NCBI RefSeq assembly: GCF_900103535.1
Contig: NZ_FNHQ01000020.1
Span: forward strand, 1 to 46,078
Reading direction: 5' to 3'
Length of the DNA: 46,078 nucleotides
Origin: Megasphaera paucivorans
GTDB lineage: Bacteria > Bacillota > Negativicutes > Veillonellales > Megasphaeraceae
Position 1 is the first letter of the stretch; every line of letters starts with the position of its first letter. The notes under the pieces are model-generated. The model searched no databases and was not told the DNA's origin. It was given only the letters and a program-made list of their open reading frames with translations. The position numbers and the translations under genes are program-made. Below, piece after piece: positions 1-46,078 of the stretch.

Positions 1-294
1 CCCAAGAAAGATGCTGTTAGAGACAAACGATTAGAATACAAAGACAATTGCGATCGCGTGGAAGTAGAACGAGCTTTCAGTTTAGCGAAACGTCGGTTTG
101 GCCTTAGCCAAATCAGAACATATCTGAAAGAAACGACACAGAGTGTGATAGCGCTGTCTATTTTGGCACTGAACCTGAGAAAACTCCAGGCTATTCAGTG
201 TACGCCAATTTTATTTTACCTACAGTTACTACTGTGGAAAGTAAAACGGGCCTTAAAATGGCTGCCGTGTCAAAAAGTGGTTTTTGCGCAGTAG
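1..294 (+). pseudogene. IS5-like transposase, C-terminal remnant (5' end outside window)
   Basis: The frame is open from the first base to the stop at 292-294, so the gene enters from the left and only about 97 C-terminal residues are visible. The stretch DNCDRVEVERAFSLAKRRFG followed by a leucine-rich helix (SVIALSILALNL) matches the end of IS5-type DDE transposases, where the Glu of VEVERAF would be the third catalytic acid. An intact element cannot be judged without the left flank. No clear terminal inverted repeat could be confirmed between the stop and the next promoter. It could equally be the end of a complete copy. The family call rests on recognition of the C-terminal motif only. Confidence 0.65.
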
Positions 295-330
295 ACATTA
301 CGTAGATACAATAAGCATGGCGGTTGCTTC

Positions 331-359
331 TTGTTTAGTTTACGCAGTAATGGTATCAT
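331..359 (+). promoter_or_regulatory. Candidate promoter for the HAD phosphatase gene
   Basis: TTGTTT at 331-336 and TATCAT at 354-359 are separated by 17 bp. This sits in the short gap between the transposase stop and the AGGAGG of the next gene. The two hexamers are imperfect sigma-A matches with ideal spacing. Confidence 0.4.
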
Positions 360-395
360 AGTATTTGCAAAAGATTACCTATTCAGGAGGATTTT

Positions 396-1043
396 ATGTT
401 TAAACATGTATTATTTGATTTAGACGGAACACTTACTGATTCGCAGGAAGGTATTATCAAATCCGTCGAATATGCACTAGTCAAAATGGGAATAGATACA
501 ACAGGGAGACTGGATCCGGATGTAGTTGTCGGACCGCCGTTGATGCACACTTTCATGGAAACATATGGGTTTTCCAGGAAGATAGCCGAGAAAATATATG
601 AATATTTTCAAGAACGGTATTCGACAGTCGGAAAGTTTGAAAATCGTCCATATGAGGGGATACTTGATTTATTAAAATTGCTGCATGAACAGGGGATATA
701 TTCGTATTTGGCGACGTCCAAGCCACAGATACATGCACAGGCAATTGTTGAAAAATTTGGATTTTTTCCATATTTGTCAATGATTTCCGGGAGTCAATTG
801 GGAGGTACAGAAGATAAAGCCTTAATGATCAAGCGGGTACTTGACAGTATTGATTCTCCTGATGAAGGAACTGTCGTCATGGTAGGTGATCGCAAATATG
901 ATGCTATAGGTGCGCATAATCAACATATACCAGTCATCCTTGTGGAATACGGTTATGGATCTGAAGAAGAACGCAAGGCAAGCAGACCTGATTATATAGC
1001 TCCATCTGTAGCCGCACTGACGGATATATTACTTATGCATTGA
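396..1043 (+). CDS. HAD-superfamily phosphatase (phosphoglycolate phosphatase-like)
   Basis: This 215-aa protein has HAD motif I FDLDGTLTDS, with the nucleophile D8 and D10 near the N-terminus. It also has a helical cap segment, motif II around ATSKPQ and the acidic motif IV in MVGDRKYDAIGA. These define a subfamily IA phosphohydrolase that removes phosphate from a small cytosolic metabolite. The family resemblance is to Gph/PpaX, but the substrate cannot be read from sequence. The start is supported by AGGAGG a few bases upstream (tcaggaggattttatg). The gene is followed after 22 bp by the M16 protease gene, with which it is probably co-transcribed. Confidence 0.85.
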   Translation: MFKHVLFDLDGTLTDSQEGIIKSVEYALVKMGIDTTGRLDPDVVVGPPLMHTFMETYGFSRKIAEKIYEYFQERYSTVGKFENRPYEGILDLLKLLHEQGIYSYLATSKPQIHAQAIVEKFGFFPYLSMISGSQLGGTEDKALMIKRVLDSIDSPDEGTVVMVGDRKYDAIGAHNQHIPVILVEYGYGSEEERKASRPDYIAPSVAALTDILLMH

Positions 1044-1065
1044 TAAAAAGAAAAGAGGTATATAT

Positions 1066-3987
1066 ATGAAATTGGAGGTACATTCTGTTTATAACGGTTT
1101 TCGTGTGGATCGTTCCATGTATGTAGAAGAAATACATAGTCAGGCTTATAGCTTAACTCATGTAAAGTCAGGAGCACGGGTTTTATATTTGGCCAATGAT
1201 GATGATAACAAAGTTTTTTCTATTTCTTTCAAAACGCCGCCAACGGACAGCACGGGAGTACCGCATATTTGTGAGCATTCTGTACTTTGTGGTTCACGTA
1301 AATTTCCGCTTAAGGAACCCTTTGTCGAACTTGTCAAAGGATCATTGAACACCTTTTTGAATGCCATGACGTTTCCTGATAAAACAATGTATCCGGTAGC
1401 CAGCCGCAACGCAGCTGATTTTAAAAATCTTATGGATGTCTATTTGGATGCTGTTTTTTTCCCAAATATGCTAACGGATGAAGAAGTACTGATGCAGGAA
1501 GGCTGGCATTATGATATGGATGCTTCTGATGCTCCACTGACCTATCGCGGAGTAGTTTATAATGAAATGAAGGGGGCATTTTCTTCTCCAGATGCACTGA
1601 TGGAACGACATGTCATGGAAAATCTTTTTCCCCAAACGGCATATGGAGTAGAGTCCGGCGGGGATCCAGATGATATTCCGAATTTGACACAGCAGGCTTT
1701 CGTGGCATTTCATGCCAAATTTTATCATCCTTCTAACAGTTATATTTTCCTTTATGGAGACATGGATATAGAAAAAACGCTGGAGTTTATAGATGGCGAA
1801 TATCTTAGTAAATTTGATTGTATAGAGGTAAACTCGGAAATATACCGTCAAGTTCCTGTGCCTAGCACGGTAAAGTCATACCCGTATGGCATTGCTTCTG
1901 ATGACAATGAAGAAGGGAAGACATTGCATACGCTGACATATGTTATTGATGATGCACTGAATCCAACAGTGGGACTGGCTTTTAAAGTACTGACCTATGT
2001 CTTGCTGCAATCTCCGGCTGCTCCTCTCAAAAAAGCATTGCTTGATGCGGGGGTTGGTAAAGATGTATCTGGTGATTTTCAAGATGGTATTCTTCAGCCG
2101 GTTTGGTCGGTGTCTGTGAATGGTTCTGAAAAAGAAGCGCAGGAAAAAATTATTCCTGTTGTACAAAACGTGTTGACAGATATGATTAAAACAGGGATTG
2201 ATAAGACCCTGCTTATCGGAGCTTTGAACCGTACGGAGTTTACGCTGCGTGAAGCAGATTTTGCGGGTCGTCCCAAAGGCCTGATTTATGGAATCCGCTG
2301 CATGGATACATGGCTTTATGGGGGAGATCCTTTAGATACGCTAGCCTATGAAAATGATTTACAGGTATTGCGCCAAGGCATTGAAACCGGATATTATGAA
2401 CACCTTATCGAAAAGTACATTTTAAAGAATCCGTATCATGCTTTGATTACCATGGTTCCGGAAAAAGGTTTTACAGAACGACATGATCAGGAAATCGCAG
2501 ATTCATTGGAAGCATATAAAGCAGCATTGTCAAAAAGTGAAATTGATCATATTGTAGCCAAATCTCAAGCGTTAAAACAACGGCAAGCAACACCGGATTC
2601 CGCAGAAGCGTTGTTGTCTATTCCTACATTGCAGCGCAGCGATTTGGAATCGAAAGCAGAAAATGTAGTATTTCAAGTCGAAGACATGAGTAATATTCCT
2701 GTTTGCTATGTGCATGATGTTACAAATGGCATTGCCTATGTAAATGCATACTTTGATTTATATGGTTTTTCACGGGAAGAGTTATCTTATATATATCTTT
2801 TAAGTGACCTGATTGGTGATCTGGATACAACTTCCCACAGCTATGGCGAATTGGCATCGCAGATTGATTTATATACGGGGGGAATGGATTATAGCGTGTC
2901 CGCATATTCTGATATTCAGGATAATGAAGCATATACGCCTGTATTCCAGATAAAGACCAAAGTGTTAAGTCAAAATATCTCTAAACTGTTAGATTTGATG
3001 AAAGAGATTTCCCTGAACACGACATTTACTAATGCACAGCGTCTGCGGGAACTTATTGAAGAGACAAAATCCGGATGGGATATGGATGCGTTCCGTCGTG
3101 GTCATGTTATTGTGATGCATAGGGTATTGTCTTATCTTTCGGCTGTAGAGGGATTTTGTGATGCCGGAGAATTTTCTTATTATGAATTTATTACGGCAGC
3201 AGCTAAACAAGCAGGTCAAGATATAACGAAAATAGCTGACGGCTTGTCCCATGTTATGAAAAAGATATTTACCCAGTCTCGTATGACATTGGAAATTACC
3301 GGCAGTGAAGAAGATAAGGAAGTAGTCAAGAAACTTCTGCCGGCATGGCTTGCACAGATGCCTTTGGGAGAGAAGAATACAGTACTTTGCGACTTTTCTT
3401 GTAATAAGAAAAATGAAGGAATCATGACCAGTGGTAAAGTGCAGTATGTTGCTAAAGGAGGAAATTTCCGCCAGCACGGTTTTTCCTATACGGGGTCACT
3501 GCAGGTGTTGGAAACAATCTTGCAGTACGGATACTTGTGGACAAAAATTCGTGTTCAAGGCGGCGCATATGGTGCTTTCGCTAAATTTTATACGAATGGG
3601 GATATGGTTTTATGCTCGTATCGTGATCCTAATTTAAAGGATAGTATCCAAGTATATAACGAATTAGCGGAATATTTGTCTGCTTTTGATGTTTCAGAGC
3701 GAGAAATGACTAAATATGTTATTGGTACATTAAGCCGCATTGATATTCCTTTGACACCGTCTTTGCGGGGAGCTAAAGCTATGAACCGGTATTTCACGGG
3801 AAACACACAGGAAATGGCACAACAACGCCGCGATGAACTCTTGGCAACGACAGTTTCTGATATTCGGGCATTGGCACCATTAGTTAAAGCAGCTATGGCG
3901 GATAATTGCTTGTGTGTTATGGGAAATGAAACTGCCATTCGTCAGAATAAAGAACTGTTTGGAGAGCTTATTTCGTTGCCGGATTAA
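1066..3987 (+). CDS. M16C zinc metallopeptidase (insulinase / presequence protease family)
   Basis: The 973-aa length is typical for the PreP/Cym1-type M16C family, which degrades short unstructured peptides inside a closed two-lobed chamber. The inverted zinc motif HxxEH is visible as HICEH (H67, E70, H71), and a downstream acidic ligand lies in GVVYNEMKGAF (about E167). The characteristic CGSRKFPLKEPFVEL follows the zinc motif. The C-terminal half carries the second, non-catalytic lobe, with GGNFRQHG and RVQGGAYGAF. No signal peptide is seen, so it is probably cytosolic and recycles peptides. It lies between a phosphatase gene and gluQ, only 11 bp from the latter. Confidence 0.9.
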   Translation: MKLEVHSVYNGFRVDRSMYVEEIHSQAYSLTHVKSGARVLYLANDDDNKVFSISFKTPPTDSTGVPHICEHSVLCGSRKFPLKEPFVELVKGSLNTFLNAMTFPDKTMYPVASRNAADFKNLMDVYLDAVFFPNMLTDEEVLMQEGWHYDMDASDAPLTYRGVVYNEMKGAFSSPDALMERHVMENLFPQTAYGVESGGDPDDIPNLTQQAFVAFHAKFYHPSNSYIFLYGDMDIEKTLEFIDGEYLSKFDCIEVNSEIYRQVPVPSTVKSYPYGIASDDNEEGKTLHTLTYVIDDALNPTVGLAFKVLTYVLLQSPAAPLKKALLDAGVGKDVSGDFQDGILQPVWSVSVNGSEKEAQEKIIPVVQNVLTDMIKTGIDKTLLIGALNRTEFTLREADFAGRPKGLIYGIRCMDTWLYGGDPLDTLAYENDLQVLRQGIETGYYEHLIEKYILKNPYHALITMVPEKGFTERHDQEIADSLEAYKAALSKSEIDHIVAKSQALKQRQATPDSAEALLSIPTLQRSDLESKAENVVFQVEDMSNIPVCYVHDVTNGIAYVNAYFDLYGFSREELSYIYLLSDLIGDLDTTSHSYGELASQIDLYTGGMDYSVSAYSDIQDNEAYTPVFQIKTKVLSQNISKLLDLMKEISLNTTFTNAQRLRELIEETKSGWDMDAFRRGHVIVMHRVLSYLSAVEGFCDAGEFSYYEFITAAAKQAGQDITKIADGLSHVMKKIFTQSRMTLEITGSEEDKEVVKKLLPAWLAQMPLGEKNTVLCDFSCNKKNEGIMTSGKVQYVAKGGNFRQHGFSYTGSLQVLETILQYGYLWTKIRVQGGAYGAFAKFYTNGDMVLCSYRDPNLKDSIQVYNELAEYLSAFDVSEREMTKYVIGTLSRIDIPLTPSLRGAKAMNRYFTGNTQEMAQQRRDELLATTVSDIRALAPLVKAAMADNCLCVMGNETAIRQNKELFGELISLPD

Positions 3988-3998
3988 GAGGTGGGCAT

Positions 3999-4943
3999 AT
4001 GCGAGGTCGTTTTGCACCGAGTCCGACAGGGTATATGCACTTGGGGAATGTTTGGACTGCGTTTCTTTGCTGGTTGCAGGTACGACGCCACAGTGGTACC
4101 TTAGTGTTGCGCATTGAAGATATTGATGAACAGCGTTCAAAGAAAGAATATATGCAGGCATTGCTTTATGATCTGCACTGGCTGGGATTGGATTGGGATG
4201 AAGGTCCGGATATAGGGGGAATGTATGGTCCCTATGTGCAGCAGGAACGATATGATTTATATGAACGGGCATTATGTTACTTTCAACAGTTACAACTGAT
4301 GTATCCTTGCTATTGCAGCCGGGCTCGGCTTCAATCTGTTGGAAGTGCTCCTCATATAGGTGAACTAAGTGTTTATGATGGACATTGTTATGGCATGAGT
4401 GAAAAAGAAAAATGTAAAATGACTAAGGATCCATCTTGGAGAATTCATGTTCCCGCACTGAATATTTCGTTTACTGATGGAATTTTAGGGTCGCAGAAGG
4501 AAAACTTAGCGGATACGTGCGGTGATTTTATAGTACGCCGCGCTGATGGAATGTATGCGTATCAACTGGCAGTCAGTGTTGATGACGGAGCGATGGGTAT
4601 TACCCATGTCGTCAGGGGACAGGATCTGTTGTCTTCAACAGCACGACAGATATGGCTGCTGCGTCTATTGGGATATGATGTACCGCAATATACCCATGTA
4701 CCCATGCTGGTAGATGAAGAAGGAAATCGGTTGTCAAAACGGCAGCGGGGAATTACAGTGCGCCAGCTTCGAGAACAAGGTGTAGCGGCTAATGAAATTT
4801 TATCATATTTGGCGTATCAGGGCGGACTTATTGAACACTATGAGAACTATGATAAAACGCAGTTGCTGCAATATTGCCGACTTGATAAACTGACACCTCA
4901 TACAATTTTGATCCATTCAAATTTGCGCCAGTATATTCGATAG
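3999..4943 (+). CDS. gluQ: Glutamyl-Q tRNA(Asp) synthetase
   Basis: This is a 314-aa paralogue of the glutamyl-tRNA synthetase catalytic core without the anticodon-binding domain. Such proteins attach glutamate to queuosine-34 of tRNA-Asp. The class I signature is FAPSPTGYMHLGN (HIGH equivalent MHLG, residues 5-17), and the KMSKS equivalent is RLSKRQRG near residue 244. The region YPCYCSRARLQ plus a later HCYG resembles the zinc site of the YadB family. The length of about 300 aa and the absence of a C-terminal domain separate it from full GltX. It is the last gene before a terminator. Confidence 0.88.
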   Translation: MRGRFAPSPTGYMHLGNVWTAFLCWLQVRRHSGTLVLRIEDIDEQRSKKEYMQALLYDLHWLGLDWDEGPDIGGMYGPYVQQERYDLYERALCYFQQLQLMYPCYCSRARLQSVGSAPHIGELSVYDGHCYGMSEKEKCKMTKDPSWRIHVPALNISFTDGILGSQKENLADTCGDFIVRRADGMYAYQLAVSVDDGAMGITHVVRGQDLLSSTARQIWLLRLLGYDVPQYTHVPMLVDEEGNRLSKRQRGITVRQLREQGVAANEILSYLAYQGGLIEHYENYDKTQLLQYCRLDKLTPHTILIHSNLRQYIR

Positions 4944-4979
4944 TATCGAAAAAATAGCAGTATATATAAGAAGGTATTG

Positions 4980-5013
4980 AAAGTCACTATGTGCAGACAT
5001 GGTGACTTTTTTT
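4980..5013 (+). terminator. Rho-independent terminator after gluQ
   Basis: AAAGTCAC at 4980-4987 pairs with GTGACTTT at 5002-5009, and the T tract runs to 5013. It separates the gluQ operon from the mraZ promoter. Confidence 0.8.
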
Positions 5014-5052
5014 GTATACATAAAAGTTTTTTTCTATTTTTTCCTATTTATG

Positions 5053-5103
5053 TTGTCATATAGTGGGAAATTGTGGTAAAATGTGGTAAAAAGTAGTGAA
5101 AGG
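5053..5103 (+). promoter_or_regulatory. mraZ promoter overlapped by 10-bp-spaced MraZ boxes
   Basis: TTGTCA (5053-5058) and TAAAAT (5077-5082) are 18 bp apart, just upstream of mraZ. Overlapping them are direct repeats of GTGG[GT][AT]AA starting at 5063, 5073 and 5083, with a degenerate fourth at 5093 (GTAGTGAAAG). MraZ proteins of other bacteria bind short direct repeats at about 10-bp pitch in their own promoter and repress it. The arrangement here fits the same autoregulation of the dcw operon. Confidence 0.75.
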
Positions 5104-5116
5104 AGATGACAGCATT

Positions 5117-5557
5117 ATGTTTATGGGTGAACATTCGCATACAATTGACGCGAAAGGTAGATTGATATTGCCGGCTAAGTTCCGTGAAGAATTAGGCAGT
5201 TCGTTTATTGTTACCCGTGGACTGGAAGGCTGTCTTTCCGTATATACCATGGAATCGTGGACCGATTTTGCGCAGGCCATGCAGAAATTTACTACTTCAA
5301 AAGGGAATGTACGGGCTTTTAAGCGCTTTGTTTTTGGCAGTGCCGCCGAAGTGGAATTTGACCGACAGGGACGTATTCTTATACCTGGAAATTTACGCGA
5401 ATATGCTCATTTGGAAAAAGAAGTCGTTGTATTGGGGACAGGAGACAAAGTCGAAATTTGGAGCAAAGCCGTATTTGATGAATATAATGCGAAAACAGTA
5501 CCGGAAATGGAAGATATTGCGGAAACACTGGATAATTCTTTTGACATTAACTTTTAG
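5117..5557 (+). CDS. mraZ: Transcriptional regulator MraZ
   Basis: MraZ is a two-SpoVT/AbrB-fold DNA-binding protein that opens the dcw operon and represses its own promoter. The N-terminus MFMGEHSHTIDAKGRLILPA and the second repeat EVEFDRQGRILIPGNLREYA are the two diagnostic DxKGR/DxQGR loops. The length is 146 aa. I chose ATG 5117 because AAGGAGA at about 5100-5106 lies roughly 10 bp upstream and the protein then begins exactly like known MraZ. A longer frame opens with GTG at 5096 but would include the Shine-Dalgarno sequence. The rsmH start follows after 8 bp. Confidence 0.93.
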   Translation: MFMGEHSHTIDAKGRLILPAKFREELGSSFIVTRGLEGCLSVYTMESWTDFAQAMQKFTTSKGNVRAFKRFVFGSAAEVEFDRQGRILIPGNLREYAHLEKEVVVLGTGDKVEIWSKAVFDEYNAKTVPEMEDIAETLDNSFDINF

Positions 5558-5565
5558 GAGGCTCT

Positions 5566-6498
5566 ATGGAATTTCATCATGTGAGCGTCCTGCTCAATGA
5601 AATGATAGATAATATTATAGGTGATCCCAATGGAGTATATGTAGACTGTACTCTTGGCGGCGGCGGCCATTCCAGGGCGCTTGCCGAGCGATTGTCCGAT
5701 CAGGCAACACTTATTGGTTTAGATCAAGATAGCGATGCCATAACTGCAGCTGTAAATAAGCTGGAAGGCACTGCATGTCGATTTATTCCGGTGCAACGTA
5801 ATTTTCAGGATATTGGAAATGTTCTTGATATGCTTTGTATTGAAAAAGTTGACGGAATTATGTTTGATTTAGGCGTATCCAGTTATCAGCTGGATACACC
5901 GGAACGAGGATTTTCTTATATGCAGGATGGTCCTTTGGATATGCGGATGAATCAATCACAAAAACAGAGTGCGTATGATGTGATTAATACATATAGTGAA
6001 GCGGATTTATACCGGATTATTAAAGATTACGGAGAAGAACGGTGGGCTAAGCGGATAGCGTCTTTTATTGTGGCGTCTCGAAATGAAAAGCCGATATGCC
6101 GGACAGAGGAACTTGTAAGAATAATTAAGAAAGCCGTACCCGCGGGTGCTCGTAAGGATGGACCGCATCCGGCCAAAAGAACTTTTCAGGCGATTCGAAT
6201 TGAAGTAAATGATGAATTGGGAATTCTTAAAAATACATTTGAAACAGCGGCAGAGCGTCTTAAAACAGGCGGTCGTATTGCGGTTATTACCTTTCATTCA
6301 CTGGAAGATCGTATTGCTAAACAGACCTTAAAGCGGATGGCGACTAACTGTATTTGTCCTCCGGGTATGCCTGTATGTACTTGTAATCATCATGCTATTT
6401 TGAAGGTATCTCGTCATGCTATTGAACCGGGAGATAAAGAGTTGGAATGCAACCCGCGTGCGCGAAGCGCAAAATTGCGTGTTGGGATTCGGATATAA
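5566..6498 (+). CDS. rsmH: 16S rRNA (cytosine1402-N4)-methyltransferase RsmH
   Basis: RsmH (MraW) methylates C1402 in the decoding centre of 16S rRNA using S-adenosylmethionine. Visible signatures are the start FHHVSVLLNEMID, the SAM-binding loop VDCTLGGGGHS (around residues 25-36), FDLGVSSYQLD, RGFSYMQDGPLDMRM and FHSLEDRIAKQTLKR. The length of 310 aa is standard. It has an AGGAGG site just upstream and follows mraZ by 8 bp, as in the usual mraZ-rsmH-ftsL order. Confidence 0.96.
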   Translation: MEFHHVSVLLNEMIDNIIGDPNGVYVDCTLGGGGHSRALAERLSDQATLIGLDQDSDAITAAVNKLEGTACRFIPVQRNFQDIGNVLDMLCIEKVDGIMFDLGVSSYQLDTPERGFSYMQDGPLDMRMNQSQKQSAYDVINTYSEADLYRIIKDYGEERWAKRIASFIVASRNEKPICRTEELVRIIKKAVPAGARKDGPHPAKRTFQAIRIEVNDELGILKNTFETAAERLKTGGRIAVITFHSLEDRIAKQTLKRMATNCICPPGMPVCTCNHHAILKVSRHAIEPGDKELECNPRARSAKLRVGIRI

Positions 6499-6540
6499 TA
6501 TACCAGACGTATATAGATATATATTTTATAATTTGATCGG

Positions 6541-6963
6541 ATGTGGTATAATATGCTAGCCAGAAAAGCAGGTTATTATAATTATCAAAACCAAGGCACG
6601 CGGACAATTGCTGTTCATTATACCGGAGATGCCGCATACGGTACGAGAGCGGAGGAACGCAAATTTTCCCAGGTTTTGTGGAAAACATTTGCTTTGATTG
6701 CTATTATAGGTATCTTGCTTTTGGCACATGTGGCTATTTCAGCAGCCGCAGCGAATAGTGGGTATAATTTGATGCGGGAAAAACAACAGGTACAACAATT
6801 TTATCGTGAAAATGTGGATTTACGATTGGATATTGCCAAAATGGAATCGCCGGACCGGATTTATTCTACGGCGACGCAAAAATTGGGAATGGTTGCACCC
6901 GGACAGGTGCTGTACGGCCCTTCATATGCAAAGAGCAGCGTGGGAAAACACGCAGGTAAATAG
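6541..6963 (+). CDS. ftsL: FtsL-like septum formation protein
   Basis: This 140-aa protein has a cytoplasmic N-terminal stretch of about 50 residues and one hydrophobic segment (FALIAIIGILLLAHVAISAAA, about residues 51-70). A coiled-coil-prone extracytoplasmic part (LMREKQQVQQFYRENVDLRL) and a C-terminal PDRIYSTATQKLGMVAP follow, the topology and ending of FtsL/DivIC proteins. FtsL joins FtsB/DivIC and FtsQ to activate septal peptidoglycan synthesis. Its place after rsmH is canonical. The start is uncertain: ATG 6541 and ATG 6553 are in frame, and neither has a good Shine-Dalgarno sequence. The expected next gene, ftsI, is missing. Confidence 0.8.
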   Translation: MWYNMLARKAGYYNYQNQGTRTIAVHYTGDAAYGTRAEERKFSQVLWKTFALIAIIGILLLAHVAISAAAANSGYNLMREKQQVQQFYRENVDLRLDIAKMESPDRIYSTATQKLGMVAPGQVLYGPSYAKSSVGKHAGK

Positions 6964-6972
6964 AGCAATATG

Positions 6973-7010
6973 AGCAGCCTTTTTCCGTAAGGCTGCTATT
7001 TGCATTTTTT
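6973..7010 (+). terminator. Hairpin between ftsL and murE, probable (partial) terminator
   Basis: AGCAGCCTT (6973-6981) pairs with AAGGCTGCT (6989-6997), and a run of six T follows at 7005-7010. The T run is offset by seven bases, so termination may be incomplete. It lies exactly where ftsI would normally be. Confidence 0.55.
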
Positions 7011-7056
7011 GAAAATAGCTTGATTCAAACCGAAATCAGTTGTTTAGGAGGAATTT

Positions 7057-8547
7057 ATGATGAAAACAATAGGAGAACTTTGTAAGATAATTAATGGAAT
7101 ATATAATATTAAAGGTAATGTCGAAAAGAAAATTACGGGGATTTCTTCTGACTCCAGAAAAATAGAAGCAGGCGATTTATTTATCTGCCTGCCTGGAGTA
7201 CATGTTGATGGATCTGTTTTTGCCAAACAAGCAGTGGAAAAAGGTGCTGCTGCTGTGTTGACCACCAAACATCTGGATTTGCCGCCGCAAGTTGTACAAA
7301 TTACAGTACACAATATTCATGAAGCGATGGAAGATGTTGTTCCGTATTTTTATGATTATCCAGGTAAAAAAATGCGTATGATAGGAGTTACAGGAACAAA
7401 TGGAAAAACGACAACGACGCATATTATTGCTCATATTTTGCGTAGTGCCGGATATCATGTCGGTGTTATTGGAACGATTCATGCCCTTATTGACGATGAA
7501 GAATTGCCTATTCATAATACGACTCCGGATGTTGTAGAATTACAACAATTTTTATCGCTTATGTATGAAAAAGGAATTACCCACGTGGTTATGGAAGTAT
7601 CGAGTCATGCTTTAGATATGAAACGTGTGGCGGGGTGTGAATACGATACTGCGGTGTTCACGAATTTGACACAAGACCATTTGGATTATCATAAAACCTT
7701 TGAAAATTATTTGGCAGCTAAGGAAAAGCTTTTTCAAGGATTAAGTTCTGGTGAACATGTTAAAGATAATAAGACTGCAATTGTTAACATTGACGATCCT
7801 TATGGAAAAGATATTCTCGGTGTTTGCAAATGCAAGGTATTGACCTATGGAGTTGAAAAGGAAGCAGATCTTAAGGGTGCTAACTTGAAAGTAGAGTTAA
7901 AGAGTTCTTCCTTTGATGTGACGGGACCATTTGGAAGTGTTTCTCTCCATATGCAGATTACAGGATTATTTAATGTATACAACACCTTGGCAGCTATTGG
8001 AGCTGCCCATGCAGAAGGGGTTTCTACAGAAATTATTGACAAAGCGATCCAAACCTTTCATTCTGTGCCAGGACGTTTTGAACTTGTAGAAGAAGGACAA
8101 GATTTTGCAGTTATTGTTGATTATTCGCACACTCCGGATAGTTTGGAAAAAGCACTTACAACAGCGCGAGCAATGAATCCGAAACGGATTATTGCCGTAT
8201 TCGGATGTGGGGGGGATCGAGACCGGACAAAACGTCCCATTATGGGCCGCATTGCTGCAGAATATGCAGATATTCCTATCGTTACATCTGATAATCCTCG
8301 GTCAGAAAACCCGGAAGATATTGTTAAAGAAGTAGAAAAGGGTGTACTGGAAGGATTAAAAGAAGGACAACATCATGAAGTTATCGTAGATAGGCGATCA
8401 GCCATTTGCCGAGCTGTAGCAATAGCTCAAAGCGGGGATATCATTTTGATTGCCGGAAAAGGTCATGAAACATATCAGATTTTGAACAGCGGGACTATTC
8501 ATTTTGATGACCGTGAGGTAGCTCGTGACGCGATAAAGGGGAGATGA
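7057..8547 (+). CDS. murE: UDP-MurNAc-L-Ala-D-Glu:meso-DAP ligase MurE
   Basis: MurE adds the third amino acid to the peptidoglycan stem peptide in the cytoplasm, using ATP. The 496-aa sequence has the Mur ligase P-loop GVTGTNGKTTTTH (about residues 110-122), the DHLDYHKTFENY region and IVDYSHTPDSLEKAL. The specificity motif DNPRSENP is near residue 412; DNPR is the signature of enzymes selecting meso-diaminopimelate rather than lysine. AGGAGG lies upstream of ATG 7057, with a second ATG directly after. Its stop overlaps the murF ribosome-binding region, which indicates coupled translation. Confidence 0.96.
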   Translation: MMKTIGELCKIINGIYNIKGNVEKKITGISSDSRKIEAGDLFICLPGVHVDGSVFAKQAVEKGAAAVLTTKHLDLPPQVVQITVHNIHEAMEDVVPYFYDYPGKKMRMIGVTGTNGKTTTTHIIAHILRSAGYHVGVIGTIHALIDDEELPIHNTTPDVVELQQFLSLMYEKGITHVVMEVSSHALDMKRVAGCEYDTAVFTNLTQDHLDYHKTFENYLAAKEKLFQGLSSGEHVKDNKTAIVNIDDPYGKDILGVCKCKVLTYGVEKEADLKGANLKVELKSSSFDVTGPFGSVSLHMQITGLFNVYNTLAAIGAAHAEGVSTEIIDKAIQTFHSVPGRFELVEEGQDFAVIVDYSHTPDSLEKALTTARAMNPKRIIAVFGCGGDRDRTKRPIMGRIAAEYADIPIVTSDNPRSENPEDIVKEVEKGVLEGLKEGQHHEVIVDRRSAICRAVAIAQSGDIILIAGKGHETYQILNSGTIHFDDREVARDAIKGR

Positions 8548-8549
8548 AC

Positions 8550-9935
8550 ATGGCAGCCTTTACGATACAAGAAGTTGAGAAAGCAACAGAAGGAACAGTA
8601 TCATATCCAATTCAAGATGAAATGTTTTTTTCTAAAGTAGAAACGGATACAAGAAATATAGGTCCCGGATCGTTATTTGTTGCGCTGAAAGGTGAAAAAT
8701 TTGATGGGCATGACTTTGTATGCCAAGCGCGTGATAATGGGGCGACCGGTGCAGTTGTACAGGAATATAGAGAAGAATATAAGAAAGATAATTTTGCTGT
8801 TATTCTTGTTGCCAACACAGTAACCGCATATCAGGGATTAGCAAGGTTCCATCGGCGGCGTTTTGATATTCCCATTGTGGCTGTAACGGGCTCTGTGGGT
8901 AAAACGACAACACGTAATATGATTGCGTCTGTTTTGGCACAGAAATATACTGTTTTGCAGACAGAAAAAAATTTTAATAATGAAATTGGGTTGCCGAAGA
9001 CATTGCTGCAGTTAACGGAAAATCACGGTGCTTGCGTTGTGGAAATGGGAATGCGCGGACTGGGACAAATTGCTGATTTAGCGGCTGTAGCGGAACCGAC
9101 GGTTGGCGTTGTGACTAATGTGGGAAAAAGTCATATTGAACTGCTGGGATCTCAGGCCAACATTGCCAAAGCGAAAAGTGAACTAGTCAAAGCTCTGACG
9201 GAAAATGGGGCGGCAATTTTAAATCAGGATGATCCGTATACTGCGGCCATGGCTGATTTGTGCAAAGGAAAAGTTGTCAGTTTTGGCTTGGGTAATGATG
9301 CTGTTATACAGGGAAGCCGCATTTTTATGGATGAGCAGGGTGTACATTTTACGTGCCGCTGTTTTGATGAAATGTTTGACGTATTGATTCCATCTCTGGG
9401 AGAACATAATGTTTACAATGCGTTGGCGGCTATTTCTGTAGGTCGGATACTGGGGCTTTCAGATAGAAAAATGCAAAAAGGACTGCTTGAGTATCAAAGC
9501 GAAGCAATGCGGCAGGAATTGATACGTATTGGATCGTATACGTTTATTAATGATGCGTATAATGCCAATCCTGCGTCGATGCAAGAAGCGGTCAGAACTC
9601 TTGCAAAACTTGGAAAAGGTCGTAAAATTGCTGTTCTTGGTGATATGTTAGAGCTGGGTGATTGGGCGCAGAAGGAGCATGAAAAAATTGGTATTGAAGC
9701 CGCTGCATTAGGGATTGATGCGATAATAGCGTTGGGACCTCTTGCTGAGTATATTGCATCGGCAGCTGAAAATGCTGGAATGATCGAAGTGCATACAGTA
9801 GAAAATCATGCAGCAGCGGCATCTTGTTTAAAGCATATCCTTCAGCCGGGAGATACCGTTCTTCTTAAAGGATCACGAGGAATGGCGATGGAGAAGATAC
9901 TGCCTTATTTTGAAAGGAAGTCATGTGAATGTTAA
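8550..9935 (+). CDS. murF: UDP-MurNAc-tripeptide:D-Ala-D-Ala ligase MurF
   Basis: MurF joins D-Ala-D-Ala, made by Ddl, to the UDP-MurNAc tripeptide and completes the cytoplasmic precursor. The P-loop VTGSVGKTTTRNM lies near residue 112. Typical later motifs are EKNFNNEIGLP, VVEMGMRG, NVGKSHIE, NDAYNANPASM and LGDMLELG. I place the start at ATG 8550 because AAAGGGGAG (8535-8543) is 6 bp upstream. ATG 8544, two codons earlier, abuts the Shine-Dalgarno sequence directly. The protein is about 461 aa, and its end overlaps the mraY start by 7 bp. Confidence 0.95.
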   Translation: MAAFTIQEVEKATEGTVSYPIQDEMFFSKVETDTRNIGPGSLFVALKGEKFDGHDFVCQARDNGATGAVVQEYREEYKKDNFAVILVANTVTAYQGLARFHRRRFDIPIVAVTGSVGKTTTRNMIASVLAQKYTVLQTEKNFNNEIGLPKTLLQLTENHGACVVEMGMRGLGQIADLAAVAEPTVGVVTNVGKSHIELLGSQANIAKAKSELVKALTENGAAILNQDDPYTAAMADLCKGKVVSFGLGNDAVIQGSRIFMDEQGVHFTCRCFDEMFDVLIPSLGEHNVYNALAAISVGRILGLSDRKMQKGLLEYQSEAMRQELIRIGSYTFINDAYNANPASMQEAVRTLAKLGKGRKIAVLGDMLELGDWAQKEHEKIGIEAAALGIDAIIALGPLAEYIASAAENAGMIEVHTVENHAAAASCLKHILQPGDTVLLKGSRGMAMEKILPYFERKSCEC

Positions 9936-10897
9936 ATACGCTGATCTATGGATTTGCAGTCAGCTTGGTCATAGCACTGGCATTAGGTCCATTTGTTATA
10001 CGGGAATTAAAATCCTTTCACGCTCGTCAATCGGAGCGGGAAGAAGGACCGGCGAGCCATAAAATAAAAGCGGGGACTCCAACTATGGGAGGCGTTTTAA
10101 TTTTAACGGCTTTAGTGGTATCTTGTTTGGTTTTTGATCCGCTGGATCTGCGTAAGGGATTGGCCCTGTTTTTGACATTAGGTCATGGAGCAATTGGTTT
10201 TTTAGACGATGGAATCAAATCATTGAAGCATCGGAACTTGGGTCTTACGGCAAAGCAAAAATTGATCGGGCAGTTTATTATGGCAGCAATGTTCTGCGGT
10301 ATCTTAAAAGTATATTTGGATTTTCCTACGACGTTGTGGATACCATTTACAAACTGGCATATTGAAATTGGTATATTCTATTACTTGTTTGTCTTTGTGA
10401 TGATAGTCGGAACGAGTAATGCCGTGAATCTTACCGATGGACTAGATGGTTTGGCAGCCGGTTCTTGTGCAATTACTTCTGTGGCGTATGTAGTTATTGC
10501 TGTGGCTTTGGGATATATTAATTTTGCCGTATTTTGCGCAGCTATGGCCGGAGCTTGTTTAGGATTTTTATTTTATAACCAGCATCCGGCAAAAATGTTT
10601 ATGGGTGATACGGGTTCCTTGGCATTAGGGGGAGCATTGGCGGCAATGGCAATTCTTACGAAAACGGAATTGCTTCTTATTATAGCCGGCGGTTTATACG
10701 TGATTGAAGCATTATCGGTAATTATACAGGTTACTTCCTTTAAGACTCGGGGGGTACGTGTGTTTAAGATGAGTCCGATCCACCATCATTTTGAATTATC
10801 AGGGTGGAGTGAAGTGAAAGTTGTTACGGTTTTTTGGAGTTTTTCAGCAATAATGGCAATTATTGCCATTATTATTGTATTGTCCACGACTAATTAA
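9929..10897 (+). CDS. mraY: Phospho-N-acetylmuramoyl-pentapeptide transferase MraY
   Basis: MraY is the integral membrane enzyme that transfers phospho-MurNAc-pentapeptide to undecaprenyl phosphate, forming lipid I. The 322-aa protein is hydrophobic throughout (about ten membrane segments). It keeps the acidic GFLDDGIK loop, NLTDGLDGLAAG (near residue 167), FMGDTGSLALGG and the histidine-rich SPIHHHFELSGW near residue 285. These are all catalytic or Mg2+-binding regions of the family. The start overlaps the end of murF. Confidence 0.96.
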   Translation: MLNTLIYGFAVSLVIALALGPFVIRELKSFHARQSEREEGPASHKIKAGTPTMGGVLILTALVVSCLVFDPLDLRKGLALFLTLGHGAIGFLDDGIKSLKHRNLGLTAKQKLIGQFIMAAMFCGILKVYLDFPTTLWIPFTNWHIEIGIFYYLFVFVMIVGTSNAVNLTDGLDGLAAGSCAITSVAYVVIAVALGYINFAVFCAAMAGACLGFLFYNQHPAKMFMGDTGSLALGGALAAMAILTKTELLLIIAGGLYVIEALSVIIQVTSFKTRGVRVFKMSPIHHHFELSGWSEVKVVTVFWSFSAIMAIIAIIIVLSTTN

Positions 10898-10918
10898 TAA
10901 TTAAAAGAGGCGTTTTCA

Positions 10919-12283
10919 ATGAGTATAATGGATTTTTCTGGTAAGACTGTACTGGTTATTGGTGCTGGAATCAGTGGCAAAGCTGCAGCACGTGTATTGG
11001 CTGGACATGGTGCATCAGTTATTTTAAATGATATGAAGAAAATTGATGCATCGGAAGAACCGTGGACGATTCTTGCCGCATCGGGTGTGAAGCTTGTTTT
11101 TGGCAGCCAGGAAACGTCTCTTCTTGATACAACGGATATTGTTGTACCTTCTCCTGTTATTTCTCCGGAAATTCCTATTATGCGGGAAGCGGTAAAAAGA
11201 GGGATCCCTATTTGGAGTGAAGTAGAAGTAGCGAGCCGTGTTACGGATGCAGATATCCTCGGAGTGACGGGTACTAATGGTAAAACGACTACGACTACGT
11301 TGCTTGGAAAAATTATGGAAGCAACTGGACGACATACTGTAGTAGGCGGCAATATTGGTATTGGACTTTCGGAACAAGCAGCGGATTTACCTGCAGGAGA
11401 TGTGGTTGTTGCAGAACTTTCCAGTTTTCAACTTGAAAATACCCAGACACTTAGACCTAAAGCTGCTTGTGTACTGAACATTACGCCAGATCATATGGAT
11501 CGGCATCATACAATGGAAGCGTATGCTGCTGCAAAAGAACGTATTTTTCGTAATCAGACCAAACAGGAAACCGCTGTTTTGAATTATGATGATCCACTGG
11601 TCAGACAAATGGAGAAGAATATACAAAGTAGGATTTTATATTTTTCAACAAATACAGAAGTTCCTGCGGGTGCTTTCTTGCGAAATGAAGAATTGATTCT
11701 GAGAATCAATGGCAGCGATACATGTATATGCCGGACGAATGAACTGAAATTATTCGGCAAGCATAATATTCAAAATTGTTTAGCTGCTTTTTTGATTGCA
11801 TATGCTGCGGGAGCACCGCTTGCGGTTATTCGTAAAGTTCTTAAAGAATTCAGCGGAGTGGAACATCGCATTGAATTTGTACGTACGATTCAAGGAGTTC
11901 CATATTATAACGATAGTAAAGGAACCAATACGGATGCATCTATTAAGGCATTGGAAGCGTTTTCCGGACATGTTATTCTTATTGCCGGGGGACATGATAA
12001 AATGACTCCTCTTGATACATTCATGCAGCTGGCAGCAAAAAAAGTGGATATACTGATTTTAGTCGGTGAAGCGGGCGACCGATTTGAAAAAGAGGCTCGC
12101 AAGGCTGGGGTGAAAACTATTTACCGCGCCGGGTTTGATATGGAAAAGGCCGTAGGAATGGCTCGAAACATGGCAGCGGCACCACAAGTAATATTGTTGT
12201 CACCTGCGTGTTCCAGCTACGATATGTATGACAATTTTGAACAGCGCGGCGACGATTTTAAACGAATTGTCTGGTCGCTATAG
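10919..12283 (+). CDS. murD: UDP-MurNAc-L-Ala:D-Glu ligase MurD
   Basis: MurD adds D-glutamate to UDP-MurNAc-L-Ala in the cytoplasm. The 454-aa sequence begins with a Rossmann loop (VLVIGAGISGKAA). It has the P-loop GVTGTNGKTTTTT near residue 115, then AELSSFQLENTQ, NITPDHMDRHHTMEAYA, NDSKGTNTDAS and the C-terminal LLSPACSSYDMYDNFEQRGDDF, which is diagnostic for MurD. An AGAGG lies upstream; ATG 10928 is an alternative start three codons in. The usual next gene, ftsW, is absent, and murG follows after 40 bp. Confidence 0.95.
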   Translation: MSIMDFSGKTVLVIGAGISGKAAARVLAGHGASVILNDMKKIDASEEPWTILAASGVKLVFGSQETSLLDTTDIVVPSPVISPEIPIMREAVKRGIPIWSEVEVASRVTDADILGVTGTNGKTTTTTLLGKIMEATGRHTVVGGNIGIGLSEQAADLPAGDVVVAELSSFQLENTQTLRPKAACVLNITPDHMDRHHTMEAYAAAKERIFRNQTKQETAVLNYDDPLVRQMEKNIQSRILYFSTNTEVPAGAFLRNEELILRINGSDTCICRTNELKLFGKHNIQNCLAAFLIAYAAGAPLAVIRKVLKEFSGVEHRIEFVRTIQGVPYYNDSKGTNTDASIKALEAFSGHVILIAGGHDKMTPLDTFMQLAAKKVDILILVGEAGDRFEKEARKAGVKTIYRAGFDMEKAVGMARNMAAAPQVILLSPACSSYDMYDNFEQRGDDFKRIVWSL

Positions 12284-12323
12284 TATGTAGTATAAGCTGA
12301 AGTGAAAATAGGGAGGAAGAGGC

Positions 12324-13442
12324 ATGCGTCGTGTCATTATATCCGGTGGAGGAACAGGTGGTCATATCTATCCCGCGATTACCATTGCCAGATCTATTGC
12401 AGATATTGAACCGACAGAGTTTTTATATGTGGGTTCTAAAGTTGGCTTGGAAAATACGCTGATACCTAAAGAAGGGCTGCCTTTTGTCACGCTGGATGTA
12501 CGAGGATTGGAACGAAAAATATCTATTCGCAATATGGTTACATTGAAAAAAACTGTTGGCAGTATGGTACAAGCCCGATGGTTATTACATAAATTTAAGC
12601 CACAAGTCGTTATTGGAACCGGAGGATTTGTTTGCGGTCCGGTACTTTTAGCGGCTAGTTTAAGCGGGATACCCACACTTATTCAGGAACAAAATGTTAT
12701 TCCGGGTATTACCAATACAATTTTAAGTAAATTTGTCGATGTTGTGGCACTCGGTTATGAAGAAGCTTCTGGCCGTTTTAATCAAAAAACAAAATTGGTA
12801 GTTACCGGAAATCCTGTCCGTAAAGATATTTTAACTGTATCTAAAAAGACAGGACGGGCTTTTTTGGGATTAGATCCGGGAAAATTTACAATTTTGGTTG
12901 CTGGTGGCAGCCGTGGTGCTCGTACAATTAATACAGCCATGGTAGAAGCGCATCAGTACTTTAAAGATGATCCGGATATACAGATTTTACATGTGACGGG
13001 AAATGCTGAATATGAACAGGTTGTGGAACAACTTCCGGGAATTAGTGAAAAAGGGAAGTATGGTTCAGGGAGTTATATTATTCCATATCTTCACCATATG
13101 CCAGAAGCACTGGCAGCGGCGGATCTAGCGGTATATCGTGCGGGAGCAGTGGGATTGGCGGAATTGACTGTACGAGGACTGCCTTCCATATTGATACCCT
13201 ATCCCTATGCAGCCGAAGATCATCAGCGATATAATGCGCAGGCTTTGGTCATGTGCGGTGCTGCAAAAATGATTTTAGATAAGATGCTTACAGGACGGGA
13301 ACTTATTGAAGAAATCGTTCATTTAAAAAACGATCCTGTGGCTTTGAAACGAATGGCTGAAGCCAGTAAGTCTTTGGGAAAGCCTAAGGCTGCATATGAT
13401 ATCGCAAAGTTGGCATTGTCCATCGCACGCGACTCAAAATAA
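12324..13442 (+). CDS. murG: UDP-GlcNAc:lipid I N-acetylglucosaminyltransferase MurG
   Basis: MurG is the GT28 enzyme at the inner face of the membrane that converts lipid I to lipid II. The 372-aa protein opens with the glycine-rich ISGGGTGGHIYPAI. It also has GTGGFVCGPVLLAA, LIQEQNVIPGITN, VAGGSRGARTIN and the UDP-GlcNAc site YRAGAVGLAELTVRGLPSILIPYP. The Shine-Dalgarno sequence gggaggaagagg is close to ATG 12324. It ends 15 bp before the murC-ddl fusion. Confidence 0.96.
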   Translation: MRRVIISGGGTGGHIYPAITIARSIADIEPTEFLYVGSKVGLENTLIPKEGLPFVTLDVRGLERKISIRNMVTLKKTVGSMVQARWLLHKFKPQVVIGTGGFVCGPVLLAASLSGIPTLIQEQNVIPGITNTILSKFVDVVALGYEEASGRFNQKTKLVVTGNPVRKDILTVSKKTGRAFLGLDPGKFTILVAGGSRGARTINTAMVEAHQYFKDDPDIQILHVTGNAEYEQVVEQLPGISEKGKYGSGSYIIPYLHHMPEALAAADLAVYRAGAVGLAELTVRGLPSILIPYPYAAEDHQRYNAQALVMCGAAKMILDKMLTGRELIEEIVHLKNDPVALKRMAEASKSLGKPKAAYDIAKLALSIARDSK

Positions 13443-13457
13443 AGGGAGTGCATACAC

Positions 13458-15779
13458 ATGTTGAATACTGTGAAAAAAGTACATTTTATAGGAATAGCCG
13501 GCGCCGGTATGAGAGCGATTGCGAATGTTTTGCTGCAAAAGGGATATTATATTTCCGGGTCTGATGTAAAGCAATCCGCTATTACAGAACGATTCGCTCA
13601 GCAGGGCGCACGTATTTGTATTGGACAGAAACCGGAAAATCTGCAAGATGCAGAACTGGTTGTTGTTTCTTCGGCAATTCACGAAGATAACGTAGAACTG
13701 CAGGAAGCACATAGGCGTAATATACCCGTTATCCATCGATCCGATGCATTGTTGGATATTATGAGCTGGGGAAAGGGAATTGCCATAGCTGGAGCACACG
13801 GAAAAACAACTACATCCTCTATGCTGGGACAGATTTTTGTAGAAGGGGGAACAGATCCGACTGTTGTCATTGGAGGAGAAGTAGATTACCTTCACGCTAA
13901 TTCTGTATTAGGAAAAGGCGAATATGTCATTGCAGAAGCTGATGAAAGTGATGGATCCTTTGTAAAATTTAACCCTTATATTGCAGTGGTTACTAATATT
14001 GATGCCGACCATATGGATCATTACGGCTCTTTGGATAATGTCATCAATGCGTTTAAGGTTTTTATACAGAAACTTGACCCAAAGGAAGGAATGGCAGTTC
14101 TTTGTTTTGACAATGAACATATCCGCAATCTGGCCCCTGCCTTAAACCGCCGTTATATATCCTACGGAATAGAAAATCAGGCGGACTACACAGCAGATCA
14201 TATCCATTATGAAAAAGGCCGACTTTGTTTTGATGTGTATCATCATGATAAAAAAATGGGAACAATGAATCTTTTTGTGCCGGGACGCCACAACGTGCTG
14301 AATACATTGGCTGCTGTTGCAGTAGCGGATGCTTGTGGTATTCCTTTTGAAAAGATCTCAGAAGCCATGTCGCATTTTCATGGAGCAAAACGCCGTTTTC
14401 AGACGAAAGGGTATGTTGGCGATGTTTGGGTCGTTGATGATTACGGACATCATCCTGCTGAAATTAATGCCACGTTAACGGCCGCTAAAGATATAGGAAC
14501 CCATCGTATTGTCTGTGTATTTCAACCGCACCGGTATACGCGAACGCAATTACTGGTGGATCGTTTTGGCGGAGCATTTAAAAATGCAGATTTGCTTATT
14601 GTTACAGATATATACAGCGCTGGCGAAACACCAATTCCGAATGTAACTGGAGAAATTATTGCCAATAAGGTTGTTGAAACAACAGGACAAGAGGTTTTGT
14701 ATATTCCTAATAAAGAAGACGTAGTAGAATATTTGAAAAAATTTGCTCAACCGAAAGAAATGATTATTACTATGGGGGCTGGCGATATTTACCGTGTGGG
14801 AGAACAATATATTGCTGAATCAAGCGGTGAAGATACGAGCAATATTGATGTAAAAACTAAAAAAATTGCCGTTGTTGTCGGCGGACCTTCGACGGAAGCT
14901 GCTGTCTCTCGTAATACAGGCGGGGCGATTGCCAAAGCTCTCATTTCTAAAGGATATCAAGTTACCGTAATGGAATTGAATCCACATATGCTGGCCCAAC
15001 AGCTGATAGATGAAAAAATTGATATTGTATTTAATGCACTGCATGGCCGGTATGGGGAAGATGGTCTGATACAGGGATTATGTGAAATGATGGGAATTCC
15101 GTATACTGGCTCCGGAGTTATGGCCAGTGCTGTAGGCATGAATAAAGTGATGAGCAAATGTGCTTTTCAAGGTGCAGGAATTGCTACCGCACCTTTCTCG
15201 TATTACTTTGAAAATCAAGGGTTAGATACTATCGCTGAAGATATTACGAAACGATTTGGTTTTCCTGTGGTTATAAAATCCGCAGGGCAGGGGTCGAGTA
15301 TCGGTACTGTTATTGTCGATGCACAAACTAAAGTTAAATCGGCATTAGTGGAAGCGTTTAAATATGGAAAATCACTGATTGCAGAGTCTTTTATTGATGG
15401 GGATGAATTTACTGTCGCGGTTATGGATAATATGGTATTCCCTGTTATTCAAATTGTATCGAGTACTGGTAAATACGATTATTATTCAAAATATACACCT
15501 GGGGTGACAAAACATCTCTGTCCAGCGCCGATTTCGGAAAATTTGACAAAAAAAATGCAGGATTTAGCAATGCAAGTCTTTCATTTATGCCATTGCAATG
15601 GTGTAGCACGTGTCGATTTTATGACGGATGCAGGGGAAAATCCTTTTGTTTTGGAAATTAATACCGTTCCAGGAATGACCAGTACAAGTTTGGTTCCCGA
15701 TGCAGCAAGAGCCATGGGAATATCCTTTGAAGAATTATGTGAAAATATATTGCTGGAAGCAGCAGTTGGTAAATTTTAA
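13458..15779 (+). CDS. murC-ddl: Fused MurC (UDP-MurNAc:L-Ala ligase) and Ddl (D-Ala-D-Ala ligase)
   Basis: One uninterrupted 773-aa frame encodes two ligases. Residues 1 to about 456 are a full MurC: HFIGIAGAGM, P-loop GAHGKTTTSSM near 112, EADESDGSF, NIDADHMDHYGS and DDYGHHPAEI. It adds L-Ala to UDP-MurNAc. After a roughly 10-residue polar linker (SSGEDTSNID) comes a full Ddl from about 465: VVGGPSTEAAVSRNTG, ALHGRYGEDG, the ATP-grasp IKSAGQGSSIG, the omega-loop YDYYSKYTPG with the Tyr typical of D-Ala-D-Ala enzymes, and LEINTVPGMT. Both halves keep their catalytic motifs. Coupling the first and last amino-acid supply steps in one polypeptide is known from Chlamydia. Confidence 0.95.
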   Translation: MLNTVKKVHFIGIAGAGMRAIANVLLQKGYYISGSDVKQSAITERFAQQGARICIGQKPENLQDAELVVVSSAIHEDNVELQEAHRRNIPVIHRSDALLDIMSWGKGIAIAGAHGKTTTSSMLGQIFVEGGTDPTVVIGGEVDYLHANSVLGKGEYVIAEADESDGSFVKFNPYIAVVTNIDADHMDHYGSLDNVINAFKVFIQKLDPKEGMAVLCFDNEHIRNLAPALNRRYISYGIENQADYTADHIHYEKGRLCFDVYHHDKKMGTMNLFVPGRHNVLNTLAAVAVADACGIPFEKISEAMSHFHGAKRRFQTKGYVGDVWVVDDYGHHPAEINATLTAAKDIGTHRIVCVFQPHRYTRTQLLVDRFGGAFKNADLLIVTDIYSAGETPIPNVTGEIIANKVVETTGQEVLYIPNKEDVVEYLKKFAQPKEMIITMGAGDIYRVGEQYIAESSGEDTSNIDVKTKKIAVVVGGPSTEAAVSRNTGGAIAKALISKGYQVTVMELNPHMLAQQLIDEKIDIVFNALHGRYGEDGLIQGLCEMMGIPYTGSGVMASAVGMNKVMSKCAFQGAGIATAPFSYYFENQGLDTIAEDITKRFGFPVVIKSAGQGSSIGTVIVDAQTKVKSALVEAFKYGKSLIAESFIDGDEFTVAVMDNMVFPVIQIVSSTGKYDYYSKYTPGVTKHLCPAPISENLTKKMQDLAMQVFHLCHCNGVARVDFMTDAGENPFVLEINTVPGMTSTSLVPDAARAMGISFEELCENILLEAAVGKF

Positions 15780-15803
15780 TTATAATGTTGGTGAGATTTT
15801 GTG

Positions 15804-16754
15804 ATGAAAAATGATGAGAAAGATATCTTTTCTATTCCAATACTGAATACGGATGATGTACAGTCTCATCAGGATGTGTCGGAGACGTTGCTGCCTCAGG
15901 ATAAATTTATTCCTCCGGAAGTACCGGACGACCCGTTGAGAAAAACTGTTTCTGATGGAGCAGAAACAGAACAGCCGCATAAGGAGCAGATCGAGGCTAA
16001 GAGCGTACTGCATTCCGGCAAATACAAAAAAAAACGGCGGACAGGAGACTTGCAGCACCGGTATCGGTTATTTGTTATACTGGCGGTCATATTGGTTTTT
16101 TTACTGTGGCTTCTTTTGCGTTTTTCTCCGGTATCCTTTGGCCGTGTGATTGTAGATGGCAACAGTACTATGTCAAATGAGGCTGTTTACCGCAGCTGCG
16201 GCATTGTCGGTCCCGTTAATGTAGTTCAATTGTCACCAGATACAATGAAGGATAATCTGAGCAATGATCTGCGTGTTGCACGAGTTGAAGTAGTACGCGA
16301 GTTTCCTGCGACGATTCACGTTACCATAGAAGAACGCAAGCCTATAGCTGTTATGACGACGATGTATGGTTTTGCGTATTTGGATGCTAATGGTGTAGTT
16401 ATTCAGCTGGGACAGAGAATTAAGGGCATATCTGTGCCTCTTTTTACAGGTAAAAAAATGGACACACTCCTTTTGGGAGATGTTATAAAAAATGGTTCGG
16501 TTCGGGATTCTTTGACATATTTACAGAATCTATCTCCTGAATATTTAAATCAAGTAGCGGAAGTAAATGTGGGAAATCCGGATAAGATTACGGTATATAC
16601 ATCGGATTCTATTCCTATCTACTTAGGAAATGGCGATCATCCGGAACAACGAGCTCATATTACAGAGGAACTGCTGCAGGAGGTCAAAAATAACCGTTTA
16701 TCTGTTGCGTATATTGACAGTGATGTTCAAGCACCTCTGGTGAAGAGTAAATAG
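15804..16754 (+). CDS. ftsQ: Cell division protein FtsQ/DivIB
   Basis: This bitopic protein of about 316 aa has a long charged cytoplasmic N-terminus (about 85 residues). One membrane helix follows (LFVILAVILVFLLWLLL). Next is a POTRA domain starting FGRVIVDGNSTMSNEAVYRSCGI and a beta domain with VVREFPATIHVTIEERKPIAV and YLDANGVVI. FtsQ scaffolds the FtsL/DivIC complex in the divisome. GGTGAG at 15790-15795 supports ATG 15804; the preceding GTG 15801 is directly adjacent. The extended acidic cytoplasmic tail is longer than in enterobacterial FtsQ. Confidence 0.88.
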   Translation: MKNDEKDIFSIPILNTDDVQSHQDVSETLLPQDKFIPPEVPDDPLRKTVSDGAETEQPHKEQIEAKSVLHSGKYKKKRRTGDLQHRYRLFVILAVILVFLLWLLLRFSPVSFGRVIVDGNSTMSNEAVYRSCGIVGPVNVVQLSPDTMKDNLSNDLRVARVEVVREFPATIHVTIEERKPIAVMTTMYGFAYLDANGVVIQLGQRIKGISVPLFTGKKMDTLLLGDVIKNGSVRDSLTYLQNLSPEYLNQVAEVNVGNPDKITVYTSDSIPIYLGNGDHPEQRAHITEELLQEVKNNRLSVAYIDSDVQAPLVKSK

Positions 16755-16766
16755 AAAGGAAAGACT

Positions 16767-17444
16767 GTGAGAGTACAAGAAGGAAAAATTGCGATTACGT
16801 TTGCCTGCGTATTATTGGGAATCATGCTGGTTACACAATATAAAGCGGCACAGAGCGTACTGCCTGTCACTTCGCAGCGTGCGGACGAACTTATTTCCAA
16901 GGTCAGGGACTTGGAGGCTGACAATAAGTCTCTGAAGAAACAAATCAGCGAACTTGGTGGGGATAAAGACACGCAATTACAGGAACTTCGCTATGATGCG
17001 GGAGTTTTGCCTGTAGAAGGGCCTGGTATTATCGTGACGCTGGATGATAGTACGCAGCCTAAAATGCAGGGGACTAATCCTAATTTATATATTATTCATG
17101 ATGAAGATTTACTGCGTATTGTCAATGAACTCCGGGCTGCAGGGGCAGAGGCATTATCAATCAATGGGCAGCGATTGATTGGTACATCGGAAATTCGATG
17201 TGTAGGGCCTAACATCAATATTAATGGTAAAATATTATCACCGCCCTTTGAAATCAAAGCTATCGGTGATATGCATTCGTTATCAGGAGCACTTAATCTG
17301 CGTGGCGGAGTCAAAGAAAGCTTAAAATATTGGGGAATTGAATTGCAAATCCGAAAATTGGAAATGATCGTTGTTCCTGCATATGAAGGCGCATTCCGTC
17401 ACGAATATGCTCGTATTTCCAAAAAGGAGGCAGATAATTCATGA
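16767..17444 (+). CDS. DUF881 membrane-anchored protein (YlxW/YlxX-like)
   Basis: This 225-aa protein has an N-terminal membrane anchor (IAITFACVLLGIMLVTQY). A coiled-coil stretch (ELISKVRDLEADNKSLKKQI) and the DUF881 core follow; in the core GPGIIVTLDDS, LRAAGAEALSINGQRL and GALNLRGGVKESL are recognisable. The family often sits between ftsQ and ftsZ in Firmicutes and relatives, but its biochemical role is unknown. The start is GTG 16767 behind AAAGGAAAG. The last four bases overlap the next start (ATGA). Confidence 0.85.
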   Translation: MRVQEGKIAITFACVLLGIMLVTQYKAAQSVLPVTSQRADELISKVRDLEADNKSLKKQISELGGDKDTQLQELRYDAGVLPVEGPGIIVTLDDSTQPKMQGTNPNLYIIHDEDLLRIVNELRAAGAEALSINGQRLIGTSEIRCVGPNININGKILSPPFEIKAIGDMHSLSGALNLRGGVKESLKYWGIELQIRKLEMIVVPAYEGAFRHEYARISKKEADNS

Positions 17445-17785
17445 TATATCCGATAATCGGTATGGCTATGGGGATATGCATAGGCATTATAATGCCTGAT
17501 TTGTCTGTTTCTCCTGATATGGCAAAACTGCTGGCGACGGCTTTGCTGGCCTGTCTTGATTCCGTATTTGGCGGAATACGGGCGACCTTGAATAAAAATT
17601 TTAATAACAGGATGTTTTTAGTTGGATTTTTTTCAAATGCATTTATGGCCGCAATTTTTGTATTCGTCGGATTACGGTTGGGTATAGATTTATATTTTGT
17701 TGTGCTTATTACCTTTGGTATGCGTATTTTTCAAAATATGGCCCGGATTCGCAGAAAACTCCTAGTTTATAAGCCTGAGAAATGA
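17441..17785 (+). CDS. sbp: Small basic protein (DUF1290, Sbp family)
   Basis: This 114-aa protein is very hydrophobic and probably spans the membrane three or four times. The region LLACLDSVFGGIRATLNKNFNNRMFLVGFFSNA is the conserved centre of the small-basic-protein family found next to ftsZ in Firmicutes. It overlaps the upstream DUF881 gene by four bases, so the two are translationally coupled. The function is unknown; genomic context suggests a role in division or envelope assembly. Confidence 0.82.
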   Translation: MIYPIIGMAMGICIGIIMPDLSVSPDMAKLLATALLACLDSVFGGIRATLNKNFNNRMFLVGFFSNAFMAAIFVFVGLRLGIDLYFVVLITFGMRIFQNMARIRRKLLVYKPEK

Positions 17786-17804
17786 AATTAATTTAAAAAT
17801 AATG

Positions 17805-17856
17805 TGGATTAATTCCTTTAGATAGTGTAAAATAATAAGGAAATCCTATCTAAAAG
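17805..17856 (+). promoter_or_regulatory. Candidate ftsZ promoter framed by an inverted repeat
   Basis: TAAAAT at 17828-17833, with a weak TGGATT 17 bp upstream (17805-17810), could drive ftsZ. CTTTAGATAG (17816-17825) and CTATCTAAAAG (17846-17856) form an inverted repeat with a one-base bulge around the -10. It could be an operator or a 5'-UTR hairpin. Confidence 0.35.
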
Positions 17857-17888
17857 TACAAGTATGCATATTCGAAGGAGGAAACAAT

Positions 17889-18911
17889 ATGGCAGAGTTT
17901 GCAAATATAAAGGTTATTGGTGTCGGCGGTGGCGGAAATAACGCTGTCAATCGTATGATAGAAAGCGGTTTACAGGGTGTTCAGTTTATTTCCGTCAATA
18001 CAGAGGATCAGGTATTGGAAGTATCCAAAGCTGATGTGAAAATTCAGATTGGTGAAAAGCTGACTCGCGGTCTCGGTGCTGGTGCTAATCCCCAAATCGG
18101 CGAACAGGCTGCTCTTGAAAGCAAGGAAGAAATTATAAAAGCTCTTCAGGGAGCTGATATGGTGTTTGTAACGGCCGGCATGGGCGGCGGTACAGGTACG
18201 GGCGCAGCGCCTATTGTTGCTGAATGTGCTAAAGAAATGGGAGCTCTTACTGTTGCAGTAGTAACTAAGCCGTTTGCTTTTGAAGGCAAACGTCGTAAGG
18301 AACAGGCTGAAAAAGGTGCGGCGTATTTAAAAGAAAAAGTAGATACGATTATTACGATTCCCAACGATAAATTACTTCAGATTATTGACAAAAAGACACC
18401 TCTTAAAGATGCGTTTTTGGTGGCTGATGATGTATTACGTCAAGGTGTACAGGGCATTTCCGATTTGATTACAACAACTGGTTTGATTAATCTTGATTTT
18501 GCTGATGTGAAAACGATTATGCTTGATCAGGGAGAAGCCATTATGGGTATCGGTATCGGATCGGGTGAAAACCGTGCTACGGAAGCTGTTGATGGCGCTA
18601 TTCACAGTGCTCTTCTGGAAACCAGTATTGATGGAGCGCAAAGTATATTGCTCAATGTTACGGGCGGTCCGGATATCAGCTTGTATGAAATTAATGAAGC
18701 AGCTGAAAAGGTTGCAGAAGCAGTTGATCCCGACGCTAATATCATTTTTGGTTCTGTTATCGATCCGGATATGGAAGATTCTATTCGCATTACCGTTGTG
18801 GCTACCGGTTTTGGCAAGGAACCATCGACGATTCCTTCCTTTGGGCAATCTGGTACAGTGAACGATAAAAAGGAAGCAAGTGGTGTGGAAATTCCTACGT
18901 GGATGAGATAA
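17889..18911 (+). CDS. ftsZ: Cell division GTPase FtsZ
   Basis: FtsZ is the tubulin homologue that forms the cytokinetic ring. The N-terminal [18 protein letters not shown], the tubulin signature [13 protein letters not shown] (about residues 98-110), the T7 synergy loop [11 protein letters not shown] and the C-terminal EIPTWMR peptide are all present. The last resembles the conserved tail that binds FtsA/SepF. At 340 aa the protein is short: the linker between the globular domain and the tail is only some 25 residues. AAGGAGG lies upstream of ATG 17889. No ftsA precedes it. Confidence 0.97.
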
Positions 18912-18923
18912 TCAATGAATGTA

Positions 18924-18950
18924 AGCGGGTCCCGTCGGGCCCGCTTTTTT
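18924..18950 (+). terminator. Rho-independent terminator after ftsZ
   Basis: AGCGGGTCC (18924-18932) pairs with GGGCCCGCT (18937-18945, one G-U pair) around a four-base loop, and six T follow. It marks the end of the dcw transcription unit. Confidence 0.9.
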
Positions 18951-19041
18951 GCTAGAATAGCAGGAGTTTTAAAGAAGTGTGTAGAATTGTAACTTAAGAT
19001 TGTTGAAAAATAATTTTTTAAATGTCTGTAGGAGGCAAATT

Positions 19042-19509
19042 ATGAGATGTCCATTTTGCAAGAGCGACGATACGAAGGTTACGGATTCGCGGGCGACTGA
19101 TGACGGCAATGCTATCCGCCGCCGCCGTGAATGTCAAAAATGCGGACGTCGATTTACGACGTATGAGATGGTAGAAGAGGTACCTCTAGTAGTCATAAAA
19201 AAAGACGGCAGTCGAGAATTGTTCGATCGCAATAAAATTCTGAATGGCTTATTGCGCGCTTGCAATAAACGCATGGTTACGATGCAGCAATTAGATGGTA
19301 TCGTTTCTCGTGTAGAACATAAGATTCGAAACTCTTTAGTTCAGGAAGTAACGAGTGTAAAAATCGGGGAAATGGTTCTTGATGAGCTGCAGAGTATGGA
19401 TTTAGTGGCATATATCCGGTTTGCTTCCGTGTATCGTCAATTTGCTGATTTGGATAGTTTTATGGCAGAATTGAAACGCCTCACGGATAACAGGCATAAA
19501 AAAGTCTGA
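19042..19509 (+). CDS. nrdR: Transcriptional repressor NrdR
   Basis: NrdR senses ATP/dATP through an ATP-cone domain and represses ribonucleotide reductase genes. The N-terminal zinc ribbon uses C3, C6, C31 and C34 (MRCPFC... ECQKCGRRF), and the ATP cone begins at VVIKKDGSRELFDRNKI. The length is 155 aa. ATG 19042 is behind GTAGGAGG and gives the family's standard MxCPFC start; a longer in-frame opening at 19000 is rejected for this reason. No nrd gene is in the window. Confidence 0.95.
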   Translation: MRCPFCKSDDTKVTDSRATDDGNAIRRRRECQKCGRRFTTYEMVEEVPLVVIKKDGSRELFDRNKILNGLLRACNKRMVTMQQLDGIVSRVEHKIRNSLVQEVTSVKIGEMVLDELQSMDLVAYIRFASVYRQFADLDSFMAELKRLTDNRHKKV

Positions 19510-19529
19510 GATCGTAAAAGGAGTTTTTT

Positions 19530-21014
19530 ATGACAGAGAGTTATATTGATAATTTTTTAAACAAATTATTGCCGAATTTACGTATTGCTGTTATTGGTGA
19601 CGTTATGGTAGACCGTTACGTATTTGGTAAAGTGGAACGGATTTCTCCAGAAGCTCCGGTTCCGGTCAATAAAGTATCCCATATTACTTCAGCCTTAGGA
19701 GGTGCTGCAAACGTAGCGTCTAATCTAGCTAATTTGGAATGCCGGGTTTTTTTGGCGGGTCTTATGGGGACAGACGAATATGGAACTGTTTTGCAGAAAT
19801 TATTGACAGACGCGCATATTGATGGATCGGGGGTAATTTCCCGGACAGGGCATGCTACAACGACAAAGCTTCGTGTTCTTGGTTCACGCCAGCAAATGCT
19901 GCGGCTTGATTTTGAAGAAATTACAACACTTGAATCAGATGAGGAACAGATGCTGCTTCAATGGTTACAAGAACGGATACAGGATGGACTGGACGGTATT
20001 ATTATTTCAGACTATGGAAAGGGAGTTCTTACGGATACCGTATCCAGCGGGGTTATTTCTATTGCCCGAAAAGCTGGTATACCGGTACTTGTAGATCCTA
20101 AGGGAACGGATTGGAGTAAATATAACGGAGCCGATTTTGTTACGCCTAATATGAAGGAAATTAGTGACTGTATTGGCTATACGGTTGCCAATGCAGGCGG
20201 AGATGTGATTGAAGCTGCTATGAAACTTCATGAGAGGTACGATTTTGCACATCTCATGGTGACTAGATCAGAAAAAGGAATAACGGTTATAGGCAAGGAC
20301 GGAAAAGTCTGGAGCAACCCTGCAACAGCACAGGAAGTATTCGATGTATCCGGGGCAGGAGATACAGTCGCGGCTGCTTTTTTAACTTCTATTGCGGCAA
20401 AGCTTTCGGTTCGCACAAGTTTACAGATTGCTAATTCTGCAGCGGGAGTTGTCGTTGCAAAGGTAGGAACCTATCCCATTCATCGCAGCGAACTTTTACA
20501 ATTGTGGCACCAATGGCGTCCCAACCGTCGATGGGCTCCGTATGAATCATTGAGCTGTAGAGAAATGGCCGGTAAGATACGACAATGGCAGCAAAATGGT
20601 GAAATTGTTGTTTTTACAAATGGTTGTTTTGATATACTGCATCGCGGACATATACTTTATTTACAGCAGGCAGCTATGCTGGGGCAGCATTTAGTTATCG
20701 GCTTAAATTCCGATGAATCTGTTCACCGGTTAAAGGGAGAAGCAAGACCTCTAGTACAGCAGAATGATCGTGCGGTGCTGTTAAGCGCACTGGCTTGTGT
20801 TGATGATGTGGTTATCTTCAATGAAGATACACCGAAAGAATTGTTGGCGATTTTGCGCCCGGATATCCTTGTTAAGGGCGGCGATTATAAAGCTGACGAA
20901 GTGATTGGACGAGAATACGTAAAACGGGTGGAAATAATCTCTTTTGAAGAAGGGTATTCTACAACGAATATAATAGATAAAATCACAAATATGGTGAGGA
21001 AGGGAATCTTATGA
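19530..21014 (+). CDS. hldE: Bifunctional heptose-7-phosphate kinase / heptose-1-phosphate adenylyltransferase HldE
   Basis: HldE performs two steps of ADP-heptose synthesis for LPS inner core. The N-terminal PfkB-type kinase domain (about residues 1-325) shows VIGDVMVDRYVFGKV, GGAANVASNLANL and the catalytic DVSGAGDTVAAAF. The C-terminal nucleotidyltransferase domain (about 355-494) shows FTNGCFDILHRGHILYLQQA, LNSDESVHRLKG and KGGDYKADEVIG. The full 494-aa length indicates that both activities are retained. Its stop overlaps the hldD start (ATGA). Confidence 0.95.
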   Translation: MTESYIDNFLNKLLPNLRIAVIGDVMVDRYVFGKVERISPEAPVPVNKVSHITSALGGAANVASNLANLECRVFLAGLMGTDEYGTVLQKLLTDAHIDGSGVISRTGHATTTKLRVLGSRQQMLRLDFEEITTLESDEEQMLLQWLQERIQDGLDGIIISDYGKGVLTDTVSSGVISIARKAGIPVLVDPKGTDWSKYNGADFVTPNMKEISDCIGYTVANAGGDVIEAAMKLHERYDFAHLMVTRSEKGITVIGKDGKVWSNPATAQEVFDVSGAGDTVAAAFLTSIAAKLSVRTSLQIANSAAGVVVAKVGTYPIHRSELLQLWHQWRPNRRWAPYESLSCREMAGKIRQWQQNGEIVVFTNGCFDILHRGHILYLQQAAMLGQHLVIGLNSDESVHRLKGEARPLVQQNDRAVLLSALACVDDVVIFNEDTPKELLAILRPDILVKGGDYKADEVIGREYVKRVEIISFEEGYSTTNIIDKITNMVRKGIL

Positions 21015-21976
21015 AAATAGTAACAGGTGGTGCAGGTTTTATCGGCAGCAATATTATAAAAAAATTAAATGATCGAGGTATTAATGATATCTTGGTGGTG
21101 GATGATTTAACGGATGGACGTAAGTGCCGAAACTTACAAGGATTATCATTTTATGATTATATGGATTATGAAGATTTTGCAAATCAAATGGCTGACGAAT
21201 CTTTTGACGGCGGGTATATTGATGTTGTCTTTCATGAAGGTGCCTGCTCAGATACGATGAATTATGACGGGCGTTATATGATGAAAAATAATTATGAAGG
21301 CAGCAAAAATCTTTTGCGTTATTGCATGCACCGTAAAATACCTTTTTTGTATGCATCTTCTGCGTCTACCTATGGCAGCGGTAAACATGGATTTCGTGAA
21401 GAACCAGCTTGTGAACAAGCGTTGAATCCATATGCATATTCAAAACTGCAGTTTGATCGTTTTGTACGGCGTATGCTGCCGCTTGCTAACAATCAGATTG
21501 TTGGTTTTCGATATTTCAATGTGTTTGGGCCGCAGGAAAATCATAAGGATCGGATGGCTTCCCTTATTTATCAAAAATATTATGAACTGCAGAAAAATGG
21601 AAAAATCACTCTTTTTGAAGGAACTGCAGGATATGAAAATGGGGGTCAGATTCGTGATTTTATTTATGTGAATGATGTTGTGAATGTTATATTTTATTTT
21701 TGGGAACATCCGGAATTATCCGGGATTTATAATTGCGGTACTGGCGAAGGGCATTCATTTAATGATTTTGTTCAAGGGATTATTGAATATTGTGGAAAAG
21801 GTATCGTGGAATATGTTCCATTCCCCAATATTTTGAAGGGAAAATACCAGAGTTTTACGCAGGCTGATACAACAAAATTAATGGATGCTGGGTATGACCG
21901 CGGTTTTACTCTCTTAAAGGAAGCAGTACAGGAATATTGCCGTATTTTGGAAAAGAGTGATGGATACTTCGAATGA
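21011..21976 (+). CDS. hldD: ADP-L-glycero-D-manno-heptose 6-epimerase HldD
   Basis: HldD is a short-chain dehydrogenase-type epimerase using NADP, the last step to ADP-L,D-heptose. The 321-aa sequence has GGAGFIGSNI at the N-terminus, FHEGACSDTMNYDG, the catalytic region ASSASTYGSG with YAYSKLQFD (Tyr/Lys near 140), and FRYFNVFGPQENHKDRMAS, typical of HldD. It overlaps hldE and gmhB by four bases on each side, so the three are coupled. Confidence 0.95.
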   Translation: MKIVTGGAGFIGSNIIKKLNDRGINDILVVDDLTDGRKCRNLQGLSFYDYMDYEDFANQMADESFDGGYIDVVFHEGACSDTMNYDGRYMMKNNYEGSKNLLRYCMHRKIPFLYASSASTYGSGKHGFREEPACEQALNPYAYSKLQFDRFVRRMLPLANNQIVGFRYFNVFGPQENHKDRMASLIYQKYYELQKNGKITLFEGTAGYENGGQIRDFIYVNDVVNVIFYFWEHPELSGIYNCGTGEGHSFNDFVQGIIEYCGKGIVEYVPFPNILKGKYQSFTQADTTKLMDAGYDRGFTLLKEAVQEYCRILEKSDGYFE

Positions 21977-22494
21977 GAAAAGCGGCTTTTTTTGATAGAG
22001 ATGGAGTTTTGAACAAAGATATACATTATTTACATCGTCCGGGGGATGTCATCTGGGTAAAAGGTGCTAAGGAAGGTTTGGCACATCTTAACCAGCTGGG
22101 ATACTTGGTTATTGTAGTGACGAATCAAAGCGGTGTGGCCCGCGGGTATTATACTGAAGATGATGTGAAAAAGCTTCATTGCTGGATGTCGCAGGAAATA
22201 GCAGCAGCGGGTGGCTGTATTACGGAATTTTACTATTGCCCGTTTTTGGAGGGAGCTGCGGATCCTTCCTATAATAAGAAAAGCGATTGGCGGAAACCAG
22301 CGCCTGGTATGGTGCTGCAGGCAGTAAAAGATTATGATTTGGATATCTCTCAATCCTTTTTAATTGGTGATAGTACAAGCGATATGGAATGTGCCAAGGC
22401 TGCAGGTTTGCCGGGGTATTTGTTTACAGGCGGACGCCTTGATGAATTTATTGATAGTGTATTGGAGAAGAGGAATGCACATGAAAGCCTATAA
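21973..22494 (+). CDS. gmhB: D-glycero-D-manno-heptose 1,7-bisphosphate phosphatase GmhB (zinc site degenerate)
   Basis: This 173-aa HAD phosphatase has the motif FFDRDGVLNKD (D8, D10), VTNQSGVARGYYTEDDV and LIGDSTSDMECAKAAGL. Its position between hldD and heptosyltransferase genes makes the heptose 1,7-bisphosphate 7-phosphatase assignment firm. The zinc-binding loop is unusual. Family members usually have Cys-Pro-His-His and a CxCRKP motif, whereas here the loop reads YYCPFLEG ... KSDWRKPAPGM with a single Cys. The catalytic aspartates are intact, so the enzyme is likely active. HisB-type phosphatase is the alternative but is not supported by context. Confidence 0.87.
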   Translation: MRKAAFFDRDGVLNKDIHYLHRPGDVIWVKGAKEGLAHLNQLGYLVIVVTNQSGVARGYYTEDDVKKLHCWMSQEIAAAGGCITEFYYCPFLEGAADPSYNKKSDWRKPAPGMVLQAVKDYDLDISQSFLIGDSTSDMECAKAAGLPGYLFTGGRLDEFIDSVLEKRNAHESL

Positions 22495-23512
22495 GAGCAT
22501 ACTTATTGTTAAAATGAGCTCTCTGGGCGATGTATTGCATGCATTGCCCACGCTTCATGCATTACGGCAGAATTGTCCAGATGCACATATTGTATGGGCT
22601 GTTCATCAAAATTTTGCAGCAGTTCTTCCAGGAAAACCTTACATAGATGATGTTGTTTATATTGATAAATCAAAGCTTACATCCATAGCATATTTGCGGG
22701 AACTGTGGCATACACTGCATGCCTATCATTTTGATGTATGTTTTGACTTGCAGGGATTAGCCAAAAGTGCTATTGTCGCTTTATTGAGCGGTGCTAAGGA
22801 AAAATACGGATATTGGGAAATGCGTGAAGGTAGTTTCTTGGTCAGTAAAGGGCTGACTGGAATACATAAGAATGATCATGTCATTGAACGATACTTGGAT
22901 ACAGTGCGTGTTCTTGGCGGTACGGTCAGTTCTGTAGAATTTCCTCTTCCCAATATTGATATGGAAAAGCAAATAATGCGGAAACGATTTACAGAGGCGG
23001 GTATGATAGGACCATATATCGCGGTTGTACCGGGAGCCCGGTGGAAGGTAAAGGAATGGCCGCTGACGTATTGGTCTGATTTTGTTAATCGAGTGGCTGC
23101 TGCCGGAATGAATGTGATTCTCCTTGGCAGTGGGGAGGATATCGTAAAGGGGCAAGCTATTATGGCGGGAACGAAATTTCCCAATGTTTTTGATTATACG
23201 GGAAAGACTAGCCTGCATGAACTAATGGCGGCTATTTCCATGGCGAGTGTATACATAAGTGCTGATACAGGACCGCTGCATATTGCCAATGCGCTTAAGA
23301 AAGAGCTGATCGCCTTATTTGGTCCTACATGCCCGGATCGTACGGGCCCATATGGAGGAGAAACAGATACGTATATTCATATAATACTATCTTCGACCTC
23401 CAAAGCCACGCAGCAACATCCTTTGATAAATGATCCCGATTGCATGGCACAAATATCTGTATTGGATGTATGGGATACGTATACTGCCGTGATAAAGAAG
23501 GTGAAAGCATGA
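22481..23512 (+). CDS. waaC: LPS heptosyltransferase I (WaaC-like, GT9)
   Basis: This enzyme transfers L,D-heptose from ADP-heptose to Kdo on lipid A. The 343-aa protein starts ILIVKMSSLGDVLHALPTL, the hallmark of WaaC. It also has FDLQGLAKSAIVALLSGAKEKYG, VVPGARWKVKEWP and the nucleotide-site SADTGPLHIANALKKELIALFGPT. ATG 22481 has GAAGAGGAA upstream and overlaps the gmhB end by 14 bp. An in-frame extension to 22364 lies inside gmhB and is rejected. It is coupled to the next gene by ATGA. Confidence 0.92.
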   Translation: MKAYKSILIVKMSSLGDVLHALPTLHALRQNCPDAHIVWAVHQNFAAVLPGKPYIDDVVYIDKSKLTSIAYLRELWHTLHAYHFDVCFDLQGLAKSAIVALLSGAKEKYGYWEMREGSFLVSKGLTGIHKNDHVIERYLDTVRVLGGTVSSVEFPLPNIDMEKQIMRKRFTEAGMIGPYIAVVPGARWKVKEWPLTYWSDFVNRVAAAGMNVILLGSGEDIVKGQAIMAGTKFPNVFDYTGKTSLHELMAAISMASVYISADTGPLHIANALKKELIALFGPTCPDRTGPYGGETDTYIHIILSSTSKATQQHPLINDPDCMAQISVLDVWDTYTAVIKKVKA

Positions 23513-24558
23513 TAAATTTAAAAAACAAAAGAATTATTGTAACCTTCCTTATGCACTTAGGAGATTTGATTTTAATAACTCCTTTTTTGCAGATTTTGCG
23601 GCGTCATGCAGTGGGTTCTGACATTACGCTGGTCGTAGATGAAAAATTAGCTGATGTGGTACGTTACAATCCCAATATAGATCATCTTGTAACTGTCGAT
23701 AAAAAAGGGAAGGATAATTCCCTGACAGCGCTGTGGCATATAGGAAGAAGACTTCATAGCCAGCATCCCGATTTGCTGATGAATCTGCATCCGAATGAAC
23801 GAACCTCATTTTTAGCGACGGCTGTCGGAGCAAAACAGTTTGTTGGTATGAGCCATTTTTTGGCACGCCCTTTTATGGATACCTATACGAGATTAGATCG
23901 GACCCATTTGCATGCAGCAGACATGTATATCGATGTGCTTAAACAACTCGGAATTGAGGATTATAAAAATGCAGGATTGCAGATCTTTACATGTCCGGTG
24001 TGGGAAAAACGAGTTGAAGACTTTTACATGGCATCCGATTTGCGTGAAAAACAGCCGCTTGTGGGCTTTAATATTGGTAGTGCTGTTCCGCAAAAACGCT
24101 GGCCTGTCGAACGATTTGCCGCGGTGGCCGATTATTTTTCCGACAAGGGATTTCGGTGTGCTTTTTATGGCGGTCCTATGGATAAGGAGATGGTTAGAGA
24201 AGCTGTCTTTCTTATGAAAAGTACCCCCATTATTTGTACAGGAAAATTTTCCGTAGGTGAACTTGCCGCTGCGGTAAGGCGATGTTCCTTATTTATTACT
24301 AATGATAGCGGTCCTATGCATGTAGCTGTTAGTCAAGATGTTCCTTTAATAGCACTTTATGGACCGAGTAATCCGAAATTCTATGGTCCGTATACAAAAA
24401 AAGCTATTATTTTGGAATCAACAAACAAATACGAAATAGGGAAAAGTATGAAGAAAATTATTCGTGAAGGAAATTACAAAGGGATTTCTGTTATCACTAC
24501 GGAACAGGTCATCGAAGCGGGAAACGAGCTTATTGCCCAATATGGAACTAAAAATTGA
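23509..24558 (+). CDS. Second GT9 heptosyltransferase (WaaF/WaaQ-like)
   Basis: A 349-aa GT9 glycosyltransferase, expected to add a further heptose to the LPS inner core. The N-terminus IIVTFLMHLGDLILITPFLQILRRH fits the family more like WaaQ/WaaF than WaaC. VGFNIGSAVPQKRWPVERFA and the donor site TNDSGPMHVAVSQDVPLIALYGPSNP are clear. The start ATG 23509 overlaps the waaC stop. The 3' end lies against the -35 box of the downstream RNA gene. Which heptose position it modifies cannot be told. Confidence 0.88.
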   Translation: MINLKNKRIIVTFLMHLGDLILITPFLQILRRHAVGSDITLVVDEKLADVVRYNPNIDHLVTVDKKGKDNSLTALWHIGRRLHSQHPDLLMNLHPNERTSFLATAVGAKQFVGMSHFLARPFMDTYTRLDRTHLHAADMYIDVLKQLGIEDYKNAGLQIFTCPVWEKRVEDFYMASDLREKQPLVGFNIGSAVPQKRWPVERFAAVADYFSDKGFRCAFYGGPMDKEMVREAVFLMKSTPIICTGKFSVGELAAAVRRCSLFITNDSGPMHVAVSQDVPLIALYGPSNPKFYGPYTKKAIILESTNKYEIGKSMKKIIREGNYKGISVITTEQVIEAGNELIAQYGTKN

Positions 24559-24583
24559 CAATTGTATTCAATTCCAGTATAAT
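24555..24583 (+). promoter_or_regulatory. Perfect consensus promoter of the 6S-like RNA
   Basis: TTGACA (24555-24560) and TATAAT (24578-24583) match consensus at all 12 positions with a 17-bp spacer. The -35 overlaps the stop of the heptosyltransferase gene. Predicted transcription start is about 24589-24591. Confidence 0.92.
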
Positions 24584-24589
24584 GTCACC

Positions 24590-24819
24590 TGATATGTGTC
24601 TGTGGTTGTAAGTCGATGCCAGTCGCAGGCTAAGCGATCCACGTAAAGGATCCAAAGCGGTCCTGATCATAGTGCGGCTTAGAAGTAAGTCCTGCCGCGA
24701 AAAGCGAGAGAAGCAGTAGTGGGAGACTTAGTGTCTATGAGCGAACCTTCCAGCAGGCGAGTGTGGGGTTAAAAACCAGGTCAGGCATATCAAGGAGCTG
24801 AATTAATTCAGCTCCTTTT
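24590..24819 (+). ncRNA. ssrS: Probable 6S RNA (SsrS)
   Basis: About 230 nt lie between a perfect promoter and a strong terminator with no credible coding frame. The 5' GATATG (24591-24596) pairs with CATATC (24786-24791), and CUG/UGGUU (24600-24607) can extend the helix with AACCA and CAG (24774-24784). The result is one long rod closed at its ends. Internal arms include GATCC/GGATC and TAAGTC...GACTTA with a CGC-GAAAA-GCG tip. A terminal helix with UGAnAUGU at the 5' side and GGCAUnUC at the 3' side is the familiar 6S RNA pattern. 6S RNA binds sigma-70-type RNA polymerase and damps transcription in stationary phase. SRP, RNase P and tmRNA motifs were looked for and not found. Confidence 0.7.
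24792..24819 (+). terminator. Perfect-palindrome terminator of the 6S-like RNA
   Basis: AAGGAGCTGAATT (24792-24804) is followed immediately by its exact reverse complement (24805-24817), ending in TTTT. It is a strong intrinsic terminator for the RNA gene. Confidence 0.88.
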
Positions 24820-24871
24820 ATGTAACGTGTGATGAATAGATAGTATTTAAATTTTACATTAATTACTAAGT

Positions 24872-24900
24872 TTGACGTATCAATTTTGATATAGTAAAAT
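24872..24900 (+). promoter_or_regulatory. Promoter of the thioesterase / acyl-CoA dehydrogenase group
   Basis: TTGACG (24872-24877) and TAAAAT (24895-24900) have a 17-bp spacer, about 40 bp upstream of the first thioesterase. Confidence 0.7.
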
Positions 24901-24940
24901 ATAATAGTATCTATTTTGAAGGGAGTTGACCAGATAATAG

Positions 24941-25381
24941 ATGAAGGTTGACATAGATATAGTTGAAAAAGATCTCCAAAAAAATCCATTTGACTCCTTT
25001 ATGGGATTTCATGTTGAAAAAGCTGAGGATACTGAATCAGTACTCATATTTGAAAATAAAGGAAGTGCATGGGAAAATCCGAATGGTACTATGTACGGCG
25101 GAGTGCTCTACGCTATGGCCGATTCAGCAATGGAAGTGGCTTGTGCTCTTAAAGGAAAAGCTGTTTTGACACTGGACTTGGCTATGAACTATTTTTCCCC
25201 GACATATCCTGATACGACGGTTCGTGCAGTGGCTAAAGTGGTTCATAATGGTCGTACGACAATGGTGGCGCTTTGCGATTTTTATGATAATAATGAACGA
25301 TATTTAGCTCATGGAAAGGGAACTTTTTTTGTAACAGGAGAATATCATTTTCCAAAGGAGGGGGATGATATTAATGGCTGA
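24941..25381 (+). CDS. PaaI-family hotdog thioesterase (first of tandem pair)
   Basis: A 146-aa single hotdog domain. NPNGTMYGGVLYAMADSAMEVACAL is the PaaI-type signature: an Asn/His-Gly-Gly loop followed by the central helix carrying the acidic catalytic residue. LDLAMNYFSPTYPDTTVRAVAKVVHNGRT continues the sheet. Such enzymes hydrolyse acyl- or aryl-CoA thioesters. The substrate is unknown, but the downstream acyl-CoA dehydrogenase suggests fatty or branched acyl-CoA. GAAGGGAG is about 15 bp from ATG 24941, a long spacing, and no better start was found. Confidence 0.8.
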   Translation: MKVDIDIVEKDLQKNPFDSFMGFHVEKAEDTESVLIFENKGSAWENPNGTMYGGVLYAMADSAMEVACALKGKAVLTLDLAMNYFSPTYPDTTVRAVAKVVHNGRTTMVALCDFYDNNERYLAHGKGTFFVTGEYHFPKEGDDING

Positions 25382-25832
25382 TGAAGAGAATTTTCTGAAA
25401 CGAGTTCATAGTGAAGAATTAAAAGAACGATTTCGTAATATTTACATCGGCGTATATAAATCGACTCCTTATTTCAAGAACCTTCCATGCACAATAGAGG
25501 ACATTGATGAAGGGTTTGCGCGTGTTCGGTTTGATATAACAGAGAATCTTTGCAACTACCGAGGAATTGCTTCAGGCGGTATTTTAGCTGCTTTTTGTGA
25601 TACTCTTATGGGTATGGCAAGCAGAAGCCTGGGATATCAGGTGACAACTCTTGAAATTAATATGAATTATATCCGGCGTGTTGCTGGAGGAAAGTACATT
25701 ACAGGAATCGGTCAAGTCGTACATCATGGCGGCAAAACCATAGTTGCTGAATGCGAATGTTTTGACAGTGAAGGTCATATTGTTGTAAAAGGACGTTCGT
25801 CTTTTTACGTGTTAGGGAAGTTTGAAAAATAA
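25374..25832 (+). CDS. PaaI-family hotdog thioesterase (second of tandem pair)
   Basis: A second hotdog protein, about 152 aa. It has NYRGIASGGILAAFCDTLMGMAS as the active-site loop and helix, then TTLEINMNYIRRVAGGKYITGIGQVVHHGGKTIV. It is clearly related to its upstream neighbour and overlaps it by 8 bp, which suggests an old duplication and possibly a heteromeric enzyme. The start is ambiguous. AAAGGAGGGGG at 25354-25364 abuts ATG 25365, three codons earlier, so ATG 25374 has the better spacing. Confidence 0.8.
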   Translation: MADEENFLKRVHSEELKERFRNIYIGVYKSTPYFKNLPCTIEDIDEGFARVRFDITENLCNYRGIASGGILAAFCDTLMGMASRSLGYQVTTLEINMNYIRRVAGGKYITGIGQVVHHGGKTIVAECECFDSEGHIVVKGRSSFYVLGKFEK

Positions 25833-25856
25833 TTAAATGGAAGGTTGGTTATCAAC

Positions 25857-26996
25857 ATGGATTTCAGTTACAATGAGGAACAACAGGATATTATCAAAGT
25901 CGTTCGCGATCTTGTAGAAAAGGAAATCGTTCCCTATGCAGGGGAAATGGATGAACAAGCAAAAATCCGTGACGGATTGCTTGATAAATTAGCAGCTCAA
26001 GGATTATTGGGTGTTGCTATTCCAGAAGAATTCGGAGGTGCCGGTTTAGATGCGGTTACGATTGCAGGCATTTATGAAGAATTAGGAAAAGGTTGTGCTG
26101 GAATAGCTACAACGGTTGCTGCTAATGCGTTGGCATCTTATCCTGTTATTATAGCCGGAAATGATGATCAGAAGAAACAATATTTTGATATTATCTGCCA
26201 AGATAAATTAGCGGCGTTTGCTCTTACTGAACCCGGTGTCGGTTCGGATGCCGGTGCTGTTGCTACATCTGCTAAAAAAACAGAGGATGGCAAAGGTTAT
26301 ATTTTGAATGGTACAAAGTGTTTCATTACGAATGGTGCATTGGCCGAAGTTTTTGTTATTTTTGCCAACACACGGAAAAGTGCTGGAATTCGTGGATTGA
26401 CTGCTTTCATTGTAAGAAAAGGAACTCCCGGTTTTACTGTAGGCAAGGAAGAAAACAAAATGGGAATTCGGGCTTCCAATACGACGGAGTTGATTTTCCA
26501 GGATTGTTTTATTCCTATTGAAAATCGTCTTGGCCGGGAAGGTCATGGTTTCCGTATTGCCATGAACACATTAGATGCTGCCAGACCGTTTGTGGGATCT
26601 ATTTCTGTCGGTATAGCAGAAGCTGCATTTCGTGCCTGCGGAGAGTATGCAAAAGTTCGTCAGCAATTTGGTAAACCCATTGCTTCTTTTGAAATGGTTC
26701 AAGGAATGATTGCTGATATGGCAATGAAGGTTGAAGGTGCCCGCCTTCTAGTACAGCGTGCCTGCTGGATGAAAGATCAGGGAATGGAATTTAGCAGGGA
26801 AGCTGCTATTGCGAAGTGCAATGCTTCGGATGTTGCGATGGAGGTTACTGTTAATGCCGTGCAGGTTATGGGCGGATATGGCTATATGAAAGAATATCCT
26901 GTGGAAAAATATATGCGTGATGCCAAAATCATGCAAATTTATGAAGGTACAAACCAAATCCAAAGATTGGTTATTGCCAACAAGACATTATACTGA
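25857..26996 (+). CDS. Acyl-CoA dehydrogenase (FAD)
   Basis: This 379-aa enzyme introduces an alpha-beta double bond into acyl-CoA and passes electrons to an electron-transfer flavoprotein. Family signatures are FALTEPGVGSDAGAV (FAD/substrate), NGTKCFITNGALAEVFVIFA and the C-terminal QVMGGYGYMKEYPVEKYMRDAKIMQIYEGTNQIQ, with the probable catalytic base at about E363. It resembles short-chain/butyryl-type enzymes, but specificity cannot be read. No etfAB gene is adjacent. ATG 25857 follows GGAAGG; a TTG four codons upstream is less likely. Its end overlaps the pheST promoter. Confidence 0.9.
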   Translation: MDFSYNEEQQDIIKVVRDLVEKEIVPYAGEMDEQAKIRDGLLDKLAAQGLLGVAIPEEFGGAGLDAVTIAGIYEELGKGCAGIATTVAANALASYPVIIAGNDDQKKQYFDIICQDKLAAFALTEPGVGSDAGAVATSAKKTEDGKGYILNGTKCFITNGALAEVFVIFANTRKSAGIRGLTAFIVRKGTPGFTVGKEENKMGIRASNTTELIFQDCFIPIENRLGREGHGFRIAMNTLDAARPFVGSISVGIAEAAFRACGEYAKVRQQFGKPIASFEMVQGMIADMAMKVEGARLLVQRACWMKDQGMEFSREAAIAKCNASDVAMEVTVNAVQVMGGYGYMKEYPVEKYMRDAKIMQIYEGTNQIQRLVIANKTLY

Positions 26997-27002
26997 TAAA
27001 AT
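26974..27002 (+). promoter_or_regulatory. Promoter of the pheST T-box leader
   Basis: TTGCCA (26974-26979) and TAAAAT (26997-27002) are separated by 17 bp. It overlaps the last codons of the acyl-CoA dehydrogenase gene and starts a leader of about 250 nt. Confidence 0.65.
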
Positions 27003-27019
27003 ATAAATCATATGAAATA

Positions 27020-27241
27020 GTGCTATGAAAAAGAGAACATGAGAGAATCTATCGGGTACAGGGAATCAGAATCATAGATTGAGAGTTCTGATGCCGATGC
27101 TTTCATGTGTTCACTTTGGAGCTTTCCGTTGAATGAAGTAGACGGAACGGATATCTCCGTTAACGGATGAAAGAGTAATAATTAGGGTGGTACCGCGAAA
27201 TGTGACTTTCGCCCCTTAGGGGGTGGAGGTCTATTTTTTTT
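27020..27241 (+). promoter_or_regulatory. T-box riboswitch (tRNA-Phe sensing) upstream of pheST
   Basis: The T-box core AGGGTGGTACCGCG is at 27184-27197. Stem I is recognisable from GAACATGA pairing with TCATGTGTTC and an inner AATCTAT/ATAGATT helix. A TTC at 27086-27088, just 3' of that inner helix, is the likely Phe specifier. Uncharged tRNA-Phe would pair with specifier and T-box and favour the antiterminator over the terminator at 27204-27241. This raises PheST when charged tRNA-Phe is scarce. T-box identity is certain; the exact specifier position is inferred. Confidence 0.93.
27204..27241 (+). terminator. T-box leader terminator
   Basis: GACTTTCGCCCC (27204-27215) pairs over 12 bp, with three G-U pairs, with GGGGTGGAGGTC (27220-27231), followed by a run of T. 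It is mutually exclusive with the T-box antiterminator. Confidence 0.85.
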
Positions 27242-27261
27242 ATGATAGAGGAGGAACTGTG

Positions 27262-28284
27262 ATGAAGGAAAAAATTGAGGCTATCAAAGCTGCTGTACGA
27301 GACCAGATTAATAAAACAGAAGCGTTGCAGGATGTACAGGATATTCGTGTCAAGTATTTAGGTAAAAAAGGGGAATTAACAGCGGTAATGAAAGAACTCG
27401 GCAAACTGTCGAAAGAAGAACGTCCTGCTGTTGGTCAGTTAGTTAATACGGCACGTGCCAAAATTGAAGCGGCGCTTGCTGATAGAATGGAAGAATTGAA
27501 GCAACATGAAATGGAACAAAAAATTCAATCAGAAAAAATAGATATTACGTTACCTGGACGTAAACCGGTGCTAGGTCATATGCATCCGCTCCATTTGACA
27601 CGGCGCTGCATGGAAAATGCTTTTTTGAAGATGGGATTTTCCATTGCAGAAGGACCGGAGATTGAAGATGATTATTATAATTTCCAGTGCTTAAATTTTC
27701 CGGATGATCATCCGGCACGTGACATGCAGGATTCCATGTATATTACGGATAAAATTTTGCTGCGTACCCATACGTCACCCATGCAGGCACGGACATTGCA
27801 GGCACATAATCCGAATGAACCAGTCAAGGTTATTGTTCCGGGCAAAGTGTATCGCTGGGATTATGACGCTACACATTCTCCGGTATTTCATCAAATGGAA
27901 GGGCTTATTGTCGATAAAGGAATCCGGTTTTCTGACCTAAAAGGGATGTTGGAAGATTTTTTAAGAGAAATTTTTGGACCGAAAACAAAAGTACGTTTTC
28001 GGGCTAGTTTCTTTCCTTTTACAGAACCGAGTGCTGAAGTAGATATTTCTTGTGTGATGTGCGGCGGCAAAGGCTGTCGTGTATGCTCACATACAGGATG
28101 GCTGGAAATTCTCGGCTGTGGGATGGTACATCCCAATGTATTGCGCTTAAATGGGTATGATCCGGATAAGGTCAGCGGATTTGCTTTTGGAATGGGTGTG
28201 GAACGTATCGCTATGTTAAAATACGGTATTGATGATTTGCGGTTGTTCTATGAAGATGATATGAGATTCTTGAATCAGTTTTAG
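27262..28284 (+). CDS. pheS: Phenylalanyl-tRNA synthetase alpha subunit
   Basis: The 340-aa catalytic subunit of the alpha2-beta2 enzyme. It has an N-terminal coiled coil (about residues 1-90) and class II motifs: [51 protein letters not shown] and the C-terminal [26 protein letters not shown] upstream supports ATG 27262. A longer in-frame opening at 27223 lies in the terminator hairpin and is rejected. pheT follows after 14 bp. Confidence 0.97.
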
Positions 28285-28298
28285 GAGGTAGGAAAATT

Positions 28299-30728
28299 AT
28301 GAAAAGTTCATTAAGCTGGATGAAGGATTATGTGGATGTCGACACAACCAAGGATCCGCAAATCTTTGCTGATATTATGACTGTTGCCGGTGTACCTGTA
28401 GAACAAGTAGAATATTGGGGAACCGATATCAAAAATATATACACAGGAAAAATTTTAAAAATCACAAAACATCCTGACGCTGATCATCTTGTTATTTGTC
28501 AGATGGATATGGGAGATAACGAGCTTACTATTGTCACAGGAGCACCGAATGTCCGTGAGGGACAAGTTGTTCCCGTTGCCGTACATGGAGCGATACTTCC
28601 GGGTGGAGTAAAAATAAAAAAATCTAAGCTTCGCGGCCAAGTTTCAGAAGGAATGCTTTGTTCTGCACGCGAATTAGGTTTTGATGATAGTTTGCTGCTG
28701 CCGGAAGAACGCAACGGCATTTGGATATTACCGGATGATACGCCTGTCGGAGTTGATGCGATTGATTTTCTAGGGCTTAAAGACACGGTTTATGAGTATG
28801 AATTAACTCCGAATCGTGCAGACTGTTTCAGCATGGTTGGGTTAAGTCGTGAATTTGCTGTTTTAGGTCATACGGCAGCACGATATCCTGAAATTGAAGT
28901 TGATGAATGCGAGCAATCCATTAGTGGCAATGTAACAATTACGAATGAAGCCCCTGAATTATGTAATCGTTTTGCATCTCGTTTGCTCTTAAATGTAAAA
29001 ATAGAAAAATCTCCGTTATGGATGCAGCAACGTCTTCGCAAATCCGGAGTTCGTCCCATTAATAACGTCGTTGATGCAACAAACTATGTCATGCTGGAAT
29101 TGGGTATTCCAATGCATGCTTATGATTATGATAAAGTTTCCGGTCATCATCTCATTCCGCGGCGTGCGCGTGATGGTGAAGTATTAAAAACATTGGATGG
29201 TGTAGAACGTACACTTACTTCCGAAATGCTGGTTATCGCTGATCCTGATAAAGCTTGCGGTGTTGCAGGTGTTATGGGTGGATTTGAAACAGAAGTAACG
29301 GATACAACTGCGGCCGTTATACTTGAAGCAGCCTCTTTTAAAGGATCGAGTATCCGTAAAACCGGACGTGCACTTGGATTGCGCTCAGAAGCTTCAGCAC
29401 GGTTTGAACGGGGAATAGACGCGGAAGGTTGTATTGCTTCACTAGACCGCTGTGCACAGCTTTTGCAGAAAATGGGAGCCTGTGATGTAGCACAGGGGAT
29501 TATTGACCTATATCCGGAACCACAGTCTGTTACGCGGATATCATTTACGGTTCAGCAAATTAATGCCTATTTGGGTACAGATATTCCTGGGGAAGAAATG
29601 ATTTCGATTTTGAAAACACTGGAATTTGGCATTGAACAGGAAAATGATGATAGCATTACGGCGATAGTTCCTTCATGGCGTGGTGATTGTACAGAAATGG
29701 CGGATATTAGTGAAGAAGTAGCACGCATTTATGGATATGAAAATATTCAATCTACAAGACCGTGGAGTAATATTTCTGAAGGTGAAGAAGGGTATCATCA
29801 TGAAGTAACGGAAAAAGTTTCCGAAATTCTCAGTGCTTGCGGTTTGAATGAAACAGTGACATTCAGTTTTATGAATCATGAATCACTAAAAAAGCTATTG
29901 TTCCCGGCCGAAAGTCCATTATATACGGCAGTACCTATTCTTAATCCCATTACAGAAGAATTTCCGCTTATGCGTACGACCTTGCTTCCGTCTTTAATGG
30001 ATATGCTTGTTAGAAATCAAGCGGTGAAAAATAATTCGGTTGCCGCTTATGAAATTGCTTCTGTATATATCCCGAAACAATTGCCGATTACCGAACTTCC
30101 GTATGAAAAGAAACAGGTTGCCGGCGTTCTTTACGGATTGCGTGATACCGGAATATGGCCTGGTAAAATTGCTAAATATGATTTTTATGATGCCAAGGGC
30201 ATTGTAGAAACAGTACTTGAAGGATTGGGTATTACCGCTGATTTGGAAAGTGCTGAATTTGCACCGTTTCATCCGGGAAAAGCAGCAAAATTTGTAAAGG
30301 ATGGCAAAATACTGGCTCAATTTGGTGAACTACATCCTGCTGTTATTGATAATTATGATATTGCAGGTCCGGTGTATGCTTTCGAAATGTATTTAGATGT
30401 AATTACCCCCTATATAGATTTTATTGGAGATTACAAAAAAGTTGCTAAATTCCCAGCCATTAGTCGTGATTTAGCCTTTTTGGCTCCTGTAGGAACGGCC
30501 AATTCGGATATTCAAGAGATTCTTATTAAGGATGGCGGAGAATATCTGGAATCTGTGCATCTTTTTGATATGTACCAAGGAAAACAAGTTCCTAAAAATT
30601 ATAAGAGCATGGCCTATTCTTTAACGTTCCGTTCAGCGGAAACTACGTTGACTGATGAAAATATTCAAATATATATTGATTCAATGCTTGAAGATTTAAA
30701 GAACAATCTGAACTGCACCTTGCGTTAA
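28299..30728 (+). CDS. pheT: Phenylalanyl-tRNA synthetase beta subunit
   Basis: The 809-aa subunit has a complete domain set. An N-terminal tRNA-binding OB fold (ITKHPDADHLVICQMDMG, VTGAPNVREGQ) and the B3/B4 editing module (RNRADCFSMVGLSRE-like ELTPNRADC) come first. A B5 domain and a catalytic-like domain follow, then a C-terminal ferredoxin-like anticodon-binding domain (FPAISRDLAFLAP). PheT recognises tRNA and hydrolyses mischarged Tyr-tRNA-Phe. AGGAGG lies upstream. It is co-transcribed with pheS under the T-box. Confidence 0.97.
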   Translation: MKSSLSWMKDYVDVDTTKDPQIFADIMTVAGVPVEQVEYWGTDIKNIYTGKILKITKHPDADHLVICQMDMGDNELTIVTGAPNVREGQVVPVAVHGAILPGGVKIKKSKLRGQVSEGMLCSARELGFDDSLLLPEERNGIWILPDDTPVGVDAIDFLGLKDTVYEYELTPNRADCFSMVGLSREFAVLGHTAARYPEIEVDECEQSISGNVTITNEAPELCNRFASRLLLNVKIEKSPLWMQQRLRKSGVRPINNVVDATNYVMLELGIPMHAYDYDKVSGHHLIPRRARDGEVLKTLDGVERTLTSEMLVIADPDKACGVAGVMGGFETEVTDTTAAVILEAASFKGSSIRKTGRALGLRSEASARFERGIDAEGCIASLDRCAQLLQKMGACDVAQGIIDLYPEPQSVTRISFTVQQINAYLGTDIPGEEMISILKTLEFGIEQENDDSITAIVPSWRGDCTEMADISEEVARIYGYENIQSTRPWSNISEGEEGYHHEVTEKVSEILSACGLNETVTFSFMNHESLKKLLFPAESPLYTAVPILNPITEEFPLMRTTLLPSLMDMLVRNQAVKNNSVAAYEIASVYIPKQLPITELPYEKKQVAGVLYGLRDTGIWPGKIAKYDFYDAKGIVETVLEGLGITADLESAEFAPFHPGKAAKFVKDGKILAQFGELHPAVIDNYDIAGPVYAFEMYLDVITPYIDFIGDYKKVAKFPAISRDLAFLAPVGTANSDIQEILIKDGGEYLESVHLFDMYQGKQVPKNYKSMAYSLTFRSAETTLTDENIQIYIDSMLEDLKNNLNCTLR

Positions 30729-30750
30729 TATGTTTTATTCTTTAAGCACT

Positions 30751-30785
30751 ATCCTCCATCTGGTAAAATAAGATGGGGGATATGT
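30751..30785 (+). terminator. Probable terminator after pheT
   Basis: ATCCTCCATC (30751-30760) pairs with GATGGGGGAT (30772-30781) around an 11-base loop. The downstream T content is only moderate (TGTTTGTTTCGTTTTT). Confidence 0.6.
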
Positions 30786-30799
30786 TTGTTTCGTTTTTA

Positions 30800-30828
30800 T
30801 TGTCAATCGTGGAATTTTATGATATGAT
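30800..30828 (+). promoter_or_regulatory. Promoter of tig
   Basis: TTGTCA (30800-30805) and TATGAT (30823-30828) have a 17-bp spacer, about 70 bp upstream of the trigger factor start. Confidence 0.7.
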
Positions 30829-30896
30829 GAAGAGCGTAGTATGGAGTTTTATAGATAACGGACTGGGTATAGTGCCCATAAGGAGGACATTTTAGA

Positions 30897-32243
30897 ATGA
30901 AAGTAACAGTCAATGAAGTAGACCAGCATAAAGTAACTCTGCACATCGAAGTGCCTGTAGAAGAAGCGGAAAAAGGCGCAAAAGCAGCTTGCAAAAATTT
31001 AGCCAATAAGGTAAATATACCGGGTTTCCGTAAAGGAAAAGCGCCGCGTAAGGTGTTGGAAAGCTTTTTGGGTAAAGATGCTGTAAAAGAAGAAATTTTT
31101 GAAGCTATTGCTTCAAAATCTTATAATGATGCTTTGAAAGAACAGGACATTATACCTGTTACGGATCCTGATATTAATGTTGTAACCAACGAAATTGGAC
31201 AGGATTTAGTATTTGAAGCGACACTTACGAAAAAACCAGCAGTTAAGCTTGGCGAATATAAAAGTATTAAAGCGGCTAAACCAGCTTCCGAAGTAACGGA
31301 AGAACAAATTTCTGATGAATTGATCAATTTACAGAAGGCACATTCTAAACTCGTTGTAGCTCCGGAAGGTACCGAAATTGCCAATGATGACTTTGCTATT
31401 ATTGATTTTAAAGGGAGCATAGATGGCGTTCCTTTTGAAGGCGGAGAAGGAAAAGCATATCCGTTGCAGATTGGTTCCGGCAGTTTCATTCCTGGCTTTG
31501 AAGAACAACTTATCGGTTGTAAATCAGGAGATCAGAAGGATGTAAAGATATCCTTCCCAGAAGATTATTTCCAAAAAGACCTTGCAGGTAAGGAAGCTAT
31601 ATTTGCGGTAACCATAAATGATGTAAAACGTCGTGAACTGCCAGCTCTTAATGATGAATTTGCTAAAGAATATTTTAAAAATGAAACATTGGATGAGCTG
31701 AAAAATGATACTCGGAAAAAATTAGAAACACAGGCTTCTTTTAAAGCACTGGAAACTTTTAACGGAGAAGTATTGAAAACAGCGATAGGCAATGCTGAAG
31801 TGGATATCCCGGAAGTAATGATTGATGATAAAGTTACACAGATGCTTGAAGAACTCACCATGAAAATCGAAACACAGGGCATGAAAATTGATGATTATTT
31901 GAAATATACAAATCAAGATATGGATAAGCTTAAGGAAAGCTATAAAGAACCGGCTAAAGATAATGTAAAAATGGATCTTGTTCTGGAAGCTATCTGCAAA
32001 GCTGAAAATATTGAAGTAAGTAATAACGATCTCAATGCTGAAATTTTCACAATGGCTCAGAATTTTGGGGCCGATCCCAAGGAAGTTTATAAAATTATTA
32101 TGAAGGAAAAACGTATTCCGATGCTTGTTCAGTCGGTAGGCCGTAAAAAAGCTGCATCCTTTATTCTTTCCAATGCTATCGATACGAATGCCAAGGAAGA
32201 AGAACCGAAAGTGGAAAAGGTAGAAGCCGAAGATAAAGAATAA
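30897..32243 (+). CDS. tig: Trigger factor (ribosome-bound chaperone, prolyl isomerase)
   Basis: Trigger factor binds near the ribosome exit tunnel and shields nascent chains. The 448-aa protein has the ribosome-docking loop [16 protein letters not shown] at about residues 42-57. A central FKBP-type PPIase domain ([43 protein letters not shown]) and a C-terminal helical chaperone domain follow. The tail is rich in Lys and Glu. AGGAGG lies upstream of ATG 30897. It heads a protein quality control block with clpP and clpX. Confidence 0.96.
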
Positions 32244-32277
32244 GACATCCGGAACGTATGATGACGAGGTGTTAGTT

Positions 32278-32886
32278 ATGAATATGCAATATGTACCGAT
32301 GGTTGTTGAACAGTCATCCCAGGGAGAACGGAGTTATGATATTTATTCGCGTCTTCTGAAGGATCGCATCGTTTTTTTGGGTGGCGCTATTGAAGATGTA
32401 ACGGCCAATACGATTATTGCGCAGTTATTATTCTTGGAAGCGGAAAATCCCGATAAGGATATTCATTTATATATCAACAGCCCCGGCGGTGTTGTTACAG
32501 CCGGGATGGCGATTTATGATACAATGCAGTATATTAAACCAGATGTTTCTACGATTTGCGTGGGATCGGCAGCTAGTATGGCTTCCGTTTTATTAACGGC
32601 AGGGGCAAAAGGGAAACGCTTTGCCCTGCCTCATTCACAAATTATGATTCATCAGCCTTTGGGCGGCGTTCAGGGACAGGCTACGGAGATTGAGATCCAT
32701 GCCCGTGAAATCCTGCGTATGCGCAAAGAATTGAATACGTTATTGTCTCAACATACGGGACAGTCGTTAGATGTTATCATGAAAGATACAGAACGTGATA
32801 ATTTCATGACTGCGGAAGATGCCAAGAAATATGGATTGATCGATGAAATTCTTCTTCGTCCTCATGACATGGCATCCGTAAAGTAG
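32278..32886 (+). CDS. clpP: ATP-dependent Clp protease proteolytic subunit
   Basis: ClpP forms the tetradecameric proteolytic barrel that works with ClpX. The 202-aa protein has [34 protein letters not shown], the nucleophile in [13 protein letters not shown] (about S100), [17 protein letters not shown] with the catalytic His, and the catalytic Asp region downstream. ATG 32278 fits the GAGGTG Shine-Dalgarno sequence; GTG 32269 would place the start inside it. clpX follows after 22 bp. Confidence 0.96.
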
Positions 32887-32908
32887 TCACTACCAGGAGG
32901 AACTATTG

Positions 32909-34132
32909 GTGAAAGATAGGACAGAAGAACCAAAATGCAGCTTTTGCGGACGTTCGCAAAGTGAGGTCCAGAAGTTGATAGCCGGTCCCGGTGTATATAT
33001 TTGTGATGAATGCGTAACAGTCGCTCAGCATATTCTGGAAGAAGAAATGAAGGAAGAAGCACCTTCTTTTCAATTAAAAGAATTGCCGACACCGCATCAA
33101 ATCAAGGAAACGCTGGATCAGTATGTCATTGGACAGGAAAGTGCAAAAAAAACATTGTCTGTAGCCGTGTATAATCATTACAAAAGATTACAGACCGGCA
33201 GTATAGTGGAAGATGTAGAATTACAGAAATCTAATATTGTTATGGTAGGACCGACAGGATGTGGTAAAACTCTTTTGGCGCAAACGCTGGCACGTCTTTT
33301 GGATGTACCATTTGCTATAGCTGATGCGACAAGTTTGACTGAAGCCGGCTATGTTGGAGAAGATGTAGAAAATTGTCTTCTTAAATTGATTCAGGCAGCT
33401 GATTATGATATTGCTAAGGCTGAACGGGGCATTATTTATATTGATGAAATCGATAAAATTGCTCGTAAGTCGGAAAACCCATCTATTACTCGTGATGTAT
33501 CTGGTGAAGGAGTACAGCAGGCTCTGCTTAAAATTTTGGAGGGAACCGTTGCGGGTGTGCCGCCTCAGGGAGGCCGCAAGCATCCGCATCAGGAAATGCT
33601 GCAGATTGATACGACGAATATTTTATTTATTTGTGGCGGTGCTTTCGATGGTATTGATAAGACCATATTAAATCGTACCTCTGATAAAAACATGGGATTT
33701 GGCGCTGATATTCATTCGAAAGATGAACAGTCTATGGAAACTATCTTGCAAGAAATCATTCCTGCCGATTTACAGAAATTTGGTCTTATTCCGGAATTGG
33801 TTGGCCGTCTTCCTGTTTTGGTAACGTTGAATCCTTTAGATGAAGATGCAATGATGCATATTTTGACGGAACCAAAAAATGCATTGGTCAAGCAATATGA
33901 AAAAATGCTTGATATGGATCACGTTAAACTTACGTTTGAAGAAGACGCCTTGCGGGCCATTGCAAAAGAAGCTCTGCGCCGGAATACAGGGGCCCGGGGG
34001 TTGCGTTCTATTATTGAACGCATTATGTTGGATGTCATGTTTGACGTTCCTTCCCGGACAGATGTTAAGGAATGTATCGTAACGAAAGATTGCGTTACAA
34101 AAAAAGCGGAACCTACCATTATTATGGAATAG
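32909..34132 (+). CDS. clpX: Clp protease ATP-binding subunit ClpX
   Basis: This AAA+ unfoldase of 407 aa selects substrates and threads them into ClpP. The N-terminal zinc-binding domain has C10, C13, C32 and C35 (CSFCGRS... YICDECV). Walker A is [12 protein letters not shown], Walker B is [13 protein letters not shown], and [20 protein letters not shown] and the arginine-finger region follow. The start is GTG 32909 behind AGGAGG (32895-32900); TTG 32906, one codon earlier, is possible. A terminator follows. Confidence 0.96.
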
Positions 34133-34162
34133 GTATACACGCATTAGACATGCTTACAACAG

Positions 34163-34202
34163 CAAAACTCATTTCTTCATCGTGAGAAATGAGTTTTGTT
34201 TT
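34163..34202 (+). terminator. Rho-independent terminator after clpX
   Basis: CAAAACTCATTTCT (34163-34176) pairs with AGAAATGAGTTTTG (34185-34198) around an 8-base loop, followed by more T. It ends the tig-clpP-clpX unit before lon. Confidence 0.88.
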
Positions 34203-34247
34203 AACTTATAGAATTTTATTTAAGAAAAGGAAATGTAGGTGAATCAA

Positions 34248-36575
34248 ATGGATGATAAATCAATATTGGCTTTACCTTTTGTTCCTTTGCGCGGCATCGT
34301 TGTATATCCTAAACTGCTGAGTCATTTGGATATAGGGCGTGAAAAGTCTTTGGCTGCTGTAGAATATGCAATGGCTCATGACCGTATGCTGATCGTATCG
34401 GCACAAATAGATGAAAATGAAGACAATCCTGATTTTGATGATATATATCATACAGGAACATTAGTAAAAGTTCAGCAGATGCTGCGTCTTCCAGGCGGTA
34501 TTGCCAGGGTACTTGTTGATGGTATTTCCCGTGTAAGTATACATGGTTTTTCCCGTAAAAAAAATTATTTTGAAGTTGCTGGAGTTGAAATAAACGAATA
34601 TGGCACTTCCTCTGTAGAAGATGAAGCATATCGGCGGGTCATGCTTGGCCGCTTCACGGAGTGGCTGGAAACGATTAAAAACAGAGATGATATTCTGCAA
34701 AAAGCGCAGACTCTTACTACCCCCGGGATTCTTGCTGATTTTATTGCTTCACAGTTACCGCTGCAAATGATAGTTCGGCAAGAATTGCTGGAAATATCGG
34801 ATGTATCTGAACGGATGCGCCGGATTTGCTCATTGCTTGATACAGAAGTAGAGATTGCCGATTTGGAATCGCAGCTGAATGTAGAAGTACGTGGAAAAAT
34901 GGATCAAGCTCAAAAGGAATATTATTTGCGTGAAAAGATCAAAGCTATTCATAAAGAATTGGGTGATAAAATTGATCCCGATGAAGAAGTAGAAGAGCTG
35001 CGTAAAAAAATTCATGATATGAAACTTGAAAAATCAGTGGAGCAACGTCTGCTGAAAGAAGTAGACCGACTCGATTCAATGCCGCCTATGATGGCGGAAT
35101 CTGCAATTATCCGCACCTATTTAGATTGGGCATTGTCCTTGCCGTGGACTAAAGAAACCAAGGATCGGCTGGATTTGGCAGAGGCTCAGAAAATTCTGGA
35201 TGAAGATCATTACGGACTAACAAAAATAAAGGAACGTATTATTGAATTTTTGGCTGTTCGGCAGCTGACACACGATTCGAAGGGACCTATTTTGTGTTTG
35301 GTAGGGCCTCCGGGGACCGGAAAAACAAGTTTAGCCCGTTCTATTGCAAGAGCTATGAATCGTAAATATGTGCGCATCTCTTTAGGTGGCGTGCGTGATG
35401 AAGCGGAAATTCGCGGTCATCGCCGTACTTATATCGGATCTATGCCAGGCCGGATCATATCGGGAATGAAACAAGCCGGTACGAAAAATCCGGTATTCTT
35501 GCTTGATGAAATTGATAAAATGACATCGGATATGCGAGGGGATCCTTCTTCTGCACTTCTTGAAGTACTGGATCCAGAACAAAATAATATGTTTAGCGAT
35601 CATTTTATTGAAATACCGTTTGATTTATCTAAAGTATTTTGGATTATGACTGCCAACGTGATGAATGATATTCCTAAGCCGCTTCAAGACAGGATGGAAA
35701 TCGTTGAACTTTCCGGATACACCGATGAGGAAAAGCTGCAAATTGCAAAACGTTATCTTGTTCCAAAACAGATTGCTGCTAATGGAGTTACGATGGCAAA
35801 AGCTAAATTTTCAGATACAGTACTGCGCCATATTATTCGTGATTATACACGTGAAGCCGGTGTGAGATCGCTGGAACGAAAAATTGGGGCGGTCTGCCGT
35901 AAAGTTGGCAAATCACTGCTGCTGGGAGACAAGACTCCTCTTACTGTGAGTGTTAAAAATCTGGAAAAATTATTGGGGCCTGCACGTTTTTTTGATACAA
36001 AACTCAGTAAAAATGATGAGATCGGTATCGTAACAGGATTGGCATGGACTCAAGTAGGAGGTGAAGTGCTGGAAACAGAAGCTGTTGCCGTAAAGGGAAA
36101 AGGACAGCTTACCTTGACGGGTCAATTGGGGGATGTCATGAAGGAATCTGCTGAAGCCGGAGTGACTTATATCCGCCGCCGTGCAGACGATTTAGGATTA
36201 GCAGAAGATTTTTATACAAAGACAGACCTGCATATTCATCTTCCCGAGGGTGCTATTCCCAAGGATGGTCCGTCGGCAGGAATCACGATGGCAACTGCGA
36301 TAGCCTCTGCTTTGACTGGTAAGGCTGTACATCATGATATTGCCATGACTGGCGAAATTACGCTGCGGGGCACGATATTGCCGGTAGGAGGAATTAAGGA
36401 AAAAGTGTTAGCGGCTCATCGTGCAGGTATAAAAAAAATACTTCTACCCGTAGATAATAAACGGGATATGGTAGATGTTCCCCGGTCTGTGCAGGAAGAT
36501 GTACAATTTGTATTCGTCCAATCAATGGATGAAGTATTAAGTCAAGCATTGGTGAATCATGATGACAGAATCTAA
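34248..36575 (+). CDS. lon: ATP-dependent protease Lon
   Basis: Lon (about 775 aa) degrades misfolded and regulatory proteins. It contains an N-terminal LON substrate domain ([23 protein letters not shown]) and a coiled coil with [16 protein letters not shown]. The AAA+ module has Walker [13 protein letters not shown] near residue 354 and LDEIDKM as Walker B. The C-terminal protease domain has the Ser/Lys dyad in [14 protein letters not shown] (about residue 676) and [21 protein letters not shown] 34248 is favoured by AGGTGA a few bases upstream; GTG 34239 is an alternative. It overlaps engB by 17 bp. Confidence 0.96.
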
Positions 36576-37188
36576 AGATTTACAAATTATAAAAGCTGAA
36601 TATACGGCTTCTGCCGTGCGCAGGGACCAATACCCGGAAAGTGAATTAATGGAAATCGCTTTTTTGGGTAGATCCAATGTGGGAAAATCAAGTCTTATCA
36701 ACTCTCTTTGCAATTATCGCGGATTAGCACGAGTTAGCGGTGAACCGGGAAAAACACAAACTGTAAACTTTTATACCGTGCTGCTGAGAGAGAAACAAGG
36801 AGAAGAATCAGAACGCTTCCCGTTGTTTTTTGTTGACCTTCCTGGATATGGTTTTGCTAAAACGGGAGGGGCAAATCGAAATATGTGGAGTACTTTCATT
36901 GGAGAATATGTTGAACAGTCTCCGCGATTAACTTTATTGTGCTTGCTCATGGATTTGCGACATCCCGGTCTTGCAATCGACCAAAAGGCGTATGAGTGGA
37001 TGCGCAGTCATGGCGTACCGTTGCAGATTATTGGCACGAAAGCAGATAAGCTGAAAACAGCAGAAAGAAAACGAAATTTGGCAAAACTGGATCAATTGTT
37101 TCCAGGAACTTTTCCGGCAGTTGCCTATTCCTCTTTGAAAAATGACGGTCGTGACATACTGTTAAACCGGTTTCGCAGTATGATTTAA
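36559..37188 (+). CDS. engB: Ribosome biogenesis GTPase EngB/YsxC
   Basis: This 209-aa TrmE-Era-like GTPase is needed for 50S subunit assembly. The G1 motif is [17 protein letters not shown]2 lies in [13 protein letters not shown]3 is [11 protein letters not shown] and G4 is GTKADK. The gene begins inside the end of lon, as in the lonA-ysxC arrangement of Bacillus. ATG 36559 and ATG 36562 are adjacent and both possible. Confidence 0.95.
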
Positions 37189-37194
37189 ATAGTG

Positions 37195-37237
37195 AAAAGG
37201 TACTTGTTAGTTATTTTGAGCTGACAGGTACCTTTTT
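37195..37237 (+). terminator. Rho-independent terminator after engB
   Basis: AAAAGGTACTTGT (37195-37207) pairs with ACAGGTACCTTTT (one G-U pair) ending in TTTTT at 37237. Confidence 0.88.
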
Positions 37238-37314
37238 GCGTATGAGAAATATATTTTGATTTTTGTGATTGTGAAGTGTCGGATTAACTACCTCTATATA
37301 TTTTATATAAAATT

Positions 37315-37323
37315 TGTTATAAT
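37315..37323 (+). promoter_or_regulatory. Extended -10 promoter upstream of the thioredoxin gene
   Basis: TGTTATAAT at 37315-37323 is a perfect extended -10 (TG-n-TATAAT). No good -35 lies at the expected distance. A leader of roughly 80 nt would precede the gene. Confidence 0.45.
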
Positions 37324-37410
37324 AAACGTGATTGCCGAATATTTTGCAGTATATAACGATTTTGACAGAATTATTACGATTACTGTAGCTTCTAGGAGGG
37401 ATAAGAAAAT

Positions 37411-37734
37411 ATGTCTATTATGGCAATTGAAGATGAGGGTGATTTTCGGTTGCGTGTCATTGATCAGCCGGGAATCGTGATTGCTGATTTTTGGGCATCA
37501 TGGTGCGAACCGTGTAAACTGATCCGTTCGGAAATCAAGCGAGTGGCAGAAACGTTTGAAAATAAAATTAAAGTTGTTAAAATCGATGTGGATGCATTCC
37601 ATGGACTTGCTGAAAAATATGAAGTTATGGCAGTTCCTACCTTGGTGTTTTTTAAAGATGGCAGACCTGTTAAACGTCTTATTGGGTATGCATCACAGCA
37701 AGAAATTGAAAAATTACTGCATACACTCGAATAA
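37411..37734 (+). CDS. Thioredoxin-family protein with CEPC active site
   Basis: A 107-aa single-domain thioredoxin fold without signal peptide. ADFWASWCEPCKLI contains the redox motif C32-E-P-C35 in place of the usual CGPC. KVVKIDVDAFHGLAEKYEVMAVPTLVFFKDGRPVKRLIGYA supplies the cis-Pro loop and the C-terminal strand. It probably acts as a cytosolic disulfide reductase. The Glu in place of Gly may alter redox potential or partner choice. AGGAGG lies upstream. The gene stands alone between a terminator and a new promoter. Confidence 0.88.
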   Translation: MSIMAIEDEGDFRLRVIDQPGIVIADFWASWCEPCKLIRSEIKRVAETFENKIKVVKIDVDAFHGLAEKYEVMAVPTLVFFKDGRPVKRLIGYASQQEIEKLLHTLE

Positions 37735-37755
37735 TATGTATAAAAAGGGTAAATT

Positions 37756-37785
37756 TTGACAGTTAAAACCGAAGAATGGTATAAT
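37756..37785 (+). promoter_or_regulatory. Consensus promoter of the glycosyltransferase gene
   Basis: TTGACA (37756-37761) and TATAAT (37780-37785) match consensus fully with an 18-bp spacer. It argues against a translation start at ATG 37793, which would be at or near +1. Confidence 0.8.
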
Positions 37786-37819
37786 ACTCATAATGAATTC
37801 AATTAAGTTGGTGAAAAAG

Positions 37820-38749
37820 ATGTTATTGTCTATTGTAGTTCCTGTGTATAATGAAGAAGATAATGTAGAGAAATTTTATGAAGAAGTAATCAAAGCGATA
37901 CAGACAATAGACATGGACTACGAAATTATATTTGTTGACGATGGTTCGAAAGATGCGACCCCATTAATGTTAAGCCGTTTGACACAATTAGATGAACATG
38001 TCCGTGCGTTGATTTTAGCTCGAAATTTTGGACATCAATTGGCTATTACTTGTGGCATGGATCATGCACAAGGTGATGCAGTCATTACGATGGATGGTGA
38101 CTTACAGCATCCGCCGATGATGATTCCGGATTTAGTAAAAAAATGGCAGGAAGGATATGAAGTGGTTCAGACGATTCGCTTGGCAACAGATGATGCGAAT
38201 CTTCTTAAACGGATGACTTCGAAATGGTATTATAAGATTATTAATGCGATCTCTCAAGTCGATATCGTTCCGGGCGGATCCGATTTCAGACTGATAGATC
38301 GCAAAGTACTGGAAACCTTTATGTTGTTTCGGGAACACGATAGATTTATTCGCGGTATGATGGGGGATATTGGTTATAAAAGAACGATGATTCAGTTTGT
38401 GGCACCGCCGCGTTATGCTGGTAAATCAAAGTTTTCCCCGCGTAAGATGCTGCGGTTTGCGTTGGACGGTATAACTGCCTATTCGACTATGCCGTTAAGA
38501 GCTTCACTGTATGTTGGATTGTTGAGCGGACTACTCAGTGTTCTTTTGATTATTCACGTGTTATATTGCAAGCTGGTTGGAACGGCGGCTCCTGGATGGG
38601 CGACAACTATGATTGTTGTATCGCTGGTAGGAGGACTGCAATTAATATTTCTGGGAATTATCGGTGAGTACATCGGACGTATTTTTGAAGAGGTAAAACG
38701 GCGGCCCTTGTATTGGATACGGGCAGAACTAGGCCATCATCGCAAATAG
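37820..38749 (+). CDS. GtrB/DPM1-like polyprenyl-phosphate glycosyltransferase (GT2)
   Basis: This 309-aa protein has a GT-A catalytic domain: LSIVVPVYNEEDNVEKFYEEV, IIFVDDGSKDATP, AITMDGDLQHPP-like VITMDGDLQHPP with the metal-binding acidic motif, and DFRLIDRKVLE. Two C-terminal membrane helices follow (about residues 228-250 and 262-290). The family transfers a sugar from a nucleotide to undecaprenyl phosphate, giving a flippable donor for decoration of LPS or other surface glycans. The sugar is unknown. ATG 37820 has GGTGA upstream, and the protein then begins with MLLSIVVP. No flippase or acceptor transferase is adjacent. Confidence 0.88.
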   Translation: MLLSIVVPVYNEEDNVEKFYEEVIKAIQTIDMDYEIIFVDDGSKDATPLMLSRLTQLDEHVRALILARNFGHQLAITCGMDHAQGDAVITMDGDLQHPPMMIPDLVKKWQEGYEVVQTIRLATDDANLLKRMTSKWYYKIINAISQVDIVPGGSDFRLIDRKVLETFMLFREHDRFIRGMMGDIGYKRTMIQFVAPPRYAGKSKFSPRKMLRFALDGITAYSTMPLRASLYVGLLSGLLSVLLIIHVLYCKLVGTAAPGWATTMIVVSLVGGLQLIFLGIIGEYIGRIFEEVKRRPLYWIRAELGHHRK

Positions 38750-38769
38750 AAGACATACATAAAAGAGTA

Positions 38770-38798
38770 TTGAATCCTGACGAGATACGGGATATAAG
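38770..38798 (+). promoter_or_regulatory. Candidate promoter of the NlpC/P60 gene
   Basis: TTGAAT (38770-38775) and TATAAG (38793-38798) have a 17-bp spacer. A short CGGGA/TCCCG hairpin (38788-38807) overlaps the -10 region. Confidence 0.45.
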
Positions 38799-38826
38799 AC
38801 AGTCCCGGAGGTAGAAAGGAGCCTCT

Positions 38827-39513
38827 ATGTGGAAAAATGGTAGCAGAATTTTTTTGATAACTGTTTTATTGATGGTGGCGGCTTTTCCAGCTGGCGCCTA
38901 TTATTCAATTGGTGATAAGGGAAATGATGTAATGCTGATTCAGCAGCAGCTGACGAGAAGAGGGTATCGCGTAAGAACAAACGGTATATATACAGAAGAT
39001 ACTGCCAAAGCTGTAGCTAAATTTCAGGCAGACCGGCATATTCAAATCAGTGGCAAAGTCGGCGATTGGACGTTTTATCAAATTACTGGAAAACGAATGA
39101 AAATGATTAATGAAGATAAAATCAGTTATCAACGATTTTCTTCTGATGATATGGGGAGTCGTCTTGTTTCTATTGCCAATAAATATGTAGGAGTTCCCTA
39201 TGTATGGGGGGGGAATACACCGAAAGGCTTTGATTGTTCGGGATTTACAAAATATGTATTTTCCAATGCGGGGATTAATTTGCCGCGTATGGCCGATCAA
39301 CAGTATATGGTGGGTGCTCCTGTTTCAAGATCTGATTTGATTCCCGGGGATCTTGTGTTTTTTACAACTTATTGTCCCGGTGTGTCACATTCAGGAATCT
39401 ACGTAGGCAACGATAAATTTATTAGTGCCACATCAAGTGGCGGTATTCGTGTAGATAGTATGTCGAGCGGGTATTGGTCTTCTCGTTATGTGGGTGCTAA
39501 ACGTGTACGTTAA
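38827..39513 (+). CDS. Secreted NlpC/P60 peptidoglycan hydrolase with peptidoglycan-binding domain
   Basis: A 228-aa exported endopeptidase. A signal peptide (MWKNGSRIFLITVLLMVAAFPAGA) probably ends near residue 24. A PG_binding_1 repeat follows (IGDKGNDVMLIQQQLTRRGY ... DTAKAVAKFQADRHI). The C-terminal NlpC/P60 domain has the catalytic C137 in GFDCSGFTKYVF and H188 in GVSHSGIYVG. It would cut stem-peptide bonds in periplasmic peptidoglycan, most likely D-Glu-DAP. AAAGGAG is close to ATG 38827. It is transcribed alone, between its own candidate promoter and a terminator. Confidence 0.92.
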   Translation: MWKNGSRIFLITVLLMVAAFPAGAYYSIGDKGNDVMLIQQQLTRRGYRVRTNGIYTEDTAKAVAKFQADRHIQISGKVGDWTFYQITGKRMKMINEDKISYQRFSSDDMGSRLVSIANKYVGVPYVWGGNTPKGFDCSGFTKYVFSNAGINLPRMADQQYMVGAPVSRSDLIPGDLVFFTTYCPGVSHSGIYVGNDKFISATSSGGIRVDSMSSGYWSSRYVGAKRVR

Positions 39514-39529
39514 CAAGTAATTTGCGCAG

Positions 39530-39557
39530 ACAAGGGGGCGGATCGCCTCCTTGTTTT
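39530..39557 (+). terminator. Rho-independent terminator after the NlpC/P60 gene
   Basis: ACAAGGGGGCG (39530-39540) pairs with CGCCTCCTTGT (39544-39554, one G-U pair) around a three-base loop, followed by TTTT. Confidence 0.88.
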
Positions 39558-39608
39558 GTAGTTTTATAAAAAAATACATAAATCAGAGGGAGTATTATAT
39601 GGTAATAG

Positions 39609-39638
39609 TTGCCTTACAGGGGGTAACTAGAGTATAAT
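39609..39638 (+). promoter_or_regulatory. Promoter of alaS
   Basis: TTGCCT (39609-39614) and a perfect TATAAT (39633-39638) are 18 bp apart. The leader is only about 35 nt, and no T-box is present. Confidence 0.7.
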
Positions 39639-39677
39639 CGTTCCCATAAAGGAAGATAACAGAGGAGTGTTTACAGC

Positions 39678-42290
39678 ATGAAGTATATGACGGGAAATGA
39701 AATTCGCAGTGCGTATTTGAATTTTTTTAAAAGTAAGGAACATATGATTTTGCACAGTTTTCCATTGATACCAGAAAATGATCCGAGCTTGTTGCTTATA
39801 GGTGCCGGAATGGCTCCATTGAAACCGTATTTTACAGGTAAACTTGTTCCGCCGTCTTATCGCGTGACTACCAGTCAGAAATGCATCCGTACAGGTGATA
39901 TTGATAATGTGGGACGTACAGCTCGTCATCATACATTTTTTGAAATGCTGGGAAATTTCTCGTTTGGTGATTATTTTAAAAAAGAAGCTATTTCATGGGC
40001 TTGGGAATTTCTTACGGAAGTATTGGCTCTCGATAAGGATAAACTTTATGTTACTATCTATCCAGATGACACGGAAGCCTATGACTATTGGCATAATATG
40101 ATCGGACTTGCAGATGAACGAATTTTTAAAATGGAAGACAACTTCTGGGAAATTGGAGAAGGTCCGTGTGGTCCGGATAGTGAAATTTTTTATGATCTCG
40201 GCCCCGAACGTGGTTGTGGACAACCTACATGTACGGTTGGATGTGATTGCGATCGTTATCTTGAAATCTGGAATCTTGTTTTTACGCAGTTTGATCGTGA
40301 TGCCAAGGGAGAATATCATCCGCTGGAAAAAAAGAATATTGATACTGGGGCAGGATTGGAACGATTAGCTTCTGTGATTCAGCAAAAAGAATCAAATTTT
40401 GAAACGGATTTGATTTATCCCATTATTGAACAAGTACTTTCGATTTGTCATAAAGAGTATTCTAATCCTGATGACAAAGTGGCGCTTAAGGTTATTGCAG
40501 ATCATATTCGGGCAATTACGATAATGATTAGTGATGGTATCTTGCCATCCAACGAAGGCCGCGGGTATGTACTGCGCCGTATACTGCGCAGAGCGGTGCG
40601 GTTTGGCCGTATATTGGGAATCAATGATATTTTCTTGGCAGGATTAGTTGACACGGTTATAGATATTCTTGGTGGAGAATATCCGGAACTGATAGAACAT
40701 AAGGAATTCATCAAGAGAGTTATCGAAACGGAAGAAAAACAATTTAGCGCTACATTAGCACAAGGCTTGATGCTTTTGAAGGAAACCATGGAAGCTTCGG
40801 ACGGTGCGAAAATGCTGGCTGGAGCAGAAGTATTTAAATTATACGATACCTTTGGATTTCCTGTGGAACTGACGGAGGAAATTGCTCAGGAACATGGAAT
40901 TGCCATTGACAAAGAAGGGTTTGAAAAGGCAATGAAGGAACAGCAGGAACGTGCCAGAGCTGCCCGCCATGATGCATCTGCCAAAGTGGCAACACCTGAT
41001 ACGACACATCTGGACCAAGTGAAATTGACTAATGATAAATACGCGGTTACTGCGAAAGTTGTCATGGTAGGCAAAGAGGGTGTTGAAATAGGTGAAGCTC
41101 ATGATGGGCAGGAAGTTACCATAATTCTTGATACGAATCCGTTCCATGCGGAAGGTGGAGGGCAGCTTGGCGATACCGGTGTACTTACCAGTGCATTTGG
41201 CAAAGTCGTTGTCGAAGATGCCAAAGCATTGCCTAATGGGTTGGTATATCTGATAGCTGTTGTAGAAGAAGGTGTAGTTCATTGCGGTGATGTTATGGAT
41301 ATTGCCGTTGATACGGCTCGCAATTTAGCTATGGCTCGCAATCATACAGCGACACATTTGCTGCAGGCTGCGCTGCGCAGTGTACTGGGAGATCACGTTA
41401 ATCAGGCTGGTTCTCTAGTTACCCCGGAACATCTGCGATTTGATTTTACGCATTTTTCTCCTATTACAGCGCAGGAATTGGATAAAATTTCAACGCTGGT
41501 CAATAAAGAAATTCTTAAAGCACTTCCTGTTACGATTGAAGAAATGCCTATTGCGGCAGCTAAAGAAAAAGGAGCTATGGCACTTTTCGGTGAAAAATAC
41601 GGAGATATTGTTCGGGTTGTTACTGTAGATGATTTCAGCTGTGAACTTTGTGGAGGGTCTCATGTAACGAATACTGCTGTAATCGGTTCTCTGTGCATTT
41701 TGAGCGAATCAGGCATTGGTACGGGCCTGCGCCGTATCGAAGCTGTTACAGGGGCTGCTGCGCTTGAAAAATCGCAAGCTGATGCTAAAGAGCTGGAAAT
41801 AATAGCCGGTCTTCTTAAAGTGAAAACCGAGGCGATTCCGGAAAAATTAGAAAATCTATTGAGCCAAATGAGAGAAACCGAAAGAGAATTGCAAGATTTG
41901 AAAAAGAAAGAGGCTCTTTCTGGAGTAGATTCCATTATTGCACATAAAGAAACCATTGCTGCTGTACCTGTTGTTACAGCACAAGCTAATGTTGATTCTA
42001 TAGATGAATTGCGTGATTTGGCCGATACCATATTGGACCGACTCAGCGGCGGTGTTGTTTTACTGGGAGCCATTCATGACGATAAGATTAATTTTGTCTG
42101 TAAAGTGGCCAAAACAGATACAGCCAAAGGTCTTCATGCTGGGAAAATCATTAAAGCGGCAGCTCAAGCTGCCGGAGGTAATGGCGGAGGCCGTCCTGAT
42201 ATGGCGCAGGCCGGCGGTAAAGAACCGCAGCATATGGATGAAGCTTTAAAAGCTGGCTATATGGCCATTTACGATGTATTAGAAAAATAG
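39678..42290 (+). CDS. alaS: Alanyl-tRNA synthetase
   Basis: The full-length (870 aa) class II enzyme has a catalytic domain (FFKSKEHMILHSFPLIPENDPSLLLIGAGMAPLKPYF, TRHHTFFEMLGNFSFGDYFKKEAI). The editing domain carries zinc ligands in NHTATHLLQAALR and CELCGGSH. A C-terminal C-Ala domain ends with GGNGGGRPDMAQAGGK. The editing site should clear Ser- and Gly-tRNA-Ala. Its own promoter is upstream. It leads the conserved alaS-ireB-ruvX-DUF1292 set. Confidence 0.97.
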   Translation: MKYMTGNEIRSAYLNFFKSKEHMILHSFPLIPENDPSLLLIGAGMAPLKPYFTGKLVPPSYRVTTSQKCIRTGDIDNVGRTARHHTFFEMLGNFSFGDYFKKEAISWAWEFLTEVLALDKDKLYVTIYPDDTEAYDYWHNMIGLADERIFKMEDNFWEIGEGPCGPDSEIFYDLGPERGCGQPTCTVGCDCDRYLEIWNLVFTQFDRDAKGEYHPLEKKNIDTGAGLERLASVIQQKESNFETDLIYPIIEQVLSICHKEYSNPDDKVALKVIADHIRAITIMISDGILPSNEGRGYVLRRILRRAVRFGRILGINDIFLAGLVDTVIDILGGEYPELIEHKEFIKRVIETEEKQFSATLAQGLMLLKETMEASDGAKMLAGAEVFKLYDTFGFPVELTEEIAQEHGIAIDKEGFEKAMKEQQERARAARHDASAKVATPDTTHLDQVKLTNDKYAVTAKVVMVGKEGVEIGEAHDGQEVTIILDTNPFHAEGGGQLGDTGVLTSAFGKVVVEDAKALPNGLVYLIAVVEEGVVHCGDVMDIAVDTARNLAMARNHTATHLLQAALRSVLGDHVNQAGSLVTPEHLRFDFTHFSPITAQELDKISTLVNKEILKALPVTIEEMPIAAAKEKGAMALFGEKYGDIVRVVTVDDFSCELCGGSHVTNTAVIGSLCILSESGIGTGLRRIEAVTGAAALEKSQADAKELEIIAGLLKVKTEAIPEKLENLLSQMRETERELQDLKKKEALSGVDSIIAHKETIAAVPVVTAQANVDSIDELRDLADTILDRLSGGVVLLGAIHDDKINFVCKVAKTDTAKGLHAGKIIKAAAQAAGGNGGGRPDMAQAGGKEPQHMDEALKAGYMAIYDVLEK

Positions 42291-42317
42291 TCCAATGAGG
42301 ATAAGGAAGTGTTGACA

Positions 42318-42578
42318 ATGGCTATTAATGATGAAACGATGATTGTTAAATCCAGAGATGAAGAACAAACGGTAGCATCGATGATCTTTGAAGATGTGTA
42401 TCATTCTTTGGAAGAGAAAGGGTATAATCCAATCAATCAGATTGTGGGCTATTTGTTATCCGGAGATCCTACATATATTACGAGTCACAATAACGCTCGC
42501 AGTAATATACGCAGGATTGAACGTGATGAACTGATAGAAGAATTGGTGCGTTCTTATGTAAAACAGCATAAGTTATAG
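42318..42578 (+). CDS. ireB: IreB family regulatory phosphoprotein (DUF965)
   Basis: This 86-aa protein has the family core [40 protein letters not shown] and a C-terminal [13 protein letters not shown]. In Enterococcus faecalis IreB is a threonine phospho-substrate of the kinase IreK and a negative regulator of cephalosporin resistance. N-terminal threonines (MAINDETM) are present here. No PASTA kinase gene is in the window. ATG 42318 follows AAGGAAG; an upstream GTG at 42309 is less likely. ruvX follows within 6 bp. Confidence 0.92.
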
Positions 42579-42584
42579 GTGAAT

Positions 42585-43001
42585 ATGCGTATATTGGGAT
42601 TGGATGTAGGTTCTCGTACGATTGGGGTTGCGTGCAGTGATGCACTGCTGATCACAGCACAAGGGATAGAAACCATTCGGCGGGAATCGAAGGCCAAAGA
42701 TTTTGGCCGTCTGCAGGAAATTGTAAAAGAAAAAGAAGTTCATCGTATTGTTGTGGGAAAGCCACGTCATATGAATGGCGATAACAGTGTAAACATTGAT
42801 AAGATAGAACATTTTGTCGCAGAATTAAAGAAAGTGATGCCCTCTATGGAATTTGTATATTGGGATGAACGCCTTACGACGGTTATGGCACAGCGTCAAT
42901 TGATAGAGGCCCATGTACGTCGTGAAAAACGAAAACAAGTTGTAGATAAAATGGCAGCTGTTTTCATCTTACAGAATTATTTAGACGCTCAAGGAGGATA
43001 A
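42585..43001 (+). CDS. ruvX: Holliday junction resolvase-like / pre-16S rRNA nuclease RuvX (YqgF)
   Basis: This 138-aa RNase H-fold nuclease of the YqgF family is linked to processing of the 16S rRNA 5' end and to Holliday junction resolution. Family signatures are MRILGLDVGSRTIGVACSD with the first acidic residue, VVGKPRHMNG and YWDERLTTVMAQRQL. ATG 42585 gives the standard MRILGLD start; GTG 42579 two codons earlier is nearer to an ideal spacing from upstream bases but is not conserved. It sits directly between ireB and the DUF1292 gene. Confidence 0.93.
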   Translation: MRILGLDVGSRTIGVACSDALLITAQGIETIRRESKAKDFGRLQEIVKEKEVHRIVVGKPRHMNGDNSVNIDKIEHFVAELKKVMPSMEFVYWDERLTTVMAQRQLIEAHVRREKRKQVVDKMAAVFILQNYLDAQGG

Positions 43002-43002
43002 C

Positions 43003-43290
43003 ATGGCAGAAGAAATGATGGAAGAAGTTCCAGTAATCGTTATTGAAGACGAAGAAGGAAATGAAGTGTACTACCATGAAGAAACATCGTTAGAATACGA
43101 TGGCAAGAAATTCAGTATCCTCGTCCGGTATACAGAGGACGAAAATGGCGAAGAAGCTATTCCTGAAGATGCGGAAACCATTATTGCCCGTGTTGAAATG
43201 GAAGATGGTGAACCTTTGTATGTAGCTCCTACAGACGAAGAATTCGAAGCTGTTTTGCAGGAATATGAAAAAATGTTTAATGAAGAATAG
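43003..43290 (+). CDS. DUF1292 protein (YrzB-like)
   Basis: A 95-aa very acidic protein, with EEVPVIVIEDEEGNEVYYHEETSLEYDGKKFSILVR and DEEFEAVLQEYEKMFNEE. DUF1292 proteins follow ruvX in most Firmicutes. Their function is unknown, and this conserved linkage is the main identifier. AAGGAGG lies just before ATG 43003. It is the last gene of the plus-strand operon and faces the transketolase genes. Confidence 0.88.
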   Translation: MAEEMMEEVPVIVIEDEEGNEVYYHEETSLEYDGKKFSILVRYTEDENGEEAIPEDAETIIARVEMEDGEPLYVAPTDEEFEAVLQEYEKMFNEE

Positions 43291-43313
43291 ACGGTATTCT
43301 CTATTTTGTTTGT

Positions 43314-43379
43314 AACCGCCTATAAAAAAATCCCGTTGAAAACTCAACATGTTTTCAACGGGATTTTTTATAGGCGGTT
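43314..43379. terminator. Long bidirectional terminator between convergent operons
   Basis: Arms of about 29-30 bp (43314-43343 and 43351-43379) pair with a single A bulge around a 7-base loop. Each strand carries an A/T run in the stem, so it can terminate transcripts from both sides. It reaches into the stop codon of the minus-strand transketolase gene. Confidence 0.9.
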
Positions 43380-44313
43380 ATTTTCTTTTCAATACATTTA
43401 CTGCGGCATCAACAACATTCTGTATTCCTAATCCGTAATTTTCCATCAATTCACAAGGATTTCCGGATTCTCCAAACGTGTCATGTATACCGACAAGACA
43501 AACCGGAACATTGTTATGCTGGGATAATAATTCACAAATTGCACCTCCCAAACCGCCGGCTTGCTGATGTTCTTCGGCTACAACGACGGCCCCTGTTTCT
43601 GCGGCACAAGAAAGTATCGTTTCTGCATCTAATGGTTTAACTGTATGTACATTCACGACGCGGGCGGAAATTCCTTTTTTTTGTAATTGGTTGCTGGCAT
43701 TCATGCTTTGGTGGACCATTGTCCCGTTTGCAAATATTGTGACATCGCTGCCAGGACGGAACACGCATGCCTTGCCTAAAACAAAAGGAGTAGCATCGGT
43801 AGTAATGACAGGAACCGCTTCTCGGCCAAAGCGAATGTAACAGGGACCTGCGGTGTGATAGATTGCCATGGTGGCCTTGTAAGTCTCGATGGAATCACAA
43901 GGTACAACAACTGTCATGTTAGGCAGGACACGCATGATAGCGACATCTTCTAATGCCTGATGGGTAGCGCCGTCAGGTCCTACAGAAATGCCTGCATGGG
44001 CGCCGCCGAGTTTGACGTTCAGATTGTTGTAACATACTGTATTGCGGATTTGATCCCAGGCACGTCCAGATAAAAATACTCCATATGTAGATACAAAAGG
44101 AATCATGCCTGCAAGAGCCATGCCTGCAGCTGTTCCTACCATATCTTGTTCAGATATTCCCATATCTATAAAATGATTGGGAAATTGCTGTTTGATCCAA
44201 TCGGCTCGCGTTGATTTTGCAACATCCGCATCGAGAACCAATACATTCTTATCGATTTTGCATAATTCCAATAGCGCTTTGCCATATCCATCCCGCATGG
44301 GTATTTGTTCCAT
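43378..44313 (-). CDS. Transketolase, C-terminal subunit
   Basis: This 311-aa protein carries the pyrimidine-binding and C-terminal domains of transketolase. ALLELCKIDKNVLVLDADVAKSTR and MGISEQDMVGTAAGMALAG include the catalytic Glu that activates thiamine diphosphate; GGAHAGISVGPDGATHQALEDVAIMR is also recognisable. With the upstream subunit it moves two-carbon units between sugar phosphates in the pentose phosphate pathway. GGAGGTG supports ATG at 44313, which directly follows the stop of the N-terminal subunit gene. Such split transketolases are common in anaerobes and archaea. A DXS-like enzyme is less likely. Confidence 0.92.
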   Translation of the reverse strand: MEQIPMRDGYGKALLELCKIDKNVLVLDADVAKSTRADWIKQQFPNHFIDMGISEQDMVGTAAGMALAGMIPFVSTYGVFLSGRAWDQIRNTVCYNNLNVKLGGAHAGISVGPDGATHQALEDVAIMRVLPNMTVVVPCDSIETYKATMAIYHTAGPCYIRFGREAVPVITTDATPFVLGKACVFRPGSDVTIFANGTMVHQSMNASNQLQKKGISARVVNVHTVKPLDAETILSCAAETGAVVVAEEHQQAGGLGGAICELLSQHNNVPVCLVGIHDTFGESGNPCELMENYGLGIQNVVDAAVNVLKRK

Positions 44314-45141
44314 TTATTGCACCTCCAGGGATAATTCTGCCATGGCTGCGGCATATTGTTCAGCATTAGGTGCTGTACCGTGCCATTTTGCTTGATTTTC
44401 CATATATGATATACCTTTGCCCTTTGTAGTAGCGGCTAAAATAACGGTAGGAGTTCCTAAATGCGCTTCTGACTGCTTATATGCTTCATGGAGGGCAGTT
44501 ATATCGTGTCCATTCACTTTGATAACATTCCAGCCAAAACTATGCCATTTTTCATCTAAGGGTTCCATGTTTTTGATATCTTTTACAGAACCGTCAAGTT
44601 GGATGCCGTTGCAGTCAATAATGGCACATACGTTATCAAGTTTATTCTGAGCAGCAAATAAGGCAGCTTCCCAAACCTGACCTTCCTGCTGTTCACCATC
44701 ACCCATAAGGCAATATACACGTGGCGTACAATGGGTATGCTTGAAGGAAAACGCAATGCCATTGGCAATAGAAAGTCCTTGCCCGAGAGAACCGGCTGAA
44801 CAGTCAAGACAAGAAAGCTTTTTCATGTTGGGATGTCCTTGGAGCGGACTGCCAAAAGTACGAAGAGATTTAAGTTCTTTTACTGGGAAATAACCCTTTC
44901 TGGCCAATATACTATATTGCAGCGGAGCGGCGTGTCCTTTTGATAAAATGAAACGATCTCGTGTGGGATTATCGGGATTTTCTGGAAAACATCGAAAAAT
45001 ATCCGTGAAATATAAGGAAACCATAATTTCTACGGAGGATAAAGAACCACCAGGGTGTCCTGAACCGGCGGTATAAATCATCCGCACGATATCTTTTCTT
45101 ACGGTATTGCATAACTGCTGTAAATCTTTTAGTCCTGACAT
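44314..45141 (-). CDS. Transketolase, N-terminal (thiamine diphosphate-binding) subunit
   Basis: This 275-aa protein equals the N-terminal domain of full-length transketolase. MIYTAGSGHPGGSLSSVEIMV, RFILSKGHAAPLQYSILA and the ThDP/Mg2+ motif MGDGEQQEGQVWEAALFAAQNKLDN are diagnostic, and GWNVIKVNGHDI and ATTKGKGISYME follow. GAGAGGAG precedes ATG 45141. The stop is immediately followed by the start of the C-terminal subunit gene, so stoichiometric production is likely. Confidence 0.93.
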   Translation of the reverse strand: MSGLKDLQQLCNTVRKDIVRMIYTAGSGHPGGSLSSVEIMVSLYFTDIFRCFPENPDNPTRDRFILSKGHAAPLQYSILARKGYFPVKELKSLRTFGSPLQGHPNMKKLSCLDCSAGSLGQGLSIANGIAFSFKHTHCTPRVYCLMGDGEQQEGQVWEAALFAAQNKLDNVCAIIDCNGIQLDGSVKDIKNMEPLDEKWHSFGWNVIKVNGHDITALHEAYKQSEAHLGTPTVILAATTKGKGISYMENQAKWHGTAPNAEQYAAAMAELSLEVQ

Positions 45142-45279
45142 ATACAGACTCCTCTCATTTTGCCAAAAGATAAATCATTAGTACCATGCAGGTCAACACA
45201 AAAACGCACCATATCGAAGCTCTATGCCCGATACGGCTGCGTTTTTATTGAGAGCTTGTCTTTGAGCGACCTTATAGTA
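45142..45279. other. Intergenic leader between the transketolase genes and the small membrane peptide gene
   Basis: No gene longer than a few codons is seen. The stretch holds the hairpin at 45200-45246. On the plus strand there is a weak promoter candidate, TTGCCA (45160-45165) and TACCAT (45182-45187) with a 16-bp spacer. On the minus strand, TTGACC (complement of 45191-45196) is a possible -35 for the transketolase genes without a convincing -10. Confidence 0.4.
45200..45246. terminator. Double-sided hairpin terminator downstream of the 28-aa peptide gene
   Basis: AAAAACGCA (45200-45208) pairs with TGCGTTTTT (45238-45246), and an inner ATATCG/CGATAC extends the stem. Both strands end in a run of T, so it can serve a minus-strand peptide mRNA and a plus-strand RNA. 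AAGCTCT in the loop (45217-45223) is complementary to AGAGCTT at 45251-45257. Confidence 0.7.
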
Positions 45280-45366
45280 CTACTTACGCCTTGCCCATTT
45301 ACAATACAGCATGTAAATCACGAAGGTAACAAGGGCGGAAATAATAATTGAAAAAATTGCATTCAT
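45280..45366 (-). CDS. 28-residue single-pass membrane peptide (toxin-like candidate)
   Basis: This short open frame is preceded by AAAGGAAGTGAT, an almost full Shine-Dalgarno match, 3 bp before ATG (45366-45364). The peptide begins MNAIFSIIISALVTFVIY and ends CKWARRK: a hydrophobic helix of about 20 residues with a basic C-terminal tail. A promoter (TTGACT, 17 bp, TACCAT) lies upstream and a terminator downstream, so it is a complete transcription unit. Size and topology resemble type I toxins of the Fst/Ldr kind, but also other small membrane proteins. I do not recognise the exact sequence, and the function is unproven. Confidence 0.6.
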   Translation of the reverse strand: MNAIFSIIISALVTFVIYMLYCKWARRK

Positions 45367-45394
45367 ATTATCACTTCCTTTGTATCTTTATGGT

Positions 45395-45423
45395 ATCATG
45401 CTTATATAGTCAAGTCAAATCTG
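45395..45423 (-). promoter_or_regulatory. Promoter of the small peptide gene
   Basis: On the minus strand, TTGACT and TACCAT (a 4/6 match to TATAAT) are 17 bp apart, giving a leader of about 20-25 nt before the ribosome-binding site. A second overlapping TTGACT lies 5 bp downstream. Confidence 0.5.
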
Positions 45424-45504
45424 ATATTCTTAAAAGTTCTCATAATTTAAAAGACTCAGCAGTGCAATGGGAAAAATTTTTACAGGATATATGTATAAGA
45501 TACA

Positions 45505-45540
45505 ATAAAAAAAGTTTCTAATAAATAATATTAGAAACTT
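45505..45540 (-). terminator. Terminator of the tRNA-Val transcript
   Basis: AAGTTTCTAATA (45512-45523) and TATTAGAAACTT (45529-45540) are perfect 12-bp arms. The A run at 45507-45513 is a T run on the minus strand, directly downstream of the tRNA. Confidence 0.85.
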
Positions 45541-45552
45541 CAAGACAATATA

Positions 45553-45629
45553 TGGTGGGAATAAGTGGATTCGAACCACTGACCTCTACGATGTCAACGT
45601 AGCGCTCTAACCAACTGAGCTATACCCCC
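45553..45629 (-). tRNA. tRNA-Val (anticodon GAC)
   Basis: The 77-nt cloverleaf reads on the minus strand from GGGGGTATAG at 45629 to the encoded CCA at 45553. The acceptor stem GGGGGTA/TATTCCC, the anticodon arm CTACG-TTGACAT-CGTAG (anticodon GAC) and the T arm with GGTTCGAATCC are all present. The gene is solitary with its own promoter and terminator. Confidence 0.97.
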
Positions 45630-45697
45630 TTAGAATAAGATAAAATCTAGTGTTTCGAGATTATCGATACCTTATTTTTTGTAAGATTGCATATAAA

Positions 45698-45726
45698 ATT
45701 GTACCATAATTGACAATATAGTGCAA
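45698..45726 (-). promoter_or_regulatory. Promoter of tRNA-Val
   Basis: On the minus strand, TTGCAC (complement of 45721-45726) and TACAAT (complement of 45698-45703) are spaced by 17 bp, about 70 bp upstream of the tRNA. Confidence 0.65.
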
Positions 45727-45776
45727 CCCCTATTTTCCTATATATGGTATATTCTTGTAGGTTTGTCAAACATATG

Positions 45777-46078
45777 TTACATAGCGAAGAGAAAAGATCG
45801 GAGGACTTCATTGGGAGATTTCCAAGCCAGGGGACGCATAGGAAAATTATTGTATTCTCTATTACGGACTGCTAACTGTTTTTTGAAATCTTCAAAGGAA
45901 TAAAAGCGATGATTCGCATAGAAATACTCGTTATCTTTTCGGTGAGATCGTTCTACCTTTCCGTTATGTCTTGGTGTATAGGGACGGATTTTTTGATGGA
46001 TAATGTGATAGGCTGCCAATTGTCGTTCAAACAGCGTGAGTTCCGCTGTCTTACTTCGACCAAATCGGTTGGTGAATT
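45777..46078 (-). CDS. DDE transposase/integrase, C-terminal part (runs off window)
   Basis: The frame is open from the right edge to TAA at 45777-45779, giving about 100 C-terminal residues. EFTNRFGRSKTAELTLFERQ is followed by PYTPRHNGKVERSHRKDNEYF, where the Glu of KVERSH is the third acid of the rve-type DDE catalytic core. REYNNFPMRPLAWKSPNEVL is the typical integrase-core ending. It belongs to the IS3/IS481-type group; the exact family needs the missing N-terminus. The 3' end lies about 50 bp from the tRNA-Val -35 box, so the element's terminal repeat must fall in between. Whether the copy is complete cannot be seen. Confidence 0.8.
   Translation of the reverse strand, partial: FTNRFGRSKTAELTLFERQLAAYHIIHQKIRPYTPRHNGKVERSHRKDNEYFYANHRFYSFEDFKKQLAVRNREYNNFPMRPLAWKSPNEVLRSFLFAM

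Follow-up and report, generated by a model that had tools for sequence, protein, structure and literature searches.

A predicted bifunctional MurC-Ddl protein in Megasphaera paucivorans and probable repeated fusion of murC and ddl in the Negativicutes

Results

The fused gene and its two halves

In Megasphaera paucivorans, MurC and D-Ala-D-Ala ligase (Ddl) are encoded by one open reading frame. This frame very probably specifies a bifunctional MurC-Ddl enzyme, which arose when two neighbouring genes of the operon fused in place. Chlamydia is known to have this architecture, and the M. paucivorans case is a new, independent member.

The window, that is, the whole stretch of DNA analysed, comprises 46,078 nucleotides; the relevant features are collected in Table 1. 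The initial annotation had described a single 773-residue frame with a complete MurC and a complete Ddl, and both family models bore this out: the MurC half exceeded the NCBIfam cut-off of TIGR01082 (335 bits), and the Ddl half that of the D-Ala-D-Ala ligase model PRK01372 (243 bits). The MurC half also matched PF01225, PF08245 and PF02875 of Pfam. The P-loop expected near residue 112 was placed there, and the short linker expected near residues 456-465, followed by a Ddl with a Tyr-containing omega loop, was likewise located. Both domains lie in one uninterrupted frame, which is kept across species.

Table 1. Features of the fused gene and of its neighbours in the window
Feature	Position	Strand	Evidence
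murG, upstream neighbour	12324..13442	+	TIGR01133, 310 bits
murC-ddl fused gene	13458..15779	+	one open frame, ATG to TAA, 773 codons/773 aa
MurC half, residues 7-450	13476..14807	+	TIGR01082, 523 bits
P-loop GAHGKTTT, residues 112-119	13791..13814	+	MurC motif
Linker, residues 456-465 (about), where the murC stop and the ddl start were lost	14823..14852	+	comparison of the junction with 15 Megasphaera species
Ddl half, residues 466-769	14853..15764	+	PRK01372, 358 bits; alignment to solved DdlB
Ddl omega loop KYDYYSKYTPG, residues 672-682	15471..15503	+	DdlB alignment, Tyr present
ftsQ, downstream neighbour	15801..16754	+	POTRA_1 and FtsQ_DivIB_C

Comparison with solved MurC showed that the P-loop and the motifs EADESDG, HNVLN and DDYGHHP are all present. 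The alignment with solved DdlB gave the same result for GGPSTE, HGRYGEDG, KYDYYSKY, RVD, LEINTVPG and SLVP. The P-loop GAHGKTTT carries Ala in place of Thr; this residue is common to unfused Megasphaera MurC and is ordinary. The Van-type models scored far under their cut-offs against the Ddl half (VanG, 188 against 495; D-Lac, 140 against 550).

Predicted structure

The AlphaFold2 model of the fused protein, calculated from a shallow alignment of fused and separate proteins, had a mean pLDDT of 80.6 and a pTM of 0.59. Alignments A2 and A3, in which the MurC tails are misplaced, were excluded from the modelling; in A1 six residues are misplaced. The linker was the least ordered stretch of the junction, with pLDDT values below 50 at residues 457-463. 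The modelled MurC half matches MurC crystal structures with a TM-score, by target length, of about 0.9. The modelled Ddl half finds DdlB structures, but its whole-domain superposition is poor (rmsd of about 12 Å to known Ddl); this half of the model is only fair because the alignment is shallow. The model is consistent with two domains joined by a short, flexible tether, and their mutual orientation in it is unreliable.

Genome context and copy number of Ddl

The local gene order is murG-[murC-ddl]-ftsQ. The initial annotation had put the fused gene in the canonical place of separate murC, murB and ddl genes; this was incorrect with regard to murB, which lies outside this cluster on a different contig. 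The dcw cluster (5566-18911) is without ftsW and ftsI and has no ftsA ahead of ftsZ, and two SEDS genes were found on contigs other than that of the cluster. The dcw SEDS/bPBP genes in Firmicutes have been linked to sporulation (PMC10693644). Upstream of the cluster, a PreP-like M16C metallopeptidase of 973 aa is encoded at 1066-3987.

A check for a second free ddl, which the initial annotation had called for, revealed no other convincing Ddl in a PF07478 search of the M. paucivorans genome (99.97% complete). The three other PF07478 matches in the genome were weak (38-51 bits). The frames that contain them, of 1072, 455 and 1143 codons, would by their size fit carbamoyl-phosphate synthase, biotin carboxylase and pyruvate carboxylase.

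Separate murC and ddl genes in the sister genus

In all 15 species of the sister genus Megasphaera that were compared, including M. massiliensis, M. cerevisiae, M. hutchinsoni and M. micronuciformis, murC is directly followed by ddl at the same place as two genes. These separate genes share place and order with the fused gene and are 64-77% identical to it (halves up to 74-77%), but the first ends at a stop codon and the second has a start of its own. In 6 of the 15 species ddl is in the murC frame, with one in-frame stop between the two. The murC stop lies mostly 9-13 codons past the junction reference point, and 17 codons past it in one species. In the tree of MurC and Ddl, the family's 17 loci group together with full support, and the fused pair is nested among them. 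Since the genes of the sister genus are separate at the same place, the fusion is a local event in the genus of M. paucivorans. In the ancestor of this genus, the murC stop and the ddl start were lost while the frames were in register, and this in-place fusion left the linker of about 10 residues. Codon 460 of M. paucivorans is ACG, right after GGTGA, and is ACA in the second species of the genus; the ACG may be what remains of the former ddl start.

The genus was sampled by two species, M. paucivorans and that represented by the metagenome-assembled genome JALCNL01 ('Megasphaera sp. isolate UW_MP_MEG2_1'; hereafter G001, loci L006 and L043), in which the frame and its length are identical. 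The two fused genes share 97% identity in protein and 91% in DNA, with a dS of 0.43, a dN of 0.017 and an overall dN/dS of 0.04. The dN/dS values of the MurC and Ddl halves were 0.037 and 0.038, respectively. By this comparison, both halves are under purifying selection as parts of one frame. The linker of G001 carries base changes, and the frame stays open.

Distribution and number of origins

We sampled 165 genomes of Negativicutes. In at least 11 genomes among the matches listed, Ddl is part of a fused frame that measures about 760-900 codons, and all 11 long frames were checked and hold MurC and Ddl. They belong to M. paucivorans (one genome), to the genera g46 (six) and g72 (two) of family f14, and to the genus g34 (two) of family f25. 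The initial annotation had pointed to a MurC-Ddl fusion in a diderm Firmicute; this stands, but the fusion is not unique there, as it occurs in three other genera of the class. In g72, about 54 of the 58 genomes with a match have a frame of at least 733 codons, the exceptions being shorter or split pieces, and eight members were verified as fused. Almost all species of one genus, which numbers more than 60, carry the fusion. The remaining members of the class have murC and ddl either as separate neighbours or with another gene between them (gap of about 1340 bases). This gene reads as murA in the three cases inspected; the gapped loci include L096, L103 and L111. Part of the class thus lacks the adjacency that a fusion would require.

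No MurC-Ddl was found among the matches listed for a sample of the rest of the phylum, nor in the twelve long Ddl frames inspected in a sample of Actinomycetota. The latter were rejected as fusions; their extensions look non-coding and are without MurC. Two frames of 590-594 codons (G120 and G176) were likewise rejected as other Ddl fusions: the region read contains separate genes in one case, and the second is an overlapping frame. Outside the Negativicutes, a frame of 813 codons (L121:1035-3473; G197, contig 22) joins a PF06838 methionine gamma-lyase family domain to a complete Ddl. In G240 (contig 10; L120:2344-3801), within a frame of 839 codons, Ddl is followed by a MurF-like Mur ligase N-terminal domain; this is possibly a Ddl-MurF fusion of consecutive steps.

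The other fusions of the class resemble that of M. paucivorans in domain order, in their short linkers and in holding a whole MurC and a whole Ddl in one frame, but differ from it in origin. On the MurC and Ddl tree, which was built from 99 loci with the linker omitted, four changes are required to explain the fused label: one falls in the genus of M. paucivorans, one in f25 and two in f14. In AU tests, run on sets smaller than the 99 loci, a single clade of all fused proteins was rejected (p = 4e-132), as were joint clades of the M. paucivorans genus with f14 (4e-10) or f25 (1e-4) and of f25 with f14 (1e-39). A joint clade of g46 and g72 was not rejected (p = 0.28). Since the fused proteins fall into more than one clade, the class has seen no fewer than three independent fusions; judging from the tree, the MurC-Ddl fusion arose at least three and probably four times in Negativicutes.

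Alternative explanations

A sequencing or assembly error could have erased a stop or a start and given a false single frame. In six close relatives only one stop parts the in-register murC and ddl. The genome of G001, however, was assembled independently and, at 91% DNA identity, has an equal frame of equal length with a changed but open linker. An artefactual loss of a stop near 14830-14850, against which the initial annotation had warned, is excluded by this second species, and we consider an error of this kind very improbable, unless it is common to the two assemblies. Horizontal transfer of an already fused gene, from Chlamydiae or another fused lineage, would account for the domain order, which equals that of the chlamydial protein. 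Against this, the unfused Megasphaera genes that occupy this place match the two halves at identities of up to 74-77%. In addition, the protein scored 474 bits on the chlamydial MurC-Ddl equivalog NF011171, far below its curated cut-off of 1015 and near the other Negativicute fusions (477-494), while unfused Megasphaera MurC alone already reaches 340 bits. The AU tests reject joint clades with the fused proteins of f14 and f25. The probability of transfer is thus negligible. The independent origin that the initial annotation had raised as a question is upheld by the unfused Megasphaera neighbours and the low NF011171 score; with respect to Chlamydia, it rests on family-model scores and the local origin rather than on a joint tree.

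It is also conceivable that the fused frame is read but that the working Ddl is mainly a separate product, released by proteolysis of the linker or made by internal initiation. The linker is predicted to be disordered, and in both species of g34 (L066/G080 and L067/G091) the fused frame still has an ATG, with GGAGG upstream, where ddl once started. This f25 genus may therefore yield a fusion and a free Ddl from one frame. The genus of M. paucivorans, in contrast, is without such a Shine-Dalgarno-preceded start. In M. paucivorans, codons 448 to 504 include no ATG, GTG or TTG, which leaves a whole Ddl without a conventional internal start. A GTG is found at codon 447 in both M. paucivorans and G001, with no Shine-Dalgarno motif ahead of it; initiation there is possible in principle and would give a Ddl with a tail of 20 residues. 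We regard a mainly separate Ddl as unlikely, and infer that cleavage and a separately started Ddl are absent in M. paucivorans. For the notion that one half is inactive and is carried as a passenger we found no supporting point; the dN/dS of about 0.037 in both halves, the lack of a second Ddl and the conserved active-site residues speak strongly against it, making it highly improbable.

Discussion

In the bifunctional enzyme that we favour, the N-terminal half would ligate L-Ala to UDP-MurNAc, and the C-terminal half would join two D-Ala to give the product used by MurF. As the only Ddl found in the genome, the fused protein would have to supply D-Ala-D-Ala for the whole cell, at a fixed 1:1 ratio with MurC. 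We infer both activities and the 1:1 supply from the analyses described above.

The usual proposals for such a fusion are a fixed ratio of the two enzymes or membership in a Mur complex. It is plausible that, as the initial annotation had it, the fusion ties the first stem-peptide step to the supply of the terminal dipeptide. Negativicutes might fuse MurC to Ddl repeatedly because physical coupling is favoured: the state of MurC could tune Ddl, for example, or the two could share one Mur complex, with the supply of D-Ala-D-Ala following the entry of UDP-MurNAc. We offer this only as a tentative idea, and a rather doubtful one. If it were true, the separate fusions and the f25 genus, with possibly both fused and free Ddl, would be natural replicates. 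It has already been remarked that the MurC and Ddl reactions are not consecutive (PMC6420597), and direct channelling is therefore not expected.

The chlamydial MurC-Ddl makes D-Ala-D-Ala (PMC3935232, PMC4803751), and in C. trachomatis the fused structure is reportedly required for Ddl activity (McCoy and Maurelli 2005, cited in PMC4803751). The initial annotation had recognised the M. paucivorans fusion as of the type known from Chlamydia, and rightly so: the same two enzymes stand in the same order in one chain. The M. paucivorans protein differs in its independent origin and its linker of about 10 residues, and it belongs to a Firmicute with ftsZ and ftsQ in the dcw cluster. Neighbouring cell-wall genes have also given bifunctional enzymes in the MurB/MurC fusion of Verrucomicrobium (PMC4803751) and the MurE-MurF fusion of Bordetella (PMC6420597); these are other pairs, which catalyse consecutive steps, unlike MurC and Ddl.

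Our literature search found no paper on a MurC-Ddl fusion in Negativicutes, Megasphaera or Selenomonas, and a survey of metabolic gene fusions does not name MurC-Ddl in its main text. Automatic labels for such proteins may already exist in UniProt or RefSeq. The papers found treat MurC-Ddl as a feature of Chlamydia, and the repeated origin in one class is the part worth following. At least three origins in one class of free-living diderm Firmicutes, always at the same gene place, show that murC and ddl fuse readily, and one genus with over 60 species has retained the fusion for a long time. Should the Ddl half depend on the MurC half, as has been reported for Chlamydia, the finding would bear on the joint working of the two enzymes and on inhibitors such as D-cycloserine. 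If the Ddl half is independent of the MurC half, the joining of the two operon genes would be nearly neutral, and this too would be of interest.
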